Origin: Rhodospirillaceae bacterium
Lineage (GTDB): Bacteria; Pseudomonadota; Alphaproteobacteria; Rhodospirillales; JABHCV01
NCBI GenBank assembly: GCA_013204045.1
Contig: JABMOQ010000118.1
Coordinates: 1 to 47,680 of the forward strand
Reading direction: 5' to 3'
DNA length: 47,680 nt
The notes beneath the pieces are model-generated. The model saw only the letters and a program-made list of their open reading frames with translations. It was not told the origin of the DNA and ran no database searches. Below, in pieces: positions 1 through 47,680 of the stretch. Position numbers and translations under genes: made by a program. The first letter of the stretch is position 1. Every line of letters starts with the position of its first letter.

Positions 1-554
1 CGGGCCTGCTCGCCCGTGATCCACTGGCTGTCACCTGTTTGGGTGGCAATACGCCCGTCAAGGGTGGTTGCCGTCTTATAGGTAAAAATAGGCCTTCCCC
101 GCCTAACTCGGGAAAAGAATCCAGCATTGAGTACCTTTGCCTTGGCCTCTAGGACACCTACAGTAACGTCCAAACCAGCTTCCTTAAGCGCCTTGATCCC
201 TTGACCGGATACACGGCTATCCGGATCCTCGCAGGCGATAACAGCGCGGGCAATTCCGGCCTTTATCATCGCTTTGGAACAAGGGGGGGTTTTACCTTTG
301 TGATTGCAAGGTTCCAGGCTGATATAAGCGGTCGCCCCCTGGCAACGAGCACCGGCCCTTGTAATGGCCTCCGTTTCCGCATGCGGGCGGCCACCAGGCT
401 GCGTCCAGCCCCGCCCTGCGATCCGGCCCTCCACATCGACGATCACACACCCAACCGCCGGGTTGGGTGCAACACGCCCTAACCCTCGCCGGGCAAGAGT
501 CAGCGCGGCGTGCATATGCCCGAAATCAATGCTATCGGTTTTTTCGGCTTTCAT
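1..554 (-). CDS. ribD: Riboflavin biosynthesis protein RibD, 3' end cut off
   Basis: Bifunctional diaminohydroxyphosphoribosylaminopyrimidine deaminase / 5-amino-6-(5-phosphoribosylamino)uracil reductase, which carries out the second and third steps from GTP to riboflavin in the cytoplasm. I translated the minus strand by hand from the ATG at 552-554 and it stays open to the window edge, giving 184 codons. The deaminase zinc site is complete: HAE at residues 58-60, Cys83 in EPCNHKGKTPPC and Cys92 at the end of the same motif. From about residue 153 the reductase domain begins (RPIFTYKTATTLDGRIA) and is then truncated by the window. The start is not certain: no good ribosome site is close to the ATG, and Met14 is a possible later start. 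It follows nrdR on the same strand after a gap of about 40 bases, the usual alphaproteobacterial order. Confidence 0.93.
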   Translation of the reverse strand, partial: MKAEKTDSIDFGHMHAALTLARRGLGRVAPNPAVGCVIVDVEGRIAGRGWTQPGGRPHAETEAITRAGARCQGATAYISLEPCNHKGKTPPCSKAMIKAGIARAVIACEDPDSRVSGQGIKALKEAGLDVTVGVLEAKAKVLNAGFFSRVRRGRPIFTYKTATTLDGRIATQTGDSQWITGEQA

Positions 555-596
555 ATCGATTCAAGCTTATGCCTCTATTATCTAAAGAGGCTTGCC

Positions 597-1061
597 TCAG
601 GACTTGTCTTCTTCGCCGCCGAGTTCGCCAATAAATTCCTCAAAATCCTTGGCCTCACGGAAATTTCGGTAAACGGAAGCAAAGCGTACATAGGCGACGG
701 GATCAAGATCCGCAAGATTGTCCATGATGAGTTCGCCAATAACCTTGGTCGGGATTTCGTTTTCACCAAGTGTTTCAAGGCGGCGTTGAATGCCGTTGAC
801 AATGCGTTCAATGCGGTCCTCATCAACCGGACGTTTACGTAAGGCTATATTCAGGGAACGCATCACCTTGTCGCGATCAAAGGGTGTTTTATCACCGTTT
901 TTCTTGACGACAGTCAACTCGCGCAGTTGGACCCGCTCAAAAGTTGTAAAACGCGATCCGCAGGCAGGACAGTAACGCCGTCTGCGGATGGTTGCGTTGT
1001 CTTCGGTCGGACGCGAGTCCTTGACTTGTGTATCGTCATTACCACAAAAAGGGCAGCGCAT
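597..1061 (-). CDS. nrdR: Transcriptional repressor NrdR
   Basis: Zinc-ribbon/ATP-cone repressor of ribonucleotide reductase genes that senses ATP/dATP. The 154-residue length is typical. The N-terminal zinc ribbon has C3-x2-C6 (MRCPFCGND) and a second CPAC pair near residues 31-34. The ATP-cone follows from about residue 49 ([20 protein letters not shown]). The C-terminus is acidic. The start is well supported, because AAGGAG lies about 8 bases before the ATG. It is the second gene in the minus-strand run glyA-nrdR-ribD, which links one-carbon and nucleotide metabolism. In family members the binding sites (NrdR boxes) lie before nrd operons; none of those operons is in this window. Confidence 0.97.
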
Positions 1062-1076
1062 GGGATTGCTCCTTCC

Positions 1077-2387
1077 TTAAATATCCCCGTAAATCGGGAA
1101 ATTCCGGCACATTTTCAGCACCTGATCAGCGGCTGCTTTTTCCGCAGCAGAGTTGTCGTCCGGGTTGGCAGCAAGTCCATCAAGGACATCACCAATCAGG
1201 TTGCCAACTATAGTAAATTCTTTTGGACCTAAACCGCGTGTAGTGCCTGCCGGGGTGCCGAGGCGAACGCCCGATGTAACCATCGGTTTTTCCGGGTCGA
1301 ACGGGATGCCGTTCTTGTTGCAGGTCATGCGGGCTCGGTCAAGGCTGGCTTCGGCGTCACGACCTGTCAGCCCTTTGGGCCGTAGATCAACCAGCATCAG
1401 GTGGGTATCGGTGCCGCCCGACACAATGTCGAGTCCGCGATCCATCAAAACAGATGCCAAGGTCTTGGCATTTTCAACCACGGTTTCAGCATAGGCCTTG
1501 AATTCCGGTTGCAATGCTTCGCCGAAGGCGACCGCCTTGGCAGCGATGACATGCATCAACGGACCACCCTGCAAACCCGGGAATACGGCGGAATTAATTT
1601 TCTTGGCGATGTCTTCGTTATTGGTCAGCACCATTCCGCCGCGCGGCCCACGCAGGGTCTTGTGGGTGGTCGTGGTAACAACATCTGCGATACCGATTGG
1701 TGTGGGATGGCAACCGGTCGCAACCAGACCGGCGAAATGCGCCATATCAACCATCATCAGTGCCCCGACTTCGTCGGCAATAGAACGGAACCGTTTGAAA
1801 TCCAGTGTGCGTGGGTAGGCCGAGCCGCCAACAATGATCAACTTCGGTTTATTTTCTTTTGCCAGTTTTTCGACTTCATCAAAGTCGACCTGGGCGTCTT
1901 TCTTACGAACGCCATATTGAAGGGCGTTGAACCATTTTCCTGACTGCGCTGGCGGTGCACCATGAGTTAAATGCCCACCAGCGGCCAACGACATTCCCAT
2001 GATGGTGTCCCCCGGTTGTAACAGCGCCATCATTACGGCTCCGTTGGCCTGAGCTCCGGAATGGGGCTGGACATTGACAAAGTTGCAGCCGAATAATTTT
2101 TTAGCGCGTTCAATAGCCAGGGACTCGGCGACATCGACGTATTCACAACCGCCGTAATATCGCCGTCCGGGATAGCCTTCTGCGTATTTGTTTGTCATCA
2201 CAGAGCCCTGGGCTTGCATAACCGCACGGGAAACGATGTTTTCAGACGCTATCAGTTCAATTTGATCCTGTTCACGGATCAGTTCATGCTTGATCGAGTC
2301 AAGCAATTCCGGGTCTCTGTCGGCCAGTGACTGGGTGAAAAAATTCTTATGGTATGGTGTCGGATATTTGTAGTCAGCGCCTGACAT
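1077..2387 (-). CDS. glyA: Serine hydroxymethyltransferase
   Basis: PLP enzyme that converts serine and tetrahydrofolate to glycine and methylene-tetrahydrofolate in the cytoplasm. At 436 residues it has the usual length. The PLP lysine is Lys243 in [14 protein letters not shown]. Other family signatures are visible: ELIASEN near residue 47, [15 protein letters not shown] near 66-80 and the substrate-site run [12 protein letters not shown] near 104-115. An AGGGGG ribosome site sits about 7 bases before the ATG. It lies 15 bases upstream of nrdR and 23 bases downstream of rpiB on the same strand, so rpiB-glyA-nrdR-ribD is probably one transcript. Confidence 0.98.
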
Positions 2388-2410
2388 TGGCGTTCCCCCT
2401 AGTATTCCGC

Positions 2411-2854
2411 TTATTGCGGGTTGGTTAGTTTCTCGACGCGCCGCTCATGACGGCCGCCCTCGGTTTCGGTTTCAAGAAAAATGCGTAAACAATCACGAGC
2501 CAGGTCCGGGCCGATCATTCGCCCGCCAAAGACAATAACATTTGCATGGTTATGCTGACGGGATAGTTTTGCTCCAAGGGCATCATGAACCAGCGCCGCC
2601 CGGATTTCTGGATATCGGTTGGCAGCAATTGAAATACCGATGCCACTACCACAAATCAACACCCCTTTTGTCGCCTTGCCCTCCATGAGGGCCTTGGCAA
2701 CGGCGTATCCGTAGTCCGGGTAATCCACAGACTCATCGCTATCGGTGCCAAGATCCAATATTTTGTGGCCCAGATCAGCGAGCTCTTCCATCAACTCTTT
2801 TTTTAGTTGATAGCCGCCATGATCACAGGCAATCGCAATGGTTTCCTTGCTCAT
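2411..2854 (-). CDS. rpiB: Ribose-5-phosphate isomerase B
   Basis: Interconverts ribose 5-phosphate and ribulose 5-phosphate in the pentose phosphate pathway (RpiB/LacAB family). I take the ATG at 2852-2854, giving 147 residues that begin [18 protein letters not shown], which matches the family N-terminus. A longer reading to 2947 only adds a non-homologous leader. The visible active-site signatures are the ACDHGG phosphate-binding start, the cysteine in [15 protein letters not shown] and the histidines in [14 protein letters not shown]. It is the first gene of the minus-strand group toward ribD and is divergent from the MucR-like gene, so its promoter lies in 2855-3089. Confidence 0.95.
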
Positions 2855-3030
2855 TGGCAGTGTCTTTCGAACTAAATAGATACGACGGTAAATTCCCAGA
2901 GCCGACTTAGATACCATATGTCGGGCTTGCATGCCAACACGCCACAAGCTGTCGGAAAATTATTTGAAATCCAGTAAATTTATCTATCTATAGGAGAGTA
3001 AATTCATGATATACAATTATTAAACGTATT

Positions 3031-3048
3031 TGTCTTCTCATGAAGACA
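3031..3048. promoter_or_regulatory. 18-base palindrome before the MucR-like gene
   Basis: TGTCTTC-TCAT-GAAGACA is a perfect 7-base inverted repeat with a 4-base centre, 41 bases upstream of the TTG start of the MucR-like gene. It is flanked by two direct copies of TAAACGTA at 3021-3028 and 3057-3064. The position in an AT-rich divergent intergenic region suggests an operator controlling the regulator, rpiB or both. That it is an operator is inference. Confidence 0.5.
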
Positions 3049-3089
3049 TAGGAAAATAAACGTAAGTCTTTGTAAAGAAAAGAAAAAAA

Positions 3090-3518
3090 TTGCGGACGCC
3101 TACAAAAGCCCCCCATCCTCACACTGATTTAACTAAATTAACAGTTAGTATCGTAACGGCTTATCTCAGGGGAAATCACATTAATGGTCATGGAATAAAG
3201 GACGCCATAACCGCTGTTTTTTCGACGCTGACCAAAATTGACATGGCCAGCCGGAAGCTGCAAAGCCTGAAGCCCGCCGTTCCAGTAGCAAAATCTGTTC
3301 TGCCCGACTGGATTATCTGCCTTGAAGACGGTCGCAAACTAAAGATGCTGAAACGCCACCTCAAGTCCAGCTATGGCATAACGCCGGATGAATACAGGAA
3401 TAAATGGGGGTTGCCTGACGACTACCCCATGGTGGCGCCAGAGTACGCCCGGGTTCGATCAGCCTTCGCCAAGAAAATCGGCCTTGGCCGCAAGACAGGC
3501 CACAAGAAGGCAAAATGA
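3090..3518 (+). CDS. MucR/Ros-family transcriptional regulator, degenerate zinc finger
   Basis: Alphaproteobacterial DNA-binding regulator of the MucR/Ros family; relatives control exopolysaccharide, motility, the cell cycle and virulence genes. The N-terminal helix LTKLTVSIVTAYLRGNHI and the C-terminal zinc-finger region both match the family. The finger reads CLEDGRKLKMLKRHLKSSY and then ITPDEYRNKWGLPDDYPMV. The second cysteine of Ros is replaced by Asp, a known variant. The position of the last His ligand is Ser/Tyr, so zinc binding is doubtful; some family members fold without zinc. The protein has 142 residues and probably starts at TTG 3090 with a weak AG-rich upstream stretch. It converges on the next gene 8 bases away. 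Its own promoter holds a palindrome and a direct repeat, so autoregulation is plausible. Confidence 0.88.
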   Translation: MRTPTKAPHPHTDLTKLTVSIVTAYLRGNHINGHGIKDAITAVFSTLTKIDMASRKLQSLKPAVPVAKSVLPDWIICLEDGRKLKMLKRHLKSSYGITPDEYRNKWGLPDDYPMVAPEYARVRSAFAKKIGLGRKTGHKKAK

Positions 3519-3526
3519 ACGTTGCT

Positions 3527-3730
3527 TCACTTGCCCTGTTTCTTTGAAAGGACATATATGAGTTTCTTTTTGGCAAGTTCCATAAGCGTATTCTCGCTTT
3601 GTGACGCATCCCCCGCCAGGGTTATTTCCGTACCCGTTGCCTCGTCGATGGCAATAACGCGTATCATCCCTTTAACCGGAGGATAAAACTCGAAATAGAC
3701 CCGGCCAAGCCGTACTTCCTTGTCGCTCAT
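3527..3730 (-). CDS. Small conserved protein, DUF6898-like
   Basis: Protein of 67 residues with no assigned function. The pattern VYFEFYPPVKGMIRVIAID, then EATGTEITLAGD and a helical end LMELAKKKLIYVL resembles the small alphaproteobacterial family I know as DUF6898. The family name is from memory and is not certain. The fold looks like a few beta strands and one helix; I see no signal peptide, cysteines or membrane segment. It ends 8 bases from the convergent MucR-like gene and is divergent from hemB, whose start is about 120 bases away. Confidence 0.7.
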   Translation of the reverse strand: MSDKEVRLGRVYFEFYPPVKGMIRVIAIDEATGTEITLAGDASQSENTLMELAKKKLIYVLSKKQGK

Positions 3731-3818
3731 CCGTTATGCCGCCTGTTCCTATGCCAGAGCACCCTGAATACCATGCCAAAACCACCCGTGCCAACCGTAT
3801 GCAGGGCCACCCAGTTGA

Positions 3819-4895
<1,077 letters not shown>

Positions 4896-4905
4896 TCAGG
4901 CCGGA

Positions 4906-5394
4906 TTAGTTATCTTTCCCCAAGGCGAGCAGACGCTCAACATCGAGAACAACCATCAACCTTTCTTCGAGGCGGTATACGCCAGTGGCAAATTCACGCC
5001 AAAGCGGGTCGAGGGTGCTGGGGTTGCCTTCGTATAGATCGCTCTTGAGCCCGACAACGTCACCAACCTTATCGACCAGCAGCGTGTACAGATCATGCTG
5101 GTTTTCAATGGTGACCCCCATACTTTCTCCGCCGTCGTCGCGTTCTGACAAACCAAGGCGAACACGGACGTCAATAACCGTCACGATACGCCCGCGAAGA
5201 TTGATCGAGCCTTTGACTTCTGGCGGCGCAAGCGGAATGGAGGCAATTTTATCTGGAGTCAGAATATCCTGAACCTGGAGAACGGGAATACCGAACATCT
5301 GTTCCTTGATGATAAAAGTGACAAAGTTTTCGAGTTCCCCACCTGCATGGGCATCAAGTTCATGAGTCTCAGTCGTTGTAACAGCCTGATTCAT
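4906..5394 (-). CDS. cheW: CheW-like chemotaxis coupling protein (orphan)
   Basis: Cytoplasmic scaffold that couples chemoreceptors to the kinase CheA. Its 162 residues contain one CheW domain: FVTFIIKEQMFGIPVLQVQDIL near residue 25, the conserved GSINLRGRIVTVIDVR near 62-78, and VDKVGDVVGLKSDL with LDVERLLAL at the end. A GGAGAG site lies about 7 bases before the ATG. No cheA, cheR, cheB, cheY or receptor gene is close by, although motAB lies about 6 kb away on the plus strand. It could be an accessory coupling protein for a subset of receptors or a CheW-type subunit of another signalling array. The 150 bases upstream (5395-5544) are AT-rich and likely hold its own promoter. Confidence 0.92.
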   Translation of the reverse strand: MNQAVTTTETHELDAHAGGELENFVTFIIKEQMFGIPVLQVQDILTPDKIASIPLAPPEVKGSINLRGRIVTVIDVRVRLGLSERDDGGESMGVTIENQHDLYTLLVDKVGDVVGLKSDLYEGNPSTLDPLWREFATGVYRLEERLMVVLDVERLLALGKDN

Positions 5395-5544
5395 ACTGTT
5401 CTCTCCGGGTAATATCTGATTGTTTTTCTTATATTACATTGTGTTATACGCGATAATATAGTGACGATATGATCATCAAAGAACAAAAAATTAAATAATT
5501 CCTCTAATTTGTTGAATTTGGGGCTCAAAACAAGCCTTTTTCAC

Positions 5545-6408
5545 CTATGGGCGTTGCGCCCTCAGCCAGTTTCCGACGGTCTTGATCTGTATTTTGTCCA
5601 TCAAGGCAGGTGCGTGGCCGACGCCGGGAATTTCGACCAGATCGGCCGACGGGCCACGGGTCAGCATTTTTTCCGCTATATCACGAGGCAATACGTCTGA
5701 CAGTTCGCCGCGCAAAATCAGCACCGGACAGGTAATGGCCTCCCATACGGGCCACAGATTAAATCGTTTGAAGCGAAGTTTGCGGAACGGAATGCTTATG
5801 GCCGGATCGTAGTGCATGCGCCAGGAGCCATCATCATTTTGCCTGGCGCTATGCCTGCACAGCCTGTCCCATTGTTCATCTGTCATCGGCCCGAAAGTCG
5901 CGCCAACATTCATAAGGTGCGTTTTCAGCGAGGCAAAATCACTGAAAGGTTCCTTGTGCCCAGCATAGGAAGCGATGCGTTTAATCGCCTTTCTGGGGAT
6001 AACCGGCCCGACATCATTGATAACCAGTGAGCGTATTGGAGAATTTGGCTGGGCGGCCAACATCATCCCGATCAACCCGCCGAGCGACGTTCCAATCCAA
6101 TCAACCTGCTCAACACCGAGGTGCGCGATCAGTGCCGCCATATCTGCCATGTAGACCGGCATTACGTAGTCTTGTGGATCGCTTAGCCAGTGGCTGTGCC
6201 CCCGCCCGGGAAGATCTGGACATGCAACACGGAAATCAGATGTAAGGTCTTCGGCCAAGTCGTCGAAATCACGACCGTTACGGGTCAATCCGTGAACACA
6301 GACAACAACGCGTTTACTGTCGCCGTTTCCCCACTGGGTATAGGCGATGCGGTGAAACCCCTTGGGGCCAAGGCTGAGAAACCCTGCTTCTTTGTGCTGT
6401 ATGTTCAT
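5545..6408 (-). CDS. Alpha/beta-fold hydrolase
   Basis: Cytoplasmic hydrolase of the alpha/beta superfamily with 287 residues; the substrate cannot be told from sequence. The oxyanion/HG motif is VVVCVHGLTRNGRDF (about residues 34-48). The nucleophile is Ser108 in WIGTSLGGLIGM. The acid is probably the Asp in LRGELSDVLP, and the His is in PGVGHAPALM near the C-terminus. A cap region lies between about residues 135 and 215. There is no signal peptide. It is divergent from the BON lipoprotein gene and lies 150 bases upstream of cheW on the same strand; any functional link is unproven. Confidence 0.9.
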   Translation of the reverse strand: MNIQHKEAGFLSLGPKGFHRIAYTQWGNGDSKRVVVCVHGLTRNGRDFDDLAEDLTSDFRVACPDLPGRGHSHWLSDPQDYVMPVYMADMAALIAHLGVEQVDWIGTSLGGLIGMMLAAQPNSPIRSLVINDVGPVIPRKAIKRIASYAGHKEPFSDFASLKTHLMNVGATFGPMTDEQWDRLCRHSARQNDDGSWRMHYDPAISIPFRKLRFKRFNLWPVWEAITCPVLILRGELSDVLPRDIAEKMLTRGPSADLVEIPGVGHAPALMDKIQIKTVGNWLRAQRP

Positions 6409-6547
6409 TTCCGACTCTGTTTACCATTTTACACCATATTGATTGTGAATATCTTGCTGCAAGTCAATCCGAATAAAGGAGTCCCTTGATCAACGCACCG
6501 GTCAGGTTCATCATCAATCAGGGCATGATGATGTGAAAGGGAGCAAC

Positions 6548-7183
6548 ATGAGGCCAACATATTTTATTATGATATCGGCGGCCATATTGGTATCTGGACT
6601 TTCGCTTGGTGGATGTACGCCAACGGTAATTCAGGAAACTGCGCAAGCCGCCTTTGAAGACCGTATTACCGAAGATCAGATCAGCGATCTGAAAATCGCC
6701 AGCGGAATTCACAAACGTTTGGCGCTGAAGGATAAAAACCTGCTTCTTGATGTTGGCATAGATGTCTGGGAACAGCGTGTAATGCTGACCGGCACGCTGG
6801 ATGGACGGGCTAGCCTGGACAATGTTCTGGCCCTGACTCGCGAAGATGAACGCATCAAGGTTCTTTACAATGAAATTCGAATTGTTCCGACCGATGAGCT
6901 TAACAAACGCCGTGAATTAGCATCAGCCAAGGGGGAAGCAGAAAAAAGCGGTATTGAGCAGACAGTCAACGATTACTGGATTGAAGCAAAAATAAAAGGC
7001 AAGCTGATCGGAACCCGCGGCGTTACTTCCGTCAATTATCGTTGGCGCTCCGTGAAAAACACCGTCTATATTATCGGCCGTGCCCGGTCATCTGGGGAAC
7101 GTGAACAGGTTCTAGGAATCATTCGTGATACCGAAGGCGTCAAAAATACAAAACATTTTGTAGAAGTGAAGCCTATTTCTTAG
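6548..7183 (+). CDS. Outer-membrane lipoprotein with two BON domains
   Basis: Probable lipoprotein of 211 residues. I prefer ATG 6548 to the GTG at 6533 because GGGAGC lies just before it and because the signal sequence then starts cleanly (MRPTYFIMISAAILV). The lipobox LSLGGC puts the lipidated cysteine at residue 23, followed by Thr-Pro, which does not suggest inner-membrane retention. Two BON (bacterial OsmY and nodulation) domains follow, at about residues 45-110 and 120-205. This is the layout of the division-site lipoprotein DolP/YraP, which supports outer-membrane integrity. The family is clear but the specific role here is inferred. Confidence 0.88.
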   Translation: MRPTYFIMISAAILVSGLSLGGCTPTVIQETAQAAFEDRITEDQISDLKIASGIHKRLALKDKNLLLDVGIDVWEQRVMLTGTLDGRASLDNVLALTREDERIKVLYNEIRIVPTDELNKRRELASAKGEAEKSGIEQTVNDYWIEAKIKGKLIGTRGVTSVNYRWRSVKNTVYIIGRARSSGEREQVLGIIRDTEGVKNTKHFVEVKPIS

Positions 7184-7247
7184 GGCGAGCAGGATCGTAA
7201 CGCTAGAACGCCTGCCCCATCAATGCGGTCGGCAACCATGTGGCAAT

Positions 7248-7263
7248 TTAATGTTAACGTTAA
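7248..7263. promoter_or_regulatory. Near-palindrome directly before the CoA-transferase ribosome site
   Basis: TTAATGTTAACGTTAA is a 16-base inverted repeat with one mismatched pair, centred on GTTAAC. It ends 12 bases before the ATG at 7276 and just upstream of the GAGGT ribosome site. Its place between a likely promoter and the ribosome site suits a repressor operator. Function is inferred. Confidence 0.4.
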
Positions 7264-7275
7264 TTGAGGTACGCG

Positions 7276-8433
7276 ATGCCTGTCGAAGGGCCACTCAACG
7301 GAATCACTATTATTGACCTGACCCGGGTACTCGCCGGTCCCTATTGTACCATGGTTTTAGCAGATATGGGGGCGCGCGTAATTAAGGTGGAAAACCCGGA
7401 AGGTGGCGATGACGCGCGTCATTTTGGGCCATTTATTGACGACAAGTCAGCCTATTTCATGTCGCTTAACCGCGGCAAGGAAAGTATCGCCCTGAATTTG
7501 AAAAATGACGATGACAGGGCGATTCTGGAAAAATTGCTGAAAAATGCAGATGTGCTGGTTGAAAACTTCCGGCCCGGCACAATGGAAAAACTTGGCCTTG
7601 GTTGGGCGGAATTGCACCAGCGTTACCCGCGATTAATCTATGCAGCTGCGTCCGGTTTCGGGCATACCGGGCCGTATTCGGATCGCCCGGCCTATGACTT
7701 GGTTGTCCAGGCGATGGGTGGAATCATGAGTCTGACCGGACATGAAGGGACGCCGCCTACCCGCGTCGGATCGTCGATCGGCGACATCACCGCCGGCCTG
7801 TTTACGGCCATTGGCATCAACGCCGCCTTGCTGAATCGTGAAAAGAATGGTGAAGGCATGAAGATTGACGTCGCCATGTTCGACTGTCAGGTAGCAATCC
7901 TGGAAAACGCCATCGCCCGCTATGCCGCTTCCGGTGAAGTGCCAGGCCCAATCGGCGCCCGTCATCCGTCCATTTCCCCATTCGATGCCTTCAAGGCGGC
8001 CGACGGACACCTGATTATCGCCGCCGGAAACGATGTCATTTTTAAAAAACTGTGCCTTGCGCTGAGCCGTTCCGATATTTATGAAAATAAGCTTTTTAAA
8101 ACCAATGTCGGCCGTAGCGAACATCATGCGGCTTTGAAAGACGAGTTGGAAATAGCTCTGGTCACCCAACCCGTTGCCCATTGGCTGCGGGTATTAGGGG
8201 AAGCCGGAATACCGTCCGGCCCGATAAACAATGTGGCTCAGGTCCTGGACGATCCTCAAGTGGCGGCCCGTAACATGATTGTCGGCGCTACAGATGCGGT
8301 TGCCGGATATATGAAAATGGCAGGTAACCCGATCAAACTATCTTCTTTTGATGACCCCCCAACACGCAACCCGGCCCCGGATCTGGATGCGGATAGAGAT
8401 CAAATACTGTCGGGTATTGAGAACGATAGATAA
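7276..8433 (+). CDS. CaiB/BaiF (class III) CoA-transferase
   Basis: Transfers CoA between carboxylic acids through an aspartyl-CoA mixed anhydride. I take ATG 7276 (385 residues) because GAGGT lies about 6 bases upstream; the upstream TTG 7264 would place the ribosome site inside the gene. Family signatures: IIDLTRVLAGPYCTMVLADMGA near the start, VIKVENPEGGDDAR, the SLNRGKESIALNLK run and NADVLVENFRPGTMEKLGLG. The catalytic Asp is most likely the one in GSSIGDITAGLF. The acyl group is unknown; relatives use formyl, succinyl, carnitinyl or bile acids. It is followed 53 bases later by a threonine dehydratase on the same strand, so the pair may act in amino-acid carbon catabolism, but that is a guess. 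Confidence 0.9.
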   Translation: MPVEGPLNGITIIDLTRVLAGPYCTMVLADMGARVIKVENPEGGDDARHFGPFIDDKSAYFMSLNRGKESIALNLKNDDDRAILEKLLKNADVLVENFRPGTMEKLGLGWAELHQRYPRLIYAAASGFGHTGPYSDRPAYDLVVQAMGGIMSLTGHEGTPPTRVGSSIGDITAGLFTAIGINAALLNREKNGEGMKIDVAMFDCQVAILENAIARYAASGEVPGPIGARHPSISPFDAFKAADGHLIIAAGNDVIFKKLCLALSRSDIYENKLFKTNVGRSEHHAALKDELEIALVTQPVAHWLRVLGEAGIPSGPINNVAQVLDDPQVAARNMIVGATDAVAGYMKMAGNPIKLSSFDDPPTRNPAPDLDADRDQILSGIENDR

Positions 8434-8486
8434 TACAATTGATTTTTAATATCATTGCTGAATAACACTAGGGGACGTCAGAAAAA

Positions 8487-9719
8487 ATGACCGTAACTAT
8501 TGACGATATTCGTGCAGCTGCCGATCTAATCGAAGGACGTGTGTTGCGCACACCGTCATTTCGATCCGAGCCACTTTCCGTGATAAGCGGCGCTCATGTG
8601 GTACTTAAACTTGAGAACCTTCAGTATACATCATCCTTCAAACCACGGGGTGCCCTGGTAAAATTACTGAGTCTGAGTGACGGCGAAAAGAAGGCCGGAG
8701 TTGTGGCGGCGTCTGCCGGCAATCACGCTCAGGGCGTTGCATTTCACGCCCAGAACCTTGGCATACCGGCAACGATTTATATGCCAGTTGGCACACCCTT
8801 CACCAAGGTCGGACGTACAGAAAGCATGGGGGCCGACGTCGTCTTGGAAGGGGAAGGCCTAAAAGAGGCGCGTGAAAATGCTCAGGTATTTGCCGACACC
8901 AATAACAAAATTTTTATCCATCCCTATGACGATGAAAAAATTATAGCCGGCCAAGGAACCGTCGGCCTTGAGATGTTGACGGATCATCCAGATCTGGACT
9001 GTCTGTTGCTACCGATTGGCGGTGGTGGATTGATGGCGGGGTCAGCGATCGCCGCTAAAGCTCTTAAGCCTGATATTGAAATAATTGGTGTCGAGGCGTC
9101 TGCATATCCGTCAATGAAATGCGCCATTAATGGACAAGCTGACACATCAGGTGGGCAGACAATTGCCGAAGGTATCGCCGTCAAGGTGCCAGGGGAATTG
9201 ACCCGTCCGATAATCGAAAAGCTTATTTCAGATGTTCTGCTGGTTGAAGAATCTGAGCTTGAAAACGCTGTGCAAACATACATCGAAACCCAACGATTGA
9301 TCGTCGAGGGTGCTGGCGCGGCTACTTTGGCGGCGCTACTCGGCAACAAAGAGCGGTTCAAGGGCCGCAGGGTCGGGCTTGTCGTTTCCGGCGGCAATAT
9401 CGATTCGCGTTTGCTATCTTCCATCCTGATGCGTGGACTGGTGCGCGAGGGGCGCCTGGTCAGATTACGTATCGGCATCACCGATGCTCCTGGCGTTCTG
9501 GCCAAGGTGACGGGATTGATCGGCGAATGTGGCGGCAATATCGTCGAGGTCTATCACCAGCGGCTGTTTCAGGATATTCCGGTGAAACTTGCAGACGTCG
9601 ATGTCGTCATCGAAACTCTGGATGCCCGACACGTCGCCCAGATTATTGCTGGTTTGGAAAATTCAGGGTTCCGGACTCGTCAACTAGGTGGCATGTCAAT
9701 GGACAACAATTCCGGCTAA
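8487..9719 (+). CDS. Threonine ammonia-lyase with C-terminal ACT domain
   Basis: PLP-dependent dehydratase converting threonine to 2-oxobutyrate and ammonia. The PLP lysine is Lys52 in TSSFKPRGA, and the phosphate-binding glycine loop is LPIGGGGLMAG near residue 175. The ASAGNHAQGVAFHA motif is present. Residues from about 325 on (LRIGITDAPGVLAKVTGLI) form a single ACT domain, as in the roughly 400-residue one-ACT class of catabolic/biosynthetic enzymes; it lacks the two-domain regulatory end of E. coli IlvA. ACT domains usually bind amino acids, so feedback control is likely. A second PLP enzyme of this family without ACT lies at 39668. It converges on the methyltransferase gene 5 bases away. 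Confidence 0.92.
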   Translation: MTVTIDDIRAAADLIEGRVLRTPSFRSEPLSVISGAHVVLKLENLQYTSSFKPRGALVKLLSLSDGEKKAGVVAASAGNHAQGVAFHAQNLGIPATIYMPVGTPFTKVGRTESMGADVVLEGEGLKEARENAQVFADTNNKIFIHPYDDEKIIAGQGTVGLEMLTDHPDLDCLLLPIGGGGLMAGSAIAAKALKPDIEIIGVEASAYPSMKCAINGQADTSGGQTIAEGIAVKVPGELTRPIIEKLISDVLLVEESELENAVQTYIETQRLIVEGAGAATLAALLGNKERFKGRRVGLVVSGGNIDSRLLSSILMRGLVREGRLVRLRIGITDAPGVLAKVTGLIGECGGNIVEVYHQRLFQDIPVKLADVDVVIETLDARHVAQIIAGLENSGFRTRQLGGMSMDNNSG

Positions 9720-9724
9720 CGACC

Positions 9725-10564
9725 TCATCCCCTTCCCGACACCCTCCAAATGTGAAGTCTGGTGCTCCGCTTGTCATCGAGCTCAATAATTTCATCTGCT
9801 TCATGGCCTGGCACGTCGAAGGAATTGCTGACCAGGACCGCACCCGTTTTCATCTCGGCCCGGGCCTTATCATAAAGTTTAGGCATCGGCACTGGTGAGA
9901 GAAACGCATAGAGCACATCATAGCCCGCAAAATTCAAATGCCAGAAATCTCCAAACCCAACATGCAAGTTCTTCAAGCCGGACAACTTACCTCTAAACCA
10001 CAACACAGCATATGGAATTGGCGCCGTTTCAACGGCATAAAATTCAACATCAGGGTTTGTCCGGGCAAGATAAAGGGTCGTCCCGCCCAAACCGCCCCCA
10101 AGGTCTATAAATTTTATGCCCTTCTGTTTGGGTAAAAGCCCGCTTAATGCCCGCCAAGTGGTTCGGTTGGATAGATACAGCGGCACTCCACCCCGGGCAC
10201 TGTTCCAATAAACGAGAAGCGTAGCGACAAAAAGCAATAACCAGACCCAGGCCGGCACCTCAGTCCTGAGTGCCCATGCCGCAGTCGCTGGTATCAACAC
10301 CTGTACCGGCGCCCACCATCTGGAAAGACCTAAAAACAAACCGGCCACGGCCGCCAGAATGCCCTGTAGTACCAGCAGTGACATCAAGGTGGGTTTCCAA
10401 CCGATATTACCCAGAACGTTACCGAAGATGACGAAGACAAGGGCACCGGATATTATCTGACAGGCAATCACCGTGGTTGTCGGCGAGCCGAAGATGGAAC
10501 GTTTGGATTCGTCCCCTAATTTGTTTTCCTGCTTTGGGCGCGATGGATCGCTGTCAATCATCAT
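9725..10564 (-). CDS. Membrane-anchored SAM-dependent methyltransferase
   Basis: Unnamed protein of 279 residues with two parts. The N-terminal half has about four hydrophobic segments (roughly residues 28-48, 57-78, 82-98 and 103-121). The C-terminal half is a class I methyltransferase with motif I FIDLGGGLGGTTLYLA near residue 150, then VEFYAVETAPIPY and the motif IV region YDVLYAFLSPVPMP. The SAM-binding motif is good, with LGGG in place of the usual GxGxG. The substrate is unknown; a membrane-bound lipid, quinone or protein are all possible. It lies 6 bases downstream of the flavin reductase on the same strand, so the two are probably co-transcribed. Confidence 0.8.
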   Translation of the reverse strand: MMIDSDPSRPKQENKLGDESKRSIFGSPTTTVIACQIISGALVFVIFGNVLGNIGWKPTLMSLLVLQGILAAVAGLFLGLSRWWAPVQVLIPATAAWALRTEVPAWVWLLLFVATLLVYWNSARGGVPLYLSNRTTWRALSGLLPKQKGIKFIDLGGGLGGTTLYLARTNPDVEFYAVETAPIPYAVLWFRGKLSGLKNLHVGFGDFWHLNFAGYDVLYAFLSPVPMPKLYDKARAEMKTGAVLVSNSFDVPGHEADEIIELDDKRSTRLHIWRVSGRG

Positions 10565-10570
10565 CTTTTT

Positions 10571-11059
10571 CTAGTCCAGCTTGTCGATATGGGCATAACG
10601 CCCCTGATAGTAAAGCAAGGGTCGGCCTTCATCAGCCTGCATCAGTTTTTCGACTCGCCCGACGATAATCAGGTGATCTCCGCCTTCATGCACGGCCTCC
10701 AGGCTACATTCGAGATTTGCAAGACACCCGGAAAGGATGGGGGCGCCGCTATTCCATGTTTCGTAGTCAATGCCAGAAAACCTGTCCTCCTTGCGGCTGG
10801 CGAAGATATCGGACAGATGTTGCTGGTTTTTTCCCAGCATATTCAGGGCGAAGCCATTGCCGTTGACAAAGGCGTCCAGGCTGCCTGTTGATCGGTCCAG
10901 ACAAAAAAGGACCAATGGCGGATCCAGTGATAGGGAAGAAAAAGCATTAACAGTAACGCCAACCGGCAGACCCCCATCGAAATAACCGGTGACGACGGTG
11001 ACACCAGTGGCGAATCTGCCAAGGACGTTTCTAAAAATATTGGAATCTATGCTCAACAA
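10571..11059 (-). CDS. Flavin reductase-like, FMN-binding protein
   Basis: Member of the DIM6/NTAB flavin reductase family: split-barrel proteins that reduce free FMN or FAD with NAD(P)H to feed a two-component monooxygenase. The 162-residue length fits. Signatures are RFATGVTVVTGYFDG near residue 15, VGVTVNAFSSLSLDPPLVLFCLD at about 33-55, and GDHLIIVGRVEKL with PLLYYQGRYAHI at the end. No monooxygenase partner is adjacent; the only same-strand neighbour is the membrane methyltransferase 6 bases downstream. It is divergent from motA across a 234-base intergenic region. Confidence 0.9.
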   Translation of the reverse strand: MLSIDSNIFRNVLGRFATGVTVVTGYFDGGLPVGVTVNAFSSLSLDPPLVLFCLDRSTGSLDAFVNGNGFALNMLGKNQQHLSDIFASRKEDRFSGIDYETWNSGAPILSGCLANLECSLEAVHEGGDHLIIVGRVEKLMQADEGRPLLYYQGRYAHIDKLD

Positions 11060-11293
11060 TTTTATCCTGTTAAAGGGCTCAAGGCTGCCCTAATCTATTG
11101 TTTATATTGATTTTGTGTCCTAAACGGGCGAAAATTGTTCGGCAACGCCAGATCGGATGCTCTATTGTCGTCAGCATTGAGAGTAGAATTCAGCATGGAC
11201 TAAATAATTAGAACCTTCGGTCGGAAAAGGCGAGTATATCCGATCACTATTAATGAGAATTAAAAATAAATCCTCCGGGGGATCTTTATTTAA
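11060..11293. other. Divergent intergenic region, flavin reductase / motA
   Basis: This 234-base AT-rich gap should contain both promoters. Just before motA lies ATCCTCCGGGGGAT (11270-11283), nearly self-complementary. It contains the only purine-rich stretch that could serve as the motA ribosome site, about 12 bases from the ATG. A small RNA hairpin there could limit translation. I see no clear sigma-28 or sigma-54 promoter by eye. Confidence 0.4.
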
Positions 11294-12154
11294 ATGTTTG
11301 CCATCATCGGTTATATCCTTGTTATCGGCAGCGTCATCGGCGGTTATTTGGGGGTCGGCGGGCACCTGAATGTGCTTTGGCAACCTTTTGAATTCGTGAT
11401 CATTCTTGGCGCGGGGCTCGGCGCGTTTACTGCTGGCAATGCAAGTCTGATGAAACGCATGGGTGGCGCTTTCGCTACCTTTTTCAAAGGCCCAAAATAT
11501 AAACCCGAGGATTATATGGAGCTCCTCGGCGTTCTTTACGCCGTATTCAAACTTGCGAAAAGCAAAGGAGACCTGGCCCTTGAAGCGCATATCGAAACCC
11601 CGGAAGAAAGCTCCCTGTTCCAGAATTTCCCTACATTCTGCCAGGATCATCACGCGATGGAGTTTCTCTGCGATTATCTTCGAATGTTGACGCTTGGCAC
11701 TTCAAATGCCCACGAAGTTGCCGAAATTATAGATACCGAACTGGAACTACACCATGATGAGGATCATGCCGTTTCAGCCGCCATGCAAGGGCTCGCAGAC
11801 GCCTTGCCTGCTCTGGGTATTGTTGCCGCCGTTCTTGGTGTTATTCATACCATGGGTTCAATTACCGAGCCGCCGGAAGTTCTCGGTCACCTGATTGGCG
11901 GCGCCCTGGTTGGAACCTTTTTTGGCATTCTCGCATCATACGGTTTTGTGGCTCCTATTGCTCAGTCGATCGGTCAAAGCTTTGAATCAGATTCTCATTA
12001 CCTTAGCTGTGTCAAGGCGGGCATCATCGCGCATATGCAAGGATATGCGCCACAGGTGTCGATTGAATTTGCCCGCAAAACACTGGCAGGAAAAATGCGT
12101 CCGACCTTTATCCAGGTCGAAGAAATGATCGGCGAACTGCCGACCACAAGCTGA
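11294..12154 (+). CDS. motA: Flagellar motor stator protein MotA
   Basis: Inner-membrane stator subunit that couples ion flow to flagellar rotation, with MotB. It has 286 residues. The start MFAIIGYILVIGSVIGGYLGVGGHL is the first transmembrane helix, and a second follows at about 33-52. The large cytoplasmic loop spans about 60-165. Two more helices follow, in ALPALGIVAAVLGVIHTMGS and LIGGALVGTFFGILASYGFVAP. The charged loop that contacts FliG is the region around residues 80-130. It is of the proton-type E. coli class by overall appearance, not the PomA class, but ion choice cannot be proven from sequence. motB starts 9 bases after its stop. Confidence 0.96.
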   Translation: MFAIIGYILVIGSVIGGYLGVGGHLNVLWQPFEFVIILGAGLGAFTAGNASLMKRMGGAFATFFKGPKYKPEDYMELLGVLYAVFKLAKSKGDLALEAHIETPEESSLFQNFPTFCQDHHAMEFLCDYLRMLTLGTSNAHEVAEIIDTELELHHDEDHAVSAAMQGLADALPALGIVAAVLGVIHTMGSITEPPEVLGHLIGGALVGTFFGILASYGFVAPIAQSIGQSFESDSHYLSCVKAGIIAHMQGYAPQVSIEFARKTLAGKMRPTFIQVEEMIGELPTTS

Positions 12155-12163
12155 GTCTGACTG

Positions 12164-13561
12164 ATGGCAGACGTCAACCAGCCAATTATTCTTAAAAAGA
12201 TAAAAAAAACCGTAGGGGGCCATGGAGGTGGTGCCTGGAAAGTCGCTTATGCCGATTTTGTTACGGCGATGATGGCTTTTTTCCTTTTGCTTTGGTTGCT
12301 CAACTCTGTAACCCAGGATCAACTTGAAGGTATCTCTGATTATTTTGCACCGGCCTCAATATCGGCAACAACGAGTGGTGCCGGCGACGTGCTCAGCGGC
12401 AAAACGATCGGCGAAGAAGGGGTGATGGAAAAAGAAGCCTCCGTTCCCAGCGTCACGGTCGAGCTACCCCCACCCAAATCTGGTTCGACGACAACGGACG
12501 TAGAAGGCGATTCTGGTGCGACAACGGATCAAGAAACCGAGGAATTTCAAAAACAAAAAGTAATTGAAGAAGAGCAATTCCAGGAAGCCGAGAAGAAAAT
12601 TGAAGATGCGATTCAGGAAATTCCAGCTCTTCAGGAGTTGGCAAAAAGCCTGATGGTCGACAACACCCCTGAAGGGCTGCGCATACAACTTGTCGATCAG
12701 GATGGTCTGGCAATGTTTCCGAGTGGTAGCGCGGTTATGCATCCACATACCAGAAAACTGCTGGAACTGGTCACCAAGGCAATTCTGGATCTGCCACAGC
12801 TATTGTCCATTTCCGGGCATACGGATGCTGTGAAGTTCGCCAGCAAGCGGGCTTACGGTAACTGGGAGTTGTCGGCCGACCGCGCAAATAATGCGCGCCA
12901 CGAACTTGAAAAATTGAGTGTGCCTGAAGAACGGATTCAGCGTGTTGTCGGGCTTGCCGCCACAGATCCGCTGTTGCCGGAAGATCCGAATAATGCACGC
13001 AACAGACGCTTGTCGATCATCTTGCTACGAGGAACAAGCGTCACACCAAAACCTGATGAGGACCCGGCGAATAAGGCAGAAAACACGGCGCCAGATTCCA
13101 CAGGCTCTCCAGATGGAGAAACGGTTTTTGAGCCTGTCGGTGATGCCACAGAAAATAATCCTGCTCCTGAGCCCGAATCACCTGCACCTGAGCCAACGCA
13201 TGCGCCAGAGGTTCTGGAAGAAATGCCAGCCAATATCCCCGAGGCAGTAATGGAAATTACACCGATTGAGATTACGCCTGAATTATTGCCTGAAACGGAT
13301 GGGGGGCAAGGTGAAGGCGCCTCACAGGAATTGCTGATTCCACCTCTGCCGGAACTAGAACCAGAGCCGGAGCCGGAACCAGAGCCGGTCGTAGAGCCTG
13401 AGCCTGAACCACAACCCATACCCGAGCCACAACCCGAACCCGTTCCGGAAGTCCAGGTTGATCAGGGAATCATTCCGGATACGCAAGTTGAGATAACGCC
13501 GGTCGAGATCACGCCAATTGATATCTCGCCAATTGAAGTTGTCCCTGTGGAACCGCAGTAA
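12164..13561 (+). CDS. motB: Flagellar motor protein MotB with long acidic proline-rich tail
   Basis: Stator subunit that anchors to peptidoglycan. Residues 28-48 form the single membrane helix, with the ion-binding Asp31 in AYADFVTAMMAFF. Residues 50-165 are an unusually long charged linker, including a predicted coiled coil around 124-150. The OmpA-like peptidoglycan-binding domain spans about 172-290 (FPSGSAVMHPHTRKLL, SISGHTDAVKF, then RANNARHELEKL and NARNRRLSIIL). Residues 291-465 are an added periplasmic tail rich in Pro, Glu and Thr. It has an EP-repeat block at about 397-429 and two clusters of repeated I-T-P motifs at about 363-372 and 442-460. The whole protein is 465 residues, against roughly 250-350 for most MotB. 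The tail is the odd part: it is probably disordered and may reach or pack in the periplasm. Confidence 0.95.
   Translation: MADVNQPIILKKIKKTVGGHGGGAWKVAYADFVTAMMAFFLLLWLLNSVTQDQLEGISDYFAPASISATTSGAGDVLSGKTIGEEGVMEKEASVPSVTVELPPPKSGSTTTDVEGDSGATTDQETEEFQKQKVIEEEQFQEAEKKIEDAIQEIPALQELAKSLMVDNTPEGLRIQLVDQDGLAMFPSGSAVMHPHTRKLLELVTKAILDLPQLLSISGHTDAVKFASKRAYGNWELSADRANNARHELEKLSVPEERIQRVVGLAATDPLLPEDPNNARNRRLSIILLRGTSVTPKPDEDPANKAENTAPDSTGSPDGETVFEPVGDATENNPAPEPESPAPEPTHAPEVLEEMPANIPEAVMEITPIEITPELLPETDGGQGEGASQELLIPPLPELEPEPEPEPEPVVEPEPEPQPIPEPQPEPVPEVQVDQGIIPDTQVEITPVEITPIDISPIEVVPVEPQ
13352..13450 (+). repeat. EP-repeat coding tract in motB
   Basis: The codons for residues about 397-429 of MotB alternate Glu and Pro with a few Gln, Val and Ile interruptions. 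The DNA repeats units close to GAGCCG and GAACCA. Third-position variation shows the tract is not a freshly slipped microsatellite, but length variation between strains is likely. Confidence 0.8.
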
Positions 13562-13576
13562 TAGGAGGGGGAATTA

Positions 13577-14299
13577 ATGCGACACAAACCCCTGCCGGGT
13601 GCAAATTTCTTTTTTTCAACGGCGCCCCTACCCTGCCCATATTTTCCCGACAGGGTGGAGACTCGTGTAGTGACGGAACTGATCGGTCGCAATGCCGAAA
13701 GCCTTCATTATTCACTTACCCTTGCCGGGTTCAGGCGGTCCCACACAATAACCTATGCTCCGACCTGCCCGGAATGTGACGCGTGTAGATCGGTCAGGGT
13801 TTGTGTCAATGGTTTTGCCCCTTCCCGATCACAACGTCGGGTACAAAAACGCAACAACGAAATCACCGCCGAAATCACACCTGCCATTGCAAATGAGGAG
13901 CAGTACGCAATATTTTCGAGCTATCAAGCATCCCGGCATGGCGATGGTGATATGGCAAAAATGGAATACGGGGACTATCAGGCGTTAGTCGAGGAAACAG
14001 AAGTTGAAACAAAATTGGTGGAATTTCGCCGCGCAGATGGAACGTTGATAGCCTGTTGCCTTGTAGATCGAATGTCTGGGGGGCTTTCAGCCGTTTACAG
14101 CTACTATGATGTCGGTGTCGACCCTCGGCTCAGCATAGGTACCTATATAATCTTGTGGCTGATTGAGAGGGCTAAATCAGAAGGTCTTGATTATGTGTAT
14201 CTCGGTTTCTGGATCGAGAATTGCGTAAAAATGGATTATAAGTCCGGATTTCGGCCCTTACAGGTTTTTACACCGGATGGTTGGCGAGAGTTGCCCTAA
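13577..14299 (+). CDS. bpt: Aspartate/glutamate leucyltransferase (Bpt), N-end rule
   Basis: Transfers leucine from leucyl-tRNA to proteins with N-terminal Asp or Glu, marking them for ClpS/ClpAP. It is related to eukaryotic arginyltransferase ATE1. At 240 residues the length is typical. The N-terminal domain holds PCPYFPDRVETRVV, GFRRSHTITYAPTCPECDACRSVRV with the conserved cysteines, and FAPSRSQRRVQKRN. The C-terminal GNAT-like domain includes LSAVYSYYDVGVDPRLSIGTY and YVYLGFWIENCVKMDYKSGFRP. A textbook AGGAGG lies 8 bases before the ATG. It follows motB by 15 bases, which may give read-through from the stator operon, although no functional link is known. Confidence 0.95.
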   Translation: MRHKPLPGANFFFSTAPLPCPYFPDRVETRVVTELIGRNAESLHYSLTLAGFRRSHTITYAPTCPECDACRSVRVCVNGFAPSRSQRRVQKRNNEITAEITPAIANEEQYAIFSSYQASRHGDGDMAKMEYGDYQALVEETEVETKLVEFRRADGTLIACCLVDRMSGGLSAVYSYYDVGVDPRLSIGTYIILWLIERAKSEGLDYVYLGFWIENCVKMDYKSGFRPLQVFTPDGWRELP

Positions 14300-14399
14300 G
14301 GCAAAAGGAAATATACACTTAATATCTTGTGATTAACTTTAGCCATAATGAAGAAGTCACAAAAATAATAATACATCAGTTCTATCAGGGAGAATATCG

Positions 14400-15491
14400 A
14401 TGAAACGTCGTCAATTCCTAAAGAGCGCCGCCACCGGAATTTCCGGTGCTGCTGTCGCATCACTCGCCACACCCGCTATCGCGCAGGGCATGCGCGAATT
14501 AAAAATGGTGACCACATGGCCCAAGAATTTCCCGGGCCTTGGAACCGGCGCTCAAAGGCTTGCCGATTCAATTACCGCAGCTTCGGGGGGGAAACTATCT
14601 GTTAAATTGTATGCGGCTGGAGAACTGGTGCCGCCATTTGAAAGTTTCGATGCCGTTTCCAGCGGCACCGCTGATATGTATCACGGCGCCGAATATTACT
14701 GGCAGGGCAAGCATAAGGCTTTCAACTTTTTCACAGCCGTTCCCTACGGTTTCACTGCCAATGAAATTGACGCCTGGCTCAACTATGGAGGTGGTCAGGA
14801 ATTGTGGGATGAACTTTCAGGCGGGTTTAACCTGAAATGTTTTGCCGCTGGCAATACTGGCGTCCAGATGGGTGGCTGGTTCAATAAAGAGGTCAACAGC
14901 CTTGAAGATTACAAGGGCCTGAAGATCCGCATGCCCGGACTGGGCGGCGAAGTGCTGCGCCGGATAGGTGCCGCCGCCGTAACCCTGCCGGGTGGCGAAA
15001 TCTTCCCAGCCCTGCAATCGGGGGCTATCGATGCGACCGAATGGGTAGGGCCGTGGAATGATCTTGCCTTTGGTTTTTACAAAGTCACCAAATATTATTA
15101 CTGGCCTGGCTTCCATGAACCTGGCTCGACGTTGGCTTGCGGAATCAACAAGGGTGTTTGGGATGGCTTTGCAGCTGATGAAAAGGCCCTTGTTCAGGCT
15201 TGCTGCCATGCCGAAAACAATCGCATGTATTCTGAATACAATGCCAAAAACAGTGATGCCCTGAATACACTGATTAATAAACACGACGTACAATTACGCC
15301 AGATGCCAGATCCGGTGATGAACGCCATTGGTGAGGCTTCGGGTATCGTGGTTCGCGAAGTCGGCGAAGTAGATGCTCTTGGTAAAAAGATATTGGAAAG
15401 CTACCTTTCTTTCCGCACCCAGGCCCTTTCATGGTCAAAAATTTCTGACCAGGCATACTGGAATTCAAGATTACTGCCGTTCAAGTACTAG
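14400..15491 (+). CDS. TRAP transporter substrate-binding protein, Tat-exported
   Basis: Periplasmic solute-receptor of a tripartite ATP-independent transporter. It has 363 residues. The N-terminus has a twin-arginine signal (RRQFLK at residues 3-8, hydrophobic GISGAAVASLA, then TPAIAQ as the cleavage region). The mature part matches the DctP/TakP type: LKMVTTWPKNFPGLGTGAQRLAD, VSSGTADMYHGAEYYW, LKIRMPGLGGEVLRRIGA with the carboxylate-binding arginine, and GAIDATEWVGPWND. That resemblance to TakP suggests 2-oxo acids as substrates, which is inference. GGGAGA lies about 7 bases before the ATG. It is first in the operon and is followed by a strong terminator, which should raise its level over the membrane subunits. 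Confidence 0.94.
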   Translation: MKRRQFLKSAATGISGAAVASLATPAIAQGMRELKMVTTWPKNFPGLGTGAQRLADSITAASGGKLSVKLYAAGELVPPFESFDAVSSGTADMYHGAEYYWQGKHKAFNFFTAVPYGFTANEIDAWLNYGGGQELWDELSGGFNLKCFAAGNTGVQMGGWFNKEVNSLEDYKGLKIRMPGLGGEVLRRIGAAAVTLPGGEIFPALQSGAIDATEWVGPWNDLAFGFYKVTKYYYWPGFHEPGSTLACGINKGVWDGFAADEKALVQACCHAENNRMYSEYNAKNSDALNTLINKHDVQLRQMPDPVMNAIGEASGIVVREVGEVDALGKKILESYLSFRTQALSWSKISDQAYWNSRLLPFKY

Positions 15492-15512
15492 GATTGTTTT
15501 TCTTGCTATTCT

Positions 15513-15552
15513 AAAAAGACCCGCACCCTTTCGGGTGGGGGTCTTTTTTTTT
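15513..15552 (+). terminator. Rho-independent terminator inside the TRAP operon
   Basis: AAAAGACCC-GC-ACCC, loop TTTC, GGGT-GG-GGGTCTTTT and a run of T form a long hairpin with one G-G mismatch and a T tract. It lies 22 bases after the binding-protein stop and before the small membrane subunit. It probably acts as a partial terminator that sets the ratio of receptor to permease. Confidence 0.9.
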
Positions 15553-15576
15553 ACTTGATTATTCGGATGGCTCGCT

Positions 15577-16119
15577 TTGGGGTTTCTTAAAAAAACAGTT
15601 TCTGTTCTGGATATGGTCAACGAACGAATTGGCCGTTTTGTCGCATGGGCAGCTATCGCCATGGTGCTGATTCAATTCACTATTGTGGTTATGCGTTACA
15701 TTTTTGGTATCGGGTCAATCATGATGCAGGAATCCGTCATCTATTTGCATGGCATTCTTTTCATGGTCGGTGCCAGCTACACCCTGCTTCATGAAGGTCA
15801 TGTCCGGGTTGATATTTTTTATCGAGAGGCAACTCCCCGCACCAAAGCATTTGTAGATCTTTTTGGTTCTTTGTTCCTGCTGCTACCTGTCTGTATTCTT
15901 ATTTCCTGGTCATCATATCAGTATATCGTGAATTCATGGTCGGCCCTTGAGGGATCAAGAGAAACCAGTGGCATCCAAGCCGTTTTCCTATTGAAGTCGA
16001 TCATTTGGGTTTTTACGGGCCTGATGATTTTGCAGGGGTTATCCATGGCGGCAAGATCTTATCTGTTTCTTGCCGGTGATCCTCTCGAAAACTCACAAAA
16101 CAACAAGGGGCATATTTAA
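15577..16119 (+). CDS. TRAP transporter small permease subunit (DctQ type)
   Basis: Four-helix inner-membrane subunit of the TRAP system, 180 residues. Helices are at roughly 22-42 (FVAWAAIAMVLIQFTIVVM), 53-73, 92-115 and 133-155. Family signatures VVMRYIFGIGS and LLHEGHVRVDIFY are present. The start is uncertain: TTG 15577 gives the usual leader length, whereas ATG 15613 would start at MVNERIGR; neither has a convincing ribosome site. The terminator just upstream and this weak start together imply low expression relative to the binding protein. The large subunit starts 3 bases after its stop. Confidence 0.9.
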   Translation: MGFLKKTVSVLDMVNERIGRFVAWAAIAMVLIQFTIVVMRYIFGIGSIMMQESVIYLHGILFMVGASYTLLHEGHVRVDIFYREATPRTKAFVDLFGSLFLLLPVCILISWSSYQYIVNSWSALEGSRETSGIQAVFLLKSIIWVFTGLMILQGLSMAARSYLFLAGDPLENSQNNKGHI

Positions 16120-16122
16120 AAC

Positions 16123-17715
16123 ATGGGACTTAATGAAATCCTGTGCGTTCTGATGTTCGTTGTTGTCTGCTGCGTTTTGCTGGTTGGCTATCCTGTCGCT
16201 TTTACATTGGCCGGAACGGGTTTGTTTTTTGCGGGTATTGGTTGGTTTTTCGGCATATTCGATTTTTCTTTTTTTGGAGCATTACCTTCGCGGCTTTTCG
16301 GTAATGCCATGACCAACGAAATTCTTGTCGCCGTTCCATTGTTTGTTTTCATGGGAGTGATGCTGGAACGATCTCGAGTCGCCGAGGAACTGCTCGAAAG
16401 CATGGGTATGTTATTCGGAAAATTACGCGGGGGGTTGGGTATATCGGTGACAATTGTCGGGGCTTTGTTGGCCGCCTCGACCGGAATCGTCGGTGCTACG
16501 GTGGTGACGATGGGGCTTTTGAGCTTGCCGACCATGCTTAAGCGCGGCTATTCGCCGTCATTATCTTGTGGCACTATTTGTGCATCGGGTACGCTGGGTC
16601 AAATCATTCCGCCATCAATCGTATTGGTGCTGCTTGGTGACCAGATTTCTAACGCGTACATCGATGCCCAGCGGGAAATTGGCAATTGGTCACCGGACCC
16701 GGTATCTGTTGGTGATTTATTTGCTGGAGCCCTGCTACCGGGCTTGTCCCTTGTCGCCATGTATATTGGCTATCAAATTTTGATGGCGTGGTTAAAGCCG
16801 GAAACCTCACCGGCGATTCCGGAAGATGAAATTAACGTTGATGGTATCGGTTGGCGCATCGCCCATGCCTTAATTCCGCCCATAGTGCTGATCGTATCTG
16901 TTCTTGGCTCAATCCTTGCCGGAGTTGCGACGCCGACAGAGGCGGCAGCCGTCGGAGCCATAGGGTCGCTAATGCTGGCCGGACTGCGGCTCGATGAAAA
17001 ACGCGGAAAGTCCATATTGATTGGGTTCCTGGCACTGATCGTCATGTTGATGATAGCCAACAGCATGGACTTAAGGGTTTCGCGAAATGAAATTCCAGCC
17101 ACCGATATGATTGCCATTATTGCGGCCGGAATATGTTCCGCCCTGCTCTGCATCAGCTTGCTAACCAGCCTTTACAGAGTTTACACAACCTACGTTGATG
17201 GCTCTGAGACTCCTGTGCTGGTAGATGTCATGCGTTCGACCATGCAAATTTCGGCCATGGTATTTGTTATCCTGATCGGAGCATCCGTCTTTTCACTGGT
17301 ATTCAGGGGCTTCGGCGGCGATGACTTCGTCCACCATATTCTAAGCGATATTCCGGGCGGCAAGTGGGGGGCCATATTCGCCGTCATGACGGTCATGTTT
17401 GTGCTCGGCTTCTTCCTGGATTTTATCGAAATTACCTTTGTCGTCGTACCGATCGTCGCTCCGGTGCTGCTTAAAATGGATATCAACCCGGTGTGGTTGG
17501 GTGTGATGATGGCGATGAATTTACAAACGTCATTCCTGACGCCACCGTTTGGTTTCGCGTTATTCTATTTGCGGGGTGTCGCGCCACCGGAAGTCACAAC
17601 CATGCATATATATCGTGGTGTCGCGCCGTTCGTCGTTATTCAGATATTGGGATTATTGCTTCTGGCCATGTATCCGTCGATCGCGACATGGCTGCCAACG
17701 GTGATATTCGGCTAA
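16123..17715 (+). CDS. TRAP transporter large permease subunit (DctM type)
   Basis: Main membrane component that drives substrate uptake with a sodium or proton gradient. At 530 residues it is longer than the usual 430 or so, as in the TakP-associated group, whose members carry extra central segments. Many hydrophobic helices are visible throughout. Key motifs are EILVAVPLFVFMGVMLERS, GIVGATVVTMGLLSLPTM, CGTICASGTLGQIIPPSI and the C-terminal NLQTSFLTPPFGFALFYLRG. It completes the order receptor, small subunit, large subunit. Its stop overlaps the stop of parC on the other strand by two bases. Confidence 0.94.
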   Translation: MGLNEILCVLMFVVVCCVLLVGYPVAFTLAGTGLFFAGIGWFFGIFDFSFFGALPSRLFGNAMTNEILVAVPLFVFMGVMLERSRVAEELLESMGMLFGKLRGGLGISVTIVGALLAASTGIVGATVVTMGLLSLPTMLKRGYSPSLSCGTICASGTLGQIIPPSIVLVLLGDQISNAYIDAQREIGNWSPDPVSVGDLFAGALLPGLSLVAMYIGYQILMAWLKPETSPAIPEDEINVDGIGWRIAHALIPPIVLIVSVLGSILAGVATPTEAAAVGAIGSLMLAGLRLDEKRGKSILIGFLALIVMLMIANSMDLRVSRNEIPATDMIAIIAAGICSALLCISLLTSLYRVYTTYVDGSETPVLVDVMRSTMQISAMVFVILIGASVFSLVFRGFGGDDFVHHILSDIPGGKWGAIFAVMTVMFVLGFFLDFIEITFVVVPIVAPVLLKMDINPVWLGVMMAMNLQTSFLTPPFGFALFYLRGVAPPEVTTMHIYRGVAPFVVIQILGLLLLAMYPSIATWLPTVIFG

Positions 17716-19958
17716 AAGGTGGTGAATTTTCCGGACGTCGGAAAGCCGCGTGGCACTTTCAGCCCGGCTTGTGATCGCTTGCCCACCCATTTCTTTATTT
17801 CCGGCTCGGTGCGGGTTCTCTCCCCACTTTGCCACGAAAGTCCATCCGCAAGCTTGAAGGTGCGGGCATCAACAAGCCCCCCCTTGGCGTGACGCTGCAA
17901 GATATTGCCACGCCCCCGGGACATTTCCGGTAATTCATTCAGGGGAAATACCAGGAGCTTGCGGTTCTTGCCAACGGCGGCCACATGGTCATCGTTTTCG
18001 CCGACAATAGAGGCTACGACCGCCTCCTCACCCGCACTTAGGTTCAGAACCTGTTTGCCATTCTTGGTTTGGGCGATGACGTCATTTTCAGCGACGATAA
18101 AACCGCGACCACCGTCTGAAGCAACCAGTAGCCTGCGGTCTGGCTGATGGATAAACATGGCGACAGGTTCATGTTCGTTGCCGAGGTCAATCATCAAACG
18201 CAGAGGCTCGCCATGGCCGCGCGCTCCCGGCAACTTGTCACATCCGATTGTGTAAAAGCGCCCGTTTGTCGCAAACACGACAAGTTTGTCTGTGGTTTGA
18301 GCGGTAACGACGAATCTGGCGGAATCGCCTTCCTTGTACTTCATGTCGCCAGCGCTTTCCACATGACCGCGCATGGCCCTGATCCAACCTTTTTCCGAAC
18401 ATATAACGGTAACAGGTTCGCGTTCGATCATTGCTTCCAAGGGAACTATAATTGCAGAAGGCGGTTTGCCGATAATTGTCCGGCGCTTGCCAAGGATTGA
18501 CTTGGCGCCAAATTCCTTATTTATCTCAGATAGTTCAGCGGCGATCGTTTTCCAGCGTTTATTTTTGTCCTTGAGAAGTGCCCGCAGCTCTTTTTTCTCA
18601 GCCTTCAGAACCGTGCTTTCCTTCTTGATTTCCATTTCTTCAAGCTTGCGTAACTGGCGCAAGCGCATATTAAGGATCGATTCAGCCTGCACCTCGGAAA
18701 GCTTAAAGGCTTTAATCAACTTTGGCTTTGGCTCGTCCTCGTTACGGATGATTTTGATTACTTTGTCGAGATTAAGGAAAGCGATCAGGTATCCACTCAG
18801 AATTTCAAGCCTGTGTTCTATTTTTTCCAGACTGAATTTGGAACGACGAACAAGAACTTCATGGCGATGATCAAGAAAGGCCTGCAACACCTCGCGCAAA
18901 TTCATCACACGCGGCACGCCGGTACCATCAAGAATATTCATGTTAAGGCCGAAACGGGTTTCCATGTCGGTTTGCCTAAACAGGTGTTCCATCAACATTT
19001 CGGCCTCGACCGTACGGTTTTTGGGTTCCAAGACAATCCGCAGTTCTTCTGCTGATTCATCACGGATATCGGCTAACATGGGTAGTTTTCTCACGTTCAT
19101 CAGTTCGGCGATCTTTTCGATCAGTCGGGATTTTTGAACCTGATACGGAATTTCGGTGACAACCACCTGATACTGGCCGTGGCTCAATTTCTCGACCTGC
19201 CATCGGGCCCTGAGGCGGAATCCGCCCCGCCCTGTCTTGTAAGCTTCGACAATGGCGCCTTTCGGTTCGACCAGTTCACCGCCCGTAGGAAAATCCGGTC
19301 CCGGGATCATTTCCACCAGCTTGCCGATGGTCGCCTTGGGAAATTTGATTAAATGAGCCAAGGCCGCACAAAGTTCGCCGATATTGTGCGGCGGTATGCT
19401 GGTCGCCATGCCGACGGCAATGCCCGCAGACCCGTTGGCTAGTAAATTAGGCACCCTAGCGGGCAGCACCACCGGTTCGGAATCCTCTCCATCATAGGTT
19501 TCCCTGAAATTGACGGTATCTTCGTTGATGCCTTCCAGCAGTGTCATGGCGAACGGTGTCAGGCGCGATTCTGTGTAGCGCATGGCGGCGGCATTATCGC
19601 CGTCGATATTACCAAAATTCCCCTGCCCATCGATCAACGGATATCGGACGGCAAAATCCTGTGCCAGTCGGACCAGGGTGTCATAAACGGCGACGTCGCC
19701 GTGGGGGTGGTACTTGCCGATGACATCGCCGACGACACGGGCGCATTTCTTATAGCCGGTTTTCGGATCCAGCTTTAGTTGAAGCATGGCGTAAAGCAGG
19801 CGCCGGTGCACAGGCTTAAGCCCATCGCGCACATCTGGGAGCGACCGCGACATGATTGTCGACAGGGCGTAGCTCAGGTAACGCTCGCTCAGCGCATCGG
19901 CCAAGCGGGTGTCACGAATTTCCCCTCCTGACTTCGGAAGTGGTGATTTTTTGCTCAT
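17712..19958 (-). CDS. parC: DNA topoisomerase IV subunit A
   Basis: DNA-cleaving subunit of topoisomerase IV, which unlinks daughter chromosomes. I take the ATG at 19956-19958 (748 residues, [13 protein letters not shown]); an upstream ATG at 19973 and a longer reading to 20054 are less likely. The catalytic Tyr is in [11 protein letters not shown]. The winged-helix region [11 protein letters not shown] and KYHPHGD are present. In the quinolone-determining region the sequence is [11 protein letters not shown]: the position of the usual Ser is Val, while the Asp four residues on is kept. The C-terminal domain has repeated beta-pinwheel blades ([22 protein letters not shown]). It follows recO on the same strand after a gap of about 135 bases. 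The name parC rather than gyrA rests on length and on the recO neighbour. Confidence 0.93.
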
Positions 19959-20093
19959 GAATGAACCGGACATAGAATAATAAACACAATATATAGTATC
20001 TGAAATGTCGGATTGGTCAATCTGTTGTAGATCGTTAAGTTGTGGAAAAATCAATAAAACCGCTTTATTGGCCCCCCAAACACCACGCCATAC

Positions 20094-20822
20094 CTACTTA
20101 TTCACCTGGCGGCTTAAGCGTTCGACAAGCCGGCGGCGAGCCGCAGGCTGCTTCTTCCCCGCAAGGGCGAAAACATGGCGTTCCAGGAAATATCCGGTTA
20201 GGGCCAGCCCATCGGTAATTTCACGGGTTTCTCCGGCAACGCCACTGGTCATCAGGAACGCCGGCAGCGCAAGCATGGATTTCAGGTAGGGCTCACCTGC
20301 CCCCCTTGAAACGGCACGTCCCGATTTTGGCGATACGTAGACAAGGTTTTTCGTGCTTCCAGTTGACGCACAACTTCTCAGATCGAGTCCGAAACCCAGT
20401 TCGCCAAGTAGCCCGACTTCCCACTTCACATAAACCGATGGCCAGATATCGCCTTTCAAGGATTCCAGCAGCACTGACAGGCCTTCAAATATAGCCGGAT
20501 GAGGTTGGCGTTCGGGCAACGACTGTTCGGTTACCGCCAATGCTGCAGAAAGGCAGGCCAATTTATTGGCATCTCCCAACAAGGTCGCGGCATGAGCATG
20601 AGATAGCTCGCAGGTGTAATTGCCCAGATGTTCTGCCAGACGTGCGCGCCAGTGGGCCTGGACCTTATTGCCCGGTTGTAGGTCGCCACGTTTTCGCTTT
20701 CCGTTACCCCCCCTTACCAGCCCGGCATGAACGCCATAGGCCGACGTCAATAGCGTAACGATAGCGGATGATTCGCCATGCTTACGGGCCGATAAAACGA
20801 TGCCTTGGTCTGTCCAGTCCAT
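20094..20822 (-). CDS. recO: DNA repair protein RecO
   Basis: Mediator that helps RecR load RecA on SSB-coated gaps and anneals complementary strands. The 242-residue length is normal. The N-terminal OB-fold is seen in WTDQGIVLSARKHGESSAIVTLLT and HAGLVRGGNGKRKRGDLQPGN. The helical part has GLSVLLESLKGD and VKWEVGLLGELGFGLDL. The cysteine cluster that binds zinc in some RecO proteins is reduced to one Cys here (LRSCASTG), so zinc binding is unlikely. It sits between parC and an oppositely directed unknown gene that separates it from era. Confidence 0.94.
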   Translation of the reverse strand: MDWTDQGIVLSARKHGESSAIVTLLTSAYGVHAGLVRGGNGKRKRGDLQPGNKVQAHWRARLAEHLGNYTCELSHAHAATLLGDANKLACLSAALAVTEQSLPERQPHPAIFEGLSVLLESLKGDIWPSVYVKWEVGLLGELGFGLDLRSCASTGSTKNLVYVSPKSGRAVSRGAGEPYLKSMLALPAFLMTSGVAGETREITDGLALTGYFLERHVFALAGKKQPAARRRLVERLSRQVNK

Positions 20823-20902
20823 GAGTAGAAATTAATCCGCCTGTATGTAATACTTGGAAAGGTTCAAAAGACGAATCTGCTGTCCAATTATAGAGCAGGA
20901 AT

Positions 20903-21472
20903 ATGATCCACAAGAAAATTATTGAAAAAGCCCTTGGCAATCTTGAGCCAAAGCGTGCCGAATATTTTGGCGGTATCGCCCGTGCCCTTGAAGAAGACAG
21001 GCGCACAGAAGCGAACGCAAACATAATTTACACGGTGCTCAAGGATGTCATGGATGACCTTCCGACCTATATTGAAAAAAAAGAGCTGATAGAACTTATA
21101 TTCAAGTTCGTCGAAGATAATTATACGCGTTTGCGCGAAATCATGTACGACAGGAAATTTATTCAGGATCAGACCGCTATTCGTAAGGTGACGCGTTATT
21201 TCGTGCAGCAGATAATATCTTTGTCATTTGATAAATTAAACAGTGGTGAAATCACATTAGAAGAAAAAGAAGTTCACAAGCTGACATGGCCATATCGGGA
21301 TACTGACGTTATTGATCCTGAAGAAGAGCCGGAAGCCTGGGCGGAGGCCGTCCGCAAGACTGAAAAGTGGCGAAATGAATATGGTAAGGATCGCCGTAGC
21401 CGCGGTCACGCCCGCATTGATGAGGTGGCAACCGATCAAACACATCCGCTTGGAAATAATAAAAAGGTATAA
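20903..21472 (+). CDS. Unrecognised protein, 189 residues
   Basis: I do not recognise this protein. It is a plus-strand gene set inside the minus-strand era/recO block. The product is charged, apparently soluble and mostly helical, with no signal peptide, membrane segment or cysteine. Residues 1-40 are basic and helical (MIHKKIIEKALGNLEPKRAE), followed by a long helical stretch with clustered Glu/Lys (DLPTYIEKKELIELIFKFVED). Near the C-terminus there is an acidic WPYRDTDVIDPEEEPEAW segment and then an Arg/Lys-rich end. Codon use agrees with a real gene, and it has a full-length frame from ATG with AGGA just upstream. Its start is 80 bases from the recO start and its stop is 3 bases from the era stop. 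Confidence 0.75.
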   Translation: MIHKKIIEKALGNLEPKRAEYFGGIARALEEDRRTEANANIIYTVLKDVMDDLPTYIEKKELIELIFKFVEDNYTRLREIMYDRKFIQDQTAIRKVTRYFVQQIISLSFDKLNSGEITLEEKEVHKLTWPYRDTDVIDPEEEPEAWAEAVRKTEKWRNEYGKDRRSRGHARIDEVATDQTHPLGNNKKV

Positions 21473-21475
21473 ATT

Positions 21476-22384
21476 TCAGGCGTTGAAATCCAGGCCCCAA
21501 TCCCGGTATCTTTCGGGGTCATCGCCCCATTTTTCCCTGACTTTCACAAACAGAAACAAGTGAACCCGCCGTTCGAATATCTCCTCGAGCTCTTTTCGGG
21601 CCGATTCGCCGATAGATTTTATGCGCGCACCGCCCTTGCCGAGAACAATACCTTTCTGGCTTTGCTTTTCGATATAGACCACCTGGTTGATCGTAACGGA
21701 ACCGTCATCATGTTCCTGCCAATCTTCAATCTCTACGGTTGCCGCATAGGGCAACTCCTGGTGTAATTGACGGTAAATCTGCTCTCGTGTGATTTCTGCC
21801 GCCAGCAACCTGGATGGCATATCCGAAATCTGATCTTCGGGATACAGCCACGGTCCTTCCGGGACGCTCTTCGCCAACTGGTTCAATAGGTCGTCGATCC
21901 CATCACCGGTTTTGGCCGAAATCATGAATGTGTGATCGAACAGCCCCGTCTCGGCAAGGCCCGATGTTAGTTCGAGCAATGCGTGTTTTTTGACCAGATC
22001 GACCTTGTTGATGGCCAGCCACGCCTTTCGGTCCTGTTTTTTCAAATTATCAATAATCGCCTGGGTATCATGGTCAATGCGGCGAGATGCATCAATCAAC
22101 AACAGAATCCGGTCAGCGTCAGACGCTCCACCCCAGGCCGAGGCAACCATGGCCCGATCAAGACGGCGTTTCGGAGCAAATATACCGGGGGTGTCGATAA
22201 AAATTACCTGGGATGAATCTTCGATGCAAATGCCCAGCACCCGGGTCCTCGTCGTCTGCACCTTGGGTGAAACGATCGATACCTTGACCCCGACCAACCT
22301 GTTCATCAAGGTAGACTTGCCGACGTTAGGTGCACCAAGAATGGCAATAAAACCACAGCGCGTGGCCGGGGTGTCCGTCATCAA
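21476..22384 (-). CDS. era: GTPase Era
   Basis: Essential GTPase that binds 16S rRNA near its 3' end and helps 30S assembly. All G motifs are present: G1 GAPNVGKSTL, G2 region TTRTRVLGI, G3 DTPG and G4 NKVDLV. The KH RNA-binding domain at the end has LGKGGARIKSIGESARKELE. Length 302 residues is typical. Its start overlaps the end of rnc by 4 bases (ATGA), so the two are translationally coupled, a common arrangement because both act on ribosomal RNA. Confidence 0.97.
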   Translation of the reverse strand: MMTDTPATRCGFIAILGAPNVGKSTLMNRLVGVKVSIVSPKVQTTRTRVLGICIEDSSQVIFIDTPGIFAPKRRLDRAMVASAWGGASDADRILLLIDASRRIDHDTQAIIDNLKKQDRKAWLAINKVDLVKKHALLELTSGLAETGLFDHTFMISAKTGDGIDDLLNQLAKSVPEGPWLYPEDQISDMPSRLLAAEITREQIYRQLHQELPYAATVEIEDWQEHDDGSVTINQVVYIEKQSQKGIVLGKGGARIKSIGESARKELEEIFERRVHLFLFVKVREKWGDDPERYRDWGLDFNA

Positions 22385-23073
22385 TTATTTTCCTTAAGTA
22401 AAATCAACAATTTCTCGGCTACGGCCTGTTCTGCAATACGTTTTGACTGCCCTTTTGCCGTAATCGGGTCGCTGCCGGCAGCGGTAACCGCCATCGTGAA
22501 GATTACATCATGGGCCGGGCCTTCCCGTCCCACTTCTTTGTATATGGGTAATTCCAGACCCTTGGATTGTACGAATTCCTGCAATTCCGTTTTAGCGTCT
22601 TTGGGTGGTAACAAATCCTCAGCCATTAACGGCGTCCACAGACGGCGAATGAATAAATCGGCGCATTCTGCCCCGCCATCTTGATATATTGCCGCTATAA
22701 CTGCCTCACATGTATCGGCAAGCAACGCTGGATTGTCACGTCCGCCCCCTTCTTCTTCCGAAGCGGCAAGCCTGACATAAGGTGCAAGGCCAATTTCGCC
22801 TGCGATACGGGCAAGTGTTTCCCGGCGTACCAGGGCCGTATGTCGGCGGGCCAGATCGCCCTCATCTTCATTGGGGTAGGTTTCGACAAGCATTGCAGCA
22901 ACAGCAAGGCCCAAAACCCGGTCGCCTAAAAATTCCATACGTTGATTGGTCGTGATCCTTTCGGCCGCTGTCTTGGCCGTGCTTGGGTGGGTCAGCGCCT
23001 GCTCGAGCAACTGCCTATTGGTAAAACTATAACCAATGGCGCCTTCAAACTGTTCAAGGTTTTTGTTCATCAA
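22381..23073 (-). CDS. rnc: Ribonuclease III
   Basis: Double-strand-specific endoribonuclease that processes rRNA and other structured RNAs. The catalytic signature NQRMEFLGDRVLGL (usually NERLEFLGDSVL) holds the conserved Glu and Asp, and the second acidic site is ADTCEAVIAAIYQDGG. The dsRNA-binding domain occupies about residues 155-225 (DAKTELQEFVQSKGLELPIYK and ITAKGQSKRIAEQAVAEKLL). Length 230 residues is normal. It starts 10 bases after lepB and overlaps era, within the conserved lepB-rnc-era order. Confidence 0.97.
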   Translation of the reverse strand: MMNKNLEQFEGAIGYSFTNRQLLEQALTHPSTAKTAAERITTNQRMEFLGDRVLGLAVAAMLVETYPNEDEGDLARRHTALVRRETLARIAGEIGLAPYVRLAASEEEGGGRDNPALLADTCEAVIAAIYQDGGAECADLFIRRLWTPLMAEDLLPPKDAKTELQEFVQSKGLELPIYKEVGREGPAHDVIFTMAVTAAGSDPITAKGQSKRIAEQAVAEKLLILLKENN

Positions 23074-23083
23074 TTTAGAACCG

Positions 23084-23818
23084 TCAGTCGATAGAACTAA
23101 AGAATCTGCTGAAACGAGCCGTCACCGGCCATTTCCAGAACTCCCATCCGTTTCCATCAATTGAGATCCACAGAAATTCGGCCCTACCAATTAAATTCAT
23201 GCGCGGAATAAACCCTACGTCTGAAAAACGGCTGTCCTTGGAGCTATCCCGGTTATCACCCATGGCAAAGTAATGACCCTCGGGGACATTGAAAACGGGC
23301 GTGTTATCGGCACTGCCATCATCACCATAGGCCTCCAGAATGGGGTGGCGAACGCCGTTCGGCAGGGTTTCCATATAGCGAGGAATTCGGCGAACGTTAC
23401 CAAACCCGTTGTCGATCAAATAATCGTCAACATGTTCGCGCTGCACAGCCGTGCCATTAATATGTAATATGCCATCAACGACCTGAATAGAATCACCCGG
23501 CAGTCCAATGAGCCGCTTGATATAGTCCTTTGTCGTGTCTGTCGGTAACCTGAAGACGAAAACGTCTCCGCGCTTTGGCTCGGTGAATAACATTCTGTCT
23601 TCTATGACTGGCAGGCTGAACGGCAATGAATACTTGCTGTACCCATAGGACATTTTAGAAACAAACAGATAATCACCTACCAGCAGTGTTGGTATCATTG
23701 AACCGGATGGAATGCTGAACGGCTCATAGGCAAAAGCACGGATACTGAGCGCGATCAGGCCCGCATAGAGGACCGTCACGACCGTATCTTTTAAGCCGCC
23801 ACCGTTATTCTGACTCAT
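23084..23818 (-). CDS. lepB: Signal peptidase I
   Basis: Inner-membrane serine protease that removes signal peptides from secreted proteins. I use the ATG at 23816-23818 (244 residues, MSQNNGGGLKDTVVTVLYAG); the longer reading to 23953 has no family similarity. A single N-terminal membrane segment is at about residues 11-31. The catalytic Ser is Ser40 in IPSGSMIPTLLVGD and the general-base Lys is Lys101 in KDYIKRLIGLPGD. The C-terminal signature GDNRDSSKDSRFSDVGF is present. It lies 70 bases after acpS and 10 bases before rnc. Confidence 0.96.
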   Translation of the reverse strand: MSQNNGGGLKDTVVTVLYAGLIALSIRAFAYEPFSIPSGSMIPTLLVGDYLFVSKMSYGYSKYSLPFSLPVIEDRMLFTEPKRGDVFVFRLPTDTTKDYIKRLIGLPGDSIQVVDGILHINGTAVQREHVDDYLIDNGFGNVRRIPRYMETLPNGVRHPILEAYGDDGSADNTPVFNVPEGHYFAMGDNRDSSKDSRFSDVGFIPRMNLIGRAEFLWISIDGNGWEFWKWPVTARFSRFFSSID

Positions 23819-23888
23819 GAAAACAAACCGATATTTCTGGCCCTTGATTGGGAAAGCCGGCAGATGAAGCCAGCAGGCGTTGCGTATG

Positions 23889-24299
23889 TCAAGAAACTTG
23901 GTCCTTTGGAAACGCTGATATGATGACGATGGCCTGAGCCAGGGGATAATCATCGGTCAGCGAAACGTCAATCTGGGCCGTACTGCCAGTTGGCAAAAGC
24001 TCTGTCAAACGTTTCCTGGCACCGCCGGACAGCTCCATTGTCGGTTTTCCGGAAGAAAGGTTGACGACACCCATATCACGCCAGAAAACGCTGCGCCGAA
24101 ACCCCGTCCCCAGCGCCTTTGAACATGCTTCTTTGGCGGCAAACCGTTTGGCATAACTTTCAACTCGATTGGCCCGTTTTTCTGATTTCTGACGCTCTGT
24201 ATCGGTAAAAATGCGGTCGATAAAACGGTCACCGAAACGTTCCAGGGTTTTTTCTATGCGCCGGATATCTATTAGATCGCTACCGATACCGATAATCAT
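23889..24299 (-). CDS. acpS: Holo-[acyl-carrier-protein] synthase
   Basis: Transfers 4'-phosphopantetheine from CoA to apo-ACP for fatty acid synthesis. The Mg-binding motif [14 protein letters not shown] holds the conserved Asp, and the second signature [17 protein letters not shown] carries the conserved Glu and Lys. Its 136 residues are typical of the AcpS group. Its start codon overlaps the stop of pdxJ by 4 bases, so the pair is coupled, and lepB follows. Confidence 0.96.
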
Positions 24300-25033
24300 G
24301 ACTGATCACGCGCTTTATCCATTCGGGCGCGCATGGCCTGAATACTTTTCTCAAGGCCAAAGAATATAGCCTCACCGACAAGAAAATGGCCGATGTTCAA
24401 TTCAGCGATACTGGCAATGGCGGCTATGGGTTCAACCGTATCCAGAGTCAGCCCGTGACCGGCATGACATTCAAGTCCGACTTTTTCAGCATGGGCGGCG
24501 GCCTTGATGATACGTGCCAGTTCCCGTTCACGGTCAGCTCCCGTTGCCTCGCAATAGGCCCCGGTATGAAGCTCAACAATCGGAGCGCCCAGAGCCACGG
24601 CCCTGTCAAGTTGCTGCGGATCAGCCTCAATAAACAGGGACACCTTGATTCCGGCCTTCGTTAGGGTATTCACATATGGAACCAGGCGATCAAAACCACC
24701 GACCACATCAAGCCCCCCCTCTGTCGTCCGCTCGGCGCGATTTTCAGGAACGATGCAGGCCGCGTGAGGCTTATGCCTGAGGGCTATTTCAAGCATTTCC
24801 TCAGTTGCCGCCATTTCAAAGTTCAACGGTTTATCTACCTCGGTGCACAGGCGGGTGATGTCATTATCTGAAATATGGCGTCGGTCCTCGCGCAGGTGCG
24901 CGGTAATGCCGTCGGCACCTGCCTCGACCGCCAATTTAGCGGCCTCTACGGGGTCCGGATGGATACCGCCACGGGCATTGCGAATGGTTGCGACATGATC
25001 GATGTTGACGCCAAGGCGTAGGTGGGTGCTCAT
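24296..25033 (-). CDS. pdxJ: Pyridoxine 5'-phosphate synthase
   Basis: Joins 1-deoxyxylulose 5-phosphate with 3-amino-1-hydroxyacetone 1-phosphate to make pyridoxine 5'-phosphate, the last ring-forming step of vitamin B6 synthesis. I use the ATG at 25031-25033 (245 residues), which begins [22 protein letters not shown], the family start; a longer reading to 25192 overlaps the DUF2062 gene and is not homologous. Signatures: [24 protein letters not shown] and [11 protein letters not shown], with GHGLTLDTV in the phosphate-binding loop. Overlaps of 4 bases on both sides link it to DUF2062 and acpS. Confidence 0.96.
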
Positions 25034-25638
25034 GCTTTCGGCTCCACATTGCTTTTCTTTTCTATAACAATTCGCCGCATACGACGTTCCCGGCGGCGGT
25101 CCTGGTATGCGCCGATCAGGGGTCTTAATGGCAAATAAAATACGAACCAGACGATGATATACATCGGCAAACTGCCGACAAGCATCGGCCAAAGGATTGG
25201 CCAGGCGGTCTCAAAAAGATAGGTCAAATTCAAACTTAACAAGGCTTCCATGCTGTTGGCAAAAACAGCATGGAAATCAAGTGATCCAGCATCTTCACCT
25301 TCGCCGCCTACCCCTATCCAGATACCGAGGTTATAAATCCAGGTCCAGATAAAAGGAAAAGTCCAGGGATTGCCAACGGCGGTTCCGATAGCTGATGCCA
25401 TGATATTAGCCCGTATCAACCAGGCACAAATCCCCCCCAGAATGAAGTGCAGCCCGACGAATGGCGTGAACGAAATAGCCGCACCGCAAGCAAATCCGGC
25501 GGCAATGGAATAGGATGATCCGGGCAATCTGGCGATACGGTGAAACAGATACGTAGACGAACGTCGCCACCCCAGGCTTGGCCACAAAAAATCGCGAGCC
25601 CGGTGATGAATTTTTTGTTTGTTGCGACGCATAAACAT
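25030..25638 (-). CDS. DUF2062 membrane protein
   Basis: Inner-membrane protein of unknown function, 202 residues. The family signature is in the centre: the [21 protein letters not shown] segment with its glycines, then the NPWTFPFIW motif near residue 90. There are about three to four hydrophobic segments (near 47-72, 80-110 and 145-175), with a basic N-terminus and a very basic C-terminus ([16 protein letters not shown]). It overlaps pdxJ by 4 bases and lies 70 bases after rel. The gene is often found in this neighbourhood in alphaproteobacteria, but its role is not established. Confidence 0.9.
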
Positions 25639-25708
25639 AAGAAAAAATATACGCTATTGTGATGTATTCAGAAAAGTAAAACACATTGTTATTAATAGAG
25701 TCCGAACT

Positions 25709-27856
25709 CTACCCCCTGGCTCTTTCGACCATGTTGATCGCCGGCGTCGCACGAAGTGCCGCTATTATGTTGATTAGGTGCTTGACGTCATGAACTTCTA
25801 TATCGATTAGCAAATCATAAAATTCCGGTGTCCTGTTGGTGATCTTCAGGTTCGATATGTTGCCTTCGTTCTTGCCGATAACCATGGACAGGGTGCCCAG
25901 AACGCCTGGCTCATTCATGACCGTCAGATGGACGCGGCCGACGTGAATATCGGGGATATCTGACTGCTGTTGCCACGATACGTCGAGCCAGCGCTCTGGT
26001 GTATCGGTGTAATTTCCAAGTGTATCGCAGTCAATGGTATGAATGGTCACGCCTTTGCCTGTGGTAATGATACCGACAATTCTGTCACCGGGCAGTGGAT
26101 GACAGCAGCCTGCATAATGAACAGCCATCCCCGGAATCAGGCCCTTGATCGGGATTGCGCTTTCTTCCTTGTCCATCCCATGGCGGGCCTTCATTCGATC
26201 AAGCGGAATGGCCTTGGTATTGGTGCGTTTTTTAATCCCGGGGAATACTGCTTCCAGGACATTACGGCCGTTAAGATGACCGGCACCGACCTGAGCTGTC
26301 AGGTCTTCCGGGGCGCCTTGCTTGAATACCTTGAGCACCCCGTTAAGCGCCTTATCGGTGAATTCGTAACCCTCGGCCCTGAATTCTCGCTGCAAGATGG
26401 CCCGCCCAAGCTGTACATATTGTTCTCGCTGCTGCAAGTGAACAAACCGGCGGATACGAGCGCGGGCCTTGCCGGTAACGACGAAACGCTCCCAGGTCGG
26501 TGATGGGGTCTGCGCGTTCGATGTCAGAATTTCGACCTGATCACCATTATGCAAAACGGTATGTAGAGGCACCATTCTGCCGTTGACTTTAGCCCCTACG
26601 CATCTGTCACCGACTTCGGAATGAACGGCAAAGGCAAAGTCGACCGGCGTCGCGCCCTGCGGCATGTTAATCAGGTCGCCGCGTGGCGTGAAACAGAAAA
26701 CCTGATCTTCATACATTTCAAGTTTGGTGTGCTCCAGAAAATCCTCCGGGCCAGACGCGTGCTCAAGAATATCGAGTAATTCCCTGATCCACCTGTACTG
26801 ACGGCCTTCGGTTTTGCCCGTATCTTGCTTATATGTCCAATGAGCGGCGACGCCGTTTTCGGCAATATCATGCATTTCCTGGGTTCTAATCTGGATTTCG
26901 ATGCGGTGCTGTTCCGGGCCCAAAACGCCAGTGTGAAGGGATCGATACCCGTTCGGCTTGGCGGTGCTTATGAAATCTTTAAAACGGCCCGGAACCATGC
27001 GATAGGCACCATGAATGATGCCAAGAGCCTGATAACATTCCTCGACTGAGCCGACGATGATGCGAAACGCCATGATATCGGAAAGTTGCTCGAAAGCGAC
27101 TTCCTTGTGCTGCATTTTGCGCCATATGGAATGTGGTAACTTTTCACGCCCCTTTATCAGAGATTCCACACCGGCGTCCTTCAAGGTCTTTCCAAGTTCA
27201 CTCTTGATCCGGTTGACCAGGTCGCTGCCTTCGTCGCGCAGGAACTCCAGACGGGATAAAATCGAGCTTCGGGCTTCCGGGTTTGTTTCGGCGAATGCCA
27301 GGTCCTCGAGTTCATTTTTCATTTCCTGCATACCGATGCGCTCGGCCAGTGGGGAGAAAATTTCAAGGGTTTCAACGGCGATGCGGCGACGCTTATCGGC
27401 ATCCTTGATGTAATGAAGGGTGCGCATGTTGTGAAGGCGATCGGCCAGTTTAACCAGTAGAACGCGGATGTCATCGGACATGGCGATTAGCAGTTTGCGG
27501 AAATTTTCCGCCTGCTTGGTATGGTCGGACTGCATCTCAATCCGCGTCAGCTTGGTTACGCCATCGACAAGGCGGCCAATCTCCTCGCCAAAAATTTTCT
27601 CTACTTCTTCTTGGGTGGCGAGGGTGTCTTCGATGGTGTCGTGCAGCAATGCGGTAATGATGGTGCCGCAATCAAGCTTGTAATGGGTAAGGATGCCGGC
27701 AACTTCCAGCGGGTGCAGAAAATACGGATCACCGGAAGCGCGTTTCTGGTTGCCGTGGGCCTTCATGGAAAAGACGTAGGCGCGGTTTAATGCTTCTTCA
27801 TCAGCATTTGGATCGTAGGATTTTACCTGATCAACGAGCTCTATTTGCCGGATCAT
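25709..27856 (-). CDS. rel: Bifunctional (p)ppGpp synthetase/hydrolase (Rel/SpoT)
   Basis: Makes and degrades the alarmone (p)ppGpp in the stringent response; alphaproteobacteria usually have this single long form. It has 715 residues. The HD hydrolase domain is N-terminal, with ALLHDTIEDT near residue 70 and VKLADRLHNMRTL. The synthetase domain holds RFKDFISTAKPNGYRSLHTGV at about residues 290-310. A TGS domain follows (VFCFTPRGDLINMPQGATPVDFAF) and an ACT domain ends the protein (VHLTVMNEPGVLGTLSMVIGK). HD and synthetase motifs both look intact, so both activities are expected. It lies 50 bases downstream of rpoZ, as in many proteobacteria. Confidence 0.97.
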   Translation of the reverse strand: MIRQIELVDQVKSYDPNADEEALNRAYVFSMKAHGNQKRASGDPYFLHPLEVAGILTHYKLDCGTIITALLHDTIEDTLATQEEVEKIFGEEIGRLVDGVTKLTRIEMQSDHTKQAENFRKLLIAMSDDIRVLLVKLADRLHNMRTLHYIKDADKRRRIAVETLEIFSPLAERIGMQEMKNELEDLAFAETNPEARSSILSRLEFLRDEGSDLVNRIKSELGKTLKDAGVESLIKGREKLPHSIWRKMQHKEVAFEQLSDIMAFRIIVGSVEECYQALGIIHGAYRMVPGRFKDFISTAKPNGYRSLHTGVLGPEQHRIEIQIRTQEMHDIAENGVAAHWTYKQDTGKTEGRQYRWIRELLDILEHASGPEDFLEHTKLEMYEDQVFCFTPRGDLINMPQGATPVDFAFAVHSEVGDRCVGAKVNGRMVPLHTVLHNGDQVEILTSNAQTPSPTWERFVVTGKARARIRRFVHLQQREQYVQLGRAILQREFRAEGYEFTDKALNGVLKVFKQGAPEDLTAQVGAGHLNGRNVLEAVFPGIKKRTNTKAIPLDRMKARHGMDKEESAIPIKGLIPGMAVHYAGCCHPLPGDRIVGIITTGKGVTIHTIDCDTLGNYTDTPERWLDVSWQQQSDIPDIHVGRVHLTVMNEPGVLGTLSMVIGKNEGNISNLKITNRTPEFYDLLIDIEVHDVKHLINIIAALRATPAINMVERARG

Positions 27857-27906
27857 GTCATCGTCCCTCGCCGGTCAGAACCTTGCAGGCGGGGGGCCGG
27901 CTCAAT

Positions 27907-28296
27907 TCAGCCCTCTCCGGCGGCAGCCTCTTCGCCAGCATCTTCGGGCGCAACGACCTCGTCAATATCTTCGTACATACCTTTGATCTTGGGGGCCGCT
28001 TCATTGGAGTCTGCCGCTTCCTTATGAATGGCCTGCATGTCCATATCATCGTCTTCAGGCTCGTCCATCTCGATCCTCTGCTGAAGGCTCTTGATCAACG
28101 CATCTTCCAGAAGATCAAGTTCCACCTTATCCTCGGCAATTTCACGCAGGGCGACGACGGGATTTTTATCGTTATCCTTTTCGACGGTCAGGGGCGCGCC
28201 AGCAGAAATATTACGCGCTCTTTGCGCAGCCAACATCACCAGTTCGAAACGGTTCGGAATCTTGGTGACGCAATCTTCAACGGTAACTCGAGCCAT
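27907..28296 (-). CDS. rpoZ: RNA polymerase omega subunit
   Basis: Small subunit that helps assemble the beta' subunit and takes part in ppGpp binding. The conserved core is at residues 1-60 ([51 protein letters not shown]). The C-terminal half is an acidic, probably disordered extension rich in Asp and Glu with an Ala/Gly end, bringing the length to 129 residues against about 90 in E. coli. It lies directly before rel, so the polymerase subunit that senses ppGpp and the enzyme that makes it may share a transcript. Confidence 0.96.
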
Positions 28297-28404
28297 CTGT
28301 TAACTTCTCCAACGATATAAACACCTTAGGCGAACGCCGATATATATTGTGCAAAGCAGCACAAAGCAAGACAAATGACGGTATTTCCCTTGATTCAGGC
28401 ATAT

Positions 28405-28899
28405 TCAGGCCGGTTCCGTATGCTGGTCCGGGGGCAGCACGGAAATCATGTCCTCAACCCTGTCATGGCTCACCGGATGGCGCCAGTCTGGGGCGATCAC
28501 CTGGATCGGCAGCAGCACAAACCCCCTTTCATGGAGCCGTGGATGGGGGATAACCAGTCCTCCGGGCTGATCTTCAAGCACCATATCGCCATAGGCCAGA
28601 AGGTCGAGATCAAGGATTCTTGCGGCATTCGGGACCCCGCGCTGGCGTCCAAAGTCTGTTTCCACCTGCAAAAGCCGCTCCATGATGCCTGCTGGCGGCA
28701 AACCGGTCTCAATGGCGACCACCCCGTTGATATACCAGGGCTGGTCGGACACCGGAACTGGGGCGCTTTTGAACCACCCGGACCGGGCGATAACGGATAG
28801 CCCGGCAGGCCCGAGAGCCTCAACGGCCGCCTCACACGTGGCCTGGGGAGAGCCGTGCTCCGGGCTGGGCAAATTGGCGCCGATGCCGATCAGTATCAA
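28405..28899 (-). CDS. folK: 2-amino-4-hydroxy-6-hydroxymethyldihydropteridine pyrophosphokinase
   Basis: Transfers pyrophosphate from ATP to the hydroxymethyl pterin in folate synthesis (HPPK). The start is decided by the ribosome site: AAGGAG lies 6 bases before a TTG at 28897-28899, whereas the GTG two codons earlier would touch it. This gives 164 residues starting with the family N-terminus (LILIGIGANLPSP). Other motifs are FKSAPVP, YINGVVAIET, the ARILDLDLLAYGD signature near residue 95 and IPHPRLHERGFVLLPI. It is the first gene of the minus-strand folK-rpoZ-rel run, about 108 bases before rpoZ. dapA lies elsewhere in the window and no folP or folB is adjacent. Confidence 0.93.
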   Translation of the reverse strand: MILIGIGANLPSPEHGSPQATCEAAVEALGPAGLSVIARSGWFKSAPVPVSDQPWYINGVVAIETGLPPAGIMERLLQVETDFGRQRGVPNAARILDLDLLAYGDMVLEDQPGGLVIPHPRLHERGFVLLPIQVIAPDWRHPVSHDRVEDMISVLPPDQHTEPA

Positions 28900-29097
28900 A
28901 GTCACTCTCCTTAAGCGCGGCAATTTGGCCTTGCAGGTCAATGCCCGGAAGCCTACCTATAAACCATTAGAGACCCCTGGCCACGGTCATATTGGGCCTG
29001 AATGTATTTATCCGCAGCCCCCGAAATGTCTTTTAGGCAGCCAACTATTAACATCAAGCACTACCAATAACATATTGTAAAAAAAGGATATTCTAAA

Positions 29098-29694
29098 ATG
29101 AATTTTTATAATGACGAGCGCATTGGTTTGTTCATTGACGGCTCCAATCTGTATGCGGCGGCGCGCGCCCTGAACTTCGATATTGACTACAAGCAACTGC
29201 TGGCGACGTTTGCAAAAGAAGGCCGCCTGATCCGCGCCCTGTACTACACCGCCCTGCTTGAAGATCAGGAATATTCCCCGATCCGCCCGCTTGTCGACTG
29301 GCTTGATTACAACGGCTACACCATGGTCACCAAACCGGCCAAGGAATTCACCGATTCTGCTGGCCGCCGCAAGATCAAGGGCAACATGGACATCGAAATC
29401 GCCATCGATGTCATGGAAATGTGCGATCAGCTGGACCATATCGTGCTGTTTTCCGGTGATGGTGATTTCCGCCGCCTGCTCGAGGCCGTGCAGCGGCGCG
29501 GCGTTCGGGTATCCGTGGTCAGCACGGTCAAGTCAAACCCGCCCATGGTCGCCGACGAACTGCGCCGCCAAGCCGACTGCTTCATTGAAATGACCGACAT
29601 CAAGGACAGGATCTGCCGTTCCACATCCCGCAACGATGATGCCGCCGCCATTCCGGACGATTCTCACTTGGGCCTGGACCTGGAATCGGCCTGA
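29098..29694 (+). CDS. NYN-domain (LabA/DUF88) probable ribonuclease
   Basis: Cytoplasmic PIN-like protein of 198 residues in the LabA/DUF88 branch of the NYN family; relatives are thought to cut RNA with two-metal chemistry. The acidic residues are in place: Asp14 in IGLFIDGSNLYAAARAL, the NMDIEIAIDVMEMC acidic pair near 95-108 and VLFSGDGDFRRLLEAVQRRG near 115-135. The C-terminus after about residue 170 is short and Ser/Asp-rich. AAGGAT lies about 10 bases before the ATG. The next gene starts 11 bases after its stop, so it heads the small group NYN, uracil-DNA glycosylase, DUF4169. The target RNA is unknown. Confidence 0.92.
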   Translation: MNFYNDERIGLFIDGSNLYAAARALNFDIDYKQLLATFAKEGRLIRALYYTALLEDQEYSPIRPLVDWLDYNGYTMVTKPAKEFTDSAGRRKIKGNMDIEIAIDVMEMCDQLDHIVLFSGDGDFRRLLEAVQRRGVRVSVVSTVKSNPPMVADELRRQADCFIEMTDIKDRICRSTSRNDDAAAIPDDSHLGLDLESA

Positions 29695-29704
29695 GCGCCC
29701 CCCG

Positions 29705-30358
29705 GTGAACGCCAGCCGCCCACAAATTTCATCAGCCGCGCCGGACAGGGACTGCCCGTTGTGTCCGCGTCTGGTCGCCTACCGCCTGGGCAACCGCGCC
29801 GATTATACGGGCTGGCATAACGCCCCGGTTGCCTCGTTCGGCGATTCGGGGGCGGCGTTGCTGGTCGTCGGCCTGGCCCCCGGCCTGAAAGGGGCTAACC
29901 GGACCGGCCGGCCGTTTACCGGCGATGTGGCCGGCGACCTGCTGTACCCGACCCTGCTGCGGTTCGGGCTGGCGCGGGGTGAATTTATGGCCGAAGCCGA
30001 TGACGGCCTGAGCCTGATCAATTGCCGGATCACCAACGCGGTTCGCTGCGCGCCCCCGCAGAACAAGGTGGTTGCCGCCGAAACAAAGGCCTGCGGCGTG
30101 TTTTTAGCGGCTGAAATCGCCGCCATGACGAATTTAAAGGTGCTGCTGGCCCTGGGCGGTGTCGCCCATGGAGCCATTCTGTCGGTGCTCGGGGAGAAAA
30201 AAAGCGCCTATAAATTCAGCCACGGCGCCCGGCATACGCTGCAAAGCGGCATCATCCTGGCCGACAGCTATCATTGCTCGCGCTACAACACCAATACGAG
30301 GCGGCTAACAGGTGACATGTTCGACAATGTCTTTCACAATGTTGTGGAGATTCTTTGA
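29705..30358 (+). CDS. Uracil-DNA glycosylase, family 5 (UDGb), iron-sulfur
   Basis: DNA repair glycosylase that removes uracil and related deaminated bases. I take GTG 29705 (217 residues). Motif A is VGLAPGLKGANRTGRPFTGD, the family 5 form. The late motif is DSYHCSRYNTNTRRLTGDMF, with the HxSxxNT pattern of this family. Four cysteines fit a 4Fe-4S cluster: Cys17 and Cys20 (DCPLCPRL), the Cys in NAVRCAPPQNK and another 16 residues later in KACGVFLA. Motif A lacks the activating Asp of family 1 enzymes, as is normal for family 5. A 240-residue reading from 29636 overlaps the NYN gene and is unlikely. It is probably co-transcribed with the NYN gene and DUF4169. Confidence 0.93.
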   Translation: MNASRPQISSAAPDRDCPLCPRLVAYRLGNRADYTGWHNAPVASFGDSGAALLVVGLAPGLKGANRTGRPFTGDVAGDLLYPTLLRFGLARGEFMAEADDGLSLINCRITNAVRCAPPQNKVVAAETKACGVFLAAEIAAMTNLKVLLALGGVAHGAILSVLGEKKSAYKFSHGARHTLQSGIILADSYHCSRYNTNTRRLTGDMFDNVFHNVVEIL

Positions 30359-30382
30359 CCCCATAACATGTGATTGATCCCC

Positions 30383-30586
30383 ATGGCCGAAATCATCAGC
30401 CTCAATCAGGTACGCAAGCAAAAGAACAAGGCCGAGAAGCAGGCCAAATCCGCCGAAAACCGCAGCCTGTTCGGCCAAAGCAAGCCTGAAAAATCAAGAA
30501 ACAAGGCCGCTAAAGACCTTCAGGATGGCAAGCTCGACGGCCTCAGGATTTTGCGGCCGCCGGAAGACGGCGACGACATCGCCTGA
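30383..30586 (+). CDS. DUF4169 family small basic protein
   Basis: Protein of 67 residues from ATG 30383 (a TTG three codons earlier is less likely). It matches the DUF4169 pattern: MAEIISLNQVRKQKNKAEKQ, then SAENRSLFGQSKPEKSRNKA and a final LDGLRIL. It is a highly charged, Lys/Arg/Glu-rich single helix with no known function, seen in alphaproteobacteria. It sits 24 bases after the uracil-DNA glycosylase on the same strand. The 176 bases after it carry no gene and lead to the convergent DUF4170 gene. Confidence 0.88.
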   Translation: MAEIISLNQVRKQKNKAEKQAKSAENRSLFGQSKPEKSRNKAAKDLQDGKLDGLRILRPPEDGDDIA

Positions 30587-30762
30587 TAAAAAAAAGTGAA
30601 GGAACGAAAGCCAATTAATCCTTTTGAATCAAGGGTCGCTGATTCTTGGCGTCGGGCCTGCTCCGCCCCTGCCGCGGAACAATAACATCAGATGGACAAT
30701 TTCAAAGAACAGGTAGGGACTATAATCCTAAGTTGGCCGATTGTCAAGGTCCCCCCCGCCCC

Positions 30763-31008
30763 TTAATCGTCCGTCGTCGTGTCGGTTTCCGGGTCGAACA
30801 ACCGGTGCAGGTGGACAATCACGTATTTGATGTCGGCTTCATCGACCCGCGCCTGGCTGGCGCCGCGCCAGGCTTCCATGGCCTTGGCGTTGCTCGGATA
30901 AATACCGACGATATCGATCTCGTCGCAATGGCTGAAATCGAGCCCCTGGGGATCATCCACACGGCCCCCGAAGACGAGGTGTAGCAAGGGTTTTTTGGTC
31001 ATATTCAT
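30763..31008 (-). CDS. DUF4170 family small protein
   Basis: Protein of 81 residues. The signature KPLLHLVFGGRVDDPQGLDF near the start, IDIVGIYPSNAKAMEAWRG in the middle and KYVIVHLHRLFDPE at the end fit DUF4170, a small alphaproteobacterial family of unknown function. It looks like a compact alpha/beta fold without cysteine clusters, signal or membrane segment. The GGAGAA stretch about 5 bases before its ATG is a good ribosome site. It is divergent from the MerR-cyclase gene, so the 256-base region between them holds two promoters. Confidence 0.9.
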   Translation of the reverse strand: MNMTKKPLLHLVFGGRVDDPQGLDFSHCDEIDIVGIYPSNAKAMEAWRGASQARVDEADIKYVIVHLHRLFDPETDTTTDD

Positions 31009-31113
31009 ATTCTCCTTCTGGATCGGCTCACGATAGGTGAGTTTTTATCCATGTGATAGCCCATTGTCTTCCATACAAGAGCCTGAGTTCCGCCTCTAAC
31101 TGTCTGAATATAG

Positions 31114-31161
31114 AGTCTAAATTGATTTTAAAAGTCTAAAAAACCTCTCCTAAGAGTCTAA
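31114..31161. repeat. Three AGTCTAA direct repeats upstream of the cyclase gene
   Basis: AGTCTAA occurs at 31114-31120, 31133-31139 and 31155-31161, start to start 19 and 22 bases apart, that is about two helical turns each. A partial fourth (GGTCTATT) lies at 31178-31185. All lie between the DUF4170 start and the -35 box of the cyclase promoter. Repeats in helical phase suggest cooperative binding of a regulator. The binding protein is unknown. Confidence 0.6.
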
Positions 31162-31191
31162 TTCACCCCAACTTACGGTCTATTTTACAGT

Positions 31192-31220
31192 TTGACAGTT
31201 AGTATTCTGCTAACTAAAGT
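31192..31220 (+). promoter_or_regulatory. Probable promoter with operator-like palindrome before the MerR-cyclase
   Basis: TTGACA at 31192-31197 is a perfect -35 box. TAAAGT at 31215-31220, 17 bases on, is a fair -10. GTTAG-N7-CTAAC (31198-31214) fills the spacer, the position used by MerR-family operators. A wider inverted repeat ACAGTTA (31195-31201) / TAACTGT (31231-31237) surrounds it. The GTG start is at 31265, with AGGTG about 8 bases upstream. MerR-family promoters often have 19-20 base spacers; this one is nearer 17. Confidence 0.6.
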
Positions 31221-31264
31221 GTCCAAACATTAACTGTTTATTTAGACATTTAGTGAGGTGACGG

Positions 31265-32794
31265 GTGCTAACCAGCCGACAACTGATGCAGCGGGCCGGG
31301 ATTTCCCGGGCAACACTGAATAATTACATCCAGATGGGCATCCTGCCCAAACCTGTGTTGGCACCGGGACAGGGCCGCACCCGCCGGATCGGGCATTTTC
31401 TGCCGGAAAGCCTGGAGGCTATCGCAAACGTCAACCAACTTAAAAAACGGGGCCACACCATGACTGAAATCGCTTCAATGATGGCAAACAATGACACCGC
31501 CGAAAGCACGGGTAACGTAACCAAGCTGGATGAACGACGGCGCGGCACTGAACGGCGCAATGATGGCTTTCAGGGCGTCCCGCAAGGTCTCGGCGGCGGC
31601 CTGCGCCTGACCGTCGATCAGATGACCTCGCCGGCTTACATGGTCAATACCCGCTTCGAGCTGGAATGGTCCAACCTTGAGGCCGGTGAAACCATCCCGG
31701 TGCTGGCCTCGGGCATCAGCGGCGACATTGCCGAGCGTAATATTTTTGCGCTTTTTTACCGGGATGAAATCTTCCGGGCCGCTGCAAGCCGGGAAGATAT
31801 TTTAAAATTTCACCTGTCCCTGGCCAAAAACAGGATGTCGCGTACCGCCCTGCTGACCGCCGATGCAGACCTTGGCGATGAGGACTTGAACGAATTGGGC
31901 CGGCTTTACGACGAAACCGAGGCCGCCCCCCTGGGCCAGGTCCTGCATATCCAGGTCAACCTGGCACCCCGGGGCGAGGATGAGCGCTGGCATGACATTT
32001 TTACCTCGACCTTCCGTGAGGGATTCTTTTATGCCTACGTGCCGGTTCAGGATGAAAACGATTCCCTGATGCAGCTTTTGGCGCGTCGCGACATCGTCAT
32101 TGGCGATTTGTTGAAACGCCGTCGCCCCTACCTGACGCCGGTCGCCGTCATCGTCGCCGATTTGCAGGACTCGGTAAAAATATGCGCCGAGCTGCCGCCG
32201 GAAGAATACTTCGAGCTGATCAACGATGTATGGGGCGCCATGGCGCCGAAAATCCGCAAGTACTACGCCACCCATGGCAAGCACGTGGGCGACGGCATGG
32301 TTTATTATTTTTTCCCACAGCCGGACAGCAATTACGCCATGAACGCACTGATGTGCGCCGAGGAAATGAAAGACGCCATGCGGGAGATCAGCCGGGCCTG
32401 GAAAATGCGCAAGAACTGGGCCAATGAGCTGTTGCTCAACATCGGCCTGCATGAAGGCCAGGAATGGTTCGGCTCATTCCAGACGCCGACCCATGTCGAG
32501 GTGACTGTGCTCGGTGATACCATCAACATGGCGGCGCGGCTCAGCGATTTCGCCCGTGGCGGTTCCGTGTGGATCAGCAAATCCATGTTCGGGCAGTTGA
32601 GTTCGAAAGAACGCGACCGGGTCAGCTACGGGGTGCGGCGCAAGGCTGAAGACGGCTCGGATATCCTGGTGCCGGCGACTTATTCCCGCATCTCCAACCT
32701 GCTTGATCTGGAAGATCACCGGAACGTCAAATTCCGCGACATCGCCGCCCTGGCGGTGACCGAGGTGATCGGGGTCGAGGGGGCTGGGGAGTGA
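31265..32794 (+). CDS. MerR-type HTH / sensor-like domain / class III nucleotide cyclase fusion
   Basis: Protein of 509 residues with three regions. Residues 1-75 are a MerR-type winged helix (LTSRQLMQRAGISRATLNNYIQMGILPKP) followed by its helical extension. Residues about 85-110 are a charged linker. Residues about 113-280 look like a sensor: the stretch SPAYMVNTRFELEWSNLEAG and later ERNIFALFYRDEIFR resembles the PAS-like ligand domain of MmyB regulators, but that is only pattern similarity. Residues about 290-460 are a class III adenylyl/guanylyl cyclase. The metal-binding Asp299 (VIVADLQDS) and Asp343 (HVGDGMVYYF) are in place, as are Asn421 and Arg425 in TVLGDTINMAARL. The cyclase therefore looks active. 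Whether the product is cAMP or cGMP cannot be told. Start GTG 31265 has AGGTG upstream. It is alone on its strand. Confidence 0.88.
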   Translation: MLTSRQLMQRAGISRATLNNYIQMGILPKPVLAPGQGRTRRIGHFLPESLEAIANVNQLKKRGHTMTEIASMMANNDTAESTGNVTKLDERRRGTERRNDGFQGVPQGLGGGLRLTVDQMTSPAYMVNTRFELEWSNLEAGETIPVLASGISGDIAERNIFALFYRDEIFRAAASREDILKFHLSLAKNRMSRTALLTADADLGDEDLNELGRLYDETEAAPLGQVLHIQVNLAPRGEDERWHDIFTSTFREGFFYAYVPVQDENDSLMQLLARRDIVIGDLLKRRRPYLTPVAVIVADLQDSVKICAELPPEEYFELINDVWGAMAPKIRKYYATHGKHVGDGMVYYFFPQPDSNYAMNALMCAEEMKDAMREISRAWKMRKNWANELLLNIGLHEGQEWFGSFQTPTHVEVTVLGDTINMAARLSDFARGGSVWISKSMFGQLSSKERDRVSYGVRRKAEDGSDILVPATYSRISNLLDLEDHRNVKFRDIAALAVTEVIGVEGAGE

Positions 32795-32872
32795 GGGGGA
32801 TTCCATATCTTGCATGGGGCATCCTGCCCTTGCGGTTGATGGGGCTTTAGGGGCCGGGCGATGCGTAAGCTG

Positions 32873-34699
32873 TCAATTCCTCAGATTTTCAACAAGTTTC
32901 TCAAGTTCCCCCCTGATATTATCAATAACCCTGGTCCAATCGTTGCGTTCTTGTTGCCGGAATAAACGCAATGCGGGATACCAGGGGCTGCCCTGCCCTT
33001 CGACCATCCAGCGCCAGTCGGGGATGTCAGGCAGCAGGGTCCAGGTTGGAATGCCGAGCGCGCCTGCCAGGTGTACGGTGCTGTTATCAATTGAAATCAC
33101 CAGATCAAGGGCGGCAATCTGAGCCGCAAACCCATCCATGTCCTGTAGCGGATCTATATTGCCGTCCTGAAAAATATCCAGGCCGGTATTGTTCTTAAAA
33201 TTAGCCAAATCCTTCACTACGTCACCGTACTGCAGGTTGATGAACTGGCAATCAGCATTGGCAAGAAGCGACCGCAATTGATCCAGCGACACGCTTCGCT
33301 TCATGCCGGCTTTGGCATTGCCACTACGCCAGGACACGCCGACCAGAAACTTGCCGGGCCATCGGTGCGCGTAATCATTTCGCATACGCGACTGGTTTTC
33401 CTTGTTCGGGTAAATGAATTCCGGCCGTTTGGGGAACGCGTCAATATGGGTGCGAAAATGCGCGCCCATGTCACCGGCCAGGAACTGGACGTCAAACCCA
33501 CCCCTTATTGATTCATCGGCTGGCGAACTCGGGTGATCGAGAAACGAAATTTCGGGGAATGACCTTTCAAACAAAGGCAACAGGCGTTTGTCGCATTGAA
33601 CAACGATGGCGCTGGAAAATTTGGCTAAATCCGGCAGCATGCTGGCGAACATGATCTCGTCACCGATCCCTTGCTCCATCCGGATCAATATTTTTTTCCC
33701 CGCCAGTTTCTCCCCGGTCCAGAAGGGTGCGGTATAAATATTTTTGCGGTGACCATTGGTGAAATCTTTAACCTGCCGCCGCCAGGCATAATTTTTCCAG
33801 CCGTCCGGGAAGTCCCCCATGGCCAATTGAAGCATGCCAAGGTTGTTATGGGCTTCGGCATAATCGGGATTAATGATAAGGGCCGCGTGGTAGCTGGCCA
33901 GGGCCGCGTCCCATCGCCCCAGCTCTTTCAGCGCATTGCCAAGATTGCCATGGGCCTCTGCCAAACCCGGGTTGATGGCAAGGGCGCGGCGATGGCTGGC
34001 GATGGCATCTTCCAGGCGGCCTGCCTCTTTCAACGTTTTACCAAGATTGCTGTGGGCCTCGGCGTAATCGGGATTGATCGCCAGCGCCCGTAAATGGCTG
34101 GCGATGGCGTCCTCCAGGTGGTCCTGATCGTGCAGGGCCAGCCCCAGGTTGGTGTGGGCGCCGGCCATATCAGGTGCCAGCGCCAGCCCCTTGCGGTAGC
34201 TGGCGATGGCATCATCCAGTCGGCCCAAGTCCTTCAGGGCATTGCCAAGATTGACATGGGTTTCGGCATTGTTCGGGTTCAGGGCCAACGCCTTCCGGTA
34301 GCTGGCCGCAGCCCCGTCCATATCGCCCGCATCGACAAGAGCGGCGCCCAGGTTGGCATGGATTTCCGCATCGCCCGGAGAGATCGCGAGGGCCTTGCCG
34401 TAACTGGCGGCGGCATCCGAGGCGCGTCCCTGGGCCAGCAACGCATTGCCCAGGTTGCTGTGATAGGCGGCGACAGCAGGGTTGAGCCCGATGGCCGTTC
34501 CGATCAACGTCACGGCAGTTTCATGATCGCCCCCCTGATGGGCAATAATGCCCAAAAGGTGGCTGGCATCGGCGTGGTTGGGCTGGGCCGCCAAAACTTG
34601 TTCGTAGGCGGCTTTGGCATCGGCCAGCTGTCCGGCTTGATGAGCCCGCAGTCCGGCTTGCAAAACAGAGTGAAGATCAGCGTTTATGGGTTCGTTCAT
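32873..34699 (-). CDS. TPR-repeat protein with glycosyltransferase-like C-terminal domain
   Basis: Protein of 608 residues. Residues about 8-300 are eight to nine tetratricopeptide repeats with the consensus AEAHxNLGNALKxLGRxDxAIASYxxALAINPDY; the repeats are so regular that the DNA shows 102-base periodicity. The C-terminal half (about 310-608) has EQGIGDEIMFASMLPDLAKFS and then IDNSTVHLAGALGIPTWTLLP. This fits the GT-B-like domain that follows TPRs in many alphaproteobacterial proteins, similar to heptosyltransferases. It probably adds sugars to a surface polymer or protein. It lies 15 bases after a methyltransferase gene on the same strand, which supports a role in surface-glycan modification. 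Substrate unknown. Confidence 0.88.
   Translation of the reverse strand: MNEPINADLHSVLQAGLRAHQAGQLADAKAAYEQVLAAQPNHADASHLLGIIAHQGGDHETAVTLIGTAIGLNPAVAAYHSNLGNALLAQGRASDAAASYGKALAISPGDAEIHANLGAALVDAGDMDGAAASYRKALALNPNNAETHVNLGNALKDLGRLDDAIASYRKGLALAPDMAGAHTNLGLALHDQDHLEDAIASHLRALAINPDYAEAHSNLGKTLKEAGRLEDAIASHRRALAINPGLAEAHGNLGNALKELGRWDAALASYHAALIINPDYAEAHNNLGMLQLAMGDFPDGWKNYAWRRQVKDFTNGHRKNIYTAPFWTGEKLAGKKILIRMEQGIGDEIMFASMLPDLAKFSSAIVVQCDKRLLPLFERSFPEISFLDHPSSPADESIRGGFDVQFLAGDMGAHFRTHIDAFPKRPEFIYPNKENQSRMRNDYAHRWPGKFLVGVSWRSGNAKAGMKRSVSLDQLRSLLANADCQFINLQYGDVVKDLANFKNNTGLDIFQDGNIDPLQDMDGFAAQIAALDLVISIDNSTVHLAGALGIPTWTLLPDIPDWRWMVEGQGSPWYPALRLFRQQERNDWTRVIDNIRGELEKLVENLRN
33790..34690 (-). 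repeat. Tandem 102-base repeats encoding TPRs
   Basis: Imperfect tandem copies of about 102 bases (34 codons) make up the first half of the TPR-glycosyltransferase gene. The recurring protein unit contains NLGNALKELGR and the DNA is visibly similar from copy to copy. Such tracts can expand or contract by recombination and can be mis-assembled. Confidence 0.8.
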
Positions 34700-34714
34700 C
34701 CGATGGACACCCGA

Positions 34715-35353
34715 TCAGGGAACAACAAAAGGTTCTCCATCCAGCCAGCTTTGGGGACGCCAGACAGGGCCGGCGGAACTCTGCCGCCACCCGGCGGAGG
34801 TAATCATCAGCACGGACACTTGCGGGTACTCGATAGAGATACTGTCAACCATGCCCTTCCACCAATCGGCGCTACGAACCGTAACATGGGCGTTTTCACC
34901 GTTTGGCAACATGGCTGCCGCCGCGTAACAGGCCACGTTCAAAATAATCAGGTTTTCGGCGTAGGAAAACAGGTCCCGTAAAACTGTCGGTACATCGTTA
35001 ATGAAAATATGTTCCAGAACATCGAATGAAACCACGCAATCAACTTTCTGTCGTTCGTCCAGTTGTCTTCCGGGATCATATTTGTAGGCATTTTCAAGGG
35101 AAAAGTATTCGATTGCCGATTGCCCGGAATCATCAAACCCCTTGGCTTGCCAATCAGAACCGCCGCTTCCGTAATCCAGTACCGTGCGGACGGCAAATTT
35201 GGCCATTAATTCTTGCAATTGGGGCCTGTAGACGCGGAGTTCAAAATCGCTGAAAGCGACATCGACCTTTATTCCGTCTGTGCGATCGTACCCGTCCCGG
35301 ACCATTTGTTCGTACAAGGACACCAGTTGTTGACCCTTGGCGGATAATTCCAT
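34715..35353 (-). CDS. SAM-dependent methyltransferase (class I)
   Basis: Probable methyltransferase of 212 residues from ATG 35351-35353; the TTG 24 bases earlier is less likely. Motif I is TVLDYGSGGSDWQAKGF, and the post-II/IV region is VDCVVSFDVLEHIFINDVP, the form seen in methyltransferase domain 11/23 proteins. The motif I glycines are intact. The protein starts with a helical region and has no membrane segment. It is directly upstream of the TPR-glycosyltransferase gene (15 bases), so the pair may add sugar and methyl groups to the same surface structure, which is inference. Confidence 0.86.
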   Translation of the reverse strand: MELSAKGQQLVSLYEQMVRDGYDRTDGIKVDVAFSDFELRVYRPQLQELMAKFAVRTVLDYGSGGSDWQAKGFDDSGQSAIEYFSLENAYKYDPGRQLDERQKVDCVVSFDVLEHIFINDVPTVLRDLFSYAENLIILNVACYAAAAMLPNGENAHVTVRSADWWKGMVDSISIEYPQVSVLMITSAGWRQSSAGPVWRPQSWLDGEPFVVP

Positions 35354-35458
35354 GATTAGAAAACCTTTGTTTGCCAATTGGCCCGAAGGGCATGATAGGC
35401 CAAATTATCGGTAATTATTTAATGATTTCCTACCTTGTTATTGTTTCTTGAGGCGCCC

Positions 35459-35932
35459 CTACCCTTTGTCCCGCAACAATCGCGCCTTGTCGCGCTTCCA
35501 GTCCCGTTCCTTGACGTCGGCGCGTTTGTCGCCCTTGTCCTTGCCCCGGCCGAGGCCGAGATCGACCTTGGCCATGCCGCGCTCGTTGAAGAAGATGCTG
35601 AGTGGCACCAGGGTCATGCCCTTGCGATTGATGGCGGCCAGCAGTTTGGTGATTTCGCGTTTGTGGAGCAGCAGTTTTCTGGGCCGCTTCGGCTCAAGGT
35701 CGAAGTGACTGGCCGCCGCATATTCCGGGATATAGGCGTTGATCAGGTAGAGCTCGCCATCCTGCTCGGAAGCATAAGCATCGGTAATGGTGGCGCGGCC
35801 TTCGCGCAAGGATTTGACTTCGGCCCCGGCCAGCATGATGCCGGCCTCGAAGTTTTCCTCGATGGCGTAGTTGTGCCGCGCTTTGCGGTTCTGGGCGGCG
35901 ATGTTGGCCGCCGTTTTCTTTTTCTTGGCCAT
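35459..35932 (-). CDS. smpB: SsrA-binding protein SmpB
   Basis: Binds tmRNA and brings it to stalled ribosomes in trans-translation. It has 157 residues. The signatures [50 protein letters not shown] and [26 protein letters not shown] are present. The C-terminal tail is Lys/Arg/Asp-rich ([22 protein letters not shown]), as usual. It follows dapA by 13 bases on the same strand. The tmRNA gene is not in this window. Confidence 0.97.
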
Positions 35933-35945
35933 CTATTGAGGCCGC

Positions 35946-36821
35946 TTAATTGAGAAGCCCGACCGAGACGAGGGCTTCCCTGACCTGAACCTTGCTGGTC
36001 TCGGCAATCTCGCACATGGGAAGGCGGACTTCCGACGAACAAAGCCCAAGCAGCTCGGCGGCATACTTGACCGGGCCGGGGCTCGATTCACAGAACATTG
36101 CCTTGTGCAAGGGCATCAAGCGGTCCTGAAGCTGCATCACGGTTTCCATGTCGCCGCCACGCCATGCCCGGTGCATGTCGGCGCACAGGCGCGGTGCCAC
36201 ATTGGCGGTCACCGAAATGCAGCCGTGGCCACCGGCAGCCATGTAAGGAATAACCGTGCCGTCTTCGCCGGACAACTGGCAAAAATCCTTACCAATGGCG
36301 AGGCGTGTCAACTGCGGCCGGGTCAGGTCGGCGGTCGCATCCTTGACCCCGATAATGTTTGGAATCTTGGCCAAACGCGCCATGGTTTCAATGCTCATGT
36401 CGACGATGCTGCGGCCCGGAATATTATAGATAATGATCGGGATATCGGCGGCATCGGCGGCGGCCTTGAAATGGCGGTACTGGCCTTCCGGCGTTGGCTT
36501 GTTGTAATAGGGCATGACCACCAGGGCGGCATCGGCGCCGGCCTTCTTGGCATGCTTGACCAGCGAGATTGTCTCGTCGGTCGAGTTGGAGCCGGCCCCG
36601 GCAATAACCGGCACCCGGCCGGCCGCCGCCTCGATGCACAGCTCGGTCACATGCATATGCTCGTCATGGGTCAGGGTCGGCGATTCGCCGGTGGTGCCGC
36701 ACGGCACGAAACCGTCGGTGCCCTCGCCCAAATGCCATTCGACCAGCGATTTAAAAGCCGCCTCGTCCACCTTGAGATTGGTGAACGGGGTAATCAGGGC
36801 GGGCATGGATCCCTGGAACAT
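35946..36821 (-). CDS. dapA: 4-hydroxy-tetrahydrodipicolinate synthase
   Basis: First committed step of lysine and diaminopimelate synthesis: pyruvate plus aspartate semialdehyde. I take the ATG at 36819-36821 (291 residues). A strong GGAGG lies 5 bases before it, and that ribosome site forms codons 2-3 of the alternative ATG at 36833. Schiff-base Lys160 is in IIGVKDATADL, Tyr132 in IIIYNIPGRS and the Thr pair at 43-44 in CGTTGESPT, matching the E. coli triad numbering within one residue. It is divergent from the lytic transglycosylase gene and lies directly before smpB. Confidence 0.97.
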   Translation of the reverse strand: MFQGSMPALITPFTNLKVDEAAFKSLVEWHLGEGTDGFVPCGTTGESPTLTHDEHMHVTELCIEAAAGRVPVIAGAGSNSTDETISLVKHAKKAGADAALVVMPYYNKPTPEGQYRHFKAAADAADIPIIIYNIPGRSIVDMSIETMARLAKIPNIIGVKDATADLTRPQLTRLAIGKDFCQLSGEDGTVIPYMAAGGHGCISVTANVAPRLCADMHRAWRGGDMETVMQLQDRLMPLHKAMFCESSPGPVKYAAELLGLCSSEVRLPMCEIAETSKVQVREALVSVGLLN

Positions 36822-36978
36822 GGCTTCCTCCATTAATAAATCTTGAATAACAAGGCGCGCACCATACTCCTACCAGCTTTTTGGGGCAAGACAATGGCTT
36901 CACCTGCCATGGGTTGTGATCAAAGCGGTCCCGGCATAGAGTTTCCGGGCCTGAAGCAAGAACGGGAATATAAGACCT

Positions 36979-38994
36979 ATGATTCGGCCCCAGCACTTTC
37001 TGATCAAATTCCTGCTGATTGTCCCGCTGTTGGTGGGCGTCACCGATGCTTATGGCGAGGCCTTTATCAAGGGCATCGGCTCGGAAGAGGCGCTGCTGTC
37101 AAAGGCCGACGCCAAAGCGCTGGCCTCGGCTTTCCAGGCCGCCGATAAGGAACGCTGGGGCACGGCCCGCCGCCACGCCAATACCCTCAAGGATGCTTTG
37201 GCCCGCAAGATTTTTTTATGGTTCGACCTGCATCGGCGCGATACCGGGGCCAGTTTTGAGACTCTCTCTGCCTTTATCGAAGACAACCCAGCATGGCCGG
37301 GGATGGCCGACCTCAGGCAACGGGCCGAGGAAAAAATGACCCGGCAGACCGCCACGCGAAGTGTTATCGACTGGTTCGAGAAATTTGAGCCGGTCAGCAC
37401 CGACGGATGGGTGCGTTATGCCCAGGCCCTGCTTGATGCGGGCGACACGGGCAAGGCCAAAGAAATCATCCGCGATACCTGGGTTAATCGCAATTTTTCC
37501 AAACGTCCGGAACAATATTTCTATAAAAACTACCGTAAATATCTGACCTACGGCGATCATGTAGCAAGACTGGACAGACTTTTATGGGAAGGCAAAAACT
37601 GGCCGGTGCGCCGCATGCTTATGAAGGTCAAAAAGGATATACGCGCCGTCGCCCAAGCCCGGCTATTTCTGCGCCAACGATACGGCAACGTTGATACGGC
37701 CATAGCCAGGATTCCGGCGGCGTTGAAAAACGATCCCGGCCTGGTTTATGAACGCCTGCGCTGGCGCCGCGCCCGAGGCCGGTTTGAAGGGGCCATCGAA
37801 CTGCTTGATATACCCCTGGGCAATCTGGTCAGGCCTGATCTATGGGCCAAGGAAAGGATTCTTCTGGCCCGGCGGGGCCTGAAAAAGGGCTATATCACCG
37901 AGGCCTATAAACTGGTCGCCGAGCATCAGTTAAGTGAAGGGTCCGAATACGCAGAGGCGGAATGGCTGGCCGGGTGGATCGCCCTCAGGTTTCTGAACCA
38001 GCCGAAGACAGCCCTCAAACATTTTGTCGGGCTTTTTGATAACGTCAATTTTCCCGTAAGTCAGGCCCGCGGCGCCTATTGGGCGGCCCGCGCGGCCGAG
38101 GCTATGGACGACAAGCAAGCCGCCCATATGTGGTATTCCATCGCCACCAAGCGCCCGACCGTCTTTTACGGACAATTGGCGGCCTCGCACTTGAATGATG
38201 GACACGGCCTGGTATTGCCCGTTCCGCCCGAACCTTCGGAACAAGAAAAAGCCCGTTTCAAAAACAACAAGCTGACCAGGGCCGTTGAAATTCTTTATCA
38301 GGTCGATGAACTGGACCGGATAAAGCCCTTTATTATGGCGCTTGCAGAATCGGAAACCGGCGCCGCATGGAAACTGCTGACGGCCCGCCATGCCCGCAAT
38401 CATGAACGCCTGGACCTGGGCATCCGCATTGCCAAAAGGTCAAGCCGCGATGGAACGGAATTGATAGAAGTCGGCTATCCCATGCTGGTGCCGCCGTCAT
38501 TACGCACAAGATCCAAAGACCGGCCCCTGGAACTTCCCCTGGTGTTGGCCATGATCCGGCAGGAAAGCGCCTTTTATACCAAGGCCAAAAGCCATGCCAA
38601 TGCACGCGGACTGATGCAGATCCTGCCGAGTACGGCCAAGAAAGTCGCCGGCAAATTGCGTATTCCCTATTCAAAGAAACGCCTGTTGACGGACCCCCAA
38701 TACAACATGCTGATCGGTCAGTCCTACCTGGCCGGGCTTATCGATGAATTTGAAGGCTCCTACGTGCTGGCCCTGAGTGCCTATAACGCAGGACCGGGAA
38801 GGGCTAGAAACTGGTCGAAAATAAACGGCAAACTAAACGATAAAGATGTTGATAATGTGGACTGGATCGAAATGATTCCCTTCAATGAAACAAGAAATTA
38901 CGTGCAGCGGGTGCTTGAAAACCTGCAAATTTACCGCCTGCGCCTGGCCACCGCGCAAGTAGCTGAAACATTGGAAAAGGATCTGGGGCGTTGA
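36979..38994 (+). CDS. slt: Soluble lytic murein transglycosylase
   Basis: Periplasmic enzyme that cleaves peptidoglycan between MurNAc and GlcNAc with 1,6-anhydro product. It has 671 residues. A signal peptide spans about 1-26 (HFLIKFLLIVPLLVGVTDAYG). The middle is the long alpha-helical U-shaped domain of Slt70-like proteins, to about residue 500. The catalytic lysozyme-like domain holds LVLAMIRQESAFYTKAKSHANARGLMQILPSTA with Glu529 as the acid, and NMLIGQSYLAGLIDEFEGSYVLALSAYNAGPGR. Its stop overlaps the TTG of the HAD gene by 3 bases. It is divergent from dapA, a common pairing in alphaproteobacteria. Confidence 0.95.
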   Translation: MIRPQHFLIKFLLIVPLLVGVTDAYGEAFIKGIGSEEALLSKADAKALASAFQAADKERWGTARRHANTLKDALARKIFLWFDLHRRDTGASFETLSAFIEDNPAWPGMADLRQRAEEKMTRQTATRSVIDWFEKFEPVSTDGWVRYAQALLDAGDTGKAKEIIRDTWVNRNFSKRPEQYFYKNYRKYLTYGDHVARLDRLLWEGKNWPVRRMLMKVKKDIRAVAQARLFLRQRYGNVDTAIARIPAALKNDPGLVYERLRWRRARGRFEGAIELLDIPLGNLVRPDLWAKERILLARRGLKKGYITEAYKLVAEHQLSEGSEYAEAEWLAGWIALRFLNQPKTALKHFVGLFDNVNFPVSQARGAYWAARAAEAMDDKQAAHMWYSIATKRPTVFYGQLAASHLNDGHGLVLPVPPEPSEQEKARFKNNKLTRAVEILYQVDELDRIKPFIMALAESETGAAWKLLTARHARNHERLDLGIRIAKRSSRDGTELIEVGYPMLVPPSLRTRSKDRPLELPLVLAMIRQESAFYTKAKSHANARGLMQILPSTAKKVAGKLRIPYSKKRLLTDPQYNMLIGQSYLAGLIDEFEGSYVLALSAYNAGPGRARNWSKINGKLNDKDVDNVDWIEMIPFNETRNYVQRVLENLQIYRLRLATAQVAETLEKDLGR

Positions 38995-39668
38995 AAAATA
39001 TTGATGCCTGCGTGTTTGATGCCTACGGAACCCTTTTCAACGTAGCCGCAGCAGCAAACCGTTGCCGTGATGCGTTGGCCGGAAAAGCCGATGAATTATC
39101 GGCATTGTGGCGAACCAAACAACTTGAATACACATGGCTGAGAAGCCTGATGGGCGATTATGTCGATTTTAAGCAGATCACAGGCGATGGCCTTGATTAC
39201 GCCCTCGATACTCTTGATATCAACGATACCGCTTTGCGCGATCGGTTGATGAATCTTTATCTGGAGCTGGATGCCTATCCGGAAGTGGTGGACGTTCTTA
39301 AAGTTTTAAACGACGGCGGTATCCCTTCGGCGATCCTGTCCAATGGTTCACCGGACATGTTGTCATCGGCCACCGAAAATGCCGGCATCAAAGATCTACT
39401 GGCCGATGTATATTCCGTTGATGAACCCAAAGTTTATAAACCGGACCCGCGGGTTTACCAGCTTGCGGTCGACGGCCTAGCCATAGCGGCCGAGCGGATC
39501 TGTTTTATGTCGTCCAATGCCTGGGATGTGGCGGGGGCCGCCCATTTTGGTTTTCGCGTCGTCTGGGTGAACAGGTTCGGTCAAAAACGCGAACGGCTGC
39601 CGGGACAACCGGAACATGAAATTTCAACCCTGGCAGAACTCCCTGCCCTACTGGGTCTGAAGACTTGA
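38991..39668 (+). CDS. HAD-type haloacid dehalogenase-like hydrolase
   Basis: Member of the HAD family, type II (S)-2-haloacid dehalogenase group. It has 225 residues from TTG 38991, which overlaps the slt stop (TTGA). The nucleophile is Asp10 in CVFDAYGTLF. Other loops are the SAILSNGSPDMLSSATE segment, Lys in EPKVYKPDPRVYQL and FMSSNAWDVAGAAHFGF, the dehalogenase-type layout. The natural substrate is unknown; a metabolite phosphatase or haloacid dehalogenase are both possible. It overlaps or abuts both neighbours, so slt, this gene and the dehydratase are translated together. Confidence 0.9.
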   Translation: MKNIDACVFDAYGTLFNVAAAANRCRDALAGKADELSALWRTKQLEYTWLRSLMGDYVDFKQITGDGLDYALDTLDINDTALRDRLMNLYLELDAYPEVVDVLKVLNDGGIPSAILSNGSPDMLSSATENAGIKDLLADVYSVDEPKVYKPDPRVYQLAVDGLAIAAERICFMSSNAWDVAGAAHFGFRVVWVNRFGQKRERLPGQPEHEISTLAELPALLGLKT

Positions 39669-40642
39669 TGGACCTGCCAAGCACAACCGACATCAAAAGC
39701 GCCGCCTTAGGGCTTGAGGGCAAGGCCCGGGTAACGCCGTTGCTGGAATCACAAATCTTAAACGAACGACTTGGCGGGCGTTTGCTGATTAAGCCTGAAA
39801 TGCTGCAAGTGACCGGCTCGTTTAAATTTCGTGGTGCCTATAATTTCATAAGCAGGATTCCAGAGGATCAGAAAAAACATGGCGTTGTCGCCTTTTCGTC
39901 CGGCAATCATGCGCAGGGCGTGGCGGCGGCATCGAAAATGTTTGGCATGCGGTCGACCATTATTATGCCGGAAGATGCGCCGGAAATTAAAATTTCCAAT
40001 ACCCGTGCCCTGGGCGCCGACGTGGTTCTCTATAACCGCAAGAAAGAGGCCCGGGAAAACATCGGTCGCCGTATTACCGAAGAAACCGGCGCCACCCTGA
40101 TCAGGCCCTATGACGATCCGTTGATTATTGCAGGGCAAGGAACCATCGGGCTTGAAGTCGCGGCCCAGACACGGGCCATGGGGATTGTGATTGATGCCCT
40201 GCTCAGCCCGTGTGGCGGCGGCGGCCTGGTTGCCGGAACGGCCCTGGCGCTGGCTGATGAAAGCCCGGATACGGAAATTTATTCAGTTGAACCCGAAGAC
40301 TACGACGACACTGCCATGTCACTCATCGCCGGTGAACGGTTAGCCAACTTCCCCCGCAAGGTATCTTTTTGTGACGCCTTGCTGGCACCGGAACCGGGGG
40401 AGCTGACCTTCGCCATAAATTCCCGGCTGCTGACGGGCGGGCTTGCCGTTTCAGACGATGAGGTGGGCCGCGCCATGCAGGTCGCCTTCAGGGAATTCAA
40501 GGTGGTTTCCGAGCCGGGCGGCGCGGTGGCCCTGGCGGCCGCCCTATCAGGGGCGTACGACATCACAGGCAAGACAGCCGTGGTCGTTATGTCGGGCGGT
40601 AATGTCGATGGGGCAATTTTCGCCGCAGCCTTGCAAGGGTAG
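39668..40642 (+). CDS. Threonine/serine dehydratase-like PLP enzyme without ACT domain
   Basis: Fold-type II PLP enzyme, 324 residues from ATG 39668, which shares one base with the stop of the HAD gene. The PLP lysine is Lys53 in TGSFKFRGAYNFI, and the glycine loop is SPCGGGGLVAGTALAL. ASK-type nucleotide or allosteric modules are absent, and so is an ACT domain, so it is unlike the enzyme at 8487. Threonine dehydratase, serine racemase and threo-3-hydroxyaspartate ammonia-lyase share this plan, and sequence alone does not separate them. It ends 10 bases from the convergent bactofilin gene. Confidence 0.88.
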   Translation: MDLPSTTDIKSAALGLEGKARVTPLLESQILNERLGGRLLIKPEMLQVTGSFKFRGAYNFISRIPEDQKKHGVVAFSSGNHAQGVAAASKMFGMRSTIIMPEDAPEIKISNTRALGADVVLYNRKKEARENIGRRITEETGATLIRPYDDPLIIAGQGTIGLEVAAQTRAMGIVIDALLSPCGGGGLVAGTALALADESPDTEIYSVEPEDYDDTAMSLIAGERLANFPRKVSFCDALLAPEPGELTFAINSRLLTGGLAVSDDEVGRAMQVAFREFKVVSEPGGAVALAAALSGAYDITGKTAVVVMSGGNVDGAIFAAALQG

Positions 40643-40652
40643 AGGCTGAACC

Positions 40653-41144
40653 TTAGGCGTTACTGGCAACCTTTGGCGGGCCGTCGGACTCCAAGCGCTT
40701 GGCGGGCTGATCTTCCGGTTTCTTAACCAGATTGATGTTTCCCTTTTCCGCCAGTTCCGAACTGGACATGTGCTCGCACAGGCCCTCAAGGAAAGCGCCA
40801 GTTTCAATGGACAGGTCTTCGTGCAGAATATCGCCGACCACATGGGCCGTCTTGGCCAAGGTGACGGAACGGGCCTTTATCTGGCCATTGACCTGGCCAT
40901 GAACGCGGATCGAATCGGCAAATATCTCGCCCGTGATGTTGGCGGTTTCGCCGACAAGCAGGGTCTTGGTATGAATGTCCCCTAAAACCGTTCCGTCGAT
41001 ATGAATTTCGCCGGCACTTTTCAGGTCGCCAACCATTTTAAGGTCGGCACTGATAATCGAAGGTGGCGACGGCTTCAACTGTGGCGTCGTGGTAGGCGCA
41101 CTGCCCTTGTTGCCTGTATCGATTTTTTTATTCTTGGAAAACAT
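40653..41144 (-). CDS. Bactofilin
   Basis: Polymer-forming cytoskeletal protein that places cell-wall enzymes at defined sites. It has 163 residues. The N-terminal 30 residues are disordered and Pro/Thr-rich. The bactofilin beta-helix (DUF583) follows: IISADLKMVGDLKSAGEIHIDG, then TVLGDIHTKTLLVGETANITGE, SIRVHGQVNGQIKARSVTL and TAHVVGDILHEDLSIETGAFLEG. The C-terminus is again disordered. It overlaps the end of the M23 peptidase gene by 17 bases, so the scaffold and the peptidoglycan hydrolase are coupled. This matches known bactofilin-M23 pairs that shape cells in other bacteria. Confidence 0.95.
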   Translation of the reverse strand: MFSKNKKIDTGNKGSAPTTTPQLKPSPPSIISADLKMVGDLKSAGEIHIDGTVLGDIHTKTLLVGETANITGEIFADSIRVHGQVNGQIKARSVTLAKTAHVVGDILHEDLSIETGAFLEGLCEHMSSSELAEKGNINLVKKPEDQPAKRLESDGPPKVASNA

Positions 41145-42447
41145 ATCGACCTGCCTTGAAAAACTTCAACGGGTTAATATTGCTACCGCGGAAGGAAATT
41201 TCGTAATGAAGATGAGCCCCAGTGCTTCTGCCGGTGCTACCCAGCAGGCCAACCTTATCACGGAAATTCACCTGCTGTCCCTTTTTAACAAGGATTTTAT
41301 TCAGGTGGCCAAAACGGGTCACAAGCCCCGCTCCGTGGTCGATTTCAATCATTTTGCCGTATTTTCCCTTCCATCCCGCAAAGGTCACGATGCCCGGCGC
41401 CGCCACATAAACAGGGGATTTGAAGGGGCTTCCCATATCCAGGCCGTAATGGGCCGACCATTTATTGTTGATCGGATCGCGGCGCTTTCCATAGGGGCTG
41501 GTCACCCGGTAGGAGGTCAGCGGCGGCGCCAATGGCATTCTGCCCATGATTTCCTGCAGGCCTTCGGAGCGCAGCAGATGCTGGTCAAGATCGGACAGGC
41601 TGGCCTTGAGCTTGCTAGCAGAAATGCTGTCCGGTTTAGCGGCGATGAACGGTCCGCCCTGGGCCTTGGAGATGCTGCCGTTGGTTATCAGCAGTTTGTC
41701 GGGATTAAGGCCGGTCATTTCAATGACGCCCAGCATATTATCGTTAAATTGAACGGTCCGTGCCGCCAATTGCTGCACGGCGTCTTTTTCCGATTCTTCA
41801 AGCTCGACCAGGCGGGAATCCAGTTCCTTGATTTGCCGGCGCATGCGCGTACCTTCAAACAAAGACTCGTTGCGTTCACTTAACGCTGTTTGAAGTTCCT
41901 TTTCGACGGAATCAAGATTTCCCTTGAGGCTGGAATTGGCCCCGGTCAGGGCACGTAGATCATTCTCGACCGACGACAGTTCTACCTTCAGGTTTTCACG
42001 AACCGTCAGCACGGTTTCACGCTCTTGCTCGGTGTTCTTCAACTGCGCGGTAACGGTTTTCAAATTCTGCTGCAAGGAGGCGTTCTGCTCGACAAGCCCC
42101 AGCATCATGGAATGATTATCTTCCAGCTTTGCCGTAATCGCGGTGTATTTTTCCTGGTAGACCTGCATCTCCGATAACAGGCTGCGATAAGCGAGCCGGG
42201 CATTGGCGACCTGACTGTCCTTGCTGGCCATGACATTTTCATTGAGCACGTAGTTGACCGACGTAAACGTGCCCCAGCCGCCAAGAAGCAGGATAAAACC
42301 GGCCATGGTCATTTGCAGGTTGCGCGACAGGCTCATGAACGAGACCCGGCCCTCGGTCCTGAGGACGATCTGACGTTCCGGGAACAGACGATTTCGCGTC
42401 CGCTCAAGCCATGACAGAATATCTATTGAGTTCTCGGCCCCCTGCAT
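41128..42447 (-). CDS. Membrane-anchored M23 peptidoglycan endopeptidase with coiled coil
   Basis: Zinc endopeptidase of peptidoglycan. I take the ATG at 42445-42447 (439 residues, MQGAENSID) because GAGG lies 8 bases upstream; the ATG at 42480 has a purine run that touches it. A membrane helix is at about residues 43-64 (LQMTMAGFILLLGGWGTFTS). A long periplasmic coiled coil spans about 75-230 (rich in Glu, Leu and Gln). The M23 domain is at the end: SAHYGLDMGSPF with the zinc His and Asp, then IEIDHGAGLVTRFGHLNK and GAHLHYEISF with the final HxH. It is coupled to bactofilin by an overlap of 17 bases. The coiled coil may position or regulate the peptidase. Confidence 0.93.
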   Translation of the reverse strand: MQGAENSIDILSWLERTRNRLFPERQIVLRTEGRVSFMSLSRNLQMTMAGFILLLGGWGTFTSVNYVLNENVMASKDSQVANARLAYRSLLSEMQVYQEKYTAITAKLEDNHSMMLGLVEQNASLQQNLKTVTAQLKNTEQERETVLTVRENLKVELSSVENDLRALTGANSSLKGNLDSVEKELQTALSERNESLFEGTRMRRQIKELDSRLVELEESEKDAVQQLAARTVQFNDNMLGVIEMTGLNPDKLLITNGSISKAQGGPFIAAKPDSISASKLKASLSDLDQHLLRSEGLQEIMGRMPLAPPLTSYRVTSPYGKRRDPINNKWSAHYGLDMGSPFKSPVYVAAPGIVTFAGWKGKYGKMIEIDHGAGLVTRFGHLNKILVKKGQQVNFRDKVGLLGSTGRSTGAHLHYEISFRGSNINPLKFFKAGRYVFQE

Positions 42448-42688
42448 GCGTATACCTCGCCCTGGTCCCGTTAAATCCATTCCCCCGAATCGATCCTGCC
42501 CACAGTCGACTCACGTATAAGAAACTAAATGTTGAGGCGAATTCTTGCAAGTCCCTAAAAATAGCATAAGCAACTGTAAAATCGACAAATTGAGCGACCA
42601 CGGTTTTTCTGAGCGGACGCCCTGGAAAGGTGCTTTAATATTGCCAGATACGGCACAAGCCATTGGATTTAAGGGAAATTAAGGCAAA
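42448..42688. other. Intergenic region, M23 peptidase / pgpA
   Basis: A gap of 241 bases (208 if the longer start of the peptidase is used). It is AT-richer than its neighbours and must hold both divergent promoters. I saw no strong -35/-10 pair, palindrome or terminator in it. Confidence 0.4.
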
Positions 42689-43222
42689 ATGACCGCCATG
42701 AAGGATGAAAACAAGCCATCAGAGGCCCGTGGCGGCTGCCCGGTGCGTGGACTTCCCGGGCACCTGCTGGCGACCTGGTTCGGCGCTGGACTGGCCCCCA
42801 AAGCCCCCGGCACCTGGGGGACCCTGGCCGCCCTGCCCTTCGCCTGGGTCATGCATGATCAATATGAATGGCCCGTCCTGGCCATCGCCACCGTCGCCGT
42901 TACCCTGATCGGAATCTGGGCTGCGCGGGACTATATGGCCGAAACCGGCGAGCACGATTCCGGCGCCATTGTTATCGACGAAGTCGCCGGCATGTGGCTG
43001 ACCCTGCTGCCGGCGGCGTTCCTGATGCCGATGCAGCCGGACCCGGTGGTTTATGGCATCGGGTTTGTGCTGTTCCGGTTTTTTGACATCATCAAGGTCT
43101 GGCCGGCTTCGTGGGCCGATCAATCGGTGAGCGGTGGTTTGGGGGTCATGCTCGACGATATTTTCGCCGGACTCTACGCCGCCGTCGGGGTCGCCGGTTA
43201 TCTGCTGTTTATGGGGGGCTGA
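42689..43222 (+). CDS. pgpA: Phosphatidylglycerophosphatase A
   Basis: Inner-membrane phosphatase that makes phosphatidylglycerol from its phosphate. It has 177 residues. The PgpA signature is ATWFGAGLAPKAPGTWGTLAALPFA near residue 28, then VIDEVAGMWLTLL near 95 and FRFFDIIKVWPASWADQ near 130. About four hydrophobic segments are present. ATG 42689 has AAGG upstream. It is followed by the CinA-type gene with no gap between stop and start. Confidence 0.95.
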   Translation: MTAMKDENKPSEARGGCPVRGLPGHLLATWFGAGLAPKAPGTWGTLAALPFAWVMHDQYEWPVLAIATVAVTLIGIWAARDYMAETGEHDSGAIVIDEVAGMWLTLLPAAFLMPMQPDPVVYGIGFVLFRFFDIIKVWPASWADQSVSGGLGVMLDDIFAGLYAAVGVAGYLLFMGG

Positions 43223-43708
43223 ATGTTTGCCGAATTACAGTTGCAACAGGCGGCCAGGGCGATTGAGGCCTGCCGCACCTCAGGCCTGCGGCTGGCGTTG
43301 GCGGAATCGTGCACGGGCGGCTTGATCGCCGCCTGCCTGACCTCGGTTGCCGGGGCATCGGACGTGCTGGACCGGGGCTTCGTCACCTACGCCAACCAGG
43401 CCAAGACGGATTTGGTCGGCGTATCCAAAACATTGCTGGAAGAACACGGCGCGGTCAGCGAGGCGGTGGCCCGGGCCATGGCCGACGGAGCGCTCGGGAA
43501 TGGTTGCCATATATCCGTATCGGTGACCGGCATCGCCGGGCCCGGCGGCGGATCGGATGAAAAACCGGTCGGCCTGGTGCATATTGCGGCGGCGCGAATT
43601 GGTGCAGAAACACGGCACGAACGTCATCAGTTTTCCGGCGACCGGGATCAAATCAGGATGCAGGCGGTGGCGGCGGCGCTGGACCTGCTTGAACGGCTAG
43701 CCGTATAA
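43223..43708 (+). CDS. pncC: Nicotinamide-nucleotide amidase (CinA C-terminal type, PncC)
   Basis: Deamidates nicotinamide mononucleotide in NAD salvage. It has 161 residues and consists only of the CinA C-terminal domain, without the N-terminal MoCF-like part. The catalytic Ser is Ser29 in LALAESCTGGLIA. Other signatures are VLDRGFVTYANQAKTDLVGV, and SVSVTGIAGPGGGSDEKPVGLVHIA. It starts directly after the pgpA stop. It converges on ratA with a 12-base overlap of the two reading frames. Confidence 0.94.
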   Translation: MFAELQLQQAARAIEACRTSGLRLALAESCTGGLIAACLTSVAGASDVLDRGFVTYANQAKTDLVGVSKTLLEEHGAVSEAVARAMADGALGNGCHISVSVTGIAGPGGGSDEKPVGLVHIAAARIGAETRHERHQFSGDRDQIRMQAVAAALDLLERLAV

Positions 43709-44128
43709 AGCGGCGGCCCGTTTTTCGAACGCCGCCACCATGCGGTGAACGGCTTCGGTGAATACCCGGCCGATGGCTTTTTCGAGAAACTTCGAGCGAA
43801 ATTCAAAATCCACATGGAAATCCACACGGCAGCCCCCGCCCTGTTGAGGCTCGAACGACCAGTGATTTTCCAGATACTTGAACGGCCCTTTTTCATATTC
43901 GACTTTAATGCGGGTGGGGCGTTCCAGGGTGACACGGGACGTGAACTGTTCGCGAAAAACCTTGAAGCCGATGACCATGTCGGCGACCAAATGGTTGGCA
44001 TCGCTGGACCTGACCCGGGTCGCCACGCACCACGGCAGAAATTCCGGGTACCTGGCCACATCGGCGACCATATCGAACATCTGCTCCGGGGTGTGGGGAA
44101 GGATTTTCTGTTCGGCGTGTGACGGCAT
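43697..44128 (-). CDS. ratA: RatA/Coq10 START-domain protein
   Basis: Polyketide cyclase/START-like protein of 143 residues. Signatures: MPSHAEQKILPHTPEQMFDMVADVARYPEFLPWCVATRV, and the end FRSKFLEKAIGRVFTEAVHRMVAAFEKRA. In bacteria the family is named RatA (reported to affect 70S subunit association in E. coli) and in mitochondria Coq10 (ubiquinone binding). The sequence cannot choose between the two roles. The gene lies 3 bases after lipA on the same strand, the usual alphaproteobacterial arrangement. Confidence 0.92.
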   Translation of the reverse strand: MPSHAEQKILPHTPEQMFDMVADVARYPEFLPWCVATRVRSSDANHLVADMVIGFKVFREQFTSRVTLERPTRIKVEYEKGPFKYLENHWSFEPQQGGGCRVDFHVDFEFRSKFLEKAIGRVFTEAVHRMVAAFEKRAAALYG

Positions 44129-44131
44129 GGC

Positions 44132-45070
44132 CTATCCCGCCAGCGATTGACGGCGTTTTTCCTTGAGCTCGGCAAAATCCGCATCGGCGTGATAGGAAGA
44201 GCGGGTCAACGGCGTCGCCGCCACCACCAAAAACCCCTTGGCCAGGCCGATGTTTTTCAACTCGTCAAATTCATCCGGCGTCACGAAGCGTTCAATGGCG
44301 GCGTGCCGGGTGGTCGGTTGCAGGTACTGGCCGATGGTCAGGAAATCGACTCCGGCACAGCGCAGATCGTCCATGACTTGCAGGATTTCGGGCTTTTCCT
44401 CACCCAGACCGACCATGATGCCGGATTTTGTGAAAATGCCGGGCGACAGCCGCTTGGCGTCATCCAGCAGCCGGATCGAATGAACATAGCGCGCCCCGGG
44501 GCGAATCTTCGGGTACAGGCGCGGTACGGTTTCAAGGTTATGGTTGAACACATCCGGCGCCGCCGCGATCACCGCTTCCAGGGCGCCGGGTTTGTCTCGG
44601 AAATCCGGCGTCAGCACCTCGACCGAGGTGTCCGGCGCGTGTTCCCGTAACGCCCGGATGGTGGCGACAAAATGCCCTGCTCCGCCGTCGGCCAGATCGT
44701 CCCGGTCGACAGAGGTCACCACCACATGACGCAGCCCCAGCTTGGCCACGGAAAGGCCGACGTTTTCAGGTTCCGCCGAATCGACGGGGCCGGGCTTGCC
44801 GGTGGCGACATTGCAAAAAGCGCAGGCCCGGGTGCAGATATCGCCAAGGATCATCATGGTGGCATGGCGTTTCGACCAGCATTCGCCGATGTTGGGACAG
44901 GCCGCTTCTTCGCATACCGTATTCAGGCCATGTTCGCGCATCAGGCGACGGGTTTCGCCGTAGGCCGCCGACGTCGGCGCCTTGACCCGTATCCACGCCG
45001 GTTTGCGCGGGCTGGGGTTTTCCGGCTTGCCCGCTTTTTCCGGGTGGCGCAGTTTTTCGATGGTGCCCAT
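44132..45070 (-). CDS. lipA: Lipoyl synthase
   Basis: Radical-SAM enzyme that inserts two sulfurs into octanoyl groups to make lipoyl cofactor. It has 312 residues. The radical-SAM cluster ligands are Cys79, Cys83 and Cys86 in [15 protein letters not shown]. The auxiliary sulfur-donor cluster ligands are Cys53, Cys58 and Cys64 in [16 protein letters not shown]. The C-terminal Ser of the auxiliary cluster is in the RSSYHAD end. The lipoylated E2 proteins of the oxo-acid dehydrogenases need it, and the partner dihydrolipoamide dehydrogenase is encoded upstream on the same strand. arsM and a GNAT gene separate the two. Confidence 0.97.
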
Positions 45071-45075
45071 TGGGT

Positions 45076-45936
45076 TCAGCAGCAGCCTTTTTTGTCACCG
45101 CCGGGCTTGATCGCTTCGATAGAGGCCGAGGCCACATAATCACCAAGGCTGCGACCGGGGGACCATTCTCCGATGGTGTCCCGGCTTTCTTCCTTTATAT
45201 CGATGCGGATATCCCCGAATCCGGAGTCTGTCATCCATTTTTCAAGATCAACAACGGGGGTTGCCCCGGCGACACAGCCCGACAGCAAATGTTTGTCATT
45301 GGCAATTTCATCCGGGAAATCGGCGGTGGCGACGATATCGGATATGGCCAGCCGTCCGCCCGGCTTAAGCACGCGGAAGGCTTCGGCTATGACCTGCGGC
45401 TTGTCCGGCGACAGATTGATGACGCAGTTGGAAATAATCACATCGGCGGTGTTGTCGGCGACCGGCAGGTGCTCGATCTCGCCCAACCGGAACTCGACGT
45501 TTTTATGTCCGGTCTTTTCCGCGTTCTTGCGGGCCATGGCCAGCATTTCGTGAGTCATATCAATGCCGATGACATGGCCACTGTTGCCGACCTGTCGGGC
45601 CGCCAGGAAGCAATCAAACCCGCCGCCGCTGCCCAGATCGACAACCGTTTCGCCCGCTTTCAATGCGGCGATGGCCGACGGGTTGCCGCATCCCAGGCCC
45701 ATGTTGGCGCCTTCGGGAACAGCGTTCATCTCTTCATCGGAATAGCCGAAGCGGCGGGAAAATTCTTCCGGCGCCATGGTATCGGCGGGAGCGTTTTCGT
45801 CGCCGCCGCAAGCGACCGACACCACCGGCGCACAGCAGCCGGAATTGCCGCCCTTGGTAACGATGGTGGCATAGGAATCGCGCACCGTTTTGCGGATGTC
45901 GTCGGATGTGTTTTCGCTCGTCGCTGTATCGCTCAT
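45076..45936 (-). CDS. arsM: Arsenite methyltransferase ArsM
   Basis: SAM-dependent enzyme that methylates arsenite to di- and trimethyl forms. It has 286 residues. Motif I is [16 protein letters not shown] near residue 98. The arsenic-binding cysteines of the family are here: a pair at 34-35 (NSGCCAPV), Cys171 ([11 protein letters not shown]) and Cys221 (LLSGCVAGA). Cys83 (GLGCGNP) also matches, and the end is KKGCC. No arsR, arsB or arsC is close by. Its place between lpdA and lipA is unusual and suggests insertion or recruitment. It starts 19 bases after the GNAT stop. Confidence 0.94.
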
Positions 45937-45955
45937 GGGGATTCCTTAAATGTGC

Positions 45956-46408
45956 CTAGATTTCTATCTCATAACTAACCCAGTCGCTGACCGCTGTGAA
46001 CCGGTCATAGAGGGTGCGGGCGGTCACATTATTTTTACTTGTCTTCCAGTAGACCTTGCGCCAGCCCTCATTTCGGGCCTTTTCAATGACCGCCTCGATC
46101 AGTTTACGGCCAGCCCCCTGCCCGCGTACCGCCGGATCGACGAACAGGTCTTCCAGGTAACAATCCTTGCCCGTCTCCCATGTGCCCAAATGGGTGACAC
46201 AGTGGACAAAGCCGATCACGGCCCCGTTTTCGTCGCAGGCGACAAACCCGAAAAGGTTCGGCTTGCCTTCCAGTAAGCGTTCCCAGGTCGCTTCGGTGAT
46301 GTCGTCGGCGACGGAGGATTCGTAGAACGTGATATAGCCCTGCCAATGGCCAAGCCATGCTTGCTTGTCGGAAGCCTTCGGTGGGCGGATGGTGATGGTG
46401 GAAGTCAT
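45956..46408 (-). CDS. GNAT family N-acetyltransferase
   Basis: Probable acetyltransferase of 150 residues. The acetyl-CoA-binding motif A is LEDLFVDPAVRGQGAGRKLIEAVIEKAR near residue 95, and motif B is WRKVYWKTSKNNVTARTLYDRF. The substrate is unknown. The start codon overlaps the lpdA stop by one base (TGATG), so it is translated with lpdA, and arsM follows 19 bases later. Confidence 0.88.
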   Translation of the reverse strand: MTSTITIRPPKASDKQAWLGHWQGYITFYESSVADDITEATWERLLEGKPNLFGFVACDENGAVIGFVHCVTHLGTWETGKDCYLEDLFVDPAVRGQGAGRKLIEAVIEKARNEGWRKVYWKTSKNNVTARTLYDRFTAVSDWVSYEIEI

Positions 46409-47679
46409 CAGAAATGAATAGCACGTCCGAACGCGTCGAGCACGCTTTCGTGCATCATTTCAGACAGCGTCGGGTGCGGGAAGACCGTGTGCATCAACTC
46501 GGACTCGGTGGTTTCAAGGGTTTTGGCGATAGAATAGCCCTGGATCAACTCGGTGACCTCGGCGCCGATCATATGGGCACCCAGCAGTTCACCGGTCTTG
46601 GCATCGAACACGGTCTTGACCATGCCTTCCGCCTCGCCCAGGGCGATGGCCTTGCCGTTTCCCATGAACGGGAAGCGTCCGACCTTGACGGTATGACCCT
46701 TTTCCTTGGCCGCCGCTTCGGTCAGGCCGATGCTGGCGACCTGGGGACGGCAATAGGTGCAGCCGGGAATCCGCGATACGTCGAGGGGGTGGACGTCTTT
46801 TTCACCGGCAATTTTCTCGACGCAGATAATGCCCTCGTGGGATGCCTTGTGGGCCAGCCACGGTGGGCCGGCGATGTCGCCGATGGCATAGACGCCGGGC
46901 TCACCGGTTTGGCACCATTGATCGGTAACGATGTGAGTCTTGTCGACCTTGATCTTTGTGCCCTCAAGCCCAAGGCCTTCCGTATTGCCGACGATGCCGA
47001 CGGCCAGTATCACCCGGTCGATTTTTATGTCCTCGGATTTGCCGCCCGCCTCGACCGTCGCGGTAACGTCGTTCTTGCCTTTTTTAAGCGCCTTGACCGT
47101 CGCCGACGTCATGATCGTCATGCCTTCTTTTTCGAACGCCTTGTGGGCAAGTGCGGAAATTTCCGCATCCTCTACCGGCAGCACCCGGTCCATGACCTCG
47201 ACCACGGTGACCTCCGAGCCCATGGAATTGAAGAAGCTGGCGAACTCGATACCGATGGCCCCCGATCCGACGACCAGCAGTTTTTTCGGAACCTCGTCGG
47301 GGACCAGGGCGTCCTTGTAGGTCCATACCAGTTTGCCGTCGGGCTCCAGTCCCGGCAGGGTGCGGGCGCGGGCGCCGGTCGCTAAAATAATGTGTTTGGC
47401 ACTAAGGATGGTTTTATCGACCGCGACTTTACCCGGTTCGGCCAGTTTCGCCGCGCCATCAAATACGGTGACCTTGTTTTTCTTAAGCAGATGGCCGACG
47501 CCGCCGTTCAGTTGTTTGGCGATTTTGCGCGAACGCTGGACGATTTTTTTCAGATCGAATCCCGGCGTGCCGGTGCTCAGGCCATAGGCGTCGGCGTGTT
47601 TGATATTCTCGTAAACTTCGGCCGAGCGCAGCAGCGCCTTGGTCGGTATTCAGCCAAAGTTGAGGCAAATTCCCCCTAA
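46408..47679 (-). CDS. lpdA: Dihydrolipoamide dehydrogenase, 5' end missing, in-frame TGA at second active-site Cys
   Basis: FAD-dependent E3 subunit of 2-oxo-acid dehydrogenases, reoxidising dihydrolipoamide with NAD+. The gene runs off the right edge. The visible part begins LGGICLNFG, then a TGA codon at 47650-47652, then IPTKALLRSAEVYEN. In the family this site is CxxxxC: the first Cys is present and the TGA stands exactly at the second. Downstream everything looks normal: the NAD-binding loop LVVGSGAIGIEFASFF, the FAD motif VYAIGDIAGPPWLAHKA and the dimerisation end with the catalytic His (TVFPHPTLSEMMHE). The only in-frame ATG after the TGA is at 47223, which would drop the FAD domain. 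So it is a broken gene, a sequence error or a UGA decoded as selenocysteine. It overlaps GNAT by one base. Confidence 0.9.
47622..47652 (-). other. In-frame TGA followed by a short hairpin in lpdA
   Basis: On the minus strand the TGA (47652-47650) is followed by CCGA-CCAAG-GCGC-TGCT-GCGC-TCGG. The inner stem GCGC/GCGC (plus one G-U pair) closes the loop TGCT, and an outer stem CCGA/TCGG lies beyond a one-sided bulge. The loop starts 17 bases after the TGA and has G in its second position. This is marginally within the range described for bacterial selenocysteine elements, but such a short GC hairpin can also arise by chance. Confidence 0.4.
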
Positions 47680-47680
47680 G

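Follow-up and report, generated by a model that had tools for sequence, protein, structure and literature searches.

The gene that occupies positions 31265 to 32794 of the window (the whole stretch of DNA that was analyzed, 47,680 nucleotides) encodes a protein that is probably a self-limiting second-messenger sensor. In our preferred reading, to which we assign a probability of roughly 0.55, the protein is a soluble, probably dimeric PAS-gated adenylyl cyclase whose helix-turn-helix (HTH) controls the dosage of its own gene by feedback. The gene and the parts of its product are as follows.

31265 to 32794, plus strand: gene for a MerR-type HTH / MmyB-like PAS / class III nucleotide cyclase protein, 509 aa, GTG start
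31265 to 31507, plus strand: MerR-superfamily winged HTH, residues 1-81 (Pfam, alignment, and model)
31508 to 31597, plus strand: linker, residues 82-111, predicted to be disordered (pLDDT < 50) and poorly conserved
31598 to 32050, plus strand: putative MmyB/MltR-type PAS-like domain, residues 112-262 (profile matches of relatives and fold)
32060 to 32122, plus strand: putative signaling helix LLARRDIVIGDLLKRRR, residues about 266-286, highly conserved and running into the cyclase
32123 to 32791, plus strand: class III cyclase, residues 287-509, with metal-binding Asp299/Asp343, substrate-type Lys339/Thr414, and transition-state Asn421/Arg425

A ribosome-binding-like GAGG lies 6 nt 5' of the GTG start. 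The whole protein was modeled with AlphaFold2 (mean pLDDT 88), and the model places a winged HTH, a disordered linker, a PAS-like domain, a helix (266-284), and a cyclase fold in that order. Both the HTH and the PAS-like fold, for which the first-pass annotation had suggested structure prediction as a check, are present in the AlphaFold models. A protein search that covered 60 genomes (the organism's own and 59 relatives) returned full-length relatives with 47-72% identity in several of them, and a scan of ∼85,000 species genomes yielded candidates that included 196 relatives. Of these 196, the 80 best were kept, and 72 of the 80 are full-length from the HTH through the C-terminus. The alignment used below consists of 73 full-length sequences drawn from alpha-, beta-, and gammaproteobacteria. 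Since the three-domain layout is kept at full length in many genomes, it is neither a chance arrangement nor an assembly fusion, and the single ORF that the first-pass annotation had described as joining a MerR HTH, a sensor-like region, and a class III cyclase is real on the combined evidence of the ORF, Pfam, and the 73 aligned orthologs. Hosts of the family include Rhodospirillales and other alphaproteobacteria, Gallionellaceae, Methylophilaceae, Nitrosomonadales, Burkholderiales, Rhodocyclaceae, and gammaproteobacteria, one of the latter labeled SAR86; cultured hosts include Roseospirillum parvum as well as Methylobacillus sp. MM3 and Novimethylophilus kurashikiensis, the last two of which carry operators. 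When 299 genomes were sampled evenly across the phylum, the family turned up in the organism's own genome and four others only, so the family is widespread yet sparse. No copy of the gene was found on the plasmids of PLSDB.

In the catalytic domain, Pfam Guanylate_cyc matches residues 292-447 (E 3e-10, above the curated cut-off), and the nearest folds of the whole model by Foldseek are Cya2, CyaB, and CyaC (E 1e-11 to 1e-13). D299, D343, N421, and R425, which had been read as intact in the window protein with the right numbering and identity, are identical in 73/73 aligned orthologs, as is K339; a loss of the metal-site residues in homologs, named at that stage as a possible objection, is not seen, with D299 and D343 kept in every copy. 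Two further residues not included in that account, K339 and T414, carry a substrate-type signature. They align with the Lys/Thr of the adenylyl cyclase CyaB (3r5g); the matching residues of the guanylyl cyclase Cya2 (2w01) are Glu and Gly. From this residue pattern (K339 in 73/73; T414 in the window), the predicted substrate type is adenylyl. Position 414 is T in 48 orthologs, A in 21, V in three, and S in one, which makes the substrate call less firm in the 25/73 that carry Ala, Val, or Ser. The cyclase of the window protein is likely to be catalytically active.

The middle region of the window protein has no Pfam match of its own. Among the 73 middle domains, 29 have a weak match (E <= 1, best 6e-5) to MLTR_LBD, the profile of the MmyB ligand domain, and when the middle domain was modeled alone (pLDDT 85) its only PDB fold match with E < 0.001 was 3pxp (E 8e-5, TM 0.52 by query length). 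This structure is that of the MmyB-like regulator MltR, which was crystallized with a fatty acid, myristic acid, and for which Pro110, Ala111, and Asn124 are listed as conserved (PMC3406030). By eye, and in the numbering of that paper, P123, A124, and N137 of the window protein are spaced like MltR P110, A111, and N124. The only PDB sequence match of the middle domain, FliG at E 0.1, was taken as chance. The earlier comparison to MmyB-type regulators thus holds in the form of a distant kinship, with the middle domain predicted to be a remote MmyB/PAS-like relative on the basis, for the window protein, of the fold and the relatives.

At the N-terminus, Pfam MerR_1 (PF13411) matches residues 3-74 (E 6e-6, 26.7 bits versus a curated cut-off of 21.6), and the same profile matches 72/73 family members at E <= 1. 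The AlphaFold2 model contains the expected elements, with helices at residues 4-11, 15-23, 48-61, and 66-81 and a wing formed by strands 31-34 and 41-45. Residues 14-21, SRATLNNY, are unchanged across the 73 orthologs except for one A16S; together with the Pfam score and the model, this bears out the description of the HTH as intact. The long MerR dimerization helix that would follow the HTH is absent from the model, in which residues 82-111 are disordered. By Pfam, neither an AAA ATPase nor a LuxR HTH was found in the cyclase protein or its family, and the Xre-type HTH of MmyB regulators is absent, the HTH here being MerR-type.

The evidence for what the HTH would bind comes from the DNA upstream of the orthologs. 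In a k-mer count over 300 bp upstream, ACTGTCTA occurred in 48/73 loci as compared to 0.3 expected, and motif fitting led to the palindrome TTRGAC(A/T)GTCYAA, present as whole palindromes or as half-sites. The half-sites number 176 in 18 kb of upstream DNA (250 bp each) versus 109 in 760 kb of flanks, or 9.7/kb versus 0.14/kb, which is 67 times denser upstream. They are present in 66/73 upstream regions; in the other seven HTH-bearing orthologs, the strict half-site is absent within 250 bp. In the window, the following elements were located.

31115 to 31120, plus strand: putative operator half-site GTCTAA (motif match)
31134 to 31139, plus strand: putative operator half-site GTCTAA (motif match)
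31156 to 31161, plus strand: putative operator half-site GTCTAA (motif match)
31192 to 31220, plus strand: sigma-70-like promoter TTGACA - 17 bp - TAAAGT, a match that alone is not beyond chance
31213 to 31254, no strand assigned: imperfect dyad ACTAAAgTGTCCAAA...TTTAGACAtTTAGT, an ortholog-conserved motif that spans the -10 and the start region, with dyad half-sites GTCCAA at 31221-31226 and TTAGAC at 31242-31247

The near-invariance of S14-Y21 is what would be expected if the DNA site is conserved, and it parallels the way in which the site itself is kept in three classes. Binding of the MerR-type HTH to its own promoter had been put forward from the window alone, and binding to the operator array there is strongly supported on comparative grounds. 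In one locus (L041), four half-sites are clustered around 4810-4885, >1 kb upstream of the cyclase and beyond the usual promoter array.

The probable sign of this regulation was read from promoter geometry. TTGAC(A/T/C) followed by a fair -10 was recognized in 31/73 upstream regions as compared to 1.9 in shuffles; the spacer is 16-18 bp in 27 of these 31 promoters, and a half-site overlaps the promoter in 29. Classical MerR activators work on promoters with 19-20 bp spacers, and this stretched spacing is not the pattern found here, either across the 31 promoters or in the window. A ligand-bound PAS domain could in principle have the HTH activate its own promoter, which would give positive feedback and a bistable cAMP level. 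MerR-type regulators are classically activators, and in many loci half-sites are also present on the 5' side of the -35 (the window has three); nevertheless, we regard such a self-activating switch as unlikely given the 16-18 bp spacers (17 bp in the window) and the sites that overlap the -35 and -10. The same geometry favors autorepression, and of the two signs we consider repression the likelier.

The own genome (2.68 Mb, 98.7% complete) was then searched by patterns. GTCTAA-N7-30-GTCTAA occurs twice, both times at the cyclase promoter. In 13 other ortholog-bearing genomes, this direct pair lies mainly at the ortholog's own promoter (3/4 in G002, 1/1 in G006, 1/1 in G038, and 2/3 in Novimethylophilus). 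A search of nine ortholog-bearing genomes for palindromes with <=1 mismatch gave three exact ones, 3/3 at the ortholog promoter, and five of the inexact ones were located there as well. No further operator arrays were found in the genomes searched with three pattern types, scans that consisted of exact pairs or palindromes and that scattered weaker targets would escape. It could be argued that the motif scan overlooked further targets and that the protein is a transcription factor of wider reach, its own gene being one target among several, and a few isolated palindromes elsewhere, along with two off-locus direct pairs (one in G002 and one in Novimethylophilus), would fit this view. We consider it very unlikely, as the own genome has no second locus with the exact pair, the exact palindromes in nine genomes are confined to the own promoter, and the off-locus pair in G002 adjoins a tRNA-synthetase-like ORF with no promoter logic. 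On inspection, the off-locus operator matches look like chance. The putative regulon that is visible to pattern scans is the cyclase gene itself. Because the operator lies almost only at its own promoter, the HTH looks like a self-regulator of cyclase dosage and not like a regulator of a gene set. The first-pass annotation had pictured a one-component switch; that picture is narrowed here to probable control of its own promoter, in place of a general role over a set of genes.

The operator follows the cyclase gene and not a neighbor, since the neighbors differ between classes. In alphaproteobacteria, the gene context is housekeeping synteny only (UDG, HAD phosphatase, SmpB, DapA, and lytic transglycosylase), and no neighbor common to all classes emerged that would point to a functional partner. 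A DUF4170 gene (30763-31008, minus strand) diverges from the cyclase gene, and in the lineage of the window the two could have the operator region in common; its counterpart is not conserved in the beta- and gammaproteobacteria. The operator as a site of this divergent gene was rejected as the principal reading, as the upstream neighbor differs in those classes and the operator stays. Between the cyclase and SmpB, the window carries a TPR/glycosyltransferase-like gene and a small ORF (34715-35377, methyltransferase-like by eye) at 32873-35377, which looks like a lineage-specific insertion because the cyclase adjoins SmpB in several other alphaproteobacteria. Three marine gammaproteobacteria (L105, L107, and L110) have two gene families in common, clusters 52 and 51, that flank the cyclase. 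The next gene downstream has a GGDEF-like domain by eye in several Gallionellaceae as well as in Methylobacillus (L063-L068, L072, and L085), and a link between cAMP and c-di-GMP through this gene is possible. Elsewhere in the window, positions 12001-18000 show a strong AT-skew swing between neighboring 2-kb blocks, from +0.15 to -0.22.

A natural comparison is offered by relatives that lack the HTH. Six loci (L032, L050, L054, L057, L061, and L108) encode PAS and cyclase with no HTH anywhere in the locus, and a seventh (L135) has a partial HTH only. A frameshift artefact was rejected as the cause, as tblastn with >=11 N-termini (at least that many queries) recovered no HTH elsewhere in the six loci and a partial one in L135. 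One locus with the HTH in another frame (L052) was left out of the HTH-less set, as were two contig breaks (G006 and L011/G016). The seven HTH-deficient relatives have one half-site in ∼6 kb of upstream DNA and zero pairs, as compared to half-sites in 66/73 HTH-bearing loci (Fisher p 4e-5, uncorrected for kinship). A quick protein tree implies no fewer than four separate losses of the HTH. Operator and HTH are concordant in 3-4 of the 4 independent pairs and the opposite was never seen; four pairs are too few for a sign test to become significant (p 0.125). L032 is a near relative of the window protein (75% identical) in which both HTH and operator are gone. These relatives keep an intact cyclase and PAS domain, which suggests that the cyclase is useful without DNA binding. 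They also bear on the view that the cyclase domain is mainly a nucleotide sensor, in which bound ATP or cAMP would set DNA binding and transcription would be the output. The covalent fusion of the cyclase to an HTH and the discussion in the literature of cyclases as sensors or moonlighting domains are in keeping with that view. It is nevertheless quite improbable in our estimate, not only because of the HTH-less relatives but also because the full set of six catalytic positions is retained (five in 73/73) and because no regulon of the HTH is visible outside its own gene.

The preferred reading, a PAS-gated adenylyl cyclase under its own feedback, would operate as follows. The catalytic class III domains would form a homodimer that converts ATP to cAMP. 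The MmyB-like PAS domain may take a small, perhaps lipid-like, ligand, and its signal would reach the cyclase via the conserved helix 266-286. The HTH of the same dimer would occupy the TTRGAC(A/T)GTCYAA array over its own sigma-70 promoter and lower transcription of its own gene, by which the DNA-binding half would set cyclase dosage through feedback. The cell-wide output would be cAMP, sensed by CRP/FNR-type receptors that are encoded elsewhere in the genome. Besides this cyclase, the own genome contains five class III cyclase matches, along with 12 cNMP-binding domains, the latter being possible receivers for cAMP or cGMP signaling. A more ambitious version, which we put forward tentatively and at well under even odds, is an allosteric coupling of DNA binding to cAMP synthesis within a single dimer, which would give a complete, self-contained feedback circuit. 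Parked on its own array, the protein would be silent and repressing; ligand would release it and turn on both catalysis and its own synthesis. If true, it would be a DNA-gated second-messenger enzyme with itself as its only genomic target. If the preferred reading is right, the cyclase both measures its own dosage and limits it, and so compact a circuit could also be of use for synthetic biology.

The first-pass annotation could name no described system of this exact layout, and our full-text searches of PMC papers under open licenses likewise found no paper on a MerR-cyclase. HTH-cyclase fusions of other build are already known, and what is new here is the operator arrays upstream of the MerR-cyclase genes. 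The catalytic fold and the metal, Lys/Thr, and Asn/Arg positions are shared with CyaB of P. aeruginosa and CyaC of Spirulina, neither of which has a DNA-binding domain. With the MerR family, the protein shares a winged HTH above the MerR_1 cut-off and putative operators at its own promoter; it differs in that the model has no long dimerization helix and the promoter spacing is normal and not stretched. The likeness to MltR (3pxp) lies in the fold of the middle domain, the P-A and W-N positions, and the combination of an HTH with a PAS-like ligand domain (PMC3406030); however, the HTH of MltR is of the Xre type, MltR lacks an enzyme domain, and the sequence similarity is near the detection limit. 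The closest known systems, with a class III cyclase and a DNA-binding HTH in one polypeptide, are Mycobacterium tuberculosis Rv0386, Rv1358, and Rv2488c, in which a class III cyclase homology domain is joined to an AAA ATPase and a LuxR-type HTH (PMC3938503, PMC3466318). The present protein instead carries its HTH, of the MerR type, at the N-terminus, has a PAS-like domain, and lacks an ATPase. What the HTH does in the mycobacterial cyclases was posed as an open question (PMC3466318), and in a survey from 2012 the function of the DNA-binding part of these fusions is still being asked about. For the MerR-cyclase family, in contrast to the Rv0386 type, a candidate operator can be named, and with a named operator, a named promoter, and relatives without HTH and operator, the role of the HTH becomes directly testable.
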